DNA of 46,382 nt from Lachnospiraceae bacterium (GTDB lineage Bacteria; Bacillota; Clostridia; Lachnospirales; Lachnospiraceae), in NCBI GenBank assembly GCA_015057615.1, contig SVEA01000060.1, forward strand, positions 1-46,382. The letters are read 5' to 3'. The notes beneath the pieces were generated by a model, which worked only from the letters and a program-made list of their open reading frames with translations, was not told where the DNA came from and ran no database searches. A program made the position numbers and the translations under genes. Position 1 is the first letter of the stretch. Each line of letters begins with the position of its first letter. Below are positions 1 to 46,382 of the stretch, piece by piece.

Positions 1-159
1 ATGATATCTGATAAGGAGTATTTGCATTCGTCGGTACTTTGGCTCCGTATTTTGGAGCCTTATGTACCGCTACGTAATGCAACTAAGCGGAAGCGTCTCC
101 GAATCGGATACATTTGTCGAAATCATAACATGGTATACATGTTAGGTGTGAATAGTAAC
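1..159. repeat. Palindromic MITE, family A copy 1 (left end cut by window)
   Basis: This is the right three quarters of a roughly 200-bp palindromic element that recurs complete at 2278-2477 and 14610-14814. It ends with the terminal repeat GTGTGAATAGTAAC. The apical hairpin lies at 21-83 and contains CTTATGTACC, the complement of the GGTACATAAG core. An open frame runs through it, but that frame simply follows the repeat and is not a gene. All three family A copies have the same orientation. Confidence 0.85.
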
Positions 160-195
160 AAAACTAGTATTCTGGCAGAAGAAAGCAATCAAGCA

Positions 196-225
196 TTTAC
201 AGTAATTAAAGAGTTGTGTTAAAAT
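196..225 (+). promoter_or_regulatory. Candidate sigma-A promoter for hprK
   Basis: TTTACA (196-201), an 18-bp spacer and TAAAAT (220-225). A TG one base upstream of the -10 box makes it an extended -10 (TGTTAAAAT). It lies just outside family A copy 1, about 45 bp before the hprK start. Inferred from sequence only. Confidence 0.5.
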
Positions 226-270
226 GAAAATAAAAAGGAAAATTTGCGGGATAGAGAGGAAGAATGCGCA

Positions 271-1200
271 ATGTATACGGTTAGTCTGGTTAGTTTAGTA
301 AAAAAAATGAATTTAGAGAACTGCACTCCGGATATCGATATTAATGCCATCAAGATTTCGCAGCCCGATGTGAACCGGCCTGCCCTGCAGCTGGCAGGAT
401 TCTTTGATCATTTTGATTCCGAACGTGTTCAGGTCATTGGTCGGGTAGAACAGGCCTATATGCAGCGGATGGATAAGGAACAGAGAATACAGAATTTAAG
501 CAGACTGCTGGATTATAAGGTTCCATGTATCGTATTCAGCAGGGATATGGAAATCGATGAAGAGTTGATCCGTCTGGCTACGGAAAAGGGTGTGCCGCTA
601 TTTCGAACCTCTAAGACAACATCCTCCTTTATGGCAGAGGTGATTCGCTGGCTGAATGTGGAGCTGGCACCGAGAATCACCATTCATGGCGGTTTGGTCG
701 ATGTATACGGCGAAGGAATTCTGATCATGGGGGAAAGCGGTATCGGTAAGAGTGAAGCCGCGTTAGAGCTGATTAAGCGGGGGCATCGTTTGGTAACGGA
801 TGACGTCGTTGAGATTAAGAAGGTAAGCGATGAGACCTTAATCGGAACCTCTCCGGATATCACACGGCATTTTATAGAGCTGCGCGGGATCGGCATTATC
901 GATGTGAAAACCTTATTCGGTGTAGAAAGCGTTAAGAATACCCAGTCCATTGATCTGGTAATCAAACTGGAAGAGTGGAATAAGGACAAGCAATACGATC
1001 GGATGGGGCTGGAGGAGCAGTATATCGAGTTCCTTGGCAATAAGGTCGTCTGCCATTCCATTCCGATCCGGCCGGGCAGGAATCTTGCTATTATCTGTGA
1101 AGCAGCAGCAGTCAATTACCGCCAGAAGAAGATGGGATATAATGCAGCACAGGAGCTTTATAACCGTGTTACGAACGGCCTGAAGAAAGCCGGCATTTAG
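271..1200 (+). CDS. hprK: HPr kinase/phosphorylase
   Basis: Bifunctional enzyme that phosphorylates HPr-type proteins on Ser46 and removes the phosphate, the sensor step of carbon catabolite control in Firmicutes. The 309-residue product has the usual family length. Visible are His139 just before the nucleotide site, the P-loop GESGIGKS at 154-161, the acidic pair Asp177-Asp178 and the family signature LRGIGIIDV. The ATG at 271 is chosen over an upstream TTG at 244 because GAGAGGAAG sits 8 bases before it and homologues begin with a similar MYTVSL-type N-terminus. It heads a run of same-strand genes that ends with a Crh-like HPr at 5373, a likely substrate. Confidence 0.95.
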   Translation: MYTVSLVSLVKKMNLENCTPDIDINAIKISQPDVNRPALQLAGFFDHFDSERVQVIGRVEQAYMQRMDKEQRIQNLSRLLDYKVPCIVFSRDMEIDEELIRLATEKGVPLFRTSKTTSSFMAEVIRWLNVELAPRITIHGGLVDVYGEGILIMGESGIGKSEAALELIKRGHRLVTDDVVEIKKVSDETLIGTSPDITRHFIELRGIGIIDVKTLFGVESVKNTQSIDLVIKLEEWNKDKQYDRMGLEEQYIEFLGNKVVCHSIPIRPGRNLAIICEAAAVNYRQKKMGYNAAQELYNRVTNGLKKAGI

Positions 1201-1312
1201 TGTTACGAAAGAATAGAAGGTAAAAAGTTATTTATAATAATTAAAATACATTGAAAAAATAAAAGAGGGGTACGAAGGAAAACGAACAGGTACTCTGGAA
1301 AGGTTTGAAGTT

Positions 1313-2263
1313 ATGGAACAAGTATGCTTTGGAATTGATATCGGAGGTACTGCGGTAAAAGCAGGTCTTTTTGATGCAGATGGAAAATTAGTGGACAAAT
1401 GGAGCTTCCCGACAAAGAGAACAGGGGAAGGCAAGGATATCATCGCAGATGTTGCGGAGTTCATTAATAAGAAAATTGCAGAGCTGAAGTTGCAGAAGGA
1501 AAATATAATCGGTATTGGTGTCGGTATACCGGGCCCGGTAAAGGATAACGGAGATGTGCTGGAACTGGCGAATCTGGGCCATGGCTACTTTAACATTGAG
1601 AAAGAGATGGGTAGCCGGACTGGATTGAAGGTCAAGGCGGGCAATGATGCAAATGTTGCTGCATTGGGTGAGCTGTGGCAGGGCGGCGGCAAAGGATACC
1701 GTAACATGGTGTTTGTTACGCTCGGAACCGGTGTCGGCGGTGGAATTATCTTAAACGGCTCTATCCTTGCAGGAAGTAACGGTGCCGGTGGAGAGATCGG
1801 ACATATCTTTGTAAATGAGGAAGAGACTGCGGTCTGCGGTTGCGGCAAACGTGGCTGTCTAGAGCAATACGCTTCCGCGACTGGAATTGTCCGTATGGCG
1901 AAAAATATTGTAAAAGAAAGCGAAGAACCTTCGAAGCTTCGTGAGGGAGATGAAATCAGTGCAAAGACGGTTTTTGATTGTGCGAAAGAGGGAGATGCAC
2001 TGGCAATCGCAGTCGTAGATAAGGCATGCTATTACTTGGGGATCGTATTTGCGCAGGTTGCGCAGGTGATTGATCCGGAAGCCTTTGTTATCGGAGGCGG
2101 TGTCTCTAAGGCAGGAGAGATCCTTACGGAGAATATTAAAAAACATTATAATAAATATGTTATGACTACGTTAAAGAATAAGGAATTTAAGCTTGCTACT
2201 CTGGGAAATGATGCCGGCATCTACGGCAGTGCAAAGATGATTCTGTCAACCATTGGTCGCTAG
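1313..2263 (+). CDS. ROK-family glucokinase
   Basis: Probably phosphorylates glucose with ATP in the cytoplasm. The 316-residue protein shows the ATP-binding motif DIGGT (9-13), the Asn-Asp pair at 111-112 with the catalytic Asp, EIGH (161-164) and the ROK zinc motif CGCGKRGC (175-182). These are enzyme rather than repressor features, since there is no N-terminal helix-turn-helix. A GGAAAGG ribosome site precedes the ATG by about 9 bases. It lies 112 bp after hprK, which suits a glycolytic and catabolite-control role. Substrate preference among hexoses cannot be read from the sequence. Confidence 0.9.
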   Translation: MEQVCFGIDIGGTAVKAGLFDADGKLVDKWSFPTKRTGEGKDIIADVAEFINKKIAELKLQKENIIGIGVGIPGPVKDNGDVLELANLGHGYFNIEKEMGSRTGLKVKAGNDANVAALGELWQGGGKGYRNMVFVTLGTGVGGGIILNGSILAGSNGAGGEIGHIFVNEEETAVCGCGKRGCLEQYASATGIVRMAKNIVKESEEPSKLREGDEISAKTVFDCAKEGDALAIAVVDKACYYLGIVFAQVAQVIDPEAFVIGGGVSKAGEILTENIKKHYNKYVMTTLKNKEFKLATLGNDAGIYGSAKMILSTIGR

Positions 2264-2269
2264 AAGGGA

Positions 2270-2485
2270 ATGGTATGGTTACTGTTCACACCCCTAACAA
2301 AGTCTATAGTATGATTTCGACAAATGATATCTGATAAGGAGTATTTGCATTCGTCGGTACTTTGGCTACGTATTTTGGAGCCTTATGTACCGCTACGTAA
2401 TGCAACGAAGCGAAAGCGTCTCCGATTCAGATACATTTGACGAAATCATAACATGATACATTGGGGTGAACAGTAACATGGTATG
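2270..2485. mobile_element. MITE family A copy 2 with 8-bp target duplication
   Basis: The element is 2278-2477 (200 bp). Its ends are GTTACTGTTCAC and the inverted GTGAACAGTAAC. The 8-bp direct repeat ATGGTATG flanks it exactly (2270-2277 and 2478-2485), which is a target-site duplication. Almost the whole element folds back on itself. The apical hairpin is at 2344-2406. It has no coding capacity, so it would need a transposase from elsewhere. It lies between the ROK kinase gene and murB and fills most of a 339-bp gap. Confidence 0.9.
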
Positions 2486-2602
2486 TAGCGTGCCAAACAA
2501 CCGGATGCTTATGGGATACATAGGACATAGGAAATGGTATCATGAAATCAGGAAGCTTGGAATAAGTTGAAGTAAAGTTATTGTGTTCCATAGGAGGTCA
2601 TT

Positions 2603-3529
2603 TTGGAGGATTTATTTTATCAGAAATTATTGCACATATTACCGGAGAATCACATCAAATTGAAGGAAAAGATGGAAAACCATACGACGCTTCATATCGG
2701 AGGATCCGCAGATTATTTTGTGACTCCTGCCGGGACCAAAGAAATCAAAGAAATTATTGCGCTGTGCCATAAGGAAGACATGCCCTTCTATGTGATGGGC
2801 AACGGAAGTAATCTTCTGGTATCCGATGAAGGGTACCGTGGTCTGATTATCAAGCTTGGCGAGGAATATTCCTCGATCTGGGTGAAGGAGGATGGTACGG
2901 TAACGGCACAGGCAGGAGTTCTGCTATCGAAGCTGGCGAATAGCATTGCAAAGCAGAGTCTGACGGGCTTTGAATTCGCTTCCGGTATCCCAGGCACTCT
3001 GGGAGGGGCGGTTACGATGAATGCCGGAGCCTACGGCGGGGAGATGAAGCAATGCCTGACGGCGGCTAAGGTACTTGATCTGGAAGGGAACATCTTTACC
3101 CTTACCGGCGATGAGCTGGAGCTGGGGTATCGTACCAGTATCCTGCAGAAGAAAGGGTATATTCTCCTGGAAGCCGAAATGAAGCTTACCCCTGGAAAGC
3201 AGCAGGGGATCTTTGACCGGATGCAGGAGCTAAACCGGCAGCGCAGGGAGAAGCAGCCTCTGGAGCAGTATAGCGCCGGAAGTACATTTAAACGGCCGGA
3301 GGGATACTATGCGGGGAAGCTGATATCCGATGCGGGGCTACGCGGCTACCAGGTCGGCGGAGCCGCAGTATCGACGAAGCACTGTGGTTTTCTGATCAAC
3401 AAGGAGAATGCATCGGCGAAGGATTTTGTAACCTTAATACACGAGGTGGTCCGTATTGTAAAGGAAAAGTTTGGCGTTACATTGGAACCGGAGGTTCGTT
3501 TTTTAGGCAATTTTAAAAGAGAGGCTTGA
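2603..3529 (+). CDS. murB: UDP-N-acetylenolpyruvoylglucosamine reductase MurB
   Basis: FAD enzyme that reduces enolpyruvyl-UDP-GlcNAc to UDP-MurNAc, the second committed step of peptidoglycan precursor synthesis, in the cytosol. The 308-residue product shows FAD-binding motifs GNGSNLLV (67-74) and SGIPGTLGGAV (127-137), Arg177 in YRTSI, the proton-donor Ser227 in SAGSTF and the catalytic Glu297 in EPEVRF. The start is TTG, supported by AGGAGGT (2592-2598) four bases upstream and by the match of the N-terminus to family proteins. It is 7 bp from rapZ, so the two are co-transcribed. Confidence 0.95.
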   Translation: MEDLFYQKLLHILPENHIKLKEKMENHTTLHIGGSADYFVTPAGTKEIKEIIALCHKEDMPFYVMGNGSNLLVSDEGYRGLIIKLGEEYSSIWVKEDGTVTAQAGVLLSKLANSIAKQSLTGFEFASGIPGTLGGAVTMNAGAYGGEMKQCLTAAKVLDLEGNIFTLTGDELELGYRTSILQKKGYILLEAEMKLTPGKQQGIFDRMQELNRQRREKQPLEQYSAGSTFKRPEGYYAGKLISDAGLRGYQVGGAAVSTKHCGFLINKENASAKDFVTLIHEVVRIVKEKFGVTLEPEVRFLGNFKREA

Positions 3530-3536
3530 GATAGTA

Positions 3537-4391
3537 ATGAGATTTGTAATTGTCACAGGAATGTCTGGGGCAGGCAAGAGTTCCGTTCTTAAGATGCTGG
3601 AGGATGCAGGCTATTTTTGTGTGGATAACCTGCCGATCGAGCTGATAAGTAATTTTGTAAAAATTATTTTTAACGGAAAGCAGCAGGATGTAGCCTTAGG
3701 GTTGGATGTCCGAAGCGGCCAGGCTTTAAAGGAGCTCGACGAAGTTCTTTATGCAATGAACCAAGCAAAATTTCCATATGAAATTCTTTACCTTGATTGT
3801 GCTCCTAAGGTTTTAATCAAGCGCTTCAAGGAAACCAGAAGGATTCATCCTCTGTCCGGAACCGGAAGAGTGGACAAGGGAATCGAATTAGAGCGCGAGG
3901 AGCTGGAGTTTTTAAGAAGAAAGGCGGATGTGATCATTGATACCAGTCATCTGCTGATCCGCGAGCTGAAAAGTCAGATTTATAAGATTTATGTGGACGA
4001 TGAAAAATTCAGCAATTTCTTTATTACCATTCTGTCCTTTGGGTTCAAATACGGAATTCCGGTGGATTCGGACCTGGTTTTTGATGTCCGTTTTCTTCCG
4101 AATCCTTATTATGAACCCGAATTAAAGAAAAAGACAGGAAATGACGAAGCGGTTAATAATTATGTAATGGCTTGCGACGCTGCAGTACAATTTTTAGACA
4201 AATTAGAGGATATGCTTTCGTTTTTAGTACCATATTATATATCAGAGGGAAAAAACCAATTAGTGATAAGCATCGGATGTACTGGCGGAAAACACCGTTC
4301 GGTTACCCTGGTAAATGAGCTGGCAAAAAGAATGAAGCATTCGGAATATGGATTTAAAACAGAGCATAGGGATATAGAAAAGGATGATTGA
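3537..4391 (+). CDS. rapZ: RNase adapter / nucleotide-binding protein RapZ (YvcJ)
   Basis: P-loop protein of the RapZ/YvcJ family. In Escherichia coli the family controls GlcN6P synthase mRNA processing; in Bacillus subtilis YvcJ hydrolyses nucleotides. The Walker A motif GMSGAGKS is at residues 8-15 and the C-terminal domain signature GCTGGKHRSV is present. Length is 284 residues, typical. The stop lies 8 bp before whiA. In Bacillus the gene yvcK (glmR) separates rapZ and whiA, and here it is absent. Confidence 0.93.
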   Translation: MRFVIVTGMSGAGKSSVLKMLEDAGYFCVDNLPIELISNFVKIIFNGKQQDVALGLDVRSGQALKELDEVLYAMNQAKFPYEILYLDCAPKVLIKRFKETRRIHPLSGTGRVDKGIELEREELEFLRRKADVIIDTSHLLIRELKSQIYKIYVDDEKFSNFFITILSFGFKYGIPVDSDLVFDVRFLPNPYYEPELKKKTGNDEAVNNYVMACDAAVQFLDKLEDMLSFLVPYYISEGKNQLVISIGCTGGKHRSVTLVNELAKRMKHSEYGFKTEHRDIEKDD

Positions 4392-4399
4392 GGTTAGAA

Positions 4400-5398
4400 A
4401 TGTCATTTTCACAAGAGGTAAAGGATGAACTATCAAGGCAATTCAGTACTGCCAGGCACTGTAGGCTGGCGGAGCTGGCGGCAATGCTGTCCTACGGCGG
4501 GCAGATTAAAAGGACAGGCTCTCACAATTACCTTAGGTTCCAGACGGAAAGTATAGCAGTTGCAAGAAAATACTTTACATTAATCAAGAAAACATTTAAT
4601 ATAAATATGGACTTGTCCATAAGGGCGACTTCCCATGCCGGTGGGAACCATATATATACCCTTATGATTCGGGATACGGAAAGTATCAAACGGGTTCTGC
4701 AAGCAGCAAAGCTTTCGGTATGCAAGCCGGAGGATAAAAAAAGCAACAAATTGATGGAGCTTGTCAAACCCGACCAGCTGGTCGTGCAGAATGCCTGCTG
4801 TAAGAGAGCATTTATCCGGGGAGCATTTCTGGTGTCCGGTTCTATGAGCAATCCGAAAAAGGCATACCATTTGGAAATCGTCATTCCTGATCAGAGCAAA
4901 GCAGAGCAGCTACAGAAAATCATACAGACCTTTTCGATCGATGCAAAGATCGTAACGCGCAAGAAGAGCTTTGTGGTGTATATTAAAGAAGGTTCTCAAA
5001 TCGTTGACCTCTTAAATGTTATGGAGGCGCATGTGGCATTAATGGATTTGGAGAATGTTAGAATTCTGAAAGAAGTGCGAAACCAGGTTAACCGGCAGGT
5101 GAATTGTGAGGCTGCCAATATTAGTAAAACCGTCGCCGCATCCGCCAAGCAGATTGAGGATATTGTCTATATCCGGGATACGATTGGTTTTAGTGAGCTT
5201 GCGGAAGGATTGGAAGAAATCGCAAGATTGCGGATTCAGCACCCGGAGGCATCCTTAAAAGAATTAGGGACGATGCTTACACCCTCAATAGGGAAATCCG
5301 GAGTTAACCATAGATTACGTAAACTAAGTATGATCGCAGACCATATACGGGAGCATAAGGAGGAAAATAGTCATGATAACAAAACAAATAGTAATTAA
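4400..5398 (+). CDS. whiA: Sporulation/cell-division regulator WhiA
   Basis: DNA-binding protein with an N-terminal LAGLIDADG-like fold lacking endonuclease activity and a C-terminal helix-turn-helix. The C-terminal stretch around LKELGTMLTPSIGKSGVNHR matches the WhiA family helix-turn-helix region. Length is 332 residues, typical. The ATG at 4400 follows GAGG by 6 bases; an in-frame TTG at 4388 overlaps the rapZ stop and is less likely. The last 26 bases overlap the next gene, indicating translational coupling. Confidence 0.93.
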   Translation: MSFSQEVKDELSRQFSTARHCRLAELAAMLSYGGQIKRTGSHNYLRFQTESIAVARKYFTLIKKTFNINMDLSIRATSHAGGNHIYTLMIRDTESIKRVLQAAKLSVCKPEDKKSNKLMELVKPDQLVVQNACCKRAFIRGAFLVSGSMSNPKKAYHLEIVIPDQSKAEQLQKIIQTFSIDAKIVTRKKSFVVYIKEGSQIVDLLNVMEAHVALMDLENVRILKEVRNQVNRQVNCEAANISKTVAASAKQIEDIVYIRDTIGFSELAEGLEEIARLRIQHPEASLKELGTMLTPSIGKSGVNHRLRKLSMIADHIREHKEENSHDNKTNSN

Positions 5399-5627
5399 CA
5401 TTCCCAATGGCCTTGAAGCCAGACCGGTTGCTTTGTTGGTTCAGGTAGCAAGCCAGTATGAATGCAGCATTTATGTCGTAAGTGAGGAGAAGCGTATTAA
5501 TGCAAAGAGCATCATGGGTATGATGAGTATGGGAATTTCAACCGGGGAGACCGTTACGGTAGAAGCGAGTGGCCCGGATGAAGAGCAGGCAATGGAGAAC
5601 ATTGAAAAATATTTAAGCAGTAAATAA
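5373..5627 (+). CDS. Crh-like HPr protein (Ser46 kept, His15 replaced by Glu)
   Basis: This 84-residue protein has the HPr fold signature. The active-site loop reads GLEARP instead of GLHARP, so position 15 is Glu (codon 5415-5417) and the protein cannot accept phosphate from enzyme I for sugar uptake. The regulatory site is intact: Ser46 (codon 5508-5510) in AKSIMGMM, the HPr-kinase target. Bacillus Crh has Gln15 and also follows whiA, so by position and chemistry this is a Crh equivalent. AAGGAGG lies 9 bases before the ATG. It is likely a signalling partner of the HprK encoded at 271 and of a CcpA-type regulator (inference). Confidence 0.92.
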   Translation: MITKQIVINIPNGLEARPVALLVQVASQYECSIYVVSEEKRINAKSIMGMMSMGISTGETVTVEASGPDEEQAMENIEKYLSSK

Positions 5628-5635
5628 GCAAGGAG

Positions 5636-5665
5636 AGGACTCGGAGCAATCTGAGTCCTTTTTTT
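5636..5665 (+). terminator. Rho-independent terminator of the hprK-HPr cluster
   Basis: Stem AGGACTC (5636-5642) pairs with GAGTCCT (5653-5659), followed by a run of T to 5665. It sits 9 bp after the HPr-like stop codon. Confidence 0.9.
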
Positions 5666-5679
5666 GTGCGGCGAAATAA

Positions 5680-5714
5680 TTGATTTGAATGTCATAAGTC
5701 ATATCAAAACAATG
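5680..5714. repeat. 34-bp dispersed repeat, copy 1
   Basis: The segment TTGATTTGAATGTCATAAG followed by a TCATATC half and AAAACAATG recurs at 44351-44384 with few changes. Its outer parts are weakly inverted (TTTGA / TCAAA). The GATTTGA start resembles the end of family B, so it may be a collapsed family B remnant. Confidence 0.6.
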
Positions 5715-5864
5715 CACATGAATATATATGAAAACCTATTCATAGCAATACCTAAAATGGTTTATGGCACTCCTATCATAATTTGATCATAGTAAAAAAA
5801 GTCCATAATGTGGTAAAAAATCTACGTTCAAAATGGTATGCTTTATTATTTATAATACAAGTAT

Positions 5865-6175
5865 CAATATGATATGAGAGTCAAAAGCCGATTTATAAAC
5901 CAACTTCGTTAATTTGAGCAATTTATGTATTGGCAAGTAATATGAATCAAAATTCATTCGCAACACGCAGTTCCACAAAGCATTGCAAAAACGCAATACT
6001 TGGGTTGAAGTACGTAATGGTACATAAGATCATAAAACACATGATCTAAGTACCAATGACTTCAAACAGTTGCGTAGAGTAAAATATTGTTTCCTATTAC
6101 TTAAGCTTTACCTTGATTTGTGCAAAATGACGAAGACTATTTGCCAAGAAGGCTTTTGACACTCATATCCAATAT
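5865..6175. mobile_element. MITE family B copy 1 with 6-bp target duplication
   Basis: The element is 5871-6169 (299 bp). The left end GATATGAGAGTCAAAAGCC and the inverted right end (6151-6169) match at 18 of 19 positions. The 6-bp direct repeat CAATAT flanks it exactly (5865-5870, 6170-6175). The interior is a nested palindrome with a small hairpin TTGC/GCAA near 5983-5998 and the apical GGTACATAAG hairpin at 6004-6067. It ends 17 bp before the solute-binding protein start, so it occupies that gene's leader or promoter zone. A right-end TTGACA (6156-6161) points outward, but no convincing -10 box follows. Confidence 0.9.
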
Positions 6176-6192
6176 GTATTGGAGGGAAGGAT

Positions 6193-7560
6193 ATGAAAAA
6201 ATATTTAAGAAGAGCATTTGCTCTGATTCTGAGTCTTGTGTTTATTCTGTCACTTACCGCATGTGGGGATAAAAAGAAAGATGCGAGTACAGGTAAGGAA
6301 GGCACAGAGACCGAGGAGAACGGGAATACAGGCAGTGAAGCAAAAAAGGAGGATCCGAAAAAAGAGGATCAAAAACAGGAAGAGGTTACCTTGACCCTGT
6401 GGAGTATCGCAACGGAGAGCGATTCCTTCAACCATGCTTATACGCAGGCAATTGCAGATTACGAAGAGGCACATTCCGGAGTAAAAATCGTACATGAGAC
6501 TTTTGAGAACGAGTCCTATAAGACAAAGATCAAATCAGCAGTAGCTGCAAATGAGCTTCCGGACTTATTCTATACCTGGGGCGGTGGATTCTCCAAATCC
6601 TTTGTAGAATCCGGCAAGGTACTACCGATCGATCAATATTACACAGGCGAATTTGCAGAGCAGCTATCAAAAGCAGCACTCGGCAATGCAACCTATGACG
6701 GAGTGCTGTATGGATCGACCTATACCACACCGGTATCCGCTTTATTCTACAATAAAGTGATGTTTGATCAGTACGGTCTTACCGCTCCGACCACCTGGGA
6801 CGAAATGGTGCATGTCTGCAAGACATTTCTTGACAATGGCATTACACCGTTTGGTGTCAGTGTAAAGGATACCTGGGTTCTGGCAATGATGCATGATGCC
6901 CTTACCTTAAAATCTGCAGGACCGGAGAAAACAGCAAAAGCAATCACAAAACAGGGCGTAAGCTATAACGATTCAGATTTCTTAGCATCTGCTTCCAAAA
7001 TAAAGGAACTTGTTGATATGGGAGCTTTCTTAGAGGGAGCAACTGGATTATCCAACGATGAGGCATGCGCTAATTTCTATAACGGAACAGTTCCGATGTA
7101 TGTAACCGGAAGCTGGATGGGAGGATCCATCCTGACAGATGCAGAGAAACCGGAAGATTTTGATGTGGCCCCGATCCCGGTGATTAATAGTAGCAATGCG
7201 AAAATTACGGACTTCATGGGCGGCGCGGCAGATACCATTATGGTAAGCGAATCAACCAAGAATCCGGACATTGCAGGAAATGCAGTATTTGAACTAACAA
7301 GAAGCATATCAAAGTATGCATACTTAGACGGTGCCGGAATTGCTGCATGGCAGGTTGACTATGATGACAGCTCCGTTAACCCGATCACCAAGAAGGTAGC
7401 GGAATATGCAACCAATGCAACCTCCTTCACCCTATGGTTTGATACCCTGATGGAGGCAAATGATGCCGGCGAATATCTTGCCTTATTGCAGGAGCTGTAT
7501 ATCGGAAATCTGTCCCCGCAGGAATTTGTAGAGGCGATGGCAGAGCAACTTGGGAAGTAA
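6193..7560 (+). CDS. Sugar ABC transporter substrate-binding lipoprotein (family 1)
   Basis: Captures a sugar or oligosaccharide outside the cell and delivers it to the permeases encoded at 8249 and 9133. The 455-residue product has a lipoprotein signal peptide with lipobox LTAC and lipidated Cys24, then a Lys/Glu-rich linker to about residue 65, then a family 1 solute-binding domain starting near VTLTLWS. GGAGGG lies 6 bases before the ATG. The companion kinase/regulator pair at 10075-12613 suggests induction by the transported sugar. The ATPase is not encoded here, as is common for CUT1 systems sharing an MsmK-type ATPase. Substrate is not predictable. Confidence 0.92.
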   Translation: MKKYLRRAFALILSLVFILSLTACGDKKKDASTGKEGTETEENGNTGSEAKKEDPKKEDQKQEEVTLTLWSIATESDSFNHAYTQAIADYEEAHSGVKIVHETFENESYKTKIKSAVAANELPDLFYTWGGGFSKSFVESGKVLPIDQYYTGEFAEQLSKAALGNATYDGVLYGSTYTTPVSALFYNKVMFDQYGLTAPTTWDEMVHVCKTFLDNGITPFGVSVKDTWVLAMMHDALTLKSAGPEKTAKAITKQGVSYNDSDFLASASKIKELVDMGAFLEGATGLSNDEACANFYNGTVPMYVTGSWMGGSILTDAEKPEDFDVAPIPVINSSNAKITDFMGGAADTIMVSESTKNPDIAGNAVFELTRSISKYAYLDGAGIAAWQVDYDDSSVNPITKKVAEYATNATSFTLWFDTLMEANDAGEYLALLQELYIGNLSPQEFVEAMAEQLGK

Positions 7561-7680
7561 CTTATTAATATGAGGGAAACTTCGCCGTTAGAAAATATAA
7601 ACTACTGCCGTATGAAATCCACAGTTTGACTATACCATGGATATTATATTTTTATCCTGGCTCAGACTTACTCGTTAATA

Positions 7681-7799
7681 TATCCTAAGGAATTTACCTT
7701 TCTGGCATGACAGAGACAAAAAATATGAACTTCTCACTTCGTTCATTAAACATCATGCTTTTTTGCCTCTATACCAAAAGTAAAATTCCTTAGGATGTA
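7681..7799. repeat. Large nested hairpin in importer spacer
   Basis: Outer arms begin TATCCTAAGGAATTTAC at 7681-7697 and pair with 7780-7799. Inside, GCATGA/TCATGC and ATGAAC/GTTCAT form further stems. It is the first of several hairpins in the 688-bp gap between the binding-protein gene and the permease genes, which holds no credible gene. Confidence 0.75.
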
Positions 7800-7827
7800 T
7801 AAAACTCGTAAAAATTCGCCCTGATAA

Positions 7828-7854
7828 AGTGAAAGAATTTAAAATTCTTTCACT
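7828..7854. repeat. Perfect short hairpin in importer spacer
   Basis: AGTGAAAGAAT pairs perfectly with ATTCTTTCACT around a 5-base A/T loop. No T-run follows, so it is not a standard terminator; it may stabilise or process the mRNA (inference). Confidence 0.7.
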
Positions 7855-7857
7855 CGC

Positions 7858-7911
7858 AGAGTTTGCGATAGTGTAGCATTCGCAAACTCCATTATGCGCA
7901 AAAAGCTGCGC
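7858..7911. repeat. Short hairpin repeat family E, copy 1
   Basis: Two adjacent hairpins: AGAGTTTGCG with CGCAAACTC, then GCGCA with TGCGC. The sequence CGCAAACTCCATTATGCGCA recurs in modified form at 11792-11842 and 39431-39486, both times directly before a ribosome binding site. Here the next gene is 338 bp away. Confidence 0.7.
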
Positions 7912-8010
7912 CGAAATAAGGATAAAAGTATAATATCCATAGTAAATAAGTTCATCGAATGCGGATTTTATCGGGCAATCCATACTCTAGATAGCGGTGA
8001 AGTTTTGGTC

Positions 8011-8071
8011 ACGAAAACCTTCCAAATAAACGGCATCCAAGCGGTGCATGAATTACTTGGCAGGTTTTCGT
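8011..8071. repeat. Hairpin in importer spacer
   Basis: ACGAAAACCT (8011-8020) pairs with AGGTTTTCGT (8062-8071), extended inward by CCAA/TTGG. An open frame across this stretch (7894-8085) only follows the repeats. Confidence 0.7.
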
Positions 8072-8083
8072 TTTATGGTATTT

Positions 8084-8162
8084 AACCTCATCAGGGAAGG
8101 ACTAGCCTGTTTCAGCAAGAGTTCAAGCTCCGGCCGAAATGCCACGTAGTGGCAGTGAGGTT
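8084..8162. repeat. Hairpin just upstream of permease genes
   Basis: AACCTCA (8084-8090) pairs with TGAGGTT (8156-8162), and GCCAC-GTA-GTGGC lies inside. It ends about 75 bp before the first permease ribosome site. Confidence 0.65.
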
Positions 8163-8248
8163 ATGATTAAGTAGCGTAAGCGGATTGCGAATATCCGATT
8201 TTAATGGCTGCATTGGCTTATTACCTATACATACAGGGAGGAAACAGC

Positions 8249-9133
8249 ATGGAAAAAGTTAGGCGCAATAAAATCGCAATTGTACTATTTTTACTTCCAG
8301 CTGTGATTTTATTTGCAGTGATCATTGTTTTGCCGATCCTTATGTCGTCCTATTATAGCTTACTGGATTGGGATGGGATAACGAAAGGATCCTTTGTAGG
8401 TATTAAAAATTATATTGAATTATTTACCAGTAAATCCGCAGGCTTTCCTAAGACCTTACGAAACGCTATGCTGCTGGCCGTTCTTTCCACCTTTATTCAG
8501 CTGCCGATTTCTCTCTTTTTTGCTATTGTTTTGGCCAGAGGAATCAAGGGAGAGAAGGTATTTGTATCGATTTTCTTTATCCCGGTTTTGATTTCGACTA
8601 CGGTAATCGGACAGTTATGGCTGAAGATCTATAATCCGGATTACGGACTTATTAACGCGGGGCTTCGTAATCTTGGACTGGACAGCTGGACCAGGGTTTG
8701 GCTGGGAGACCAGAAAACAGCACTTTATGCGGTGTTTATTCCGATCCTGTGGCAATATGTCGGATACCATATGCTGCTTATGTATGCCGGGGTCAAATCA
8801 ATCTCACCACAGCTTGCGGAAGCAGCGCGAATTGATGGGGCCTCCGAGTGGGGTGTTTCAAGATACATTACTATTCCTCTGCTAAGGCCTATTCTTAGAA
8901 TCAGCGTGATCTTTGCGGTGACCGGATCCTTCAAAGCCTTTGACTTGATCTATGTGTTGACGAACGGGGGTCCTGCCCATGCCAGTGAAGTACCCAGTAC
9001 GCTGATGGTTTCCATGATCTTCGGAAGAAACCGGTACGGTTTTGGCAGTGCGATCGCAATCCTGATTATTTCCCTATGCTTCTTCTTTGCCGTGGTACTT
9101 CGAAAGCTGATCTCCTCGAAGGAGGTGGAATAA
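8249..9133 (+). CDS. Sugar ABC transporter permease 1 (CUT1, MalF-like)
   Basis: Integral membrane subunit of the importer whose binding protein is at 6193. The 294-residue product has an N-terminal membrane segment (about residues 10-35), roughly six segments in all, and the EAA loop (EAARIDGAS...) that docks the ATPase. GGGAGG lies 7 bases before the chosen ATG; an earlier in-frame start at 8204 has no ribosome site. Its TAA stop shares one base with the ATG of the next permease. Confidence 0.9.
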   Translation: MEKVRRNKIAIVLFLLPAVILFAVIIVLPILMSSYYSLLDWDGITKGSFVGIKNYIELFTSKSAGFPKTLRNAMLLAVLSTFIQLPISLFFAIVLARGIKGEKVFVSIFFIPVLISTTVIGQLWLKIYNPDYGLINAGLRNLGLDSWTRVWLGDQKTALYAVFIPILWQYVGYHMLLMYAGVKSISPQLAEAARIDGASEWGVSRYITIPLLRPILRISVIFAVTGSFKAFDLIYVLTNGGPAHASEVPSTLMVSMIFGRNRYGFGSAIAILIISLCFFFAVVLRKLISSKEVE

Positions 9134-9987
9134 TGAAAAGCACCGTTAGGAAAAATAAAGCTCGGAGCAGTGCCGGAAAAAAAGTTTTAATGGTAATCCT
9201 AATTCTTTGGGCAGGGATACAATTATTCCCCCTTTATTGGATGCTAACCTTTTCGTTGAAGGACAACAGCGAAATCTTCGGGGAAAATATAATCGGTTTG
9301 CCGAAGAATTGGATCTGGGAGAATTATACGACGGCATTAACGAAGGGAAATGTCGGGCGGTATTTTTTAAATAGTATTATTGTGACCGGCTGCACCATAC
9401 TTTTAACGACCATCATCGCAATGATGGCGACCTATGCATTGACAAGAATGCTTTGGAAAGGCAGGAAGACAATGAATAACTTGTTTATGCTTGGACTGAC
9501 CATTCCGATTCATGCAGCGATTCTGCCGGTCTTTATTATTTTGAGAGAGCTGGGGATGACGAATTCCTATCAGGCACTGATTATACCCTACGCGGGATTT
9601 GCCCTTGCAATGGCAATTATGATCAGCAGCAGCTTTATGGAAGCAATTCCGAAGGAGCTGGAGGAAGCGGCATGCATTGACGGATGCAGCGTATACGGAA
9701 TCTTTGGGCGTATTATATTACCGCTGATGAAACCGGCGCTATCGACGATCGCGATCTTCGTATTCTTACAGGCATGGAATGAATTAATGTTTGCAACGAT
9801 TTTTATCAGTGACTCAAAATATCGAACCTTGACCGTTGGTATCCAGACACTGTCCGGCTCCTATACAACGAATTGGGGTCCTATTGGTGCTGCTCTGGCG
9901 ATTGCTACGTTCCCGACCTTATTGGTATACTGCTTTATGAGCAGCAAGATTCAGGAAAGCTTAGTTATGGGAGCGATCAAAGGTTAG
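9133..9987 (+). CDS. Sugar ABC transporter permease 2 (CUT1, MalG-like)
   Basis: Partner permease of 8249-9133; the pair would form the heterodimeric channel. The 284-residue product has about six membrane segments and an EAA motif (EAACIDGCS...) followed by PLMKP. The start codon overlaps the upstream stop (TAATG) with GGAGGTGG just before it, so translation is coupled. It is followed after 87 bp by the sensor kinase gene on the same strand. Confidence 0.9.
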   Translation: MKSTVRKNKARSSAGKKVLMVILILWAGIQLFPLYWMLTFSLKDNSEIFGENIIGLPKNWIWENYTTALTKGNVGRYFLNSIIVTGCTILLTTIIAMMATYALTRMLWKGRKTMNNLFMLGLTIPIHAAILPVFIILRELGMTNSYQALIIPYAGFALAMAIMISSSFMEAIPKELEEAACIDGCSVYGIFGRIILPLMKPALSTIAIFVFLQAWNELMFATIFISDSKYRTLTVGIQTLSGSYTTNWGPIGAALAIATFPTLLVYCFMSSKIQESLVMGAIKG

Positions 9988-10074
9988 ATTTGGGACGAAT
10001 TTTATATCCCCGGAATGGATTTTCTGGTAAAATAAGAGAAGAAAATCATTTACTGCGGGATGGGGGATAGCAAA

Positions 10075-11808
10075 ATGTCCGGAAAGATAAAGAAATGGTT
10101 CTCGTCAAAAAAACTAAAGCAGAAGGTTCGGTATCTGTTTCTTTGTATTATCGGAATCTATATTATCTTATTTTTCTTTGTTTATGTAGTTTTTCTGAGA
10201 AGAAACATGATGGACTATGCTTTGGAAAACAACTATAAGACATTGATCTCGATTGGAAACAATCTGAATATCGAGCTTGGCACGATTAGCAGCATGAGCC
10301 AGCTGCTTATGATGGATAATAATATTACCTCCTACTTAAAAGAGAGGAAGGAGATTGATATTCGTTTATCCCACAATGCGGTTACTTCCATGTATGATAT
10401 TACAAATTCCTTTGACTATGTGAATTCCGTTTATTTGTATCGATTCGATGGGGAGTATATACATATAACAAAAGAAATCACTTATGTAAAGGAAACGGTA
10501 ATGGAAGAGGAAGCCTGGTCAAAGGATATTATCGAGGCAAAGGGCGGATATGTTATTAAGATCAATGGCGGCGGAGCCTTTCGGAATAAATCTGGGAAGC
10601 CGATCATTTCGATGATTCGTATTGTAAATGACATTGATACCCAGAAGCCTCTCGGTATCCTGATTATCAATTTGTCGGAGGATATTTTAAGAGATTCCTA
10701 TCGGGATATGGAAGGGGAAGATAAGAAGTACTATTATTGTGATCAGAGCTTTGAGCTGGTGAAACCGAAGGAAGAGGCGGAAGAGCTTCTGGGCTTTGTA
10801 TCGATGGATAAGAGCTTTCATCAGACAACCATAGGAAGATTGGGGAACCGCAGAGTGCTGTCCTGTTACCCGGTTTCGGATACGCCGCTTATCGTGATTG
10901 GATTGGAGAAGCTATCCTTTATGCAGAGCCTTCCGTCGAATACCTTTCTGCTCCTTATTGCTCTTGTTGTCATAACTGTATTTTCCTTGGTCTTAATTGG
11001 GGTGTTTATAAGTGTATATATTACGACGCCGATTGAGCGTCTGGTACAATCCATGGATATTGCCAAAAGAGGATGGCTAAAGCGGGTCAGCTTAAACCTT
11101 CCGGATGATGAGATCGGTAATCTAAAAGACAGCTATAACAGTATGCTGGTTGCGATTAACCAATTGATCAATGAGCTGGTCGAGAAGGAGAAGACGGTTC
11201 AGAAGGCGGAGCTGAATATTTTGCAGGAGCAGATAAAGCCGCATTTTCTATATAACACGCTAGATACTATCGCTTACCTCGCCTTACAGGAATCCACCGA
11301 TCGAGTATATGATGCGATCGAAACCCTCGGGAATTTCTACCGAAAGTTTTTGAATAAAGGGGTGAAAGAGATATCCCTCAGGGACGAAGTGGGGATCGTA
11401 AAGGACTACCTTAAGCTGCAGAAGCTTCGGTATGAAGATGTCTTTGAGGATGAATATTCTCTGCAGGAGGATCTGATGGATATTCAGGTTCCGAAGCTGA
11501 TTCTGCAGCCATTGGTGGAGAACAGCTTATATCACGGAGTCCGTTTAAAAGGGGAAAAGGGAGTAATTCGGATATCGGCGTTTCGGAAGAAGAACAAGCT
11601 TCATATCGTGGTTTATGACAGCGGGATCGGCATGAATGAGGAGCAGATCCGCAAAATCATGCAGGTGAATCATAAGAATTTTGGTTTCCGGGGCACTATG
11701 GAGAGAATTCGCTACTATTACGGCGTGGAAGATGTATATGAAATCCGGAGTGTAGAAGGGCGGTATACGGAAGTGGATCTAAAGATACCGCTGCGGAGGA
11801 TAAAATAA
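10075..11808 (+). CDS. Sensor histidine kinase, YesM/LytS type
   Basis: Membrane sensor that probably detects the transported sugar or the loaded binding protein and phosphorylates the regulator encoded next. The 577-residue product has two membrane segments (about residues 22-45 and 290-318) around an extracytoplasmic domain, a HAMP segment, a His_kinase domain with His390 in KPHFLYNTLD, and an HATPase_c N-box (QPLVENSLYHG). The ATG at 10075 has GGGGGA 7-8 bases upstream; an in-frame ATG at 10060 is a less supported alternative. Confidence 0.9.
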   Translation: MSGKIKKWFSSKKLKQKVRYLFLCIIGIYIILFFFVYVVFLRRNMMDYALENNYKTLISIGNNLNIELGTISSMSQLLMMDNNITSYLKERKEIDIRLSHNAVTSMYDITNSFDYVNSVYLYRFDGEYIHITKEITYVKETVMEEEAWSKDIIEAKGGYVIKINGGGAFRNKSGKPIISMIRIVNDIDTQKPLGILIINLSEDILRDSYRDMEGEDKKYYYCDQSFELVKPKEEAEELLGFVSMDKSFHQTTIGRLGNRRVLSCYPVSDTPLIVIGLEKLSFMQSLPSNTFLLLIALVVITVFSLVLIGVFISVYITTPIERLVQSMDIAKRGWLKRVSLNLPDDEIGNLKDSYNSMLVAINQLINELVEKEKTVQKAELNILQEQIKPHFLYNTLDTIAYLALQESTDRVYDAIETLGNFYRKFLNKGVKEISLRDEVGIVKDYLKLQKLRYEDVFEDEYSLQEDLMDIQVPKLILQPLVENSLYHGVRLKGEKGVIRISAFRKKNKLHIVVYDSGIGMNEEQIRKIMQVNHKNFGFRGTMERIRYYYGVEDVYEIRSVEGRYTEVDLKIPLRRIK

Positions 11809-11842
11809 ACATCCGCAAACTCCACCATGCGCAAGATGCGCA
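11792..11842. repeat. Short hairpin repeat family E, copy 2
   Basis: TGCGGA (11792-11797, inside the kinase 3' end) pairs with TCCGCA (11812-11817); then GCGCA pairs with TGCGC to 11841. It carries CGCAAACTCCACCATGCGCA, close to copies at 7858 and 39431, and abuts the AAAGGAGGAGG ribosome site of the regulator gene. Confidence 0.65.
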
Positions 11843-11857
11843 GAAAGGAGGAGGTTT

Positions 11858-12613
11858 ATGTATAAAGTAATGATTATTGATGACGAGAGGGCAATTCGAA
11901 ATCTGCTTCGAATCACCCTGGAGAAGGAAAACTTAAATCTGCGTATTGTCGGCGAGGCCGCCAGCGGCATTGAGGCGATTAACACGATTGATACCTACCG
12001 GCCGGACATTGTATTTGTAGATATCCGTATGCCTTTTATGGATGGAATTGAATTTAGTAAACTGGCGATCAAGCGTTATCCGAACCTCAAAATCATTATT
12101 TTAACGGCTTTTAATGATTTTGAATATGCCAAAGAATGCGTCGGTATCGGTATCTGTGAGTACCTGTTAAAGCCGATTTCTAGAGAAGAGATACGAAAAA
12201 CATTAAATAGAATTATAGCGCAGCTGGACAAACAGTTTCCGCAAAAGGAAGAGGAAGAAGAAATAGCGGAAGATAAAAATTCCATGGATCAGGTAAAGGA
12301 ATATATCTCCGATAATTTTAAGAACCCGGAGATCAACCTTACCTCGATTGCACAATATTTTGGTTTTAATTCCAGCTATCTCAGCAGAACATTTAAGCAG
12401 AGAGCCGGAATTGGTTTGAATGATTATCTTACCAAATGCCGGATGGAGTATGCAATTCCCTATGCGAAGAAAGGCGCGCTGATGTATCTTACAGCGAAGG
12501 AGGTTGGAATTCCGGATCCCAATTATTTCGGCAAATGCTTTAAAAAATATACCGGCAAAGCATATTCGGAATATACGGAAAATGAGCTAGAGGGAAAGAA
12601 TATTTGGAAATGA
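11858..12613 (+). CDS. Response regulator, CheY-like receiver plus AraC-type DNA-binding domain
   Basis: Likely activates the importer genes on sugar sensing. The 251-residue product has a receiver domain with the acidic pocket IIDDE and phospho-acceptor Asp55 in FVDIRMP, an acidic linker near residues 128-140, and a C-terminal double helix-turn-helix of the AraC/XylS type. At about 250 residues it is shorter than most YesN-type regulators because the middle region is missing. The ribosome site AAGGAGGAGG lies 3-5 bases before the ATG, right after a family E hairpin block. Confidence 0.92.
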   Translation: MYKVMIIDDERAIRNLLRITLEKENLNLRIVGEAASGIEAINTIDTYRPDIVFVDIRMPFMDGIEFSKLAIKRYPNLKIIILTAFNDFEYAKECVGIGICEYLLKPISREEIRKTLNRIIAQLDKQFPQKEEEEEIAEDKNSMDQVKEYISDNFKNPEINLTSIAQYFGFNSSYLSRTFKQRAGIGLNDYLTKCRMEYAIPYAKKGALMYLTAKEVGIPDPNYFGKCFKKYTGKAYSEYTENELEGKNIWK

Positions 12614-12675
12614 ATGAAAAAAATATGAAAACCAAGCGTAAATGAGCTAGAAAAAGTGAAAATAGAGAATTTATA

Positions 12676-12727
12676 AAGCAAGCCAAGTTGGTAATGTACC
12701 CATTGCCCATCCGGCTTGCTTTTTTTG
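12676..12727 (+). terminator. Rho-independent terminator after the importer regulon
   Basis: AAGCAAGCC (12676-12684) pairs with GGCTTGCTT (12713-12721) and is followed by T residues to 12726. The rest of the 346-bp gap to 12960 holds the promoter zone of the next gene, including an ATTCATTT/AAATGAAT hairpin at 12834-12853. Confidence 0.88.
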
Positions 12728-12800
12728 TAATTAAATGAAAAAATTAACACCGAATTCACAACAGAATTAATATATTTGTAAGAAAGATTTGATATATCTA

Positions 12801-12809
12801 TGTTATAAT
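12801..12809 (+). promoter_or_regulatory. Candidate extended -10 promoter for 12960 gene
   Basis: TGTTATAAT is a consensus extended -10 element. No good -35 box sits 17 bp upstream. A second TATAAT at 12874-12879 is an alternative. Confidence 0.35.
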
Positions 12810-12959
12810 TAGAAATCATAAACGATTTGAAACGATTCATTTTGACAAATGAATTTGAACCAATGACTTTGTCTATAATAGGATTAATATTCATTATAAA
12901 TCATTATTATATAATAGAAATGCGAATTTTAGGGAATTATACACAAGGAGAGGTGCCTT

Positions 12960-14387
12960 ATGGAAAAGAAGCAAAAGCAAAAAAAGAAGAATAATCGAAA
13001 AAAAATTGTATGGATCCTATCAGTAGAACTCATTGCAATAGCATTACTAGTTGGTTTATTTCAAATAAATCGCAGCAGAAAGAATTCACAAAAGGGCAAT
13101 GATAGTAATACACTGGACCAGAATATCGAAACCGGGGGAGAGGCTAAGGAAGAGGATAAGAATCTGACCCCTGCGGAACGGGAAGCGAACGAGGAGCAGG
13201 AGAGATTAAAGAAGGAAAATGAGGAACGGGAAAATTTCATCAAGGAAGCGGACCGTCTTACCTTAAGCTATGACTATGATGCGGCAATCGAAAAGATAAA
13301 AACGTATCAGGGACCGGAGGGAGGATATGAAGTATATCCGGTTCTTCTTTCGGCAATTGAGCGGTATGAAGAGGAAAAGGCAGGCCTTCTTTTGTACGGA
13401 GGCTCCTACACTTCCGTGACGCAGATCAACCACATTTTCTTTCACACTCTGGTTGCAGATAATGCAAAGGCATTTGATACGGATTATGATGCTTCCGGTT
13501 ACAATATGTATATGACCACAATTCTGGAATTTAAGAAAATGATGGAGAAAATGTATGAGGACGGCTATGTTCTGGTAAATATGCATGATGTTGCAAAGCA
13601 GGTAACCGCTGAGGATGGTACGACAAAGTTCGTTCCCGGAGAGATCTATCTGCCGAAGGGAAAGAAACCTTTTGTTCTATCTCAGGATGATGTAAACTAC
13701 TATGAGTACATGGACGGGGATGGATTTGCTTCCAGAATTGTGCTTGATGAAAACGGTAAGCCGACCTGTGAAATGATACAGGATGACGGTACGACCGTGA
13801 CCGGACCGTTTGATCTTGTTCCGATACTGGATGCCTTTGTTGAGGAGCATCCGGACTTTTCTTACAAGGGAACCAAGGGAACCCTGGCACTCACAGGTTA
13901 TGAAGGAACCTTGGGATATCGGACGAACGATCCTGACTCTCCAACGTATGAGCAGGATAAGGAAGCTGCGAAAAAGGTTGCCAAAGCGTTGATTGAAGAC
14001 GGCTGGGAATTTGCTTCACACAGCTGGGGTCATAGAAATATGCAGACGATATCCATGAGTTTATTTAAAACAGATACGGACCGTTGGCTAAAGGAGGTCT
14101 CTCCCTTAATCGGGCCTACCGATATCATGATCTTCCCCTTTGGTATCGACATTGAAACTACCATGGGACATTACAGCAGTGAAAAATATGCGTATTTGAA
14201 AGAAAAGGGCTTTAACTATTACTGTGGCGTATTTAAAGAACCGTGGATGCACATTAAGGATGACTATGTGAGAATGACCAGAAGACCGCTTGATGGTCAG
14301 GCGATGCTGCAGTTCCCGGAACGGTTAGCCGATCTCTTTGATGTTTCATCGATTATCGATCCGGAGAGACCTGCGAAAGACTGGTAA
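12960..14387 (+). CDS. Membrane-anchored polysaccharide-deacetylase-like protein (CE4 fold)
   Basis: The 475-residue product has a Lys/Arg-rich N-terminus, one membrane segment (about residues 18-35), a Glu/Lys-rich coiled stretch (about 50-110) and an extracellular domain. CE4-type metal motifs are recognisable: LSQDDV in place of the usual TFDDG motif and SHSWGH as the H-x3-H motif. It may deacetylate a cell-wall or exopolysaccharide. The divergent first motif leaves activity uncertain. AAGGAGAGG precedes the ATG. It is flanked by terminators and is probably monocistronic. Confidence 0.8.
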   Translation: MEKKQKQKKKNNRKKIVWILSVELIAIALLVGLFQINRSRKNSQKGNDSNTLDQNIETGGEAKEEDKNLTPAEREANEEQERLKKENEERENFIKEADRLTLSYDYDAAIEKIKTYQGPEGGYEVYPVLLSAIERYEEEKAGLLLYGGSYTSVTQINHIFFHTLVADNAKAFDTDYDASGYNMYMTTILEFKKMMEKMYEDGYVLVNMHDVAKQVTAEDGTTKFVPGEIYLPKGKKPFVLSQDDVNYYEYMDGDGFASRIVLDENGKPTCEMIQDDGTTVTGPFDLVPILDAFVEEHPDFSYKGTKGTLALTGYEGTLGYRTNDPDSPTYEQDKEAAKKVAKALIEDGWEFASHSWGHRNMQTISMSLFKTDTDRWLKEVSPLIGPTDIMIFPFGIDIETTMGHYSSEKYAYLKEKGFNYYCGVFKEPWMHIKDDYVRMTRRPLDGQAMLQFPERLADLFDVSSIIDPERPAKDW

Positions 14388-14518
14388 TAAGATGATGTTA
14401 CATCCCTTATGATGAAGAAAGTGGGGAATATACCCTTGTTCTGGAAGCTTAACTATGATCGGGCAAGGCAGGTAACTATTGTATCTATCCTTGTTAAATA
14501 GGAAGATAAAGTATGAAA

Positions 14519-14581
14519 AAAACAGGTTTTAGACACAATGCGGAGATTTTTTGCCGGAGAGTGCCCGAAACCTGTTTTTTT
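14519..14581 (+). terminator. Rho-independent terminator
   Basis: An AAACAGGTTT arm (within 14519-14529) pairs with AAACCTGTTT (14568-14577), followed by more T. It lies about 130 bp after the deacetylase-like gene. The 684-bp gap 14388-15071 also holds MITE A3 and the dnaE promoter and leader. Confidence 0.8.
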
Positions 14582-14601
14582 CGTGCGGATACTTTTCGGC
14601 T

Positions 14602-14822
14602 GTAGACCCGTTACTGTTCACACATGGGCAAAGTCTATCCTATGATTTCGACAAATGATATCCGATCAGGAGTATTTGCATTCGTTGGTACTTTAGCTCC
14701 GTATTTTGGAGCCTTATGTACCGCTACGTAATGAATCTTAAGCGAAAGCATCTCCGATTCGGATACATTTGACGAAATCATAACATGGTATACATGGTGG
14801 GTGTGAACAGTAACCTAGACCC
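14602..14822. mobile_element. MITE family A copy 3 with target duplication
   Basis: The element is 14610-14814 (205 bp), with ends GTTACTGTTCACAC and GTGTGAACAGTAAC (perfect 14-bp inverted repeat). The flanking 8-mers GTAGACCC (14602-14609) and CTAGACCC (14815-14822) match at 7 of 8 bases. The apical hairpin is at 14685-14737, with a partly decayed outer stem. Same orientation as the other two copies. Confidence 0.9.
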
Positions 14823-14854
14823 GACAGAATCCCTCCAGGTTCTACACCATAGGA

Positions 14855-14883
14855 TTGACAAGTTTTCGTGGGTGGAATATGAT
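14855..14883 (+). promoter_or_regulatory. Strong sigma-A promoter for dnaE
   Basis: TTGACA (14855-14860), a 17-bp spacer and TATGAT (14878-14883). It predicts a leader of about 180 nt before the dnaE start. It lies 41 bp after MITE A3. Confidence 0.75.
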
Positions 14884-15038
14884 ATTTTATATATGATAAT
14901 CACAAATGATTTGATAAATGCCAATTCGTGGCATATATGCACACTCGATTCGTTCGGCGCTTGGACGTAGGGCTAAACCGGCGCGGGTATGCTTATGAAA
15001 TCTGAGTTGAATTATGAGGGAGCTTAACAATAGATTGC

Positions 15039-15057
15039 TGCGGTGCAATGTACCGCA
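15039..15057 (+). promoter_or_regulatory. Hairpin adjacent to dnaE ribosome site
   Basis: TGCGGT pairs with ACCGCA around a 7-base loop, ending 3 bases before the GGAGGCGAG ribosome site. A second small hairpin ATGCCA-ATTCG-TGGCAT lies at about 14918-14934 in the same leader. A role in dnaE translation is inference. Confidence 0.45.
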
Positions 15058-15071
15058 ATGGAGGCGAGAAA

Positions 15072-18000
15072 ATGAATTTTACGCATTTGCATGTACATAC
15101 GGAATACAGCTTGCTGGACGGCTCCGGTAAGATTAAGGAAATGGTGCACCGGACGAAGGAACTAGGGATGGACAGCCTTGCCATCACGGATCATGGTGTG
15201 ATGTACGGTGTCATCGATTTTTATAAAGCTTGTCTGGCAGAAGGCATTAAACCGATTCTCGGCTGTGAGGTTTATGTAGCCCCCAATTCCAGATTTGACC
15301 GGGAGCCGGGAGCCTCCGAGGACCGGTATTACCATTTAATTCTGCTTGCGGAGAATAATATCGGTTACCAGAATTTAATGAAGATCGTATCCAAGGGTTT
15401 TCTTGAGGGCTTCTATTATAAACCAAGGGTGGATTACGAGGTTCTGGAAACCTATCACGAGGGAATCATTGCTCTTAGTGCCTGTCTTGCCGGTGAAGTG
15501 GCAAGTAACCTTCGAAGAGGCTTCTATGCGGAGGCAAAAGAGGTGGCGCTTAAGCTTAGAGATATCTTTGGTGAGAATAACTTCTTTTTGGAGCTGCAGG
15601 ATCATGGTATGGAGGAACAGAAATCGGTGAATCAGGGGCTTCTCAGGATGTCCCAGGACACCGGAATTAAGCTGGTCGCTACGAATGATGTGCACTATAC
15701 CTACAAAGAGGATGCCGAATCCCACGATATTCTGCTCTGTATTCAGACGCAGAAGAAAGTAGCGGATGAAAACCGTATGCGCTATATGGGCGGACAGTTC
15801 TATCTGAAATCACCCGAGGAGATGCTTCAGGTCTTTCCTTATGCAAAGACAGCCTTGGAAAATACATACGAGATCGCAAATCGGTGCAATGTTACGATTA
15901 CCTTCGGAGAGTACAAGCTGCCGGTCTATCCGGTACCGGAATCCTACACAGCTTTTTCGTACCTAACGAAGCTATGCCAGGAGGGAATGAAAAAGCGGTA
16001 TGATGTAATTACCGAGGAGCTGCAGCAGCGGCTGGATTATGAGCTGGATACTATAAAAAGCATGGGCTTTGTGGATTATTTTCTGATTGTCTGGGATTTT
16101 ATCAAGTATGCGAAGGACAATAATATCATGGTAGGACCTGGAAGGGGCAGCGCTGCCGGATCGATCGTTGCCTATTCCCTGGAAATTACGGATATTGATC
16201 CGATCCGGTATCATCTCTTGTTTGAACGTTTCCTGAACCCCGAAAGACTGACGATGCCCGATATCGATATTGACTTTTGCTTTGAACGAAGGCAGGAGGT
16301 TATTGATTATGTTACCAGCAAATACGGAAAGGACCGCGTCGTACAGATCGTAACCTTCGGAACCATGGCGGCAAGAGCAGTGATCCGTGACGTGGGAAGA
16401 GCGCTTGATCTTCCTTATTCGCAGGTGGATACCGTTGCGAAGATGATACCAGCGGAACCAAAAATGACAATAGAGAAAGCGTTGACCATGAATCCGGAAT
16501 TAAAACGGCTCTATGAAGAGGACTCGGAGGTAAAGTATCTGATTACGATGTCACAGCGTCTGGAGGGGCTTCCAAGGCATACCTCCATGCATGCAGCGGG
16601 TGTAGTGATTGGTAAAGAAAGCATTGATGAATTTGTTCCGCTTTCCCGTTCTGCCGATGATTCGATCACGACTCAGTTCACCATGACAACCCTGGAAGAA
16701 CTGGGGTTATTGAAGATGGATTTCCTGGGATTAAGAACCCTGACAGTATTGCAGAATGCGGAAGCACTGATCAATAAGAACGCAAAGGACGAAAAGCCGT
16801 TTTGTTTGAAAGAAATCGACTACGACGATAGTAAGATATATGACCTGATTTCCTCCGGTAAAACGGAAGGTATCTTCCAGTTAGAAAGCTCCGGAATGAA
16901 AAATTTTATGAAGGAGTTAAAGCCCTGCGGTCTGGAGGATGTTATCGCCGGAATTGCACTCTATCGTCCCGGTCCGATGGATTTTATTCCAAAATATATT
17001 AAGGGAAAGAATGCCTCCGGACAGATCATTTACGAGTGTCGGCAGCTGGAGCCGATTCTTTCCCCGACCTATGGCTGTATCGTTTATCAGGAACAGGTTA
17101 TGCAGATCGTTCGGGATCTTGCAGGCTACAGCTATGGACGGAGTGACCTGGTCCGCAGAGCAATGTCCAAGAAAAAAGAATCCGTTATGATAAAGGAACG
17201 GAAGAATTTCGTCTATGGCAACGAAGAAGAGAACGTTCCGGGCTGTATTAAGAATGGTATTTCGGAAGAGGTTGCAAACCATATTTTTGATGAAATGATG
17301 GATTTTGCAAAATACGCATTTAATCGATCCCATGCGGCTGCTTACGCGGTGCTTTGCTATCAGACGGCATATCTAAAATACTACTATCCGGTAGAGTTCA
17401 TGGCAGCACTTATGACTTCGGTGATGGATAATCCCGGCAAGGTTTCAGAATATATCTATAACTGCCGGCAGTTAAGTATTGAGATCCTGCCGCCCGATAT
17501 TAATGAGGGAGATGCGGTATTTACGGTATCTAACGGAGCGATCCGGTATGCCCTGTCCGCTATCAAGGGAGTCGGCAGACCGGTCATTGAAGCGATTGTC
17601 GCGGAAAGGGAAACGGGCGGAAAATATTTAAGCTTAAAGGACTTTGCAACCCGTCTGTCCGGGAAAGAGGTCAATAAGCGAACGGTGGAAAGCTTTATCA
17701 AGGCAGGTGCTTTCAGTAATCTTCATCCGAACCGCAGGCAGCTGATGATGAGCTATATACAGATCTTAGATCAGATCGCGGAGGAAAAGAAGAAGACCCT
17801 TACCGGGCAGATGTCCCTGTTTGATTTTGCCACAGAGGAAGTCCGGCAGGAATATGAATTTACCATGCCCGAGGTGGAGGAATACGGCAAGGAACAGCTT
17901 CTGTCGTTTGAAAAAGAGGTTCTCGGGATCTATGTCAGCGGACATCCGCTGGAGGATTATGTGGACCGGATCAAGAAGCATGCTACCGCCGGTTCCAACG

Positions 18001-18560
18001 ATTTTCAGATCGATGAGGAAGCAGGCAGGTCCGTGGTAAAGGATGGGGATATGCATATCATCGGCGGAATGATAACGGCAAAGTCCGTCAAAAGTACCAG
18101 AAGCAACAGCATGATGGCATTTATCACGCTGGAGGATTTGCTTGGCGTGGTAGAGGTTATCGTATTTCCCAGGGATTATGAAAAATATAAGACGATGCTG
18201 GAGGTTGACCAGAAAATCTTTGTGAAGGGAAAGGTTACCGTCGAGGAGGAAAAGCCGGCAAAATTGATCTGCCAGAAAATCGTGCCCTTTGATCAGATAC
18301 CGCAGGAGCTGTGGATCAAATATCCGGATGTCGATGCCTTTTTAAAGGACGAGCAGATGCTCTATTCGATCCTAAATGAATACGATGGGAACGATTCGGT
18401 TATTATCTTCTGTGAGAAGGAAAAATGCTTAAAACCATTGCCAAAAAGTCGGAGTGTAAAAGCTGGTGGCGTATTAACCGAGCGGTTATATGCAATATAT
18501 TCAAAGGAAAATATTCGAATTACCGAAAAGAGTATTGAAAACATACTTAAAATAGATTAG
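15072..18560 (+). CDS. dnaE: DNA polymerase III alpha subunit DnaE
   Basis: Replicative DNA polymerase of the DnaE class; in Firmicutes it extends primers alongside PolC. The 1162-residue product has an N-terminal PHP domain (HLHVHTEYSLLDG), the palm motif PDIDIDF with catalytic Asp399 and Asp401, a helix-hairpin-helix region and a C-terminal OB-fold domain (around ITAKSVKS...). The ATG at 15072 is chosen because GGAGGCGAG lies just before it and the PHP motif starts at residue 3. pfkA follows after 47 bp on the same strand. Confidence 0.96.
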   Translation: MNFTHLHVHTEYSLLDGSGKIKEMVHRTKELGMDSLAITDHGVMYGVIDFYKACLAEGIKPILGCEVYVAPNSRFDREPGASEDRYYHLILLAENNIGYQNLMKIVSKGFLEGFYYKPRVDYEVLETYHEGIIALSACLAGEVASNLRRGFYAEAKEVALKLRDIFGENNFFLELQDHGMEEQKSVNQGLLRMSQDTGIKLVATNDVHYTYKEDAESHDILLCIQTQKKVADENRMRYMGGQFYLKSPEEMLQVFPYAKTALENTYEIANRCNVTITFGEYKLPVYPVPESYTAFSYLTKLCQEGMKKRYDVITEELQQRLDYELDTIKSMGFVDYFLIVWDFIKYAKDNNIMVGPGRGSAAGSIVAYSLEITDIDPIRYHLLFERFLNPERLTMPDIDIDFCFERRQEVIDYVTSKYGKDRVVQIVTFGTMAARAVIRDVGRALDLPYSQVDTVAKMIPAEPKMTIEKALTMNPELKRLYEEDSEVKYLITMSQRLEGLPRHTSMHAAGVVIGKESIDEFVPLSRSADDSITTQFTMTTLEELGLLKMDFLGLRTLTVLQNAEALINKNAKDEKPFCLKEIDYDDSKIYDLISSGKTEGIFQLESSGMKNFMKELKPCGLEDVIAGIALYRPGPMDFIPKYIKGKNASGQIIYECRQLEPILSPTYGCIVYQEQVMQIVRDLAGYSYGRSDLVRRAMSKKKESVMIKERKNFVYGNEEENVPGCIKNGISEEVANHIFDEMMDFAKYAFNRSHAAAYAVLCYQTAYLKYYYPVEFMAALMTSVMDNPGKVSEYIYNCRQLSIEILPPDINEGDAVFTVSNGAIRYALSAIKGVGRPVIEAIVAERETGGKYLSLKDFATRLSGKEVNKRTVESFIKAGAFSNLHPNRRQLMMSYIQILDQIAEEKKKTLTGQMSLFDFATEEVRQEYEFTMPEVEEYGKEQLLSFEKEVLGIYVSGHPLEDYVDRIKKHATAGSNDFQIDEEAGRSVVKDGDMHIIGGMITAKSVKSTRSNSMMAFITLEDLLGVVEVIVFPRDYEKYKTMLEVDQKIFVKGKVTVEEEKPAKLICQKIVPFDQIPQELWIKYPDVDAFLKDEQMLYSILNEYDGNDSVIIFCEKEKCLKPLPKSRSVKAGGVLTERLYAIYSKENIRITEKSIENILKID

Positions 18561-18607
18561 AATACTTTAGATTGGACTTACTGGAAGAGGAAGTGGAGGT
18601 TGTGATG

Positions 18608-19582
18608 ATGGAAAATAAAGTAAAGACCATTGGAATTTTAACAAGTGGCGGGGATGCACCGGGAATGAACGCTGCAATTCGTGCAGTTGTAAGAACGGCA
18701 TTGCATGCCGGAATAAAAGTAAAGGGTATCCTTCGGGGATATCAGGGCCTATTAGAGGAAGATATTATTGATATGGATGCCAGAAGCGTATCTGATATAA
18801 TTCAACGGGGCGGAACGATTCTATATACGGCACGTTGCCCGGAATTTGTACATGCCGAGGTTCAGGATAAGGGTGCGGGGATCTGTAAAAAGCACGGTAT
18901 TGACGGTCTGGTTGTGATCGGTGGTGATGGTTCCTTTAAGGGAGCGGCTGCTCTTGCAAAACGAGGGGTGAATGCCGTAGGTATTCCAGGAACGATTGAT
19001 CTTGACATTGCATGTACCGATTATACGATCGGCTTTGATACCGCAGTGAATACGGCAATGGCTACGATTGATAAGGTAAGAGACACCTCGACCTCCCATG
19101 AGCGATGCAGCATCATTGAGGTTATGGGAAGATTGGCAGGTCATATTGCATTATGGTGCGGTATTGCCAATGGTGCAGAGGATATCCTTACTGTGGAACG
19201 TTATGATTATGATGAGCAGCGGATCATCAACAGCATTATAGAAAGACGTAAAATAGGAAAGAGACATTACATCATCATCAATGCGGAAGGAGTCGGCGAT
19301 TCCAATGGGATGGCGAAGAGAATTGAAGCCGCTACCGGTATGGAAACAAGAGCAACCATTATCGGATATGCACAAAGAGGCGGTTCTCCGACAGCAATGG
19401 ATCGAGTATATGCATCCACCTATGGAACGAAGGCAGTGGACTTATTAATTGCCGGCGCAAGCAAACGTGTTGTTGCTCATAGAAACGGTCAGTTTGTGGA
19501 TTTTGACATTCAGGAAGCTTTGGCAATGGACAAAGATCTTGACCAGTATATGTACGATATGTCTATCCGTCTTTCCAGATAG
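18608..19582 (+). CDS. pfkA: ATP-dependent 6-phosphofructokinase
   Basis: Phosphorylates fructose 6-phosphate to fructose 1,6-bisphosphate. The 324-residue protein has the ATP-type motif GGDGS (105-109; the PPi-dependent type has GGDDS) and the catalytic motif TIDLD (129-133) with both Asp residues kept, although the Asn between them found in Escherichia coli is Leu. GGAGGT at 18595-18600 favours the ATG at 18608 (7-base spacing) over the adjacent ATG at 18605. It is probably co-transcribed with dnaE, the usual clostridial arrangement. Confidence 0.95.
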   Translation: MENKVKTIGILTSGGDAPGMNAAIRAVVRTALHAGIKVKGILRGYQGLLEEDIIDMDARSVSDIIQRGGTILYTARCPEFVHAEVQDKGAGICKKHGIDGLVVIGGDGSFKGAAALAKRGVNAVGIPGTIDLDIACTDYTIGFDTAVNTAMATIDKVRDTSTSHERCSIIEVMGRLAGHIALWCGIANGAEDILTVERYDYDEQRIINSIIERRKIGKRHYIIINAEGVGDSNGMAKRIEAATGMETRATIIGYAQRGGSPTAMDRVYASTYGTKAVDLLIAGASKRVVAHRNGQFVDFDIQEALAMDKDLDQYMYDMSIRLSR

Positions 19583-19620
19583 TTTAGAGAAAAAATAATG
19601 TAATAGAAATGGAGTATACA

Positions 19621-21378
19621 ATGAGTCATAAGACGAAAAAGTTCTTATCCTATTATCGACCGTATCTTGGGTTGTTTTTTGCAGATATGTTTTTCGCACT
19701 GCTGGCAGCGGCAATTTCTCTGGTATACCCTATAATCGTACGTTACATCACGAATAATGTAATTACCGGGGCGGAGATATCGGAAACGGTACCGACGATT
19801 ATTAAGTTGCTGTTTCTCATGCTTGGACTGATTATTCTCGAGTATATCAGTAATTATTTCATATCCTACAAGGGTCATATCATGGGTGCCAAAATGGAAT
19901 ATGATATGAGAAACGACATCTTTGAACATTATCAGAAGCTGTCCTTTAATTTCTTTGATAACCAGAAAACCGGACAGCTGATGACAAGGATCACCAATGA
20001 CCTGTTTGATATCACGGAGCTATGTCACCATGGTCCGGAGGATCTTGTTATCTCGATTATAAAGTTTGTCGGTGCATTCGTCATTTTAGTCAGGATCAAT
20101 CTGCAATTGACCCTGATTGTATTTGCTTTCCTGCCAATCATGTTCTTCTTTGCATTTCGTATGCGGGGAAGAATGAGTCGTGCATTCCGAAAGAACAGGG
20201 AACGGATTGCAGAGATCAATGCACAGATCGAGGACAATATTTCAGGAATCCGTGTCGTAAAGTCTTTTGCAAATGAATCGGCGGAGATTGATAAATTCCA
20301 GGAAGGAAACTCCAAGTTTGTCGACAGTAAACGAAACAGTTATTGGAATATGGCTGCCTTTCATTCCGGCCTTACCTTATTTACCGGATTGATTAATGTC
20401 GCTGTGATTGCCGGAGGCGGCTTATTTATTGCTTATAAGGTTATCAATATCGGAGATCTGCTTACCTTTATGCTGTATATCAATAACCTGATCGACCCGG
20501 TTAAGAAGCTTATTAGTTTCACAGAGCAGTTCCAGAACGGGATGACCGGTTTTGACCGGTTCTATGAAATTATGAGCATACAACCGGATATCGTGGATAA
20601 ACCGAAGGCACTAACCTTAAAAGATGTCCACGGAGACATTGAATTTAATAATGTTGCATTTAAATACAATGATACCAGTACAGAGGTATTTAAAAACATT
20701 AACCTAAAGGTGAAGGCAGGAGAGTACATGGCGCTTGTCGGATCCTCCGGTGTCGGTAAGACCACTATGTGCAGCTTGATACCAAGATTTTACGAGGTCA
20801 CGGAAGGCAGTATTACCGTTGACGGAACCGATGTCCGCGACATTAAACTGCGTTCCCTAAGAAAAAATATCGGTATTGTCCAGCAGGATGTCTACCTTTT
20901 TGCAGGGACGGTAATGGATAATATCCGTTATGGAAGACTGGATGCAACCGAAGAGGATATTATAGAGGCAGCTAAAAACGCCAATGCCCATGAATTCATT
21001 ATGGAATTACCGGAAGGCTATGAAACCTATATCGGGCAGCGGGGCATTAAGCTCTCGGGCGGACAGAAGCAGCGCTTAAGCATTGCCCGCGTATTTCTTA
21101 AGAATCCACCGATCCTGATTTTTGATGAAGCGACCTCTGCGCTGGATAACGAGAGTGAGAAGGTCGTTCAGGACTCCCTCGAGAAGCTGGCGCATAACCG
21201 TACCACCTTTGTCATTGCCCATCGCCTGTCTACAATCAAGAATGCTAAGAAGATCCTTGTTCTGACCGAGGAGGGCATTAAGGAAACGGGAACCCATGAG
21301 GAACTGATGAAACGAAATGGAATCTATGCCGGACTGTATAAGCTGACCTATGAAAAAAACGGGGAAGCAGGGGCATAA
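19621..21378 (+). CDS. ABC exporter, fused membrane and ATPase domains
   Basis: The 585-residue protein has a six-helix ABC_membrane domain (about residues 10-310) and an ATPase domain with Walker A GSSGVGKT (374-381), signature LSGGQ, Walker B ILIFDEATSALD and the H-loop His in IAHRLST. It is a half-transporter of the MsbA/LmrA/MdlB class that would act as a dimer. Substrate is unknown. GGAG lies 6 bases before the ATG at 19621; an upstream ATG at 19609 lacks a ribosome site. It follows pfkA by 38 bp. Confidence 0.92.
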   Translation: MSHKTKKFLSYYRPYLGLFFADMFFALLAAAISLVYPIIVRYITNNVITGAEISETVPTIIKLLFLMLGLIILEYISNYFISYKGHIMGAKMEYDMRNDIFEHYQKLSFNFFDNQKTGQLMTRITNDLFDITELCHHGPEDLVISIIKFVGAFVILVRINLQLTLIVFAFLPIMFFFAFRMRGRMSRAFRKNRERIAEINAQIEDNISGIRVVKSFANESAEIDKFQEGNSKFVDSKRNSYWNMAAFHSGLTLFTGLINVAVIAGGGLFIAYKVINIGDLLTFMLYINNLIDPVKKLISFTEQFQNGMTGFDRFYEIMSIQPDIVDKPKALTLKDVHGDIEFNNVAFKYNDTSTEVFKNINLKVKAGEYMALVGSSGVGKTTMCSLIPRFYEVTEGSITVDGTDVRDIKLRSLRKNIGIVQQDVYLFAGTVMDNIRYGRLDATEEDIIEAAKNANAHEFIMELPEGYETYIGQRGIKLSGGQKQRLSIARVFLKNPPILIFDEATSALDNESEKVVQDSLEKLAHNRTTFVIAHRLSTIKNAKKILVLTEEGIKETGTHEELMKRNGIYAGLYKLTYEKNGEAGA

Positions 21379-21436
21379 AGCTTTCGATTGTCCTTCCTGA
21401 CAAGTATTGGATTATTCATTTGGTAATACATAACAT

Positions 21437-21534
21437 GAATTTGAGAGTCAAAGCTGAGTTGTAATATCGATTTTATCAATATGCATAATTTATGCATTGA
21501 CAAATAATGGGAGATATATTCCATTTGCAACATG
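21437..21534. repeat. Family B fragment (left arm only)
   Basis: Starts GAATTTGAGAGTCAAAGC, as the left end of family B, and follows the full element for about 100 bp to GCAACATG. The central hairpin and right arm are missing. The copy at 38555 stops at nearly the same place. Confidence 0.7.
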
Positions 21535-21562
21535 TTAATTTTATAGATTACGATAATAGATG

Positions 21563-21714
21563 CAAGAGGGTCTGTGACCTTCCTGTAATACATGGCTGGA
21601 AAATTATCCTATCTGTTTTGTGCCATAAGCAAACAAGTTTGTACGATTATGGTATATGATACGGATACGATGTTTTTTTGATCTGTGTAGGAAGGAAGGT
21701 TACAGACCCTCTTG
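21563..21714. repeat. 152-bp hairpin, family C copy 1
   Basis: Arms start CAAGAGGGTCTGTGACC and pair with 21693-21714 at 21 of 22 positions. The second copy (28602-28754) lies in the opposite orientation. The inner part shares the word CATAAGC-AACAA-TTTGTACG with it. Together with the family B fragment it fills most of the 604-bp gap before the sigma factor gene. Confidence 0.8.
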
Positions 21715-21886
21715 TATTGTTTTATGCTGCCTCATACATTGCTTTTTTGCACATACCGCTTGGAAATGCAGCAGTCCCATTCACTTACAAGCGTTTTGGC
21801 ATTTTTTTTTGGAACGGGTTCGGGAAGAACAGCGTCTAATTATTGCAAACGAAGGAGCATCAAATTCCTGTGAGCCCATTTTAATA

Positions 21887-21916
21887 TTTACAGAGCGGAA
21901 TGAAACAGTGTATACT
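21887..21916 (+). promoter_or_regulatory. Candidate promoter of the ECF sigma operon
   Basis: TTTACA (21887-21892), an 18-bp spacer and TATACT (21911-21916), about 65 bp before the sigma factor ATG. It resembles a housekeeping rather than an ECF-type promoter. Confidence 0.5.
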
Positions 21917-21982
21917 ATATTCAGGTTAGGCATGATAAAGAATGTACTTCAAAATATAGGTATATGACAGGGGGATAGCAGG

Positions 21983-22531
21983 ATGCAGAAAGAACTCCGG
22001 AACGACCTCTTAGAGAATACGGCTGCTTATGATATAGAAGAGTTGATTCGCCAATACGGTAACGATGTATTGCGGACGGCATATATGTATGTCAAGGATA
22101 GTCATACGGCAGAAGATATTTTTCAAGATGTGTTTATTAAAGTAAATCAAAAGCTTTCTACTTTTGAAGGAAACTCTAGTATCAAAACTTGGATCATACG
22201 AATTGCCATCAATACTTGCAAAGATTATTTAAAGAGTGCATGGAATCGAAGAGTAATACCAATGATGGAGTACCAAGAGGATCAGATTGTAAGTGATACA
22301 GATTTTGACAGCGTAGAGAAGCAGGATACGGATGACATTATTAAAAAGGCAGTTTTATCTTTGCCTGCAAAATATAAGGATGTTGTACTCTGCGTTTACT
22401 ATAATGAAATGACGATTGCAGAGACGGCAGCCGTTCTTAAAGTGGCAGAAGGGACCGTAAAAAGCCGCCTTTCAAGAGCCAGACAGAAGCTAAAATCAGT
22501 TTTAGAAGGGAGGATTTCAGATGAACTTTGA
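21983..22531 (+). CDS. RNA polymerase ECF-type sigma factor (SigV-like)
   Basis: The 182-residue sigma-70 family protein has region 2 (around DSHTAEDIFQDVFIKV) and region 4 (around TIAETAAVLKVAEGTVKSRL) and lacks regions 1.1 and 3, which defines the ECF group. AGGGGGAT precedes the ATG. The last 11 bases overlap the next gene, which encodes a single-pass membrane protein and is its likely anti-sigma factor. An envelope-stress role is inferred from that arrangement. Confidence 0.92.
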   Translation: MQKELRNDLLENTAAYDIEELIRQYGNDVLRTAYMYVKDSHTAEDIFQDVFIKVNQKLSTFEGNSSIKTWIIRIAINTCKDYLKSAWNRRVIPMMEYQEDQIVSDTDFDSVEKQDTDDIIKKAVLSLPAKYKDVVLCVYYNEMTIAETAAVLKVAEGTVKSRLSRARQKLKSVLEGRISDEL

Positions 22532-23492
22532 AAATAAAAAAACGGACAATAGTTATTTTGATGATATGAATATTCGGACACATCTGGATACTTCTCTTGA
22601 TTTAAGCGGAATCAGTGTTTCGGAGCAGTTGATTCAGAAAACGCTTCGGGCGATAAAAGAGCAGCCGGTTGGTCCTTCGGAGCAGGAGGATAGCAGCAGG
22701 CATTTCAAACCCATTCCCTGGAAGCGGTATGTCCGCAGTTTAACAGGAGCCGCCGCTGCGGTACTCATTCTGTTTGCCGGATATCATTTTATAAGCAGTG
22801 GTTTCGGTGCTTCCCCAAAATATTCGACAAATAAATCCGCAGACACCGCCCCGGAGGAAGCAGCGAAAAATGACACCCCGAGCTATTTTGCGGCGGAAGG
22901 CAATCCCAAAAGTACAGACAATACCAGTGACAATATGGAATCTAAAATGGATACTACAAAGGAAGCAGAGCAGGATTATAAGATTAAATCTGCCAATCAA
23001 AAGGCGGAACAGGATATGGAAACCGGAACAGCCGATGAAAAAGCAGAGCAGAAATTCGCCCGGGAAGAAGCTTCGGAAGAGCAGACTCAGGATATCGCCG
23101 GTGCTTCCGTAGCGAAGGATGACATGGATCAGGAAGCAGTCGGCTTTCATGAAGTATGTTCCCTTACAGCGGAGTTGACGGAAAGCATAACGATTACGAA
23201 CGAGCTAAGCCAAACTGCACTGACTTTAATAAAGCAGGTGGATATCGCCGAATTCTATTCCCTTATGGAGCAGTATTTCTATAGTAGTTCGGAAGAAAGC
23301 TTGTCCAAGGATCTGTATTATACGATCGAGCTTGATGGGAATGCGTCTAGTGGAATATCCTATCATATCCAAATCGGTAACGTAATAATCGTGGAAGAAA
23401 CGAGCGGTGAGACGAGCCACAGGACTACTTATTCCATGTTAAATCAGGAAGAATTCCTGGGAGAGCTCTCGGATTATATTGATAAATATTAA
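22521..23492 (+). CDS. Probable membrane anti-sigma factor
   Basis: The 323-residue protein has a cytoplasmic N-terminal region (residues 1-72), one membrane segment (about 75-92) and a long extracellular part. The part just outside the membrane is low-complexity and charged, with repeated AEQ-type words to about residue 205, then a more ordered domain of about 110 residues. No zinc-finger anti-sigma motif is visible. The function rests on the 11-bp overlap with the sigma gene and the topology. Confidence 0.7.
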   Translation: MNFENKKTDNSYFDDMNIRTHLDTSLDLSGISVSEQLIQKTLRAIKEQPVGPSEQEDSSRHFKPIPWKRYVRSLTGAAAAVLILFAGYHFISSGFGASPKYSTNKSADTAPEEAAKNDTPSYFAAEGNPKSTDNTSDNMESKMDTTKEAEQDYKIKSANQKAEQDMETGTADEKAEQKFAREEASEEQTQDIAGASVAKDDMDQEAVGFHEVCSLTAELTESITITNELSQTALTLIKQVDIAEFYSLMEQYFYSSSEESLSKDLYYTIELDGNASSGISYHIQIGNVIIVEETSGETSHRTTYSMLNQEEFLGELSDYIDKY

Positions 23493-23565
23493 AGCAGACG
23501 GAAACCGGAAACGAAAATAAAGGGATATCGCATTAACAATTGAAAAGGCGCCACATAGAACTAGA

Positions 23566-23772
23566 ATGTTTATCACATCAATATCTAAAAAGAAGAGTGT
23601 GTGAATTATTATTCCATAAAGAGACCGTTTGTCGCCGTCGGTACTTAGGTTGTGGCAGATAACTATCTGTCACAGCCTTATGTACCGCTATGAGCGACAA
23701 CCGAGTGAGAACGTGTCTTATGTTGGATAATAATCACACACTCTTATTGAAAACCTAAAATGTGATAAACAT
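23566..23772. repeat. 207-bp nested palindrome, family D
   Basis: Ends are ATGTTTATCACAT (23566-23578) and its exact complement (23760-23772). A second inverted pair (AGAGTGTGTGA / TCACACACTCT) lies inside. The apical hairpin at 23627-23701 carries CTTATGTACC opposite GGTACTTAG, the same core as families A and B, with an extended top stem. No target duplication was seen. It fills most of the 375-bp gap 23493-23867. Confidence 0.8.
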
Positions 23773-23782
23773 CATTAACGTG

Positions 23783-23814
23783 AAAAGGGCGTCGTATAAT
23801 TAATGCGACGCCCC
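23783..23814 (-). terminator. Terminator of the small acidic protein gene
   Basis: GGGCGTCG pairs with CGACGCCC around an 11-base A/T-rich loop. On the minus strand it is followed by TTTT, about 55 bp beyond the stop of the gene at 23868-24203. Confidence 0.75.
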
Positions 23815-23867
23815 TTACCTAATAGCATATAAAATCAAAGGAAGCAAAAGAGGTAATGCAGGAAGGC

Positions 23868-24203
23868 TTACTCTGACTGCTCTTTGGTCTCCTCAGTATC
23901 CTGTGAATCAGAAGCATCGTTATCTTCAGAATCTTTTGTACTTGCTGCTTCTAAGTTAACATCTTCGTCTTCGGAATCGTCTTCTTCCTTTGGATTTAAA
24001 TTAATAGGAACATATTCTCTCGTCTCACTGGTTGTTACCTTCTCTTCGTCGTCTTCCTCTTCAAAATCTTCGAAGTCATCCTCAAATTCATCGAAATCAT
24101 CCGAGGCATCTTTCTTAATATAGTTCTTATAAACATAATAGGCACCGGCCGCCAGGGAAGCAAATGAGAGGGCACCAAGCATAAACTTTCCAAATTTTTT
24201 CAT
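23868..24203 (-). CDS. Small membrane-anchored, highly acidic protein
   Basis: The 111-residue protein has an N-terminal Lys-containing hydrophobic segment (about residues 5-27) followed by a tail made largely of Asp, Glu, Ser and Thr, with runs such as EEEDDEE. No domain is recognised. The membrane segment could be an anchor with the tail inside or outside. AAAGGAAG lies 8-9 bases before the ATG on the minus strand. It is divergent from the DUF1622 gene and convergent with the anti-sigma gene. Function unknown. Confidence 0.75.
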   Translation of the reverse strand: MKKFGKFMLGALSFASLAAGAYYVYKNYIKKDASDDFDEFEDDFEDFEEEDDEEKVTTSETREYVPINLNPKEEDDSEDEDVNLEAASTKDSEDNDASDSQDTEETKEQSE

Positions 24204-24458
24204 GTTTTTAATCTTCCTTTCCCGAATTTATTAATAAGTATATACTATTATTTCATTATAATTCGATTTTATTAAAAAAGAAAGTGAAATTTATATAAAA
24301 TATGCTAAAACTTCTAAAATATTGAAGAGAAAAGATAGGAAACAAGGATGTTTCGATTTAATTTAGATATTGTTTAGAATTCCTTTTTTAAGTATAGAAT
24401 TATTTCATTTGTTATCGGCAGCCAGGGTTTTCGAAATCCACATAATTTTATTTAAATC

Positions 24459-24487
24459 TTTACTTTTCAACATAATTATTCTATGAT
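24459..24487 (+). promoter_or_regulatory. Candidate promoter for the DUF1622 gene
   Basis: TTTACT (24459-24464), a 17-bp spacer and TATGAT (24482-24487). The 330-bp divergent gap 24204-24533 is otherwise A/T-rich with nothing else recognised. Confidence 0.45.
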
Positions 24488-24533
24488 AGGTAAAGTATAA
24501 TATTTATGTGTTCGAAGGGAGAAATTAAGTAAA

Positions 24534-24908
24534 ATGGAAACTGTACATGAGGTATTATCACAAATAACAAACGGTGCAATTTTATTGTTTGAATTCATGG
24601 GAGTTCTTGTGATTTTAATATCGGGTTTTAATGGAGTCAGAAATTATTTTCGGAAGAATCCATTTACCAGGCTTAAATTGGCACAAGGAATGGCTATGGG
24701 TTTGGAATTTAAGCTTGGAAGCGAGATATTAAGAACGGTTGTTGTACGTGAGTGGCAGGAGATCGCATTGGTAGCGGGCATTGTCGCACTAAGAGCAGCG
24801 TTGACCTTCTTAATTCATTGGGAGATACAGAATGAGAAGAAAGAGTTTGGTGAGCTGGAAGAGAAGAAGCTGTACAAGGAAGAGCTGCGTGAGAGCAAGG
24901 TCAGTTAA
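24534..24908 (+). CDS. DUF1622-family membrane protein
   Basis: The 124-residue protein matches the DUF1622 pattern: a first membrane segment near residues 15-35, a conserved cytosolic loop (RLKLAQGMAMGLEFKLGSEIL) and one or two further hydrophobic segments (about 76-95), then a charged tail. Function is not known. The nearest ribosome site, AAGGGAG, is 12 bases from the ATG, which is long. It stands alone between its own candidate promoter and that of the next gene. Confidence 0.8.
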   Translation: METVHEVLSQITNGAILLFEFMGVLVILISGFNGVRNYFRKNPFTRLKLAQGMAMGLEFKLGSEILRTVVVREWQEIALVAGIVALRAALTFLIHWEIQNEKKEFGELEEKKLYKEELRESKVS

Positions 24909-24939
24909 TTTATAAAAACTTAAGCTGTTTAACAAGAAT

Positions 24940-24968
24940 TTGACATATACTTATTGCTATAATACAAT
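24940..24968 (+). promoter_or_regulatory. Promoter of the surface-protein gene
   Basis: TTGACA (24940-24945), a 17-bp spacer and TACAAT (24963-24968). The predicted start near 24975 lies after an in-frame ATG at 24971, supporting the downstream start at 25064. Confidence 0.65.
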
Positions 24969-25063
24969 ATATGGTAATCAAGGAATTTTTTAAAAGGAAG
25001 CTTTTCGTACAAAGAATGGATACCAAAGAAAGTTATAACACGATACACATAGGAGGAATTAGA

Positions 25064-27622
25064 ATGAAGCTGAATCATGTTAAAAAGGTTCCGCTGCTCA
25101 TAGCACTCTTACTCTTGATACCGTTTTTCTGGAATCAAAGTGCTGTCAGTGTAAGTGCAGCATCTCCGAAATTTACACAAAGTAAAGTTACGATTGTCGG
25201 AAAGGATGAAACCTACCAGATGGTTATTGCCAATAAAGTATCCGGCTGTACCTATAAATGGTCAACATCCAACAAAGCGGTAGCAAAAATATCCAGCAAA
25301 GGTGTGGTAACCGCAGTCGGTAAGGGTACGGCTACGATTAAATGTAAAATCGTATACCCTACCAAAAAGACGAAGACGATTTCAGCGAAAATTACGGTGA
25401 AGATACCGGCAACCGACATAAAGATCAATAATGCAAAGAAGGTAAATGGTGCTCACATTCTTACATTAAATGAAACATATAACTTTAATCGGGATATCTT
25501 CCCCAGCGGTTCCTCCGATAAAACCTATTGGTCCATCGGCGGCGGAGACGAAGAATGTATCACCATTGATAGCAGTAGTAGCGGTATTGTCACCGCCAAA
25601 AAAGCAGGTAAGGTAACTCTGGTAGCAACCGCAGCAGAAAAGTCGACCGCAGAATCGGCTGCGAACAGCAGTGTAAGCGATGCAATTATTATCGAAGTCG
25701 TGGAGCCTACGGCAACCGTTCGTTCCGCCGATATCATCGGAACAACGCAGATCAAGGTGGTTTTTGACAGCCCGGTAAATCCGAGTACGATTATTGATTC
25801 GAACAATAAGCTACTGCTGAGCAACAGCGTCGTAGTGACGCTAGCAAAGGATTCCAAAGGAAATCTTGCGAAGGATCCCGGGACGCTGACGCCGAGCCTA
25901 TCCTCGGATAATCGTACCCTTACCATCACAGCCTCCAAGATGCTTTCCGGAGATTATGGCATTAGCATTACGAATGCGGTGAAAACGATGGACGGAGTTG
26001 CGCTCGAGCCGTATAGTAGGCTGATGAGTTACATTGATACCATCGGTCCTGCAATTACTTACGTAGATCTGGATGATTCGGGTATGATCGCAACCATCCA
26101 TTTTACCGAGGCAGTTGATTTTACAAAGCTGAAGATATCGGATGCAACCTTAATACCTACCGGTAAATCGACGACTTATGATCCGGCTACGCTAAGAACT
26201 CTGGAGAATCGATTAAACTATATTCCCAGTGAGGATCTGATGTCTCTGACCATTAATCTGTCCAATATAGCACCGACGGATTATGGCAAATCATTCTCAA
26301 TTGTTATATCCGGGGTCAAGGATCTGGCAGGAAATCTGCCTACCAATTATACGTTACCAACGGTTCTGCGTACAGATATCACACCGAGACCGCAGGCAAA
26401 ACCGATTTCTGTGATTCGGACGTCCTATAATACCATTACAGCCACCTTTAATCGTGCGATTAAGACACCGGGCTGGGTAACGGTTCATGGCGGATCCGTC
26501 GCAGACGGCAAAATCGATGAGAAGAATAATAAGAAGGTCAACTACACGATCAATGATGCGGATGCATCGCTGACCGGAGCGATTAAAGTAGAGATCGGCT
26601 TCTGGGACAGCTATAATGTTATTTCTACAGACAACTATTCACAGCAGATGAGACCATTTACCGTTAACTTTACAACGGACAAGACCAGTCCAATTATGCT
26701 GGAACATAGCTTTAATTCGGAGACCAAGGTGTTAACCATGAAGTTTAACGAGCCGGTCAGAATGATTGTAGATTCCGGTATCTTTAGTACCAAGCTGGTT
26801 ACGGTGGATGATGATATTATCTCGGATACCCACATCACATTCAAGAAATTAGCAAGCGATGATGATAAAATAATTAACCTGAAAATTGACAATATGACCC
26901 GGTTTGGCAAATATACCTTCACCATCGAGAAAGGTTTTATCGAAGATAACTTCAGGAATATGTGCCTTGCCAAGACGATCACGATCAGCAATGCGACCGG
27001 ATCCTCTAGTGAGCTTCCCGGACCATATGCAATCGTTCAGTCTAGCACGGATCTAAGTGAGATACATATTAAGTTCCATAATAAGGTGGATGTTGAATCT
27101 GCTCAGAGAACTTCAAATTACAGTATTCCGGGCGTTACCATCCTGTCCGCAATGGTTAACGATAATACGACGGATATCGGAGCAACGGTTGTTCTTACGG
27201 TAAAAGAGGGGTCGATTGATGTTTCGGTAGAAAGACCGATCACGATTACCGGTGTTATGGGCTACAACGGAAGCTATACGCCGATCAGCGCATATACAAC
27301 TACGGTAAATTTAAAGGAGAATAAGGCACCGGTCGTTACATCAGTGACCTTTGACAAAGCCAACATCAATACGATTAAGATAACCTTCAGTGAGGCGATC
27401 CAGGGATCATTATCGGCAAATATAACACAGCTTAACAGTTCGTATACCAGATTGATTGGAAATACGGTTACCGTGGACGGAAATAGTATAATCTTTACCT
27501 TAGATTCCATTCCGGATAATAATACGGGATTGCGCATTGACATTGTAACCAATGATATTTCTGATTTAAATGGCAATAAGGCGACGTTAAATAGTACCTA
27601 TATTGTTCGGGTAGCCTATTAA
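25064..27622 (+). CDS. Secreted surface protein with Big_2-like and SbsA Ig-like domains
   Basis: The 852-residue protein begins with a signal peptide (cleavage probably near VSVSAAS, residue 34). It then has a bacterial Ig-like (Big_2) domain, seen in the KWSTSNKAVAKIS...GTATIKCK pattern, followed by several repeats of the SbsA Ig-like (Big_5) type with FxxAI / TFSEAI-like strands to the C-terminus. No LPXTG, SLH or lipobox anchor is visible, so it may be released or held by non-covalent binding. AGGAGG lies 7-8 bases before the ATG. Probably a cell-surface or S-layer-associated structural or adhesive protein. Confidence 0.85.
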   Translation: MKLNHVKKVPLLIALLLLIPFFWNQSAVSVSAASPKFTQSKVTIVGKDETYQMVIANKVSGCTYKWSTSNKAVAKISSKGVVTAVGKGTATIKCKIVYPTKKTKTISAKITVKIPATDIKINNAKKVNGAHILTLNETYNFNRDIFPSGSSDKTYWSIGGGDEECITIDSSSSGIVTAKKAGKVTLVATAAEKSTAESAANSSVSDAIIIEVVEPTATVRSADIIGTTQIKVVFDSPVNPSTIIDSNNKLLLSNSVVVTLAKDSKGNLAKDPGTLTPSLSSDNRTLTITASKMLSGDYGISITNAVKTMDGVALEPYSRLMSYIDTIGPAITYVDLDDSGMIATIHFTEAVDFTKLKISDATLIPTGKSTTYDPATLRTLENRLNYIPSEDLMSLTINLSNIAPTDYGKSFSIVISGVKDLAGNLPTNYTLPTVLRTDITPRPQAKPISVIRTSYNTITATFNRAIKTPGWVTVHGGSVADGKIDEKNNKKVNYTINDADASLTGAIKVEIGFWDSYNVISTDNYSQQMRPFTVNFTTDKTSPIMLEHSFNSETKVLTMKFNEPVRMIVDSGIFSTKLVTVDDDIISDTHITFKKLASDDDKIINLKIDNMTRFGKYTFTIEKGFIEDNFRNMCLAKTITISNATGSSSELPGPYAIVQSSTDLSEIHIKFHNKVDVESAQRTSNYSIPGVTILSAMVNDNTTDIGATVVLTVKEGSIDVSVERPITITGVMGYNGSYTPISAYTTTVNLKENKAPVVTSVTFDKANINTIKITFSEAIQGSLSANITQLNSSYTRLIGNTVTVDGNSIIFTLDSIPDNNTGLRIDIVTNDISDLNGNKATLNSTYIVRVAY

Positions 27623-27702
27623 GCCTTAAGCGGAATAATGGCTAATAGCAGGGACCGAAGCGGTTTACCGCCACCGGATAGAAAGATTATGAAATAGACA
27701 GA

Positions 27703-27788
27703 TAATATGATTTGAGAGTCAAAAGCGGATTTATAGAATTGACGAAGAATATTTGCTACGAAGGTTTTTGACATTTAAATTATAATAT
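27703..27788. mobile_element. Family B deletion derivative (74 bp)
   Basis: The element is 27709-27782, starting GATTTGAGAGTCAAAAGC and ending with a decayed inverted copy (GGTTTTTGACATTTAAATTA). The interior of the full element is missing. TAATAT flanks it on both sides (27703-27708, 27783-27788), matching the 6-bp duplications of the full copies, although the region is A/T-rich. Confidence 0.65.
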
Positions 27789-27796
27789 AATACGAT
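27768..27796 (+). promoter_or_regulatory. Candidate hybrid promoter using the family B end
   Basis: TTGACA (27768-27773) is part of the right terminal repeat of the 74-bp element. A 17-bp spacer and TACGAT (27791-27796) follow, outside the element. It points toward the hemerythrin gene, but the hairpin at 27804-27848 lies directly downstream. Confidence 0.4.
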
Positions 27797-27803
27797 ACGG
27801 ACG

Positions 27804-27848
27804 GAAAGAACTTTCAGAAGGACGATTTTATATTCTGGAAGTTCTTTC
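27804..27848. repeat. Strong intergenic hairpin
   Basis: GAAAGAACTTTCAGAA (27804-27819) pairs with 27833-27848 at 15 of 16 positions around a 13-base loop. No clean T-run follows. It may be a terminator for the surface-protein transcript or a control element for the promoter just before it. Confidence 0.6.
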
Positions 27849-27852
27849 TTAG

Positions 27853-28090
27853 GATCTGAGGGTCAAAAGCCTTCCTAATTAACACATTGTTTCCAAAGTG
27901 CTGCATAAAACGCAGCGCAAAGCATTGCAAAAAGCGAAATACCTGGATTGAAGTACGTAATGGTACATAAGATCACAGAATACGTGGGTCTAAGTACCAA
28001 CGACTTCAAACAGCTGCGCATAAAATATGTTTCATCTTACTTATGGAGGTATTAATTGCGCAAATCTTAGGTAAGAGGGTCAAAAGAGAC
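27853..28090. repeat. Family B variant with intact apical hairpin
   Basis: Starts GATCTGAGGGTCAAAAGCC, then joins the central part of family B directly, without the left arm. It includes the small hairpin GCTGC/GCAGC and the apical GGTACATAAG hairpin (27947-28011). The right side departs from the full element and ends with a direct, not inverted, GAGGGTCAAAAG. The right boundary is approximate. Confidence 0.65.
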
Positions 28091-28124
28091 AAGAAAGTCA
28101 TAAATCTACGAAGGAGAATAAGTT

Positions 28125-28520
28125 ATGTATGAATTTAAAGAAGAGTTCCGGACTGGAATTGAAGCGATTGACAAGGAGCACCAGAAGCTTTTTGAAATAG
28201 CGGACCGGTTGTATAATACAATGATGAACGAATTCATTCCGGACAAATACGACTATATCGTTGAAGTACTAAACGAGTTAAGGGATTATGCGGCAACGCA
28301 TTTTAAACATGAAGAAGAGTATATGGTACAGATTGGCTATAAGAGATTGTTTTCTCAAAAAATAGAGCATGAAAAATTTATAGAGAAGATTACGGAATAT
28401 GATCTGGATGAGGTAGATGAAAACCAGAGAAAGGTTATACTGGAGCTCCTGGAGTTTCTAAATGATTGGCTGGTAAATCATATCATGGAAAGTGATAAGA
28501 AAATAGGAATGCATTCATAA
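28125..28520 (+). CDS. Bacteriohemerythrin with one altered iron ligand
   Basis: A 131-residue four-helix-bundle diiron protein that may bind O2 or sense redox state. Ligand positions present are His19, His59, Glu63, His82, His119 and Asp124. The residue four before His82, normally His, is Gln78 (codon 28356-28358). AAGGAG lies about 7 bases before the ATG. The gene is alone, between repeat-filled gaps. In an anaerobe it may protect oxygen-sensitive enzymes, or with the substitution act as a sensor (inference). Confidence 0.9.
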   Translation: MYEFKEEFRTGIEAIDKEHQKLFEIADRLYNTMMNEFIPDKYDYIVEVLNELRDYAATHFKHEEEYMVQIGYKRLFSQKIEHEKFIEKITEYDLDEVDENQRKVILELLEFLNDWLVNHIMESDKKIGMHS

Positions 28521-28544
28521 AATGAAACCGGTACTGACATAATG

Positions 28545-28580
28545 GGAAAGGCACCTTCAAAACTTCAAAAGGTGCTTTCC
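28545..28580. terminator. Possible bidirectional terminator hairpin
   Basis: GGAAAGGCACCTT pairs with AAGGTGCTTTCC with one bulge. It sits between the converging hemerythrin and hydrogenase-like genes. It lacks a clear T-run on either side. Confidence 0.4.
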
Positions 28581-28601
28581 GGCAAACGAATGTTAGTGAT
28601 A

Positions 28602-28754
28602 CAAGGGGGTATGTAATATTCCTTCACACACTGGTCGAAGACATCCCATTCGTTTTGTATGCTTTAAACGTACAAATTTTGTTCGCTTATGTCACACAAA
28701 ACAAACGACCTGTCTTTCAAACAGTGCATTATAGGAATATCACATATCCCCTTG
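28602..28754. repeat. 153-bp hairpin, family C copy 2
   Basis: Arms start CAAGGGGGTATGTAATATTC and pair with 28733-28754 at 20 of 22 positions. Compared with copy 1 (21563-21714) the arms differ at several bases, but the partner bases changed too, so pairing is kept. The element is bounded by TA on both sides. Its core is in the opposite orientation to copy 1. Confidence 0.8.
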
Positions 28755-28804
28755 TAGTTTGATTCAAATTTAATTTGTTCTTGCACATATTTTTGTTTCA
28801 ATAT

Positions 28805-30058
28805 TCATTTCTTTGGGTGCAGAATATCTCTTGTGAAGATATCGCTTTCCTTCAAAAGGCTTTCGATCGTATCAAATCCTAACCGGTGGAGCAGCTCAAT
28901 TACATAGGGATTATCAATCGGGGTTTGATAGGGAGAGGAATTTCCGTAGCCCTCTACATTCTTTCTGCCTTCCTCGTGAGGAATTAAGGCTCTTGGACCG
29001 CCGACGCAACCGCCGACGCATCCCATGCCCTCATAGAAGTTGGCGGTAATTCTACCCTCTAGGATATCATTGATCATTTCCTTACATGCCGAAACGCCGT
29101 GAGCCTGCTTGGTATGGATGGAAATGCTGCGTTTTGGATTGATCCGCTCCAGGGTAGAGGAAACCGCTTCGCTTACGCCGCCGGTGTGCGCATAGATTCT
29201 TCCTCCCCGAGAGGAGTGATCCTTCTCGCTTTCTTCCATTTTCAACGGATCGATTTCCATGATCTCAAAGACATCCTGCATTTCCTGAAAGGTGAGTACA
29301 AAATCTACAGCATCCACAATATCCGGCTCCTTTGCTTCCTTTTTCTTAGCAAGGCATGGCCCGATGAATATGGTTAGTGCATCCGGGTGCAGAGACTTCA
29401 CCGCACGTCCGCTGGCAATCATAGGGGACACCGCAGGGGGAACATGGGGTACAAGCTCAGAATATATTTTACGAATCATTGCGATCCACATTGGACAGCA
29501 GCAGCTGGTAAGCTGGTAGTCCGTCTCCGTCTTAATATTTACATCGAATTCCAGAGCTTCCTTTAAAGTAAGAATATCCGCGAACAAGGCGACCTCAACC
29601 ATACCGTCAAACCCGACCATCTTTAAAGCGGTGCGGAGCTTTCCGGGGGTAACTTCGCTGCCATACTGACCCAGAAAGGCAGGGGCAACAAGGGCATAGA
29701 CAAGACCTTTATGGGAATGTATCGCCTGGAGCGCAGGGATAATATCCTTACTGTTGGTTAAGTTCTTCTCTAGACATTCCTCGATACAGATGGAACAGCC
29801 CTCGCACTTTTCCTCATCAACCTCTATTTTTCCGGATTTGCCCGGATGGATCGCTTGAAACGGACATGCTTTTATGCAGTTCGGATCATCACCGCAATCA
29901 CAGTCTTTGGTGTGCCAGACAAGAGGGTGCTTCTCGGGATGCAGCAGGCAGTCCAGCTGATGTGTGTCATAGTAATCCATCTTTTCTAAAAGTCCCATAT
30001 CCTTATCCTTAAGTGTCCGCATCAAAACCTCATAATACAATTCTTCGAATGTTTTCAT
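28805..30058 (-). CDS. Hydrogenase-like [4Fe-4S] protein with divergent H-cluster motifs
   Basis: The 417-residue protein has two 4Fe-4S sites, Cys53-55-61-65 and Cys85-88-91-95 (CEGCSICIEEC), followed by an [FeFe]-hydrogenase large-subunit domain. The three H-cluster motifs are recognisable but altered: TSCCCPMW (184-191), GPCLAKKKEA (233-242) and GMGCVGGC (344-351), against TSCCPxW, MPCxxKKxE and MACPGGC in catalytic enzymes. It could be a sensory or low-activity hydrogenase or another iron-sulfur enzyme. AAAGGAG lies 5 bases before the ATG. It follows the V-ATPase operon on the same strand, separated by an inverted repeat. Confidence 0.85.
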   Translation of the reverse strand: MKTFEELYYEVLMRTLKDKDMGLLEKMDYYDTHQLDCLLHPEKHPLVWHTKDCDCGDDPNCIKACPFQAIHPGKSGKIEVDEEKCEGCSICIEECLEKNLTNSKDIIPALQAIHSHKGLVYALVAPAFLGQYGSEVTPGKLRTALKMVGFDGMVEVALFADILTLKEALEFDVNIKTETDYQLTSCCCPMWIAMIRKIYSELVPHVPPAVSPMIASGRAVKSLHPDALTIFIGPCLAKKKEAKEPDIVDAVDFVLTFQEMQDVFEIMEIDPLKMEESEKDHSSRGGRIYAHTGGVSEAVSSTLERINPKRSISIHTKQAHGVSACKEMINDILEGRITANFYEGMGCVGGCVGGPRALIPHEEGRKNVEGYGNSSPYQTPIDNPYVIELLHRLGFDTIESLLKESDIFTRDILHPKK

Positions 30059-30083
30059 GTTTCTCCTTTCCTTGGCAATACAA

Positions 30084-30180
30084 AATAGGTAATTGCAAAA
30101 CTTCGATATTGTAGGATTGTGTATATGCATCTGCTATAAACACAAATAATTCAACGAGAGAGTTTCGTAATTACCTAATA
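30084..30180. repeat. 97-bp inverted repeat
   Basis: AATAGGTAATTGCAAAACTT at the left is inverted as AGTTTCGTAATTACCTAAT at the right. A related single arm, AATAGGTATTTGCGAAACTT, lies at 35025-35044 and touches the stop codon of the V-ATPase K gene. It lies between the D-subunit gene and the hydrogenase-like gene. Confidence 0.65.
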
Positions 30181-30202
30181 GTATAAATCATTTTAGTTTT
30201 CC

Positions 30203-30829
30203 TTATTCGGAATGAGAGATACGCTGTTGCTTTATAACCTTTAACCGGGTAAATTCCTCCCGTTCCTTTTCCTCCAGCGCATTCTGAATGGAAGTGGTAA
30301 GGGCGTTATAGTAGGGGATCGTGATATTTTTCAATGCATTTGCCCGCTTCTGGGTTTTCTTAATACTTGCAGCCAGGCGGTAAGCGGAATTTTCAATCAT
30401 AGATAATTGAATGGTCAGCTGCTTTACCTTATTGAACTGCTTCGTGGCTTCATCCAAGGAAATCTTTGTTTCAAAGAAAGCATAGACAGGCTTTGCCGGC
30501 GTATCATCATGTTCTACCAGCGGGATTTCCGTACCCATGATACTTCTTTGCTTTATTCGGATGGATTGCTCCTCGGGAACGGTATTACTCAGCGCGGAAA
30601 CATTCCGAATTCCCATTTCAATATTCGCCTTTTGAAGAGCAAGATAGGCAGCGGAGAAGGTACTGTCAATATCCGATTGGATATTTCTTGCCCGGTCAAT
30701 CAGATCCATCAATTCCCGAATCAGGATGTTCCGCTTTTTGTCCATTAAATCATAGCCCTGCTTTGCTAATTGAAGGGAGTTTTTCACCAGTATAAGGTTA
30801 CCCTTGGTAGGGAAGGTATTTGTGTTCAA
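30203..30829 (-). CDS. ntpD: V-type ATPase subunit D
   Basis: The 208-residue central-stalk subunit couples rotation of V1 to the membrane ring. The N-terminal pattern TFPTKGNLILVKNSLQLAKQ and the long helical coiled coils at both ends are typical. It is the last gene of the nine-gene ATPase operon and starts 4 bp after the B-subunit stop. Confidence 0.92.
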   Translation of the reverse strand: MNTNTFPTKGNLILVKNSLQLAKQGYDLMDKKRNILIRELMDLIDRARNIQSDIDSTFSAAYLALQKANIEMGIRNVSALSNTVPEEQSIRIKQRSIMGTEIPLVEHDDTPAKPVYAFFETKISLDEATKQFNKVKQLTIQLSMIENSAYRLAASIKKTQKRANALKNITIPYYNALTTSIQNALEEKEREEFTRLKVIKQQRISHSE

Positions 30830-30833
30830 AAGA

Positions 30834-32240
30834 TCACCTCAGCTCTTGATGGGAAGTATCGTTTTCAGGGGAGGGATAATACTGATCCAGAATCTTCGTA
30901 TCCACACGGTCCAACTCGTCTCTTGGAAGGATGGAAAGGAGCCTCCAGCCAAGATCCAGTGTCTTTTTAATGCTGCGGTCCTCCGTAGGACTCTGAGAAA
31001 TAAATTCCTCCTCCATAGCATTACCGAATTGAATGTATTTTTTATCAATTGGAGACAACTCATCTTCTCCGATAACGCTTGCCAAAGCTCTTGCCTCCCC
31101 GACATGTGCATAGGAGGAAAAAAGCTGGTTTGCAAGATCCTGGTGATCCTCTCTGGTAAATCCCTTTCCGATACCATCCTTCATGAGACGGGACAGGGAT
31201 GGGAGAATGTTAATGGGAGGGTAGATTCCCTTTTGAAACAGGGTACGATCTAGTACGATCTGCCCCTCGGTAATATATCCTGTCAAATCTGGAATGGGAT
31301 GGGTGATATCATCGTTTGGCATCGTAAGGATCGGTATCTGGGTGACGGAACCCTTACCTCCCCGTACAATACCGGCTCTTTCATAAAGGGTAGCAAGTTC
31401 ACTGTAGAGATATCCGGGATATCCTTTACGGCTGGGAATTTCACCCCGGGAAGAGGAAACCTCACGCATTGCCTCTGCAAACGAAGTCATATCGGTTAAA
31501 ATAACAAGAATTTGCATTCCCTTTTCAAAGGCTAAATATTCCGCAGCGGTTAAGGCAACCTTTGGAGTAATCAGCCGTTCTACGACAGGATCATTTGCCA
31601 AATTCAGATACATCACAACATGGGAGCTGGCACCGCTGTCCTCAAAGGTACGGCGGAAAAAATCAGCCACATCGTGTTTTACGCCCATGGCTGCAAATAC
31701 AATTGCAAATTCTTCCTTGGTATCCTCACTTAAGGAAGCCTGCCGTACGATCTGTGCTGCCAGCTGGTCATGGGGAAGTCCGTTTCCGGAGAAGATCGGC
31801 AGCTTTTGTCCGCGGATCAAGGTGGTCAGACCATCGATCGAAGAGATACCGGTCTTGATGTAGTTTCTCGGGTACTCTCTGGAGCAGGGATTGAGCGGCT
31901 GTCCGTTAACATCCTTTTTTGTTTCGGCGGAGATATTACCTAAGCCGTCAATCGGCTTACCGATGCCGTTAAAGACACGGCCGAGGATTTCCTCGGAGAG
32001 CTCCAGCTCCATGGGATGACCGGTCAGCTTGGTATGTGTATTCGAAAGAGACATGTTATCGGTTCCCTGAAATACTTGTATGATTGCCTTATCTTCGTAT
32101 AATTCTACAATTCTGCCCAGTTTTTTCTCGGTCCCTCCTACGGTCAGCTCCACGATTTCATCAAAGGAAGCATCGCGAACGCCCTCTAGAGCGATTAAGG
32201 GACCATTAATTTCACTCAGTCCTAAATATTCTATTGCCAT
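30834..32240 (-). CDS. ntpB: V-type ATPase subunit B
   Basis: The 468-residue non-catalytic nucleotide-site subunit alternates with A in the V1 hexamer. It shows the degenerate nucleotide-loop region SGNGLPH in place of a Walker A motif and the family segment [21 protein letters not shown] (broken here as MTSFAEA and SSRGEIPSR). Length is typical. It lies 15 bp after the A-subunit stop. Confidence 0.95.
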
Positions 32241-32255
32241 AGTCTTACCTCCTTC

Positions 32256-34022
32256 CTATGCGTTCTTTGCCATGATACGGTTGTAGAAGGTATCAATCTT
32301 TTCTTTATATTCATCAAATTTATACAGTTCGTCATTTGCAACATCATATTTGATGGAGATTACTTTATCAAATATATCCTCTTCCCGTAATACCGACATC
32401 GGCATATTCATATCGATGAGCTGCTTTGCTTTGGTGTAGAGATAAAGAATCGTCTGCATCATTTTCAGTTGCTTTTCCAACGGAACATAGGTATCCGAAG
32501 GGTGGTAGGCATTCTGCTGAACAAAGCCCAGGCGGATTACTCTTGCAATTTCCAATACCAGCTTCTGATCATCCGGCAGTACATCACTGCCAATCAGCTT
32601 CACGATTTCATTCAACTGGCTTTCCTGAGTCAGAAGACTTAGGATCCGGTTACGGCAGTCGATAAAATCTTCACCGACATGGGTAATATACCAGGGAGCC
32701 AGATCATCCAGATATTCGCTGTAGCTGGTCAGCCATTGAATGGCAGGGAAATGTCTCGCATAGGCGAGGGACTTATCCAGTGCCCAGAAGCATCGGACGA
32801 AACGCTTCGTATTCTGGGTTACTGGCTCGGAAAAATCACCGCCCTGTGGTGATACCGCACCGATGATGGATACACTTCCTTCCGTTCCGTTTAAGTTCTC
32901 CATAAAGCCTGCTCTTTCGTAGAAGGCGGATAGCCGGGAGGCAAGATAGGCAGGGAAGCCTTCCTCCGCAGGCATTTCTTCCAAACGCCCGGATAGCTCA
33001 CGAAGCGCTTCCGCCCAGCGGGAAGTGGAGTCTGCCATGATGGCAACATGATATCCCATATCCCGGTAGTATTCTGCCAGGGTGATGCCGGTATAGATGC
33101 TGGCTTCCCGAGCAGCGACCGGCATATTGGAGGTATTTGCGATCAGCGTGGTTCTTGCAAGCAGAGGATTACCGGTCTTTGGGTCGACCAGCTTAGAGAA
33201 GTCCTCCAAAACCTCCGTCATCTCATTTCCGCGCTCGCCACAGCCGATGTAGACAATCAGATCGGCATCCGACCATTTTGCCAGCTGATGCTGCGTCATG
33301 GTTTTACCGGTACCGAATCCGCCGGGGATAGCAGCGGTGCCGCCCTTGGCTATGGGGAATAGGGTATCGATAATTCTCTGCCCCGTGATTAAGGGACGGT
33401 CGGAGGTATACCTCTTTGCTACCGGCCGGGGAATACGGATCGGCCATTTTTGTGTCAGGGAAAGTTCTTTCTCATTCCCGTTGCGGTCCGTAATGGTAAC
33501 GATCGGATTCTCGATCGTATAGTTTCCATCCGGCGCTATTTTTGTTACAACACCGGAGACATTGGGAGGAACCATGGATTTATGCACGATCGCTGTGGTT
33601 TCAGGCACCTCTGCGATAATGGTCCCGCCATAGATGTAGTCACCGGGTTTCACGGTTATATGGACCTTCCACAGCTTTTTGGTGTCCAGGGATTTTACAC
33701 TGACACCTCTGGAAATAAATGCACCGGAACGGGCAGAGATCTCCTGCAGGGGGCGTTCAATACCATCAAAGATATTACTTATAATACCGGGAGCCAGTGT
33801 CACGGAAATTGCAGCGCCCGAAGAGGTCACCTCATCCCCGGGACGAAGCCCCGTCGTTTCCTCGTAAACCTGTACGGTGGTTTGATTCTTTGTTAAGGCA
33901 ATTACTTCACCGACTAAGTTATCTTTTCCGACATATACCATATCACCCATTTTAAATCCCTGATTTTCAGAAAGATAGACAATCGGGCCATTAATGCCGT
34001 ATATTTTACCTGTTATACTCAT
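32256..34022 (-). CDS. ntpA: V-type ATPase catalytic subunit A
   Basis: The 588-residue catalytic subunit hydrolyses (or makes) ATP. It has a P-loop GGFGTGKT at residues 234-241, the GERGNEM segment and the ADSTSRWAEALRE segment, plus the long non-homologous insert (about residues 110-180) typical of A subunits. It starts 21 bp after the E-subunit stop. Confidence 0.96.
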   Translation of the reverse strand: MSITGKIYGINGPIVYLSENQGFKMGDMVYVGKDNLVGEVIALTKNQTTVQVYEETTGLRPGDEVTSSGAAISVTLAPGIISNIFDGIERPLQEISARSGAFISRGVSVKSLDTKKLWKVHITVKPGDYIYGGTIIAEVPETTAIVHKSMVPPNVSGVVTKIAPDGNYTIENPIVTITDRNGNEKELSLTQKWPIRIPRPVAKRYTSDRPLITGQRIIDTLFPIAKGGTAAIPGGFGTGKTMTQHQLAKWSDADLIVYIGCGERGNEMTEVLEDFSKLVDPKTGNPLLARTTLIANTSNMPVAAREASIYTGITLAEYYRDMGYHVAIMADSTSRWAEALRELSGRLEEMPAEEGFPAYLASRLSAFYERAGFMENLNGTEGSVSIIGAVSPQGGDFSEPVTQNTKRFVRCFWALDKSLAYARHFPAIQWLTSYSEYLDDLAPWYITHVGEDFIDCRNRILSLLTQESQLNEIVKLIGSDVLPDDQKLVLEIARVIRLGFVQQNAYHPSDTYVPLEKQLKMMQTILYLYTKAKQLIDMNMPMSVLREEDIFDKVISIKYDVANDELYKFDEYKEKIDTFYNRIMAKNA

Positions 34023-34043
34023 GTTGGAAAACTTCCTTTCTCC

Positions 34044-34613
34044 TTACGAAAGCTTGAAGGCTTCCTTTTCTTCCGCAAGCTTTGTTAGGAATGAATGATC
34101 GATTAAAATACTGCGGGAAGGAATTACCGCTCGGATGCCGCCAAAAAAGTCCCGGTCGCTTATCGTCAGCGTAACACCGGTTCTGTTTTCCAGCACGGAT
34201 TTGCGGCCTTCATCGGTGGGGTTGATATAGATAATGATTTCCGTGTTTTGTGCAAATGCCTTCGCCTGCGTTATTTTAGCAGCCAGATAGTCCTCATAAG
34301 CTGGGGACTGCATAAATTCTTTCAGCTTTTGCTCCACATCCTCAAAGATCTGCTGAACCATCTCGGTCACTTTTTCCTGCAGCTTTCTTCGAATTTTAAA
34401 TGCCTCGGTAGACAGCAGATGATTCTTCTCCCTGCGTATTTTATCCGATTCAATCCGGTACGTATTTTCTGCTTTCTTCAAAGCGGATTGCTTACGTTCC
34501 TCATATATTTTAGTGAGCGTATTTTCATAATCTGTTACGATCTGGATTCCCTGTGCGGTAGCACTCTCGATAACCGATGTATAGAAATGATCTAATTTTT
34601 CATTTAAGTTCAT
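34044..34613 (-). CDS. ntpE: V-type ATPase subunit E
   Basis: The 189-residue peripheral-stalk subunit has a long charged N-terminal helix (to about residue 100) and a small C-terminal globular domain ending in a DRDFFGGIRAV-type strand. It would pair with the G/H-like subunit encoded first in the operon. It starts 12 bp after the F-subunit stop. Confidence 0.9.
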   Translation of the reverse strand: MNLNEKLDHFYTSVIESATAQGIQIVTDYENTLTKIYEERKQSALKKAENTYRIESDKIRREKNHLLSTEAFKIRRKLQEKVTEMVQQIFEDVEQKLKEFMQSPAYEDYLAAKITQAKAFAQNTEIIIYINPTDEGRKSVLENRTGVTLTISDRDFFGGIRAVIPSRSILIDHSFLTKLAEEKEAFKLS

Positions 34614-34625
34614 AGCTACCCTCCA

Positions 34626-34934
34626 TTATAATTTTAGACCAATGGCTTCATTCACATAGGAGGTAATGAAGTCGGGTTTACGACCGGTGCCGTGCCGGTC
34701 CGGAATTTCTACAAGCAGAGGCAGCTTTCGGTTTAACTTTATGTCATTTATAATGTCCGGAAATATGGAACTGAATTTTTCCGTAATTAACAGGATGCCG
34801 ATCGTTTTATCCGCAAGAACCGCATCAAGCTGCTTTTTTAGTTCTTCCTTCTCGTGAATGACCACGCCTTCTACGCCGGCAAGCCGCATTCCTGTGTAAG
34901 TATCTACGTTATCGCTGATAAGATACATTCGCAT
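34626..34934 (-). CDS. ntpF: V-type ATPase subunit F
   Basis: The 102-residue small Rossmann-like subunit of the central stalk shows the pattern YLISDNVDTYTGMRLAGVEG and ILLITEKF. GGAGG lies 7 bases before the ATG on the minus strand. It is separated from the K-subunit gene by about 108 bp that contain a small family B-like repeat. Confidence 0.9.
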   Translation of the reverse strand: MRMYLISDNVDTYTGMRLAGVEGVVIHEKEELKKQLDAVLADKTIGILLITEKFSSIFPDIINDIKLNRKLPLLVEIPDRHGTGRKPDFITSYVNEAIGLKL

Positions 34935-34968
34935 GCCCTGACCTCCTTTCTTATATCAAACAAATAAT

Positions 34969-35019
34969 GATTTGAGAGCCAAAAGCCTTCCTAACAAATC
35001 GTCTTTTATTGCTCTCATC
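34969..35019. repeat. 51-bp mini repeat with family B-type ends
   Basis: Starts GATTTGAGAGCCAAAAGCC and ends GCTCTCATC, inverted to its start. It lies between the K and F genes of the ATPase operon. No exact target duplication was seen. Confidence 0.55.
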
Positions 35020-35042
35020 ATATAATAGGTATTTGCGAAACT

Positions 35043-35465
35043 TTAACCTAAGATCGTAAAGGATACAATCAGGCCATAAAGAGCAATACCTTCTGCCAAA
35101 GCAACGAAGATCAATGCTTTGCCCATAACGGAGGAATCCTCGCTGATGGCACCCAAGGCAGCAGAAGCCGCAGAGGCAACCGCAATACCGCCGCCGATAC
35201 AGGATAGGCCGGTGGACAGTGCCGCAGCGATAAACTTCCAGCCTTCCACAGCCGAAGCCGCTGCTTCTGCTGTTTCTGCGGCAGAAACCTTACCGCTGAA
35301 CATGAAGATATCCGCGATAATTAGGGTTGTAAAGAAAAAGAAGGCATTGCATGCAAGCGTAGTTTTTAAGCCGCCCTTGGTTTTTTTCTTATGAACAAAA
35401 AACGATCCAAACGGAATTACAATACTTAATAATAAAGCGATCAGTGTGGTTATTTTTAAAGCCAT
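35043..35465 (-). CDS. ntpK: V-type ATPase subunit K (membrane rotor proteolipid)
   Basis: The 140-residue rotor-ring subunit has four hydrophobic segments (about residues 4-24, 38-57, 78-105, 117-139). Only the last carries the ion-binding carboxylate, Glu125 in ALAEGIALYG. The first hairpin is degenerate and lacks one. The Gln typical of Na+-binding c subunits is absent from the GGGIAVASA helix, which mildly favours H+ (inference). The ATG at 35465 has AAGGAGG upstream; an in-frame start at 35492 is unlikely. Confidence 0.9.
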   Translation of the reverse strand: MALKITTLIALLLSIVIPFGSFFVHKKKTKGGLKTTLACNAFFFFTTLIIADIFMFSGKVSAAETAEAAASAVEGWKFIAAALSTGLSCIGGGIAVASAASAALGAISEDSSVMGKALIFVALAEGIALYGLIVSFTILG

Positions 35466-35531
35466 GATAGAAATCCTCCTTATATTTGACAAAATTTAAA
35501 TTCATATACGAAACGCGGGTAAGAAACCTGC

Positions 35532-37427
35532 TTATTTGTAGGGTTTAAATTCCTTACCGGTTCCTTTGTAGAAACGGCTGAACATCTCATAATATTCCAG
35601 ACGCAGGACCTGGATCGCTACGATCAAGCCTTCCATTCCGGCGACAAAGAGATTGCCGATCACCAGTACCGCAATGTTAGGGCTGCCAGATTTTACTCCT
35701 GCAAGCAGCATGACGACTCCCATCATTGCTGCGTGGCTTAAAGCGAATGCGCCGACACGAAGAAAGGATATCGTATTGGTTACATAGCTTAATAAAACCT
35801 CGAACAGCTCAAAAAATGATTCGACGAAGAACATCCCTTTCTTTTCCGGGAATATATGTGGGTTCTTCTCGACCCAATGCGTTAAAGGTTCTTTGAAGAA
35901 GATAAGCAGCAGCGGAATGCCGAAGAAAATTACCAGCACAATGGCTGCCGGCAGGGTATGTCCGGTCGAGGCAAGCAGTACGCAGGTAACTGCCGCGCTG
36001 TAGAAGACAAGTCCAGGAATGCCATTGGTATCAAAGAACACTTTGCCGTATTCCTTTGCCTTGATTCCGTTGATTATGTTAATAATCATGGCGATGATAA
36101 TTAAAGCTACACCAAATCCTACCGCAGTAAGAAGTACCGTCATGACATTCGCCATCGGGGAGAGCCAGAGGGGGGTCAGCACATCCTCAAAGCCGAAGAT
36201 GCTTCCATAAACAAATCCGAACAGGGTGGAAAATACACCGGCCATAGCGACAATCGCCGCCAGATTCATCTTCTTAAGCTTATAAAGCAGAGCGCCGCCG
36301 ATGGCTAAAACAAGACCCTGCCCGACATCCCCAAACATGATTCCAAAGATCAGGGAATAGGTGATTGCAACAAAGGAAGTCGGATCCACCTCATCATAGG
36401 CGGGCAGGCCGTACATCTGAAGGAACATCTCAAAGGGCTTAAAAAGCTTAGGGTTCTTCAGCTTCGTGGGTGGCTTTGTGATCGGGCTTTCCTGCCCCTC
36501 CTCCATGGTGCAATACAGACCCTTTTCCTGCTTCATATCCTCTAAAAAAGCTTCGGAATATTTGTCCTCGATCCAGCCGCAGAGGATAAAGAAAACCTCG
36601 TCATTTCCCTTTCCTTTGGTGATTGCTGCAAGCTTACGTACATCAAAATTTTTTGTAAAAAGGCTTAAAGTCCTTTTCGCCAGCAGGATATCTTCCGCGT
36701 TTTCATTGACAGCCTGTTTCATCTGTGCAGAGATTTTTGACAACGCTTCCTTTACTTTCATACTCTCTGTCAGGATCGATTGATATGCATTCACCGGTGT
36801 GCCCTCGTAGGAATCCGAAAGGAATATCCGCTCAAAGTGAAGAGAGGAATAGATGGCATCGATGCGGACTGCCTCTGCGGAGGGAGCAAAATACACACCC
36901 CACACATACTCCCGGTCCCGGTCACATTCAAAAAAGTATGTGTCGGAATTGTCATAGACATACTTAATAAACTTATTGTAATATTCATGTGCTACCTTAC
37001 CGAACCGGAATTTGATAAATTTAAAATTCATCAGCTTGTTTAAATCAAATTCCAGACTCCGAAAAGGTTCAATCTGGCGCTTCAAATCCTCCAGTTCATC
37101 CCTGCGGACAAATAATTCTTTTCGCTTTGCATTAAAGTCCTGCAACTTCAAAAAATTAGAATTAATAATATCGGATGCCTTATCCGCAGGAATGATGGTA
37201 TCCCCTGTGGGAGCCTTCGGATCAAGAAGATTCGTAAGCTCCTCCGATCGTTCTATTAGTTCCCGGTAAGGATTTGCTTCTACGAAAGGTCGTAAGCTGC
37301 GTACGGTACTCAGTTCTGCCAAAGCATTTTCAAGATGGATATCATACTTAGTCAGATAGACATTTACAATGCGGTCAAATTCGCTTTTCGGACCGGTAAT
37401 CGTTAAGAACTTCATTTTTTCAATCAA
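35532..37427 (-). CDS. ntpI: V-type ATPase subunit I (a-type stator)
   Basis: The 631-residue protein has a soluble N-terminal half with coiled coils and a C-terminal half with about seven to eight membrane helices that forms the ion half-channels. The family segment GxMFGDVGQG (IMFGDVGQG) and the helix near SFLRVGAFALSHAAM are present. The start is TTG at 37427, seven bases after GGAGGT; an ATG four codons later is too far from it. It lies 57 bp after the C-subunit gene. Confidence 0.93.
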   Translation of the reverse strand: MIEKMKFLTITGPKSEFDRIVNVYLTKYDIHLENALAELSTVRSLRPFVEANPYRELIERSEELTNLLDPKAPTGDTIIPADKASDIINSNFLKLQDFNAKRKELFVRRDELEDLKRQIEPFRSLEFDLNKLMNFKFIKFRFGKVAHEYYNKFIKYVYDNSDTYFFECDRDREYVWGVYFAPSAEAVRIDAIYSSLHFERIFLSDSYEGTPVNAYQSILTESMKVKEALSKISAQMKQAVNENAEDILLAKRTLSLFTKNFDVRKLAAITKGKGNDEVFFILCGWIEDKYSEAFLEDMKQEKGLYCTMEEGQESPITKPPTKLKNPKLFKPFEMFLQMYGLPAYDEVDPTSFVAITYSLIFGIMFGDVGQGLVLAIGGALLYKLKKMNLAAIVAMAGVFSTLFGFVYGSIFGFEDVLTPLWLSPMANVMTVLLTAVGFGVALIIIAMIINIINGIKAKEYGKVFFDTNGIPGLVFYSAAVTCVLLASTGHTLPAAIVLVIFFGIPLLLIFFKEPLTHWVEKNPHIFPEKKGMFFVESFFELFEVLLSYVTNTISFLRVGAFALSHAAMMGVVMLLAGVKSGSPNIAVLVIGNLFVAGMEGLIVAIQVLRLEYYEMFSRFYKGTGKEFKPYK

Positions 37428-37484
37428 TTATGACACCTCCAATTCATTTTGGCGGGGGAAATACCGATACGGTATTCTCCTGCG

Positions 37485-38519
37485 TTATTGTATAATATAG
37501 GACAGTCTGTTCTGGGGGTTCAGCCGGTAACGGATGCATTCCAAAGCAGTAATCAAACGCGATATTTCCAGCTCCTTCTGATATAAATATTCATTGGCAG
37601 TCGCCATGGAGGAGGGATATTTCCTCTTATTCATTTGATATACTTTTCTTACAAGCTGTTTATATTTGCTTTCCATGGTGTGATTTTGCAGAGCAGGGTA
37701 CATCTCCTTATATGCGGTATGCTTCATCAGTTCCATAAACTCCTCCATAGAATTTGCAGTAGCCATGCCGGCAAGCTGCTCCTTTGTCAGCCTATATGTG
37801 ATCGGAAGGATATAGGATAATATATCCGCTGCCTCCAGGTTATAGATGCTTTTTGAACGATAGATCCACATGATATTTAAGAGATCAATCTCCGTACCGA
37901 GCCGGCCTGTGAATGCCTTATAATTATCTCCGGTCAACAGCTTCTCTTTTAATTTCCATGCCTTCCCGAAATAATACTGGTCCAATTGCATTTCATAATC
38001 AAAGGAGCTGAGGTTCCTGCCGGAGGCCTGGAGCTTTTCAAAAAATGGATAGTACTGCGTTCCTTTTAAATTCTGAATATATTCTTCCATGGACACAGAG
38101 GCAGACAGCGCGGCAACATTAATTTTTAGATGCTTTGTAAAAAACGGATGTACATCCGGAGCATTGGCATCTTCTTCGCTGTAAACCAGACGGATACAGG
38201 ATTTTAATATTCGAACCTCATAGCGAAAGAAGAGAAGATCCAGATCCCTTCGCTGCTCGGCATCAGCAAACCGATAGATCTTTGCAAAATCAAGGTACAG
38301 TGCATAGATTAAGATCTTCTCCACATCCCCCCGATGCAATATCGTGTTCCCATAATGGCGAAAGATTTCCCGATATCCCGGATGATCCGCAAGGAGTGCA
38401 TTAAATTCCGCGACCGAGTCCAGATTGGCGATCTTAGTGTATTCCTCTCTGCTGATCAAATTGGCTTCCATAGCCCGTACTTTTGTATTAATTCCACTAT
38501 AGGATAAAAGATTATTCAT
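37485..38519 (-). CDS. ntpC: V-type ATPase subunit C (d / AC39 type)
   Basis: The 344-residue funnel-shaped subunit joins the central stalk to the proteolipid ring. The vATP-synt_AC39 pattern is visible at the N-terminus (LLSYSGINTKVRAMEANLIS) and in the WIYRSKSIYNL region. The whole chain is helical and rich in Tyr, Leu and Lys. Second gene of the operon. Confidence 0.9.
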   Translation of the reverse strand: MNNLLSYSGINTKVRAMEANLISREEYTKIANLDSVAEFNALLADHPGYREIFRHYGNTILHRGDVEKILIYALYLDFAKIYRFADAEQRRDLDLLFFRYEVRILKSCIRLVYSEEDANAPDVHPFFTKHLKINVAALSASVSMEEYIQNLKGTQYYPFFEKLQASGRNLSSFDYEMQLDQYYFGKAWKLKEKLLTGDNYKAFTGRLGTEIDLLNIMWIYRSKSIYNLEAADILSYILPITYRLTKEQLAGMATANSMEEFMELMKHTAYKEMYPALQNHTMESKYKQLVRKVYQMNKRKYPSSMATANEYLYQKELEISRLITALECIRYRLNPQNRLSYIIQ

Positions 38520-38554
38520 AGTTAATAACCACGCCTTTCAAAGCCTGCAATTTT

Positions 38555-38652
38555 GATTCAAGTGTCAAAAGCCGATTTATAAAACTAACTTCATCAATAT
38601 GCACAATTTATGCATAGATAAGTAATAGAAAATATATTCCATCCGCAACACG
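38555..38652. repeat. Family B fragment (left arm only), second example
   Basis: Starts GATTCAAGTGTCAAAAGCC and follows the left arm of family B for about 100 bp, stopping at CGCAACACGC. It lies in the gap between the first two ATPase genes. The break matches that of the fragment at 21437. Confidence 0.7.
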
Positions 38653-38681
38653 CTCTCACTTGCAGTCTGCTTCCATTTCGT

Positions 38682-38993
38682 CTAGGAATGAATAATATTT
38701 TCAAAAACCTGCCGGACCAAAGCATCGTGCTCGTTTTTATTAATTGCATTAAGATTTTTGATACGGTTTTCGAAGCTTACTATCATTTCCGCTTTTTCCT
38801 TGGTAAGCTCGTTGTTTGTTCTCTCCTGTAAGGAGTGTAATTTTTGCGCACTGTCGGAAGCAATGGCGGTCTCCATTTTCTCTATATTTTGTTCAAACTC
38901 TTCATGAAGCTTTTTTTTATGCTCATTTGCTTTTGCTACAATTTGATTTGCTTTTTCCTCAATTTCATATAGCTGGCGAATCATTTTCTCCAT
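38682..38993 (-). CDS. V-type ATPase subunit G/H-like peripheral stalk protein
   Basis: The 103-residue product is one long charged coiled coil (EEKANQIVAKANEHKKK...), as in the peripheral-stalk partner of subunit E. The start is set at the ATG at 38993, where GAGGGA lies about 7 bases upstream and the length fits the family (about 105). The frame stays open to a GTG at 39110, but that extension is not family-like. It is the first gene of the nine-gene operon. Confidence 0.8.
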   Translation of the reverse strand: MEKMIRQLYEIEEKANQIVAKANEHKKKLHEEFEQNIEKMETAIASDSAQKLHSLQERTNNELTKEKAEMIVSFENRIKNLNAINKNEHDALVRQVFENIIHS

Positions 38994-39298
38994 AAGATCA
39001 TCCCTCATTTCTGCGTAGATTTCTGCGCGCCTCTCCTTAACAAGATATACTTTATAGTGGCTCAATATTTTAACTCTCTTTTTGAAAAAAATTCTATATA
39101 AAATTTTCACAAAATTTTAAAAAAGAATAAATTCCCTTTTGTGCAGGAATCATGTGAGTTAAAGAAATAACAAAATTTTTATAAATATAGAAATTGTGAT
39201 ATAATTATTATTACTAATATTCTTGGTAATATATCCTATGGAGCAAGAAAGATAATTTTGTTCATATTTACTTTAGACAGCAGTTCTTTTTTTACAGC

Positions 39299-39327
39299 TT
39301 TACGAAGATAAGTATTTGATTTATAAT
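39299..39327 (+). promoter_or_regulatory. Candidate promoter for the VanZ-like gene
   Basis: TTTACG (39299-39304), a 17-bp spacer and TATAAT (39322-39327). The divergent gap 38994-39499 is very A/T-rich and also must hold the ATPase operon promoter, which was not pinned down. A 12-bp perfect palindrome TAAGTATACTTA lies at 39366-39377. Confidence 0.4.
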
Positions 39328-39430
39328 AAACGTAGCAATTTTCATAATCCTTCCTAGTGCATAATTAAGTATACTTAGGAAAATCTAAATACAATAATAG
39401 TGAAAAAGATTACCAATCTTTTACTCCTGC

Positions 39431-39486
39431 AGGTTTGTGTCTGTGCGGCATCCACAAACTCTATAATACGTAAAAAGCCGCGCAAA
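39431..39486. repeat. Short hairpin repeat family E, copy 3
   Basis: GTTTGTG (39433-39439) pairs with CACAAAC (39453-39459), followed by CTATAATACGTAAAAAGCCG, similar to copies at 7858 and 11792. It abuts the GAGAGG ribosome site of the VanZ-like gene. Confidence 0.6.
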
Positions 39487-39499
39487 AGAGAGGTTTGGC

Positions 39500-39985
39500 G
39501 TGAAAGAAAAAACGAGAAAGAGAATTACTTGGTGCGGTTGGCTCCTGTTTTATTTATACATCATATTATTATGCTATTTCTTATTTTTGAGTGAGCATTA
39601 CGGAAGGGATATTATTTCGAAGGAATATCGATACAATCTGGAACTATTTAAAGAAATTAAACGGTTTATAAAATACCGGGAACAGCTGGGCTTTGAAAAT
39701 TTTGCGGTAAATATTCTCGGCAACATTCTTGCCTTTGCTCCGTTTGGCTTCCTGCTTCCTATGCTGAAGAAATCCTACCGTCATTTTTTTGTAATAGCCC
39801 TCTTTAGTGCTTTGTTCAGCCTGTCCATCGAACTGGTTCAATTGTATACACGGGTAGGTATTTTTGATGTGGATGACATTTTGATGAATACGATCGGGGG
39901 AATCTTAGGCTATATTGTATTTACCCTTCTGCATTTTATTTACCGCAGAACGCATAAGGAAACAACCGTTAAGAAGGGAGACTGA
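39500..39985 (+). CDS. VanZ-family membrane protein
   Basis: The 161-residue protein has four membrane segments and the VanZ-like pattern NFAVNILGNILAFAPFGFLL, then SLSIELVQL and VDDILMNTIGGILGY. VanZ family members are linked to low-level teicoplanin resistance, but most are of unknown role. The start is GTG, with GAGAGG six bases upstream. Two bases separate its stop from the next ATG, so the two genes are co-transcribed. Confidence 0.88.
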   Translation: MKEKTRKRITWCGWLLFYLYIILLCYFLFLSEHYGRDIISKEYRYNLELFKEIKRFIKYREQLGFENFAVNILGNILAFAPFGFLLPMLKKSYRHFFVIALFSALFSLSIELVQLYTRVGIFDVDDILMNTIGGILGYIVFTLLHFIYRRTHKETTVKKGD

Positions 39986-39987
39986 GC

Positions 39988-40329
39988 ATGTGGAAGATAC
40001 GCATGTGGAAAAAGAATAGGGAAATGATTCATTTCTCGGGCAGGAGGCATACCAGACTGGGGGTAACCTCTGCAGTCATCGGGATCGTGAATGTCCTGGG
40101 ATTTACAACGGTCAGTATCCTGTCGGGTACTTCCCACGGAAACGGCGGTATCTATCTTGGCATCATCGGGCTGCTGCTATTCGGTTTCGCCATCTATGGC
40201 TTCTATCTTTCCTATAAAGCCTTAAAGGAGAAGGATGTTTTTTATCGTTTTCCCATGATCGGAATCAGTTTGAACGGTCTTATGATCATTATTTTCTTGA
40301 TTTTATATATCATTGGTTTTGGAGGATAG
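39988..40329 (+). CDS. Small membrane protein, unknown function
   Basis: The 113-residue protein has a short basic N-terminus (RMWKKNREMIHFSGRRHT) and three hydrophobic segments (about residues 25-45, 54-74, 91-111). It resembles small Lachnospiraceae membrane proteins of the DUF6142 type, but this assignment is tentative. AAGGGAG lies 7 bases before the ATG, directly behind the VanZ-like gene. Confidence 0.7.
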   Translation: MWKIRMWKKNREMIHFSGRRHTRLGVTSAVIGIVNVLGFTTVSILSGTSHGNGGIYLGIIGLLLFGFAIYGFYLSYKALKEKDVFYRFPMIGISLNGLMIIIFLILYIIGFGG

Positions 40330-40337
40330 TGTGAATA

Positions 40338-40492
40338 GTCTCGCAAAAAAACTGCGAGACATTACAAGAATAGCAAAAGCAGCTATTCTTCGAAATTTAT
40401 GTCCAAAGAGTATGGGCGTTAATGAAAAAACATATTCACCAAGCGAATTAACTCGCTTTGCAATACCTAGCCTGCGGCACAAAGTTTGCAGG
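40338..40492. repeat. Series of four small hairpins
   Basis: In order: GTCTCGCA/TGCGAGAC (40338-40360), AGAATAGC/GCTATTCT (40367-40389), AAGCGA/TCGCTT (40441-40458) and CCTGC/GCAGG (40471-40492). They fill the gap between the small membrane protein and the HD hydrolase gene. None has a T-run. Confidence 0.65.
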
Positions 40493-40507
40493 TAGTCAAG
40501 GAAGGGC

Positions 40508-41113
40508 ATGGTTATTATGAGTAGGTTAGAGGAACAGATCAAGTTTATTCTAGAGGTAGATAAGCTGAAGAATATTGTACGGCAGAACTATCTCGTTGAT
40601 GGGAGCCGTAAAGAGGATGATGCGGATCATTCCTGGCATCTTGCGCTGATGTGCGCGGTACTAAGTGAATATGCGAAGGAGCCAATTGATGTATTAAAGA
40701 CAATGACGATGGTACTCATTCATGATATTGTTGAAATTGATGCGGGGGATACCTACGCTTATGACATAAAGGCACACGATACCAAGAGGCAGAGAGAGAC
40801 CGCTGCCGCTGACCGGATCTTTCATCTGCTGCCGCCGGATCAGGCAGAGAAGATACGGGCGCTGTGGGAGGAATTTGAGGAAGGGGTTACTCCGGAGGCT
40901 AGATTCGCCATCACGCTGGATCATATACAACCGCTTCTATTGAATTCAGGCAGTAACGGAAAGTCGTGGAAAGAGCATCAGGTCAAGCTTTCCCAGATAC
41001 TTCACAGAAATGAGACAACGCATGAGGGCTCGGAGACCTTATGGGAATATGGGCTGGGCATCATCCATCGAAATGTTGAGAATGGAAATATTACCAACGA
41101 TTTGCAGGAGTAG
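40508..41113 (+). CDS. HD-domain hydrolase, HDDC2/YfbR-like
   Basis: The 201-residue HD-superfamily phosphohydrolase has the pattern DADHSWHLAL with the first metal His, then the HD pair in LIHDIVEIDAGD (residues 72-73) and a later Asp in LDHIQP. Relatives are 5'-deoxynucleotidases acting on deoxynucleoside monophosphates. Two starts are possible, ATG 40508 or ATG 40517; the ribosome site AAGGAAGGG lies just before both and does not decide. Confidence 0.88.
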   Translation: MVIMSRLEEQIKFILEVDKLKNIVRQNYLVDGSRKEDDADHSWHLALMCAVLSEYAKEPIDVLKTMTMVLIHDIVEIDAGDTYAYDIKAHDTKRQRETAAADRIFHLLPPDQAEKIRALWEEFEEGVTPEARFAITLDHIQPLLLNSGSNGKSWKEHQVKLSQILHRNETTHEGSETLWEYGLGIIHRNVENGNITNDLQE

Positions 41114-41241
41114 CCCCATAGAAATTTTTGAGTAATCCAATCGAGTTTGGATTTGCGCAAACATTTATGAACTTGTGTATGCAAAAAAATGGTGTAGAAA
41201 TGAGTTAAGAGTAGAAATAAAGTGAAAGGTGGAGGGATAGG

Positions 41242-43320
41242 ATGAAGTATAAGGTATTATTCCAAAAGGAAAATGAAGAGATAAGAGAGAGATATCAACT
41301 TGCGATGGAACGGATCGGCGTGATGGAACAGGAGAAGACGGTCAAGGAGCCTTACAGTGATTATTTCCATAGGGAAGCATCCTTTGTCATGCTCATAAAG
41401 AGTATCGTGCAGATGGTGGAAGAGGAGCACTTGTCTACATATACGCTAAATGAATTACAATCCATTAACCGGTCCCTATATGAGGATCTTATTGGAGATA
41501 ATTATGAAGTCAGTTATACCAATCCGGCTTATGCCTGTGAGAAGCTGGGGAAGAAATATGGAAAGCTGCTTTCTTTTTTGACGGCGGAGTTGCGGAGTTT
41601 GATCGTATATGCCTATGAAAACAGGCTGTATGAGCTGACCATCTATTTGGAGCTGCTGATTGAAGTTTATAACTATTTTGAGAGGGAGGATGAATTTACT
41701 TACAAGGATGTAAAGCGGGTAATCTATGCATTTATGAGCGATTACTGCGATATCCTTGTGGAGTATCGTACCAGAGAGCTTCTGGATACCAACCTTTCCT
41801 ATATAACGGATATCATAATGGAATCAGATCTGTCGGATATCCGCTATCTCTATAAGTTTGGAGACTATATTACGGAAAATGAAATTAAGACAGCAGAGTA
41901 TATGAATTCCTTATCGGAAAAGCAGGTTCAGGCAATGGCGGATACCTTCACGGAAGGATACCGGCTGGGCTTTATCGCGAATCGTTTGGATCTTAGCAAA
42001 AAATCCATAGTAAATATTCGCTATCAGATCGGCTTTGAGCGGATGGTACGCTATGCTATCCAGAACTTCCGGAAATTAGGGCTGGAGCCTACGATCTACC
42101 GGGCGGCTTATAATGCTGTGAATAAGAGGCAGCATCTAAAGATCGGCTGCCACGGAACCAGTCCGAGCAGGCAGTATGAGTTTGACCATCGTTTTGATAT
42201 CGGCATCTTCTATGATAAAGCATTCCAGGTCCGCCAGTTAAAATGCCTGCAGGAATCCTATGAGAAATATAAGGAGCAGGGAGCTGCCTTCGCAGGTCCG
42301 TCCCTGATCGAGGTGTTCGGAGAGGAGATATTTATACCGGAGGACAAGAAGGAAGCGATCCGGCTGGATAAACGCCAGCAGAAATTATATGTGGATTGTA
42401 CGAACAAGGGTGCGCTGCTTTCCATGGAATATTTGAAGCTGGAGGAAACCTCCTTTACGATCATTGCCTATCCGATACCGGAGATCGGGAAGGATTATGA
42501 GGCGATTTTTACCGAGACGGTGAAGGTGAATACGCTGGACAGTGCCCTATATCAGAAAATACAGCAGAAAATCATTGATACCCTGGACCAGGGCGACTAT
42601 GTTCGGGTTCTCGGCGCAGGAAAGAATCATACCGATATGAAAGTGAAGCTTTATTCCCTTTTGGATCCGGCGAAGGAAACCATTTTCGAAAACTGCGTTG
42701 CGGATGTGAATATACCGGTCGGCGAGGTATTTACCTCTCCGGTATTAAAAGGTACGGAGGGTGTATTGCATGCGTCGAAGGTTTATCTAAATGATCTGGA
42801 ATATCGGGAGCTTAACCTTGTCTTTAAGGATGGGGTCATCACAGAATATACCTGCGGTAATTTTACAGAGGAAAGCAAAAACAAGAGCTTTGTGAAAGAA
42901 AATCTACTATTCGGCCACGATTCTCTTCCGCTTGGTGAATTCGCGATCGGAACGAATACAACGGCCTATATGATGGGAAAGAAATATGATATCGCACCCC
43001 GTCTGCCGATTCTGATTGCAGAGAAGACCGGTCCACATTTTGCTATCGGCGATACCTGCTACAAGCATAGTGAGGAAACTATGACCTATAATCCGGACGG
43101 GAAAGCAATCGTTGCCCGGGACAATGAGGTGTCTCTGCTTCGTAAAACCGATCTCGCGAAGGCGTATTTTAACTGCCATACGGATATCACATTACCTTAT
43201 GATGAACTGAAGGCGATCACCGTTTACTGTAAAGACGGAACTTCTATTCCGATTATAGAAAACGGCAGATTTGTACTGGAAGGCACCGAAGAGCTTAATA
43301 AAGCGTTCGATGAAAATTGA
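41242..43320 (+). CDS. M29-family aminopeptidase with long N-terminal extension
   Basis: The 692-residue protein has a C-terminal half carrying the M29 metallopeptidase ligands: Glu495 in GEVFTSP, Glu566 in LGEFAIG, His599 in EKTGPHFAIG, and His646 and Asp648 in CHTD. M29 enzymes are about 410 residues, so roughly the first 300 residues are an extra, helix-rich, Tyr- and Glu-rich region with no recognised domain. GGTGGAGGG precedes the ATG. The stop codon TGA is formed by the junction with MITE B2: its T belongs to the target duplication and GA to the element, so the original C-terminus may have been different. Confidence 0.85.
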   Translation: MKYKVLFQKENEEIRERYQLAMERIGVMEQEKTVKEPYSDYFHREASFVMLIKSIVQMVEEEHLSTYTLNELQSINRSLYEDLIGDNYEVSYTNPAYACEKLGKKYGKLLSFLTAELRSLIVYAYENRLYELTIYLELLIEVYNYFEREDEFTYKDVKRVIYAFMSDYCDILVEYRTRELLDTNLSYITDIIMESDLSDIRYLYKFGDYITENEIKTAEYMNSLSEKQVQAMADTFTEGYRLGFIANRLDLSKKSIVNIRYQIGFERMVRYAIQNFRKLGLEPTIYRAAYNAVNKRQHLKIGCHGTSPSRQYEFDHRFDIGIFYDKAFQVRQLKCLQESYEKYKEQGAAFAGPSLIEVFGEEIFIPEDKKEAIRLDKRQQKLYVDCTNKGALLSMEYLKLEETSFTIIAYPIPEIGKDYEAIFTETVKVNTLDSALYQKIQQKIIDTLDQGDYVRVLGAGKNHTDMKVKLYSLLDPAKETIFENCVADVNIPVGEVFTSPVLKGTEGVLHASKVYLNDLEYRELNLVFKDGVITEYTCGNFTEESKNKSFVKENLLFGHDSLPLGEFAIGTNTTAYMMGKKYDIAPRLPILIAEKTGPHFAIGDTCYKHSEETMTYNPDGKAIVARDNEVSLLRKTDLAKAYFNCHTDITLPYDELKAITVYCKDGTSIPIIENGRFVLEGTEELNKAFDEN

Positions 43321-43617
43321 TTTGCGTATCAAAAGCCGGTTTATAAAACAAACTTCATCATTTGCACAATTTATGTATTAGTAATATGAAACAAATTTTA
43401 TTCGCAGCACATGGTCTCATAAAGCACTGCATAAAACGCAGTACTTGGATTGAAGTACGTAATGGTACATAAGACCACAAAATACGTGGTCTAAGTTCCA
43501 ACGACTTCAAACAGTTGCGCATTAAAACATGTTTCATATTACTAATGTTTTTCCTTGCTTTGTGCAAATTGAAGAAGACAATTTGTTAAGAAGGCTTTTG
43601 ACACTCGTATCAAAATT
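43313..43617. mobile_element. MITE family B copy 2 with 6-bp target duplication
   Basis: The element is 43319-43611 (293 bp), starting GATTTGCGTATCAAAAGCC and ending GGCTTTTGACACTCGTATC. The exact 6-bp direct repeat AAAATT flanks it (43313-43318, 43612-43617). It contains the small hairpin ACTGC/GCAGT and the apical GGTACATAAG hairpin (43449-43512). The left junction creates the stop codon of the peptidase gene and the right junction is 24 bp before the ABC ATPase gene. Confidence 0.92.
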
Positions 43618-43640
43618 AAAGAAGGGCGAAGCGGAAAACT

Positions 43641-44354
43641 ATGTTAACGATATCAAATTTTTCGAAAAGTTATCAAAGGAATAAGAAAGCAGTTGATTGT
43701 CTGAATATGGAAGTCGTAGCAGGGGATATCTTTGGATTTATCGGACACAATGGAGCTGGCAAGACAACAACGATTCGTGCAATTGTAGGAGTCTTAGAGT
43801 TTGAGGAAGGGGATATCTTCGTCGACGGCATCTCCATTCAGAAGGATCCAGTAGCATGTAAGAAGCGTATCGCTTATATTCCGGATAATCCGGATTTATA
43901 TGAGCATCTGACTGGAATTCAGTATCTGAATTTTATCAGTGATATCTATGAAGTGAATTCGGGTGATCGGGAGACCTTGACGAAGGAATACGCGGATGCG
44001 TTTGAATTGACGGATAATCTGGGAGATTCTATTGCCTCCTATTCCCACGGCATGAAGCAGAAGCTTGCGATCATTGCAGCTTTGATCCACAGGCCAAAGC
44101 TTCTTGTGCTGGATGAACCGTTTGTCGGACTGGATCCGAAAGCCTCCCATACGCTGAAGACGATTATGGCGGACCTGTGTAAGGAGGGAAGCGCAATCTT
44201 TTTCTCGACCCATGTGCTTGAGGTTGCGGAAAAGCTATGCAATAAGATTGCAATCATTAAGAATGGAAAATTGGTTGCCTGTGGAACGACCGAAGAGGTC
44301 AAGGGTAATTATAGCCTCGAGGACGTATTCTTAGAGCTGACGGATAAGGATTGA
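43641..44354 (+). CDS. ABC transporter ATP-binding protein
   Basis: The 237-residue ATPase has Walker A GHNGAGKTT near residue 34, signature YSHGMKQ, Walker B LLVLDEPFVGLDP and a switch His (STHVLEV). The ABC-2 exporter type of ATPase fits the membrane protein encoded next, so the pair should form an exporter of unknown substrate. A weak site (GAAGGGCGAAGCGG) precedes the ATG. Its stop codon lies within a short repeat at 44351-44384. Confidence 0.92.
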   Translation: MLTISNFSKSYQRNKKAVDCLNMEVVAGDIFGFIGHNGAGKTTTIRAIVGVLEFEEGDIFVDGISIQKDPVACKKRIAYIPDNPDLYEHLTGIQYLNFISDIYEVNSGDRETLTKEYADAFELTDNLGDSIASYSHGMKQKLAIIAALIHRPKLLVLDEPFVGLDPKASHTLKTIMADLCKEGSAIFFSTHVLEVAEKLCNKIAIIKNGKLVACGTTEEVKGNYSLEDVFLELTDKD

Positions 44355-44384
44355 TTTGAGTGTTATAAGTCAATCAAAACAATG
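44351..44384. repeat. 34-bp dispersed repeat, copy 2
   Basis: TTGATTTGAGTGTTATAAG followed by a TCAATC half and AAAACAATG matches 5680-5714. Its start overlaps the stop codon of the ATPase gene (TGA at 44352-44354). Confidence 0.6.
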
Positions 44385-44423
44385 AATAAAATGCCGCTGT
44401 TGGCGGCAGAATGCGAGGGAAGT

Positions 44424-46034
44424 ATGAAGAAAGTAATTTCTCTGGTTCGTATTCAAATCGCGGCTGTCCTTACCGATATGCTTGCGCTAGGGAATAGCCG
44501 TAATAAAAAATCGAAGGCAGTCGGATACGGAAGATTAAGTATATTTATCATCCTGATGAGCTTCGTCTCCTTTTTATATTGTACGATGATAGCGGGCGGA
44601 CTTAAAATGTTTGACAGTCTGGAGCTGCTTCTTCCTCTTATGATGGCAGTTACCAGCACGGTATCGCTTATGACAACGATCTTTAAGGTAAAAGGAACTA
44701 TCTTTGGCTTTCGGGATTATGATCTGGTGATGTCGTTACCGGTAAGTACCCGAGAAATTGTGGCCAGCCGGGTAAGCCTTCTGTATGTAGTGAATATGGT
44801 ATTTACAGCGATCATCATGATTCCGGCGATGGTGGTCTATGGGTTGATGGCAGACCCTAGTATCCTATTTTTTATAAATAGTATCATTTCCTTGTTCTTT
44901 ATACCGATGGTACCGATTATTCTGGCATCCATTCTGGGAACGGTTATTGCCTATGCGGCATCCCGGTTTCGTCACACGAACCTGCTTAATATCCTGTTTT
45001 CCATCATGATCTTTGTCGGCATCATGGTATTCTCCTTAGGCATGGGGGATTCCGGACAGGAGCTTGTGAATTTCAGCCGTACGATGACGCAGAAGGTCAA
45101 TACCATGTACCCGCTCGCAGGTCTTTATACGAATGCCGTAATTCGGAAAGATATGGTGTCCCTTCTTGGCTTTATCGGAATCTCGCTGCTTGCATTCTTT
45201 CTCTATTCCTTCCTGATCGGGAGGTGTTTTAAATGGATGAATTCGAAAATGCTAGTTGGGGCGTCAAGAACAAAATTTGTTATGGGGGATCTTAAGGCAT
45301 GTTCCCCTTTTTCTGCACTCTATCATAAGGAGATCAAACGCTTCTTTGCGACTCCGGTTTATATGCTGAATACCGGCTTTGGCGTGGTCCTGCTGACCAT
45401 TGGTACGATCGTGTTAATATTTATGAAGAGTCCTCTGGCAGAACTGTTCCATCTTAAGCTGGATATGAAACAGATGCTTGCCTCTCCACAGTTTGGGGAA
45501 GCATTCGGCGGATATGGACCGCTTATGGTATCTTTTTTCATATATATGAGCAGTACTACCATGGCATCTATTTCCTTGGAGGGGAAGAATCTCTGGATAC
45601 TGAAATCCCTGCCGGTACCGGCAAAAACGATATTTCTTGCAAAGATTGCGGTGAATCTAACGATACTGGCTCCGGTGCTGCTGGATGTTATCCTGATTGG
45701 TATGGTACTTCAGGTTCCCTTTTACCAAGGAATCGTTCTTCTTCTGACCGTGGTGGTTTGTGCGTTTTTTGTTTCTATCTTTGGATTATTAATAAACTTA
45801 AGATTCCCGAATTTTAATTGGACCTCGGAAACAATCGCAGTAAAGCAAAGTGCTGCTTCGGTGGTATGCGTATTTACCGGAATGGGAGTAATTGCGTTAC
45901 AATATCTCCTGCTGTTTCTTCAGCTTGACATAACACTTACCTATCTTGTATATATTGGAATCATGGGGATTGCGGATGCCGTTTTATACCGGATTCTTCT
46001 ATCTTACGGGTCCAAGCGGTTCTGCGAGTTATAA
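44424..46034 (+). CDS. ABC transporter permease, ABC-2-like
   Basis: The 536-residue membrane protein has about twelve hydrophobic segments. It resembles putative ABC exporter permeases paired with stand-alone ATPases. It likely forms the membrane part of the transporter with 43641-44354. The ATG at 44424 has GAGGGA just upstream; an in-frame ATG at 44382 has no ribosome site and falls inside the short repeat. It is followed by a strong terminator. Confidence 0.85.
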   Translation: MKKVISLVRIQIAAVLTDMLALGNSRNKKSKAVGYGRLSIFIILMSFVSFLYCTMIAGGLKMFDSLELLLPLMMAVTSTVSLMTTIFKVKGTIFGFRDYDLVMSLPVSTREIVASRVSLLYVVNMVFTAIIMIPAMVVYGLMADPSILFFINSIISLFFIPMVPIILASILGTVIAYAASRFRHTNLLNILFSIMIFVGIMVFSLGMGDSGQELVNFSRTMTQKVNTMYPLAGLYTNAVIRKDMVSLLGFIGISLLAFFLYSFLIGRCFKWMNSKMLVGASRTKFVMGDLKACSPFSALYHKEIKRFFATPVYMLNTGFGVVLLTIGTIVLIFMKSPLAELFHLKLDMKQMLASPQFGEAFGGYGPLMVSFFIYMSSTTMASISLEGKNLWILKSLPVPAKTIFLAKIAVNLTILAPVLLDVILIGMVLQVPFYQGIVLLLTVVVCAFFVSIFGLLINLRFPNFNWTSETIAVKQSAASVVCVFTGMGVIALQYLLLFLQLDITLTYLVYIGIMGIADAVLYRILLSYGSKRFCEL

Positions 46035-46075
46035 AGATGTCTGTTAATGAAGGAATGACATAAGAGGTAAAGGAT

Positions 46076-46126
46076 AAAAACGAATATTACAAGATGATTG
46101 CCCCTCTTGTAGTATTCGTTTTTTAT
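46076..46126 (+). terminator. Long rho-independent terminator after the ABC pair
   Basis: ACGAATATTACAAGA pairs with TCTTGTAGTATTCGT around a 10-base loop. T residues follow on the plus strand and A residues precede it, so it can work in both directions. Confidence 0.88.
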
Positions 46127-46149
46127 CGTATAGGAGTGTGTCCTATACG
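46127..46149. repeat. Small perfect hairpin
   Basis: CGTATAGGA pairs with TCCTATACG around GTGTG. It lies directly behind the terminator and is followed by a run of A. Confidence 0.6.
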
Positions 46150-46215
46150 GCAAAAAAAGCTCCGCTAAGGGCGCGTAGGGTATTTATCTGTCTGCGGCAG
46201 AACGCGCTCGGCGCG

Positions 46216-46243
46216 AGAGTTTGCCAAGGCAAACTCTTTTTTA
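46216..46243 (+). terminator. Second rho-independent terminator
   Basis: AGAGTTTGCC pairs perfectly with GGCAAACTCT around AA, followed by T residues. No gene is visible between it and the previous terminator. Confidence 0.75.
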
Positions 46244-46284
46244 CTTTATAGGAAAATGCTCCATTCACCGTAACCCATAATTAT

Positions 46285-46310
46285 AAGCGCCTGCACAGGT
46301 GCAGGCGCTT
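46285..46310 (-). terminator. Strong G+C-rich hairpin, probable terminator of the edge gene
   Basis: AAGCGCCTGCAC and its exact complement form a 26-base palindrome. It lies 18 bp beyond the stop codon of the minus-strand gene at the window edge. The T-run on the minus strand is weak. Confidence 0.6.
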
Positions 46311-46328
46311 GAAGTAGACGATGGCAGA

Positions 46329-46382
46329 TTAGAAGATATAAAAGCCTTCTTCTCCGATATCGTCATCAAGGTCATCGTCTTC
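46329..46382 (-). CDS. C-terminal end of an acidic protein (partial)
   Basis: The last 17 codons and TAA stop of a gene running out of the window. The visible tail is EDDDLDDDIGEEGFYIF. Such Asp/Glu-rich tails occur in small clostridial proteins, but the family cannot be named from this fragment. A following hairpin at 46285-46310 supports a real gene end. Confidence 0.6.
   Translation of the reverse strand, partial: EDDDLDDDIGEEGFYIF

Follow-up and report, generated by a model that had tools for sequence, protein, structure and literature searches.

A covarying hairpin core common to palindromic MITE-like elements with different ends in Lachnospiraceae

RESULTS

Hairpins in the window

The window is the whole stretch of DNA that was analyzed, 46,382 nucleotides of contig SVEA01000060.1 from a Lachnospiraceae bacterium (GCA_015057615.1). 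It contains seven hairpins of three families, A, B, and D, most of them within longer palindromes (Table 1). A sequence-only reading had proposed that these seven share one core. All seven lie where it had placed them, and six fold as it claimed. The third family A stretch, given as 14685 to 14737, folds in its upper part only. Its place was right, and the stretch was too short.

An unfiltered search of the window with a covariance model, R1, gave exactly seven matches, with scores of 75.8 to 101.3 bits. The next-best match scored 15.7 bits (E = 0.22). R1 was trained on 23 copies from the same genome, with the seven of the window among the own-genome copies used. Genomes (G) and loci (L) are numbered below, and G000 is the genome of the window. 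The end of the first family B element resembles GGGTGTCAAAAGCCC of elements in G166 and G110.

The window also contains a 90-bp palindromic remnant at 30087 to 30176. It has family C-type ends (AGGTAATTGCAAAACT and AGTTTCGTAATTACCT) and no core hairpin, and it sits at the start of the minus-strand ORF 28805 to 30130. A target duplication was sought around this remnant and was not found. Family B-type end repeats with no adjoining core hairpin are present at 34964 to 34995 and 38549 to 38606. These are possibly deleted copies.

Table 1. Core hairpins in the window and the elements that contain them
Feature	Position	Strand	Observation
Core hairpin, family A copy 1	15..100	-	R1 99.1 bits; contig start cuts element; right end repeat 146-159
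Core hairpin, family A copy 2	2338..2423	-	R1 95.7 bits
Complete family A element (L025)	2278..2477	.	Terminal inverted repeat GTTACTGTTCACAC; 8-bp target duplication ATGGTATG at 2270-2277 and 2478-2485
Core hairpin, family B copy 1	5987..6072	+	R1 101.3 bits, plus fold
Palindromic MITE-like element, family B copy 1	5871..6169	.	Inverted repeats 5871-5889 / 6151-6169 (19 nt, 95%), nested arms
Core hairpin, family A copy 3	14669..14755	-	R1 80.9 bits
Complete family A element (L027)	14610..14814	.	Duplication GTAGACCC / CTAGACCC, 7/8
Core hairpin, family D, top stem lengthened	23622..23718	-	R1 75.8 bits
Palindromic element, family D	23520..23816	.	Nested arms 23520-23536/23800-23816, 23566-23578/23760-23772, 23590-23604/23734-23748
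Core hairpin, family B copy 2	27930..28016	+	R1 90.6 bits
Core hairpin, family B copy 3	43432..43517	+	R1 100.3 bits
Palindromic element, family B copy 3, limits approximate	43314..43617	.	Repeats D4 and I1; arms 43377-43400 / 43523-43546

Structure of the core

The core is a hairpin, as had been described. It is larger than described, with a size of about 86 positions that includes an extra outer stem of the AGAC/GTCT type. On the model strand, the 5' part of the consensus contains this outer stem, the side segment ACGCTYNCGCT, and a variable 7-bp stem. The middle contains CGT/ACG, a bulged A-R, YGGTAC/GTACCR, and a bulged A. The top contains a T-A pair, an A·A mismatch, an A-T pair, a variable 6-bp stem, and the loop AAAATAC. 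The ATAAG and TAA flanks, formerly read as a loop, are mostly paired instead and leave the bulged A and the one A·A mismatch.

The 5' side segment folds into a mini-hairpin whose two pairs covary and are 98.0% paired in 101 distinct copies. Apart from family B of this genome, most copies have it. It is missing from at least 15 of 177 copies, mainly this genome's family B, where the loop is AATA. The mini-hairpin loop fits GNRA on the reverse strand. Its first base fits in 95 of the 101 copies, its third is a purine in 100, its last fits in 97, and its second is never T. In the same 101 copies, column 33 is U-A (74) or C-G (27), and column 35 is G (71), A (29), or T (1).

The top of the hairpin varies in two ways. 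The top stem is lengthened in family D, L042, L094 to L096, and L057. Further hairpins take the place of the apex or are added to it in L125, L126, L130, L131, and L138.

Covariation

The proposed combination of covarying stems and conserved unpaired bases was borne out, and the covariation is very strong in both the own-genome and the wider copy sets. Alignment A1 contains 23 of 25 own-genome copies, with the odd copies L019 and L023 left out. Its pairing cells are 94.8% paired, compared with 84.2% after shuffling, and 59 cells are double changed, compared with 21.1. The wider set contains 101 distinct copies, nearly all from other genera. In this set, both sides have changed in 27 of 28 pairs, and the share of paired cells is 94.5% (83.7% in the outer stem alone). 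It contains 823 double-changed cells, versus 216 in shuffled and 123 to 189 in slid versions, and its covariation score is 0.747 versus 0.213. Four of five covariation measures were matched by only 0 to 1 of 500 shuffles. The fifth, further pair types, did not exceed the shuffles in the 23-copy or the 101-copy set.

Between genera, many stem positions have three or four pair types, and the unpaired positions are near-invariant. Something appears to depend on the shape of the core, because the stems change in matching pairs while the loops stay nearly fixed.

Pair types

The inner stems of 177 distinct copies contain 3,854 cells, of which 3,661 are Watson-Crick, 40 are G·T, 50 are A·C, and 103 are other. 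In the 101 copies mostly from other genera, 2,209 inner-stem cells include 11 G·T and 14 A·C. The outer stem (708 cells) has 26 G·T, 41 A·C, and 91 other. The mini-hairpin (354 cells) has 19 G·T and 7 A·C, a count dominated by the family B copies that are missing the mini-hairpin. Nine tRNAs from the same loci served as a crude, small control and gave 14 G·U and 1 A·C in 108 cells; cloverleaf positions were fixed in this control, and 15 of the 108 cells are neither standard pairs nor A·C.

Selection for pairing in an RNA should enrich G·U on the strand that is used, and the inner stems show no clear enrichment on either one. This, together with the lack of gene-orientation bias (see below), favors the earlier lean toward a DNA role. 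The GNRA-like loop and the A-rich unpaired positions would suit RNA. GNRA loops are stable in DNA too, as noted in PMC8794818. We consider DNA about twice as likely as RNA.

Distribution

Searching the genome and related Lachnospiraceae with a model of the core had been suggested as a check, and copies were abundant. G000 (4.07 Mb in 215 contigs) contains 150 exact matches to the core pattern, 61 forward and 89 reverse. A reversed control pattern gave 0 matches in the same genome. R1 matched at least 69 of 299 genomes of the same family, sampled at about one genome per genus (E <= 0.001). It matched at least 6 of 291 genomes in a class sample and at least 3 of 398 in a phylum sample, all of them inside the same family. 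These multi-genome counts are lower bounds, with 15 candidates per genome scored in the 299-genome run and in one class or phylum run and 11 in another, and the class and phylum runs used strict filters, with which weak matches may be lost. Named matching genomes are Lachnospiraceae MAGs (L061 and L063) and Butyrivibrio sp. NC3005 (L062). These three matches came from a pattern with one extra base in the 5' half of the top stem and are off-length variants. Within the genomes sampled, the core is confined to Lachnospiraceae.

In Butyrivibrio, 24 of 41 genomes have an R1 match, with 1 to 83 copies each; the 83 are those of Butyrivibrio sp. NC3005. The core has no essential host role, because the other 17 have no match.

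No Rfam family scored above its gathering threshold (Rfam 15; 0 matches in the window). Relaxed thresholds gave sub-threshold matches only, two near the first family B copy and two in five loci. The best of the weak matches was Spy1186876 on an arm of L048 (E = 0.087). A plasmid search with one family A element and a phage search with one family B element gave no match, and the exact core pattern was absent from viral contigs. A description of the core was sought in the literature, and none was named in titles or abstract openings. The words Lachnospir- and Butyrivibrio do not occur in the searched text of a review of prokaryotic MITEs (PMC10969869).

A number of the 215 contigs of G000 begin or end within core-bearing elements. 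The true copy number is therefore probably higher, and parent insertion sequences may have been missed.

Elements around the core

The core is the apex of a longer palindrome in the copies inspected (two sets of 35, plus others), with weak arms in L031. The elements are about 200 to 300 bp, are present in multiple copies, and have no coding capacity. That one core is common to palindromic families with unrelated ends held up, since families A and C have differing terminal repeats and duplication lengths.

(a) Family A. The elements are about 200 to 205 bp, and the terminal inverted repeat is GTTACTGTTCACAC. An 8-bp duplication flanks the elements, with 6 of 14 identical, 3 with one mismatch, and 5 worse (9 of 14 at 7/8 or better). 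Mismatched flank pairs reached 7/8 or better in 2 of 182 cases.

(b) Family B. The terminal inverted repeat is about GGTTYGGGTGTCAAAAGCCC in G166 and G110 and has a diverged form in this genome. The end may resemble those of ISL3 elements. Two G166 elements have duplications of 8/8 and 7/8, as the best of six placements. L015, the one complete family B element tested from this genome, has flanks that match at 4/8 and no duplication.

(c) Family C. This family was retrieved from other genera, and the terminal inverted repeat is AGGYRATTGYGAAACT. Direct repeats of 9 to 13 bp with at most one mismatch, about 11 bp long, are present at the ends of 18 of 27 elements, a set that includes some elements without the core. 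Mismatched pairs gave 3 of 702.

Families A and C have the features of MITEs that were tested, namely, terminal inverted repeats, target duplications, non-autonomy, and multiple copies. Different transposases presumably move elements that share one core, because A and C differ in ends and duplication length. The earlier reading had leaned toward a role for the hairpin in transposition. This was not borne out as stated, with the core central and not at the transposing ends; terminal repeats and target duplications of the ordinary kind are present in both A and C, which leaves a direct role of the hairpin unsupported.

Core-less or part-core elements with the same ends were also retrieved (L122, L123, L127 to L129, and L143). 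They look like deletion derivatives at short repeats. End scans of seven genomes found end pairs about 60 to 430 bp apart among the pairs listed. No autonomous parent element with the same ends was among those pairs. Many copies are located at contig ends.

Gene neighborhood

Mixed orientation of the motif to genes had been noted in the window, and 119 copies show the same lack of bias with crude ORF calls. The upstream gene is on the same strand in 57 and on the opposite strand in 55; for the downstream gene, the counts are 50 and 59. There is also no bias in GC skew (positive in 65 of 119). With the same crude ORFs, 70 of the 119 copies lie between co-directional genes, 17 between convergent genes, and 15 between divergent genes.

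A protein family that co-occurs with the motif had been suggested as a further check, and none was found. Neighboring ORFs matched 248 Pfam families, of which the 25 commonest are ordinary ones and include no transposase (144 of 164 neighboring ORFs scanned); a rare transposase may be hidden among the others. Y1_Tnp, the sole family compared genus-wide, does not track the motif. Among 41 Butyrivibrio genomes, G602, G613, G614, and G618 have the hairpin without Y1_Tnp (G613 and G618 are 97 to 100% complete). G586, G592, G600, G601, and G617, among others, have Y1_Tnp without a hairpin match.

Three candidate associations were set aside. Aminoacyl-tRNA synthetase genes appeared enriched among the neighbors (5 of 144), and three of the five are one orthologous locus. 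Convergent hairpins might have been transposon ends that enclose a gene; the intervening ORFs in L074, L046, L104, L062, and L085 look like ordinary host genes by eye. A literature search on an sso-like single-strand origin yielded nothing useful.

Neighboring cores in convergent order (plus and then minus) were seen in about ten cases (L035, L046/L074, L050, L060, L061, L062, L085, L104, L106, and L119). Several convergent pairs are 190 to 340 bases apart. No divergent pair lies within 3 kb among the fetched loci. In the own genome, at least one pair is divergent, at a spacing of 3.3 kb (contig C5).

Change in place between Butyrivibrio species

G207 and G475 are genomes of two Butyrivibrio species. 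They have 11 hairpins in common, including two at a single place that are separated by 1 kb, and the long matches around them are 86 to 97% identical, elements included. The core differs at 0 to 3 positions in nine of the 11 pairs and at 20 in L174/L167. L166/L078 has a few differences and one indel.

Compensated changes occurred at pair 20-76 of L068/L064 (T-A versus A-T), at seven pairs of L174/L167, and in the outer stem of L166/L078. One-sided changes occurred in L046/L074, L073/L069, L178/L173, and L180/L175. By hand count over the 11 pairs, near-invariant positions have about 2 changes in about 200 (T37 in L174 and an inserted A in L166). Positions that are variable anyway (the bulge purine, the fifth loop base, and the mini-loop pyrimidine) have about eight by the same count. 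At L174/L167/L197, a different copy may have taken over the site or a second element may have inserted, and either would account for part of the stem changes.

The arms changed too. L176/L171 has an identical core, and both arms are largely new yet still complementary. L166/L078 has a 93% identical core and arms replaced complementarily. Of the 11 pairs, 4 have arms that match their own partners better than those of the second species, strongly so in L176/L171 and L166/L078; in 4 pairs the fit is equal, and in 3 the own partner fits less well. The summed scores are 460 for the own partner and 408.5 for the other. Whole-arm copying as the only source of pairing changes, with no conserved loop bases, had been named in advance as an observation that would speak against the motif. 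Replacement of the kind that such copying would produce is seen in the outer arms of some loci (L166/L078 and L176/L171); the core and its unpaired bases are largely conserved.

Four G207 hairpins have no G475 match. The L079 insertion is absent from four relatives, with no target duplication seen, and L168 is absent from two. Remnants remain at the L179 and L172 sites in G475, and these look like deletions.

A core beside a prfC-like gene

One locus contains what we take to be an S1-domain gene followed by a release-factor-3-like (prfC-like) gene. It was matched in 40 of 41 searched genomes, and 19 intergenic regions were read. The core is present in six Butyrivibrio species (49.8 to 61.4 bits) and in a weak form in a seventh (22.7 bits). 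In the six, it lies inside an apparent terminator hairpin of the upstream gene, judged by eye (L247, L248, L250, L259, L265, and L268). These cores fall into at least two groups with differing stems and arms, and the two may reflect separate insertions at this site. In several further species, a plain hairpin that resembles a terminator precedes the prfC-like gene.

The outer-stem state at this locus is G-C in G207, A·C in G475, and A-T in G593 and G621. Between G584 and G585, both arms have changed in a matching way, AAAAC/GTTTT versus AAATC/GATTT. The sole R1 match of the G585 genome is at this locus, and in it the A·A mismatch has turned into a pair. Correction within the core therefore does occur. 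With T37 in L174 and the inserted A in L166, this is one of the near-conserved core positions altered in place.

DISCUSSION

We give an even chance to the reading that the seven hairpins are copies of a shape-defined core, the apex of a non-autonomous palindromic superfamily, and that this core is a DNA hairpin recognized in trans with arms maintained partly by template switching. The core would act as a putative DNA hairpin, single-stranded or extruded, that is bound by a trans-acting factor. The complementarity of the arms would be kept partly through replication template switching between them. The core may help any element that carries it, or the host may tolerate or co-opt it, no matter which transposase provides the ends. 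PMC8794818 describes cases in which template switching from one hairpin arm to the other creates or corrects stems in a single step and keeps the loop. Here such switching would account for the Watson-Crick-only covariation, the complementary indels, and the fast turnover of arms. It leaves the conserved bulges and mismatches unexplained, which points to selection on a recognized shape, and from this we infer a DNA hairpin read in trans. One shape is common to elements with different ends and duplication lengths. This suggests that the shape itself is selected or actively spreading, which goes beyond what plain MITEs require.

A structured RNA is a rather unlikely explanation. The element would be transcribed, and the core would be a functional RNA, most likely on the strand opposite to R1, with a GNRA tetraloop and U-rich internal loops. 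The reverse-strand loop of the mini-hairpin fits GNRA and sits on a covarying two-pair stem, the unpaired bases are conserved, and the constraint is seen in situ. PMC3049150 describes expression and a predicted fold for the BOX repeats of pneumococcus. By eye, most one-sided core changes between orthologs yield C·A or A·C on the R1 strand and hence G·U on the opposite strand (L046/L074, L178/L173, and L166/L078). In the arms of L176/L171, the R1 strand has T·G and G·T mismatches. Against RNA, G·T or G·U does not outnumber A·C in the inner stems, whichever strand is read, copies have no gene-orientation bias, and no Rfam family reached its threshold. It is still less probable that the core has no function. 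The elements would then be ordinary MITEs from one palindromic ancestor with exchanged ends, with stems that covary through template switching only and loops that are alike by descent. The terminal repeats, the duplications, and arms rewritten in step fit this, as do the deletion-like core-less copies, the patchy distribution, and the lack of an associated gene among the commonest neighboring families listed. Between genera, however, varied pair types in the stems stand against near-invariant unpaired positions. In place, the near-invariant positions changed about twice in about 200, where the long matches differ by 3 to 14%. Arm-to-arm correction would also erase bulges and mismatches, yet most persist.

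A benefit to the host seems very unlikely. The core would be a regulatory or chromosomal element, for example, a terminator extension or a nucleoid site, that is merely spread by transposition. It persists under constraint at the 11 hairpins common to G207 and G475, and in six species it lies inside the apparent terminator before the prfC-like gene. Copies are nevertheless present in co-directional, convergent, and divergent gene settings alike, R1 finds nothing in 17 of the 41 Butyrivibrio genomes, and copies appear to have been lost by deletion at the L179 and L172 sites in G475. We give next to no credence to a REP-like single-stranded element whose hairpin is read by a mobilizing Y1 transposase of the IS200/RAYT type. 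Many copies have GTAG or GTAA before an imperfect hairpin, as do the GTAG REPs described in PMC3733652. This tag is not invariant, however, and its T belongs to a covarying stem pair (column 33). The elements also have terminal repeats with 8- or about 11-bp duplications, and Y1_Tnp and the hairpin do not co-occur in the 41 Butyrivibrio genomes. A different and improbable idea is that the core is a fold-back seed that makes new mobile families. Folded single-stranded DNA would prime or promote template switching, and flanking sequence would be copied across as an inverted repeat. If the copied flank held a resident insertion-sequence end, the product would at once be a new MITE with two matching ends. 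If true, this would explain one core with unrelated, transposase-specific ends, the complementary rewriting of arms in place, and the origin of new MITE families.

The core and its elements have likenesses in several known systems. Integron attC sites and the end hairpins of IS200/IS605 elements have variable stems and conserved extrahelical bases and are recognized as single-stranded DNA. The likeness to the core lies in those variable stems and extrahelical bases. Unlike them, the copies have no recombinase gene or cassette array seen beside them, and the hairpin is central, not terminal. The elements resemble MITEs in that they are short, mostly intergenic, and gene-less and have terminal inverted repeats, target duplications, a long fold-back, and many copies. 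They are unlike MITEs in that one conserved structured apex is found across families with differing ends and duplication lengths. GTAG and CGTC REPs with RAYTs also have imperfect hairpins, short conserved unpaired bases, and many copies, but they are 20 to 40 bp with a GTAG or CGTC tag (PMC3733652). In this core, the GTAG position covaries, terminal repeats are present, and Y1 does not co-occur. Streptococcal BOX elements are modular, and Streptococcus suis has two BOX types with different end modules around the same boxB (PMC3049150). BOX elements are from other bacteria and have tandem boxB modules, according to the same text. By analogy, S. suis BOX is the nearest precedent for a common inner module with different ends. 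The word covariation is absent from the main text of that paper. The stems made by template switching (quasipalindromes) in PMC8794818 are alike in compensated stems, one-step complementary changes, and a kept loop. The cases treated there are rRNA and microRNA genes, whereas those here are mobile palindromes with longer arms.

The elements lend themselves to telling apart RNA-level selection, DNA-hairpin recognition, and template switching when the source of covariation is sought. They bear on how far covariation counts as evidence for RNA.

The apex itself contains further hairpin units in some loci. L130 and L131 (G094) are relatives of about 350 bp with four near-perfect hairpins in place of the top loop, in two opposite orientations. 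A second small hairpin unit, CTTAGCGAGG..CGAGCTTAG (in reverse, CTAAGCTCG-AAAAWACC-TCGCTAAG), replaces or multiplies the apical part in L125, L126, L138, L275, and others. This unit looks like a further mobile hairpin family, and it is repeated within L275.
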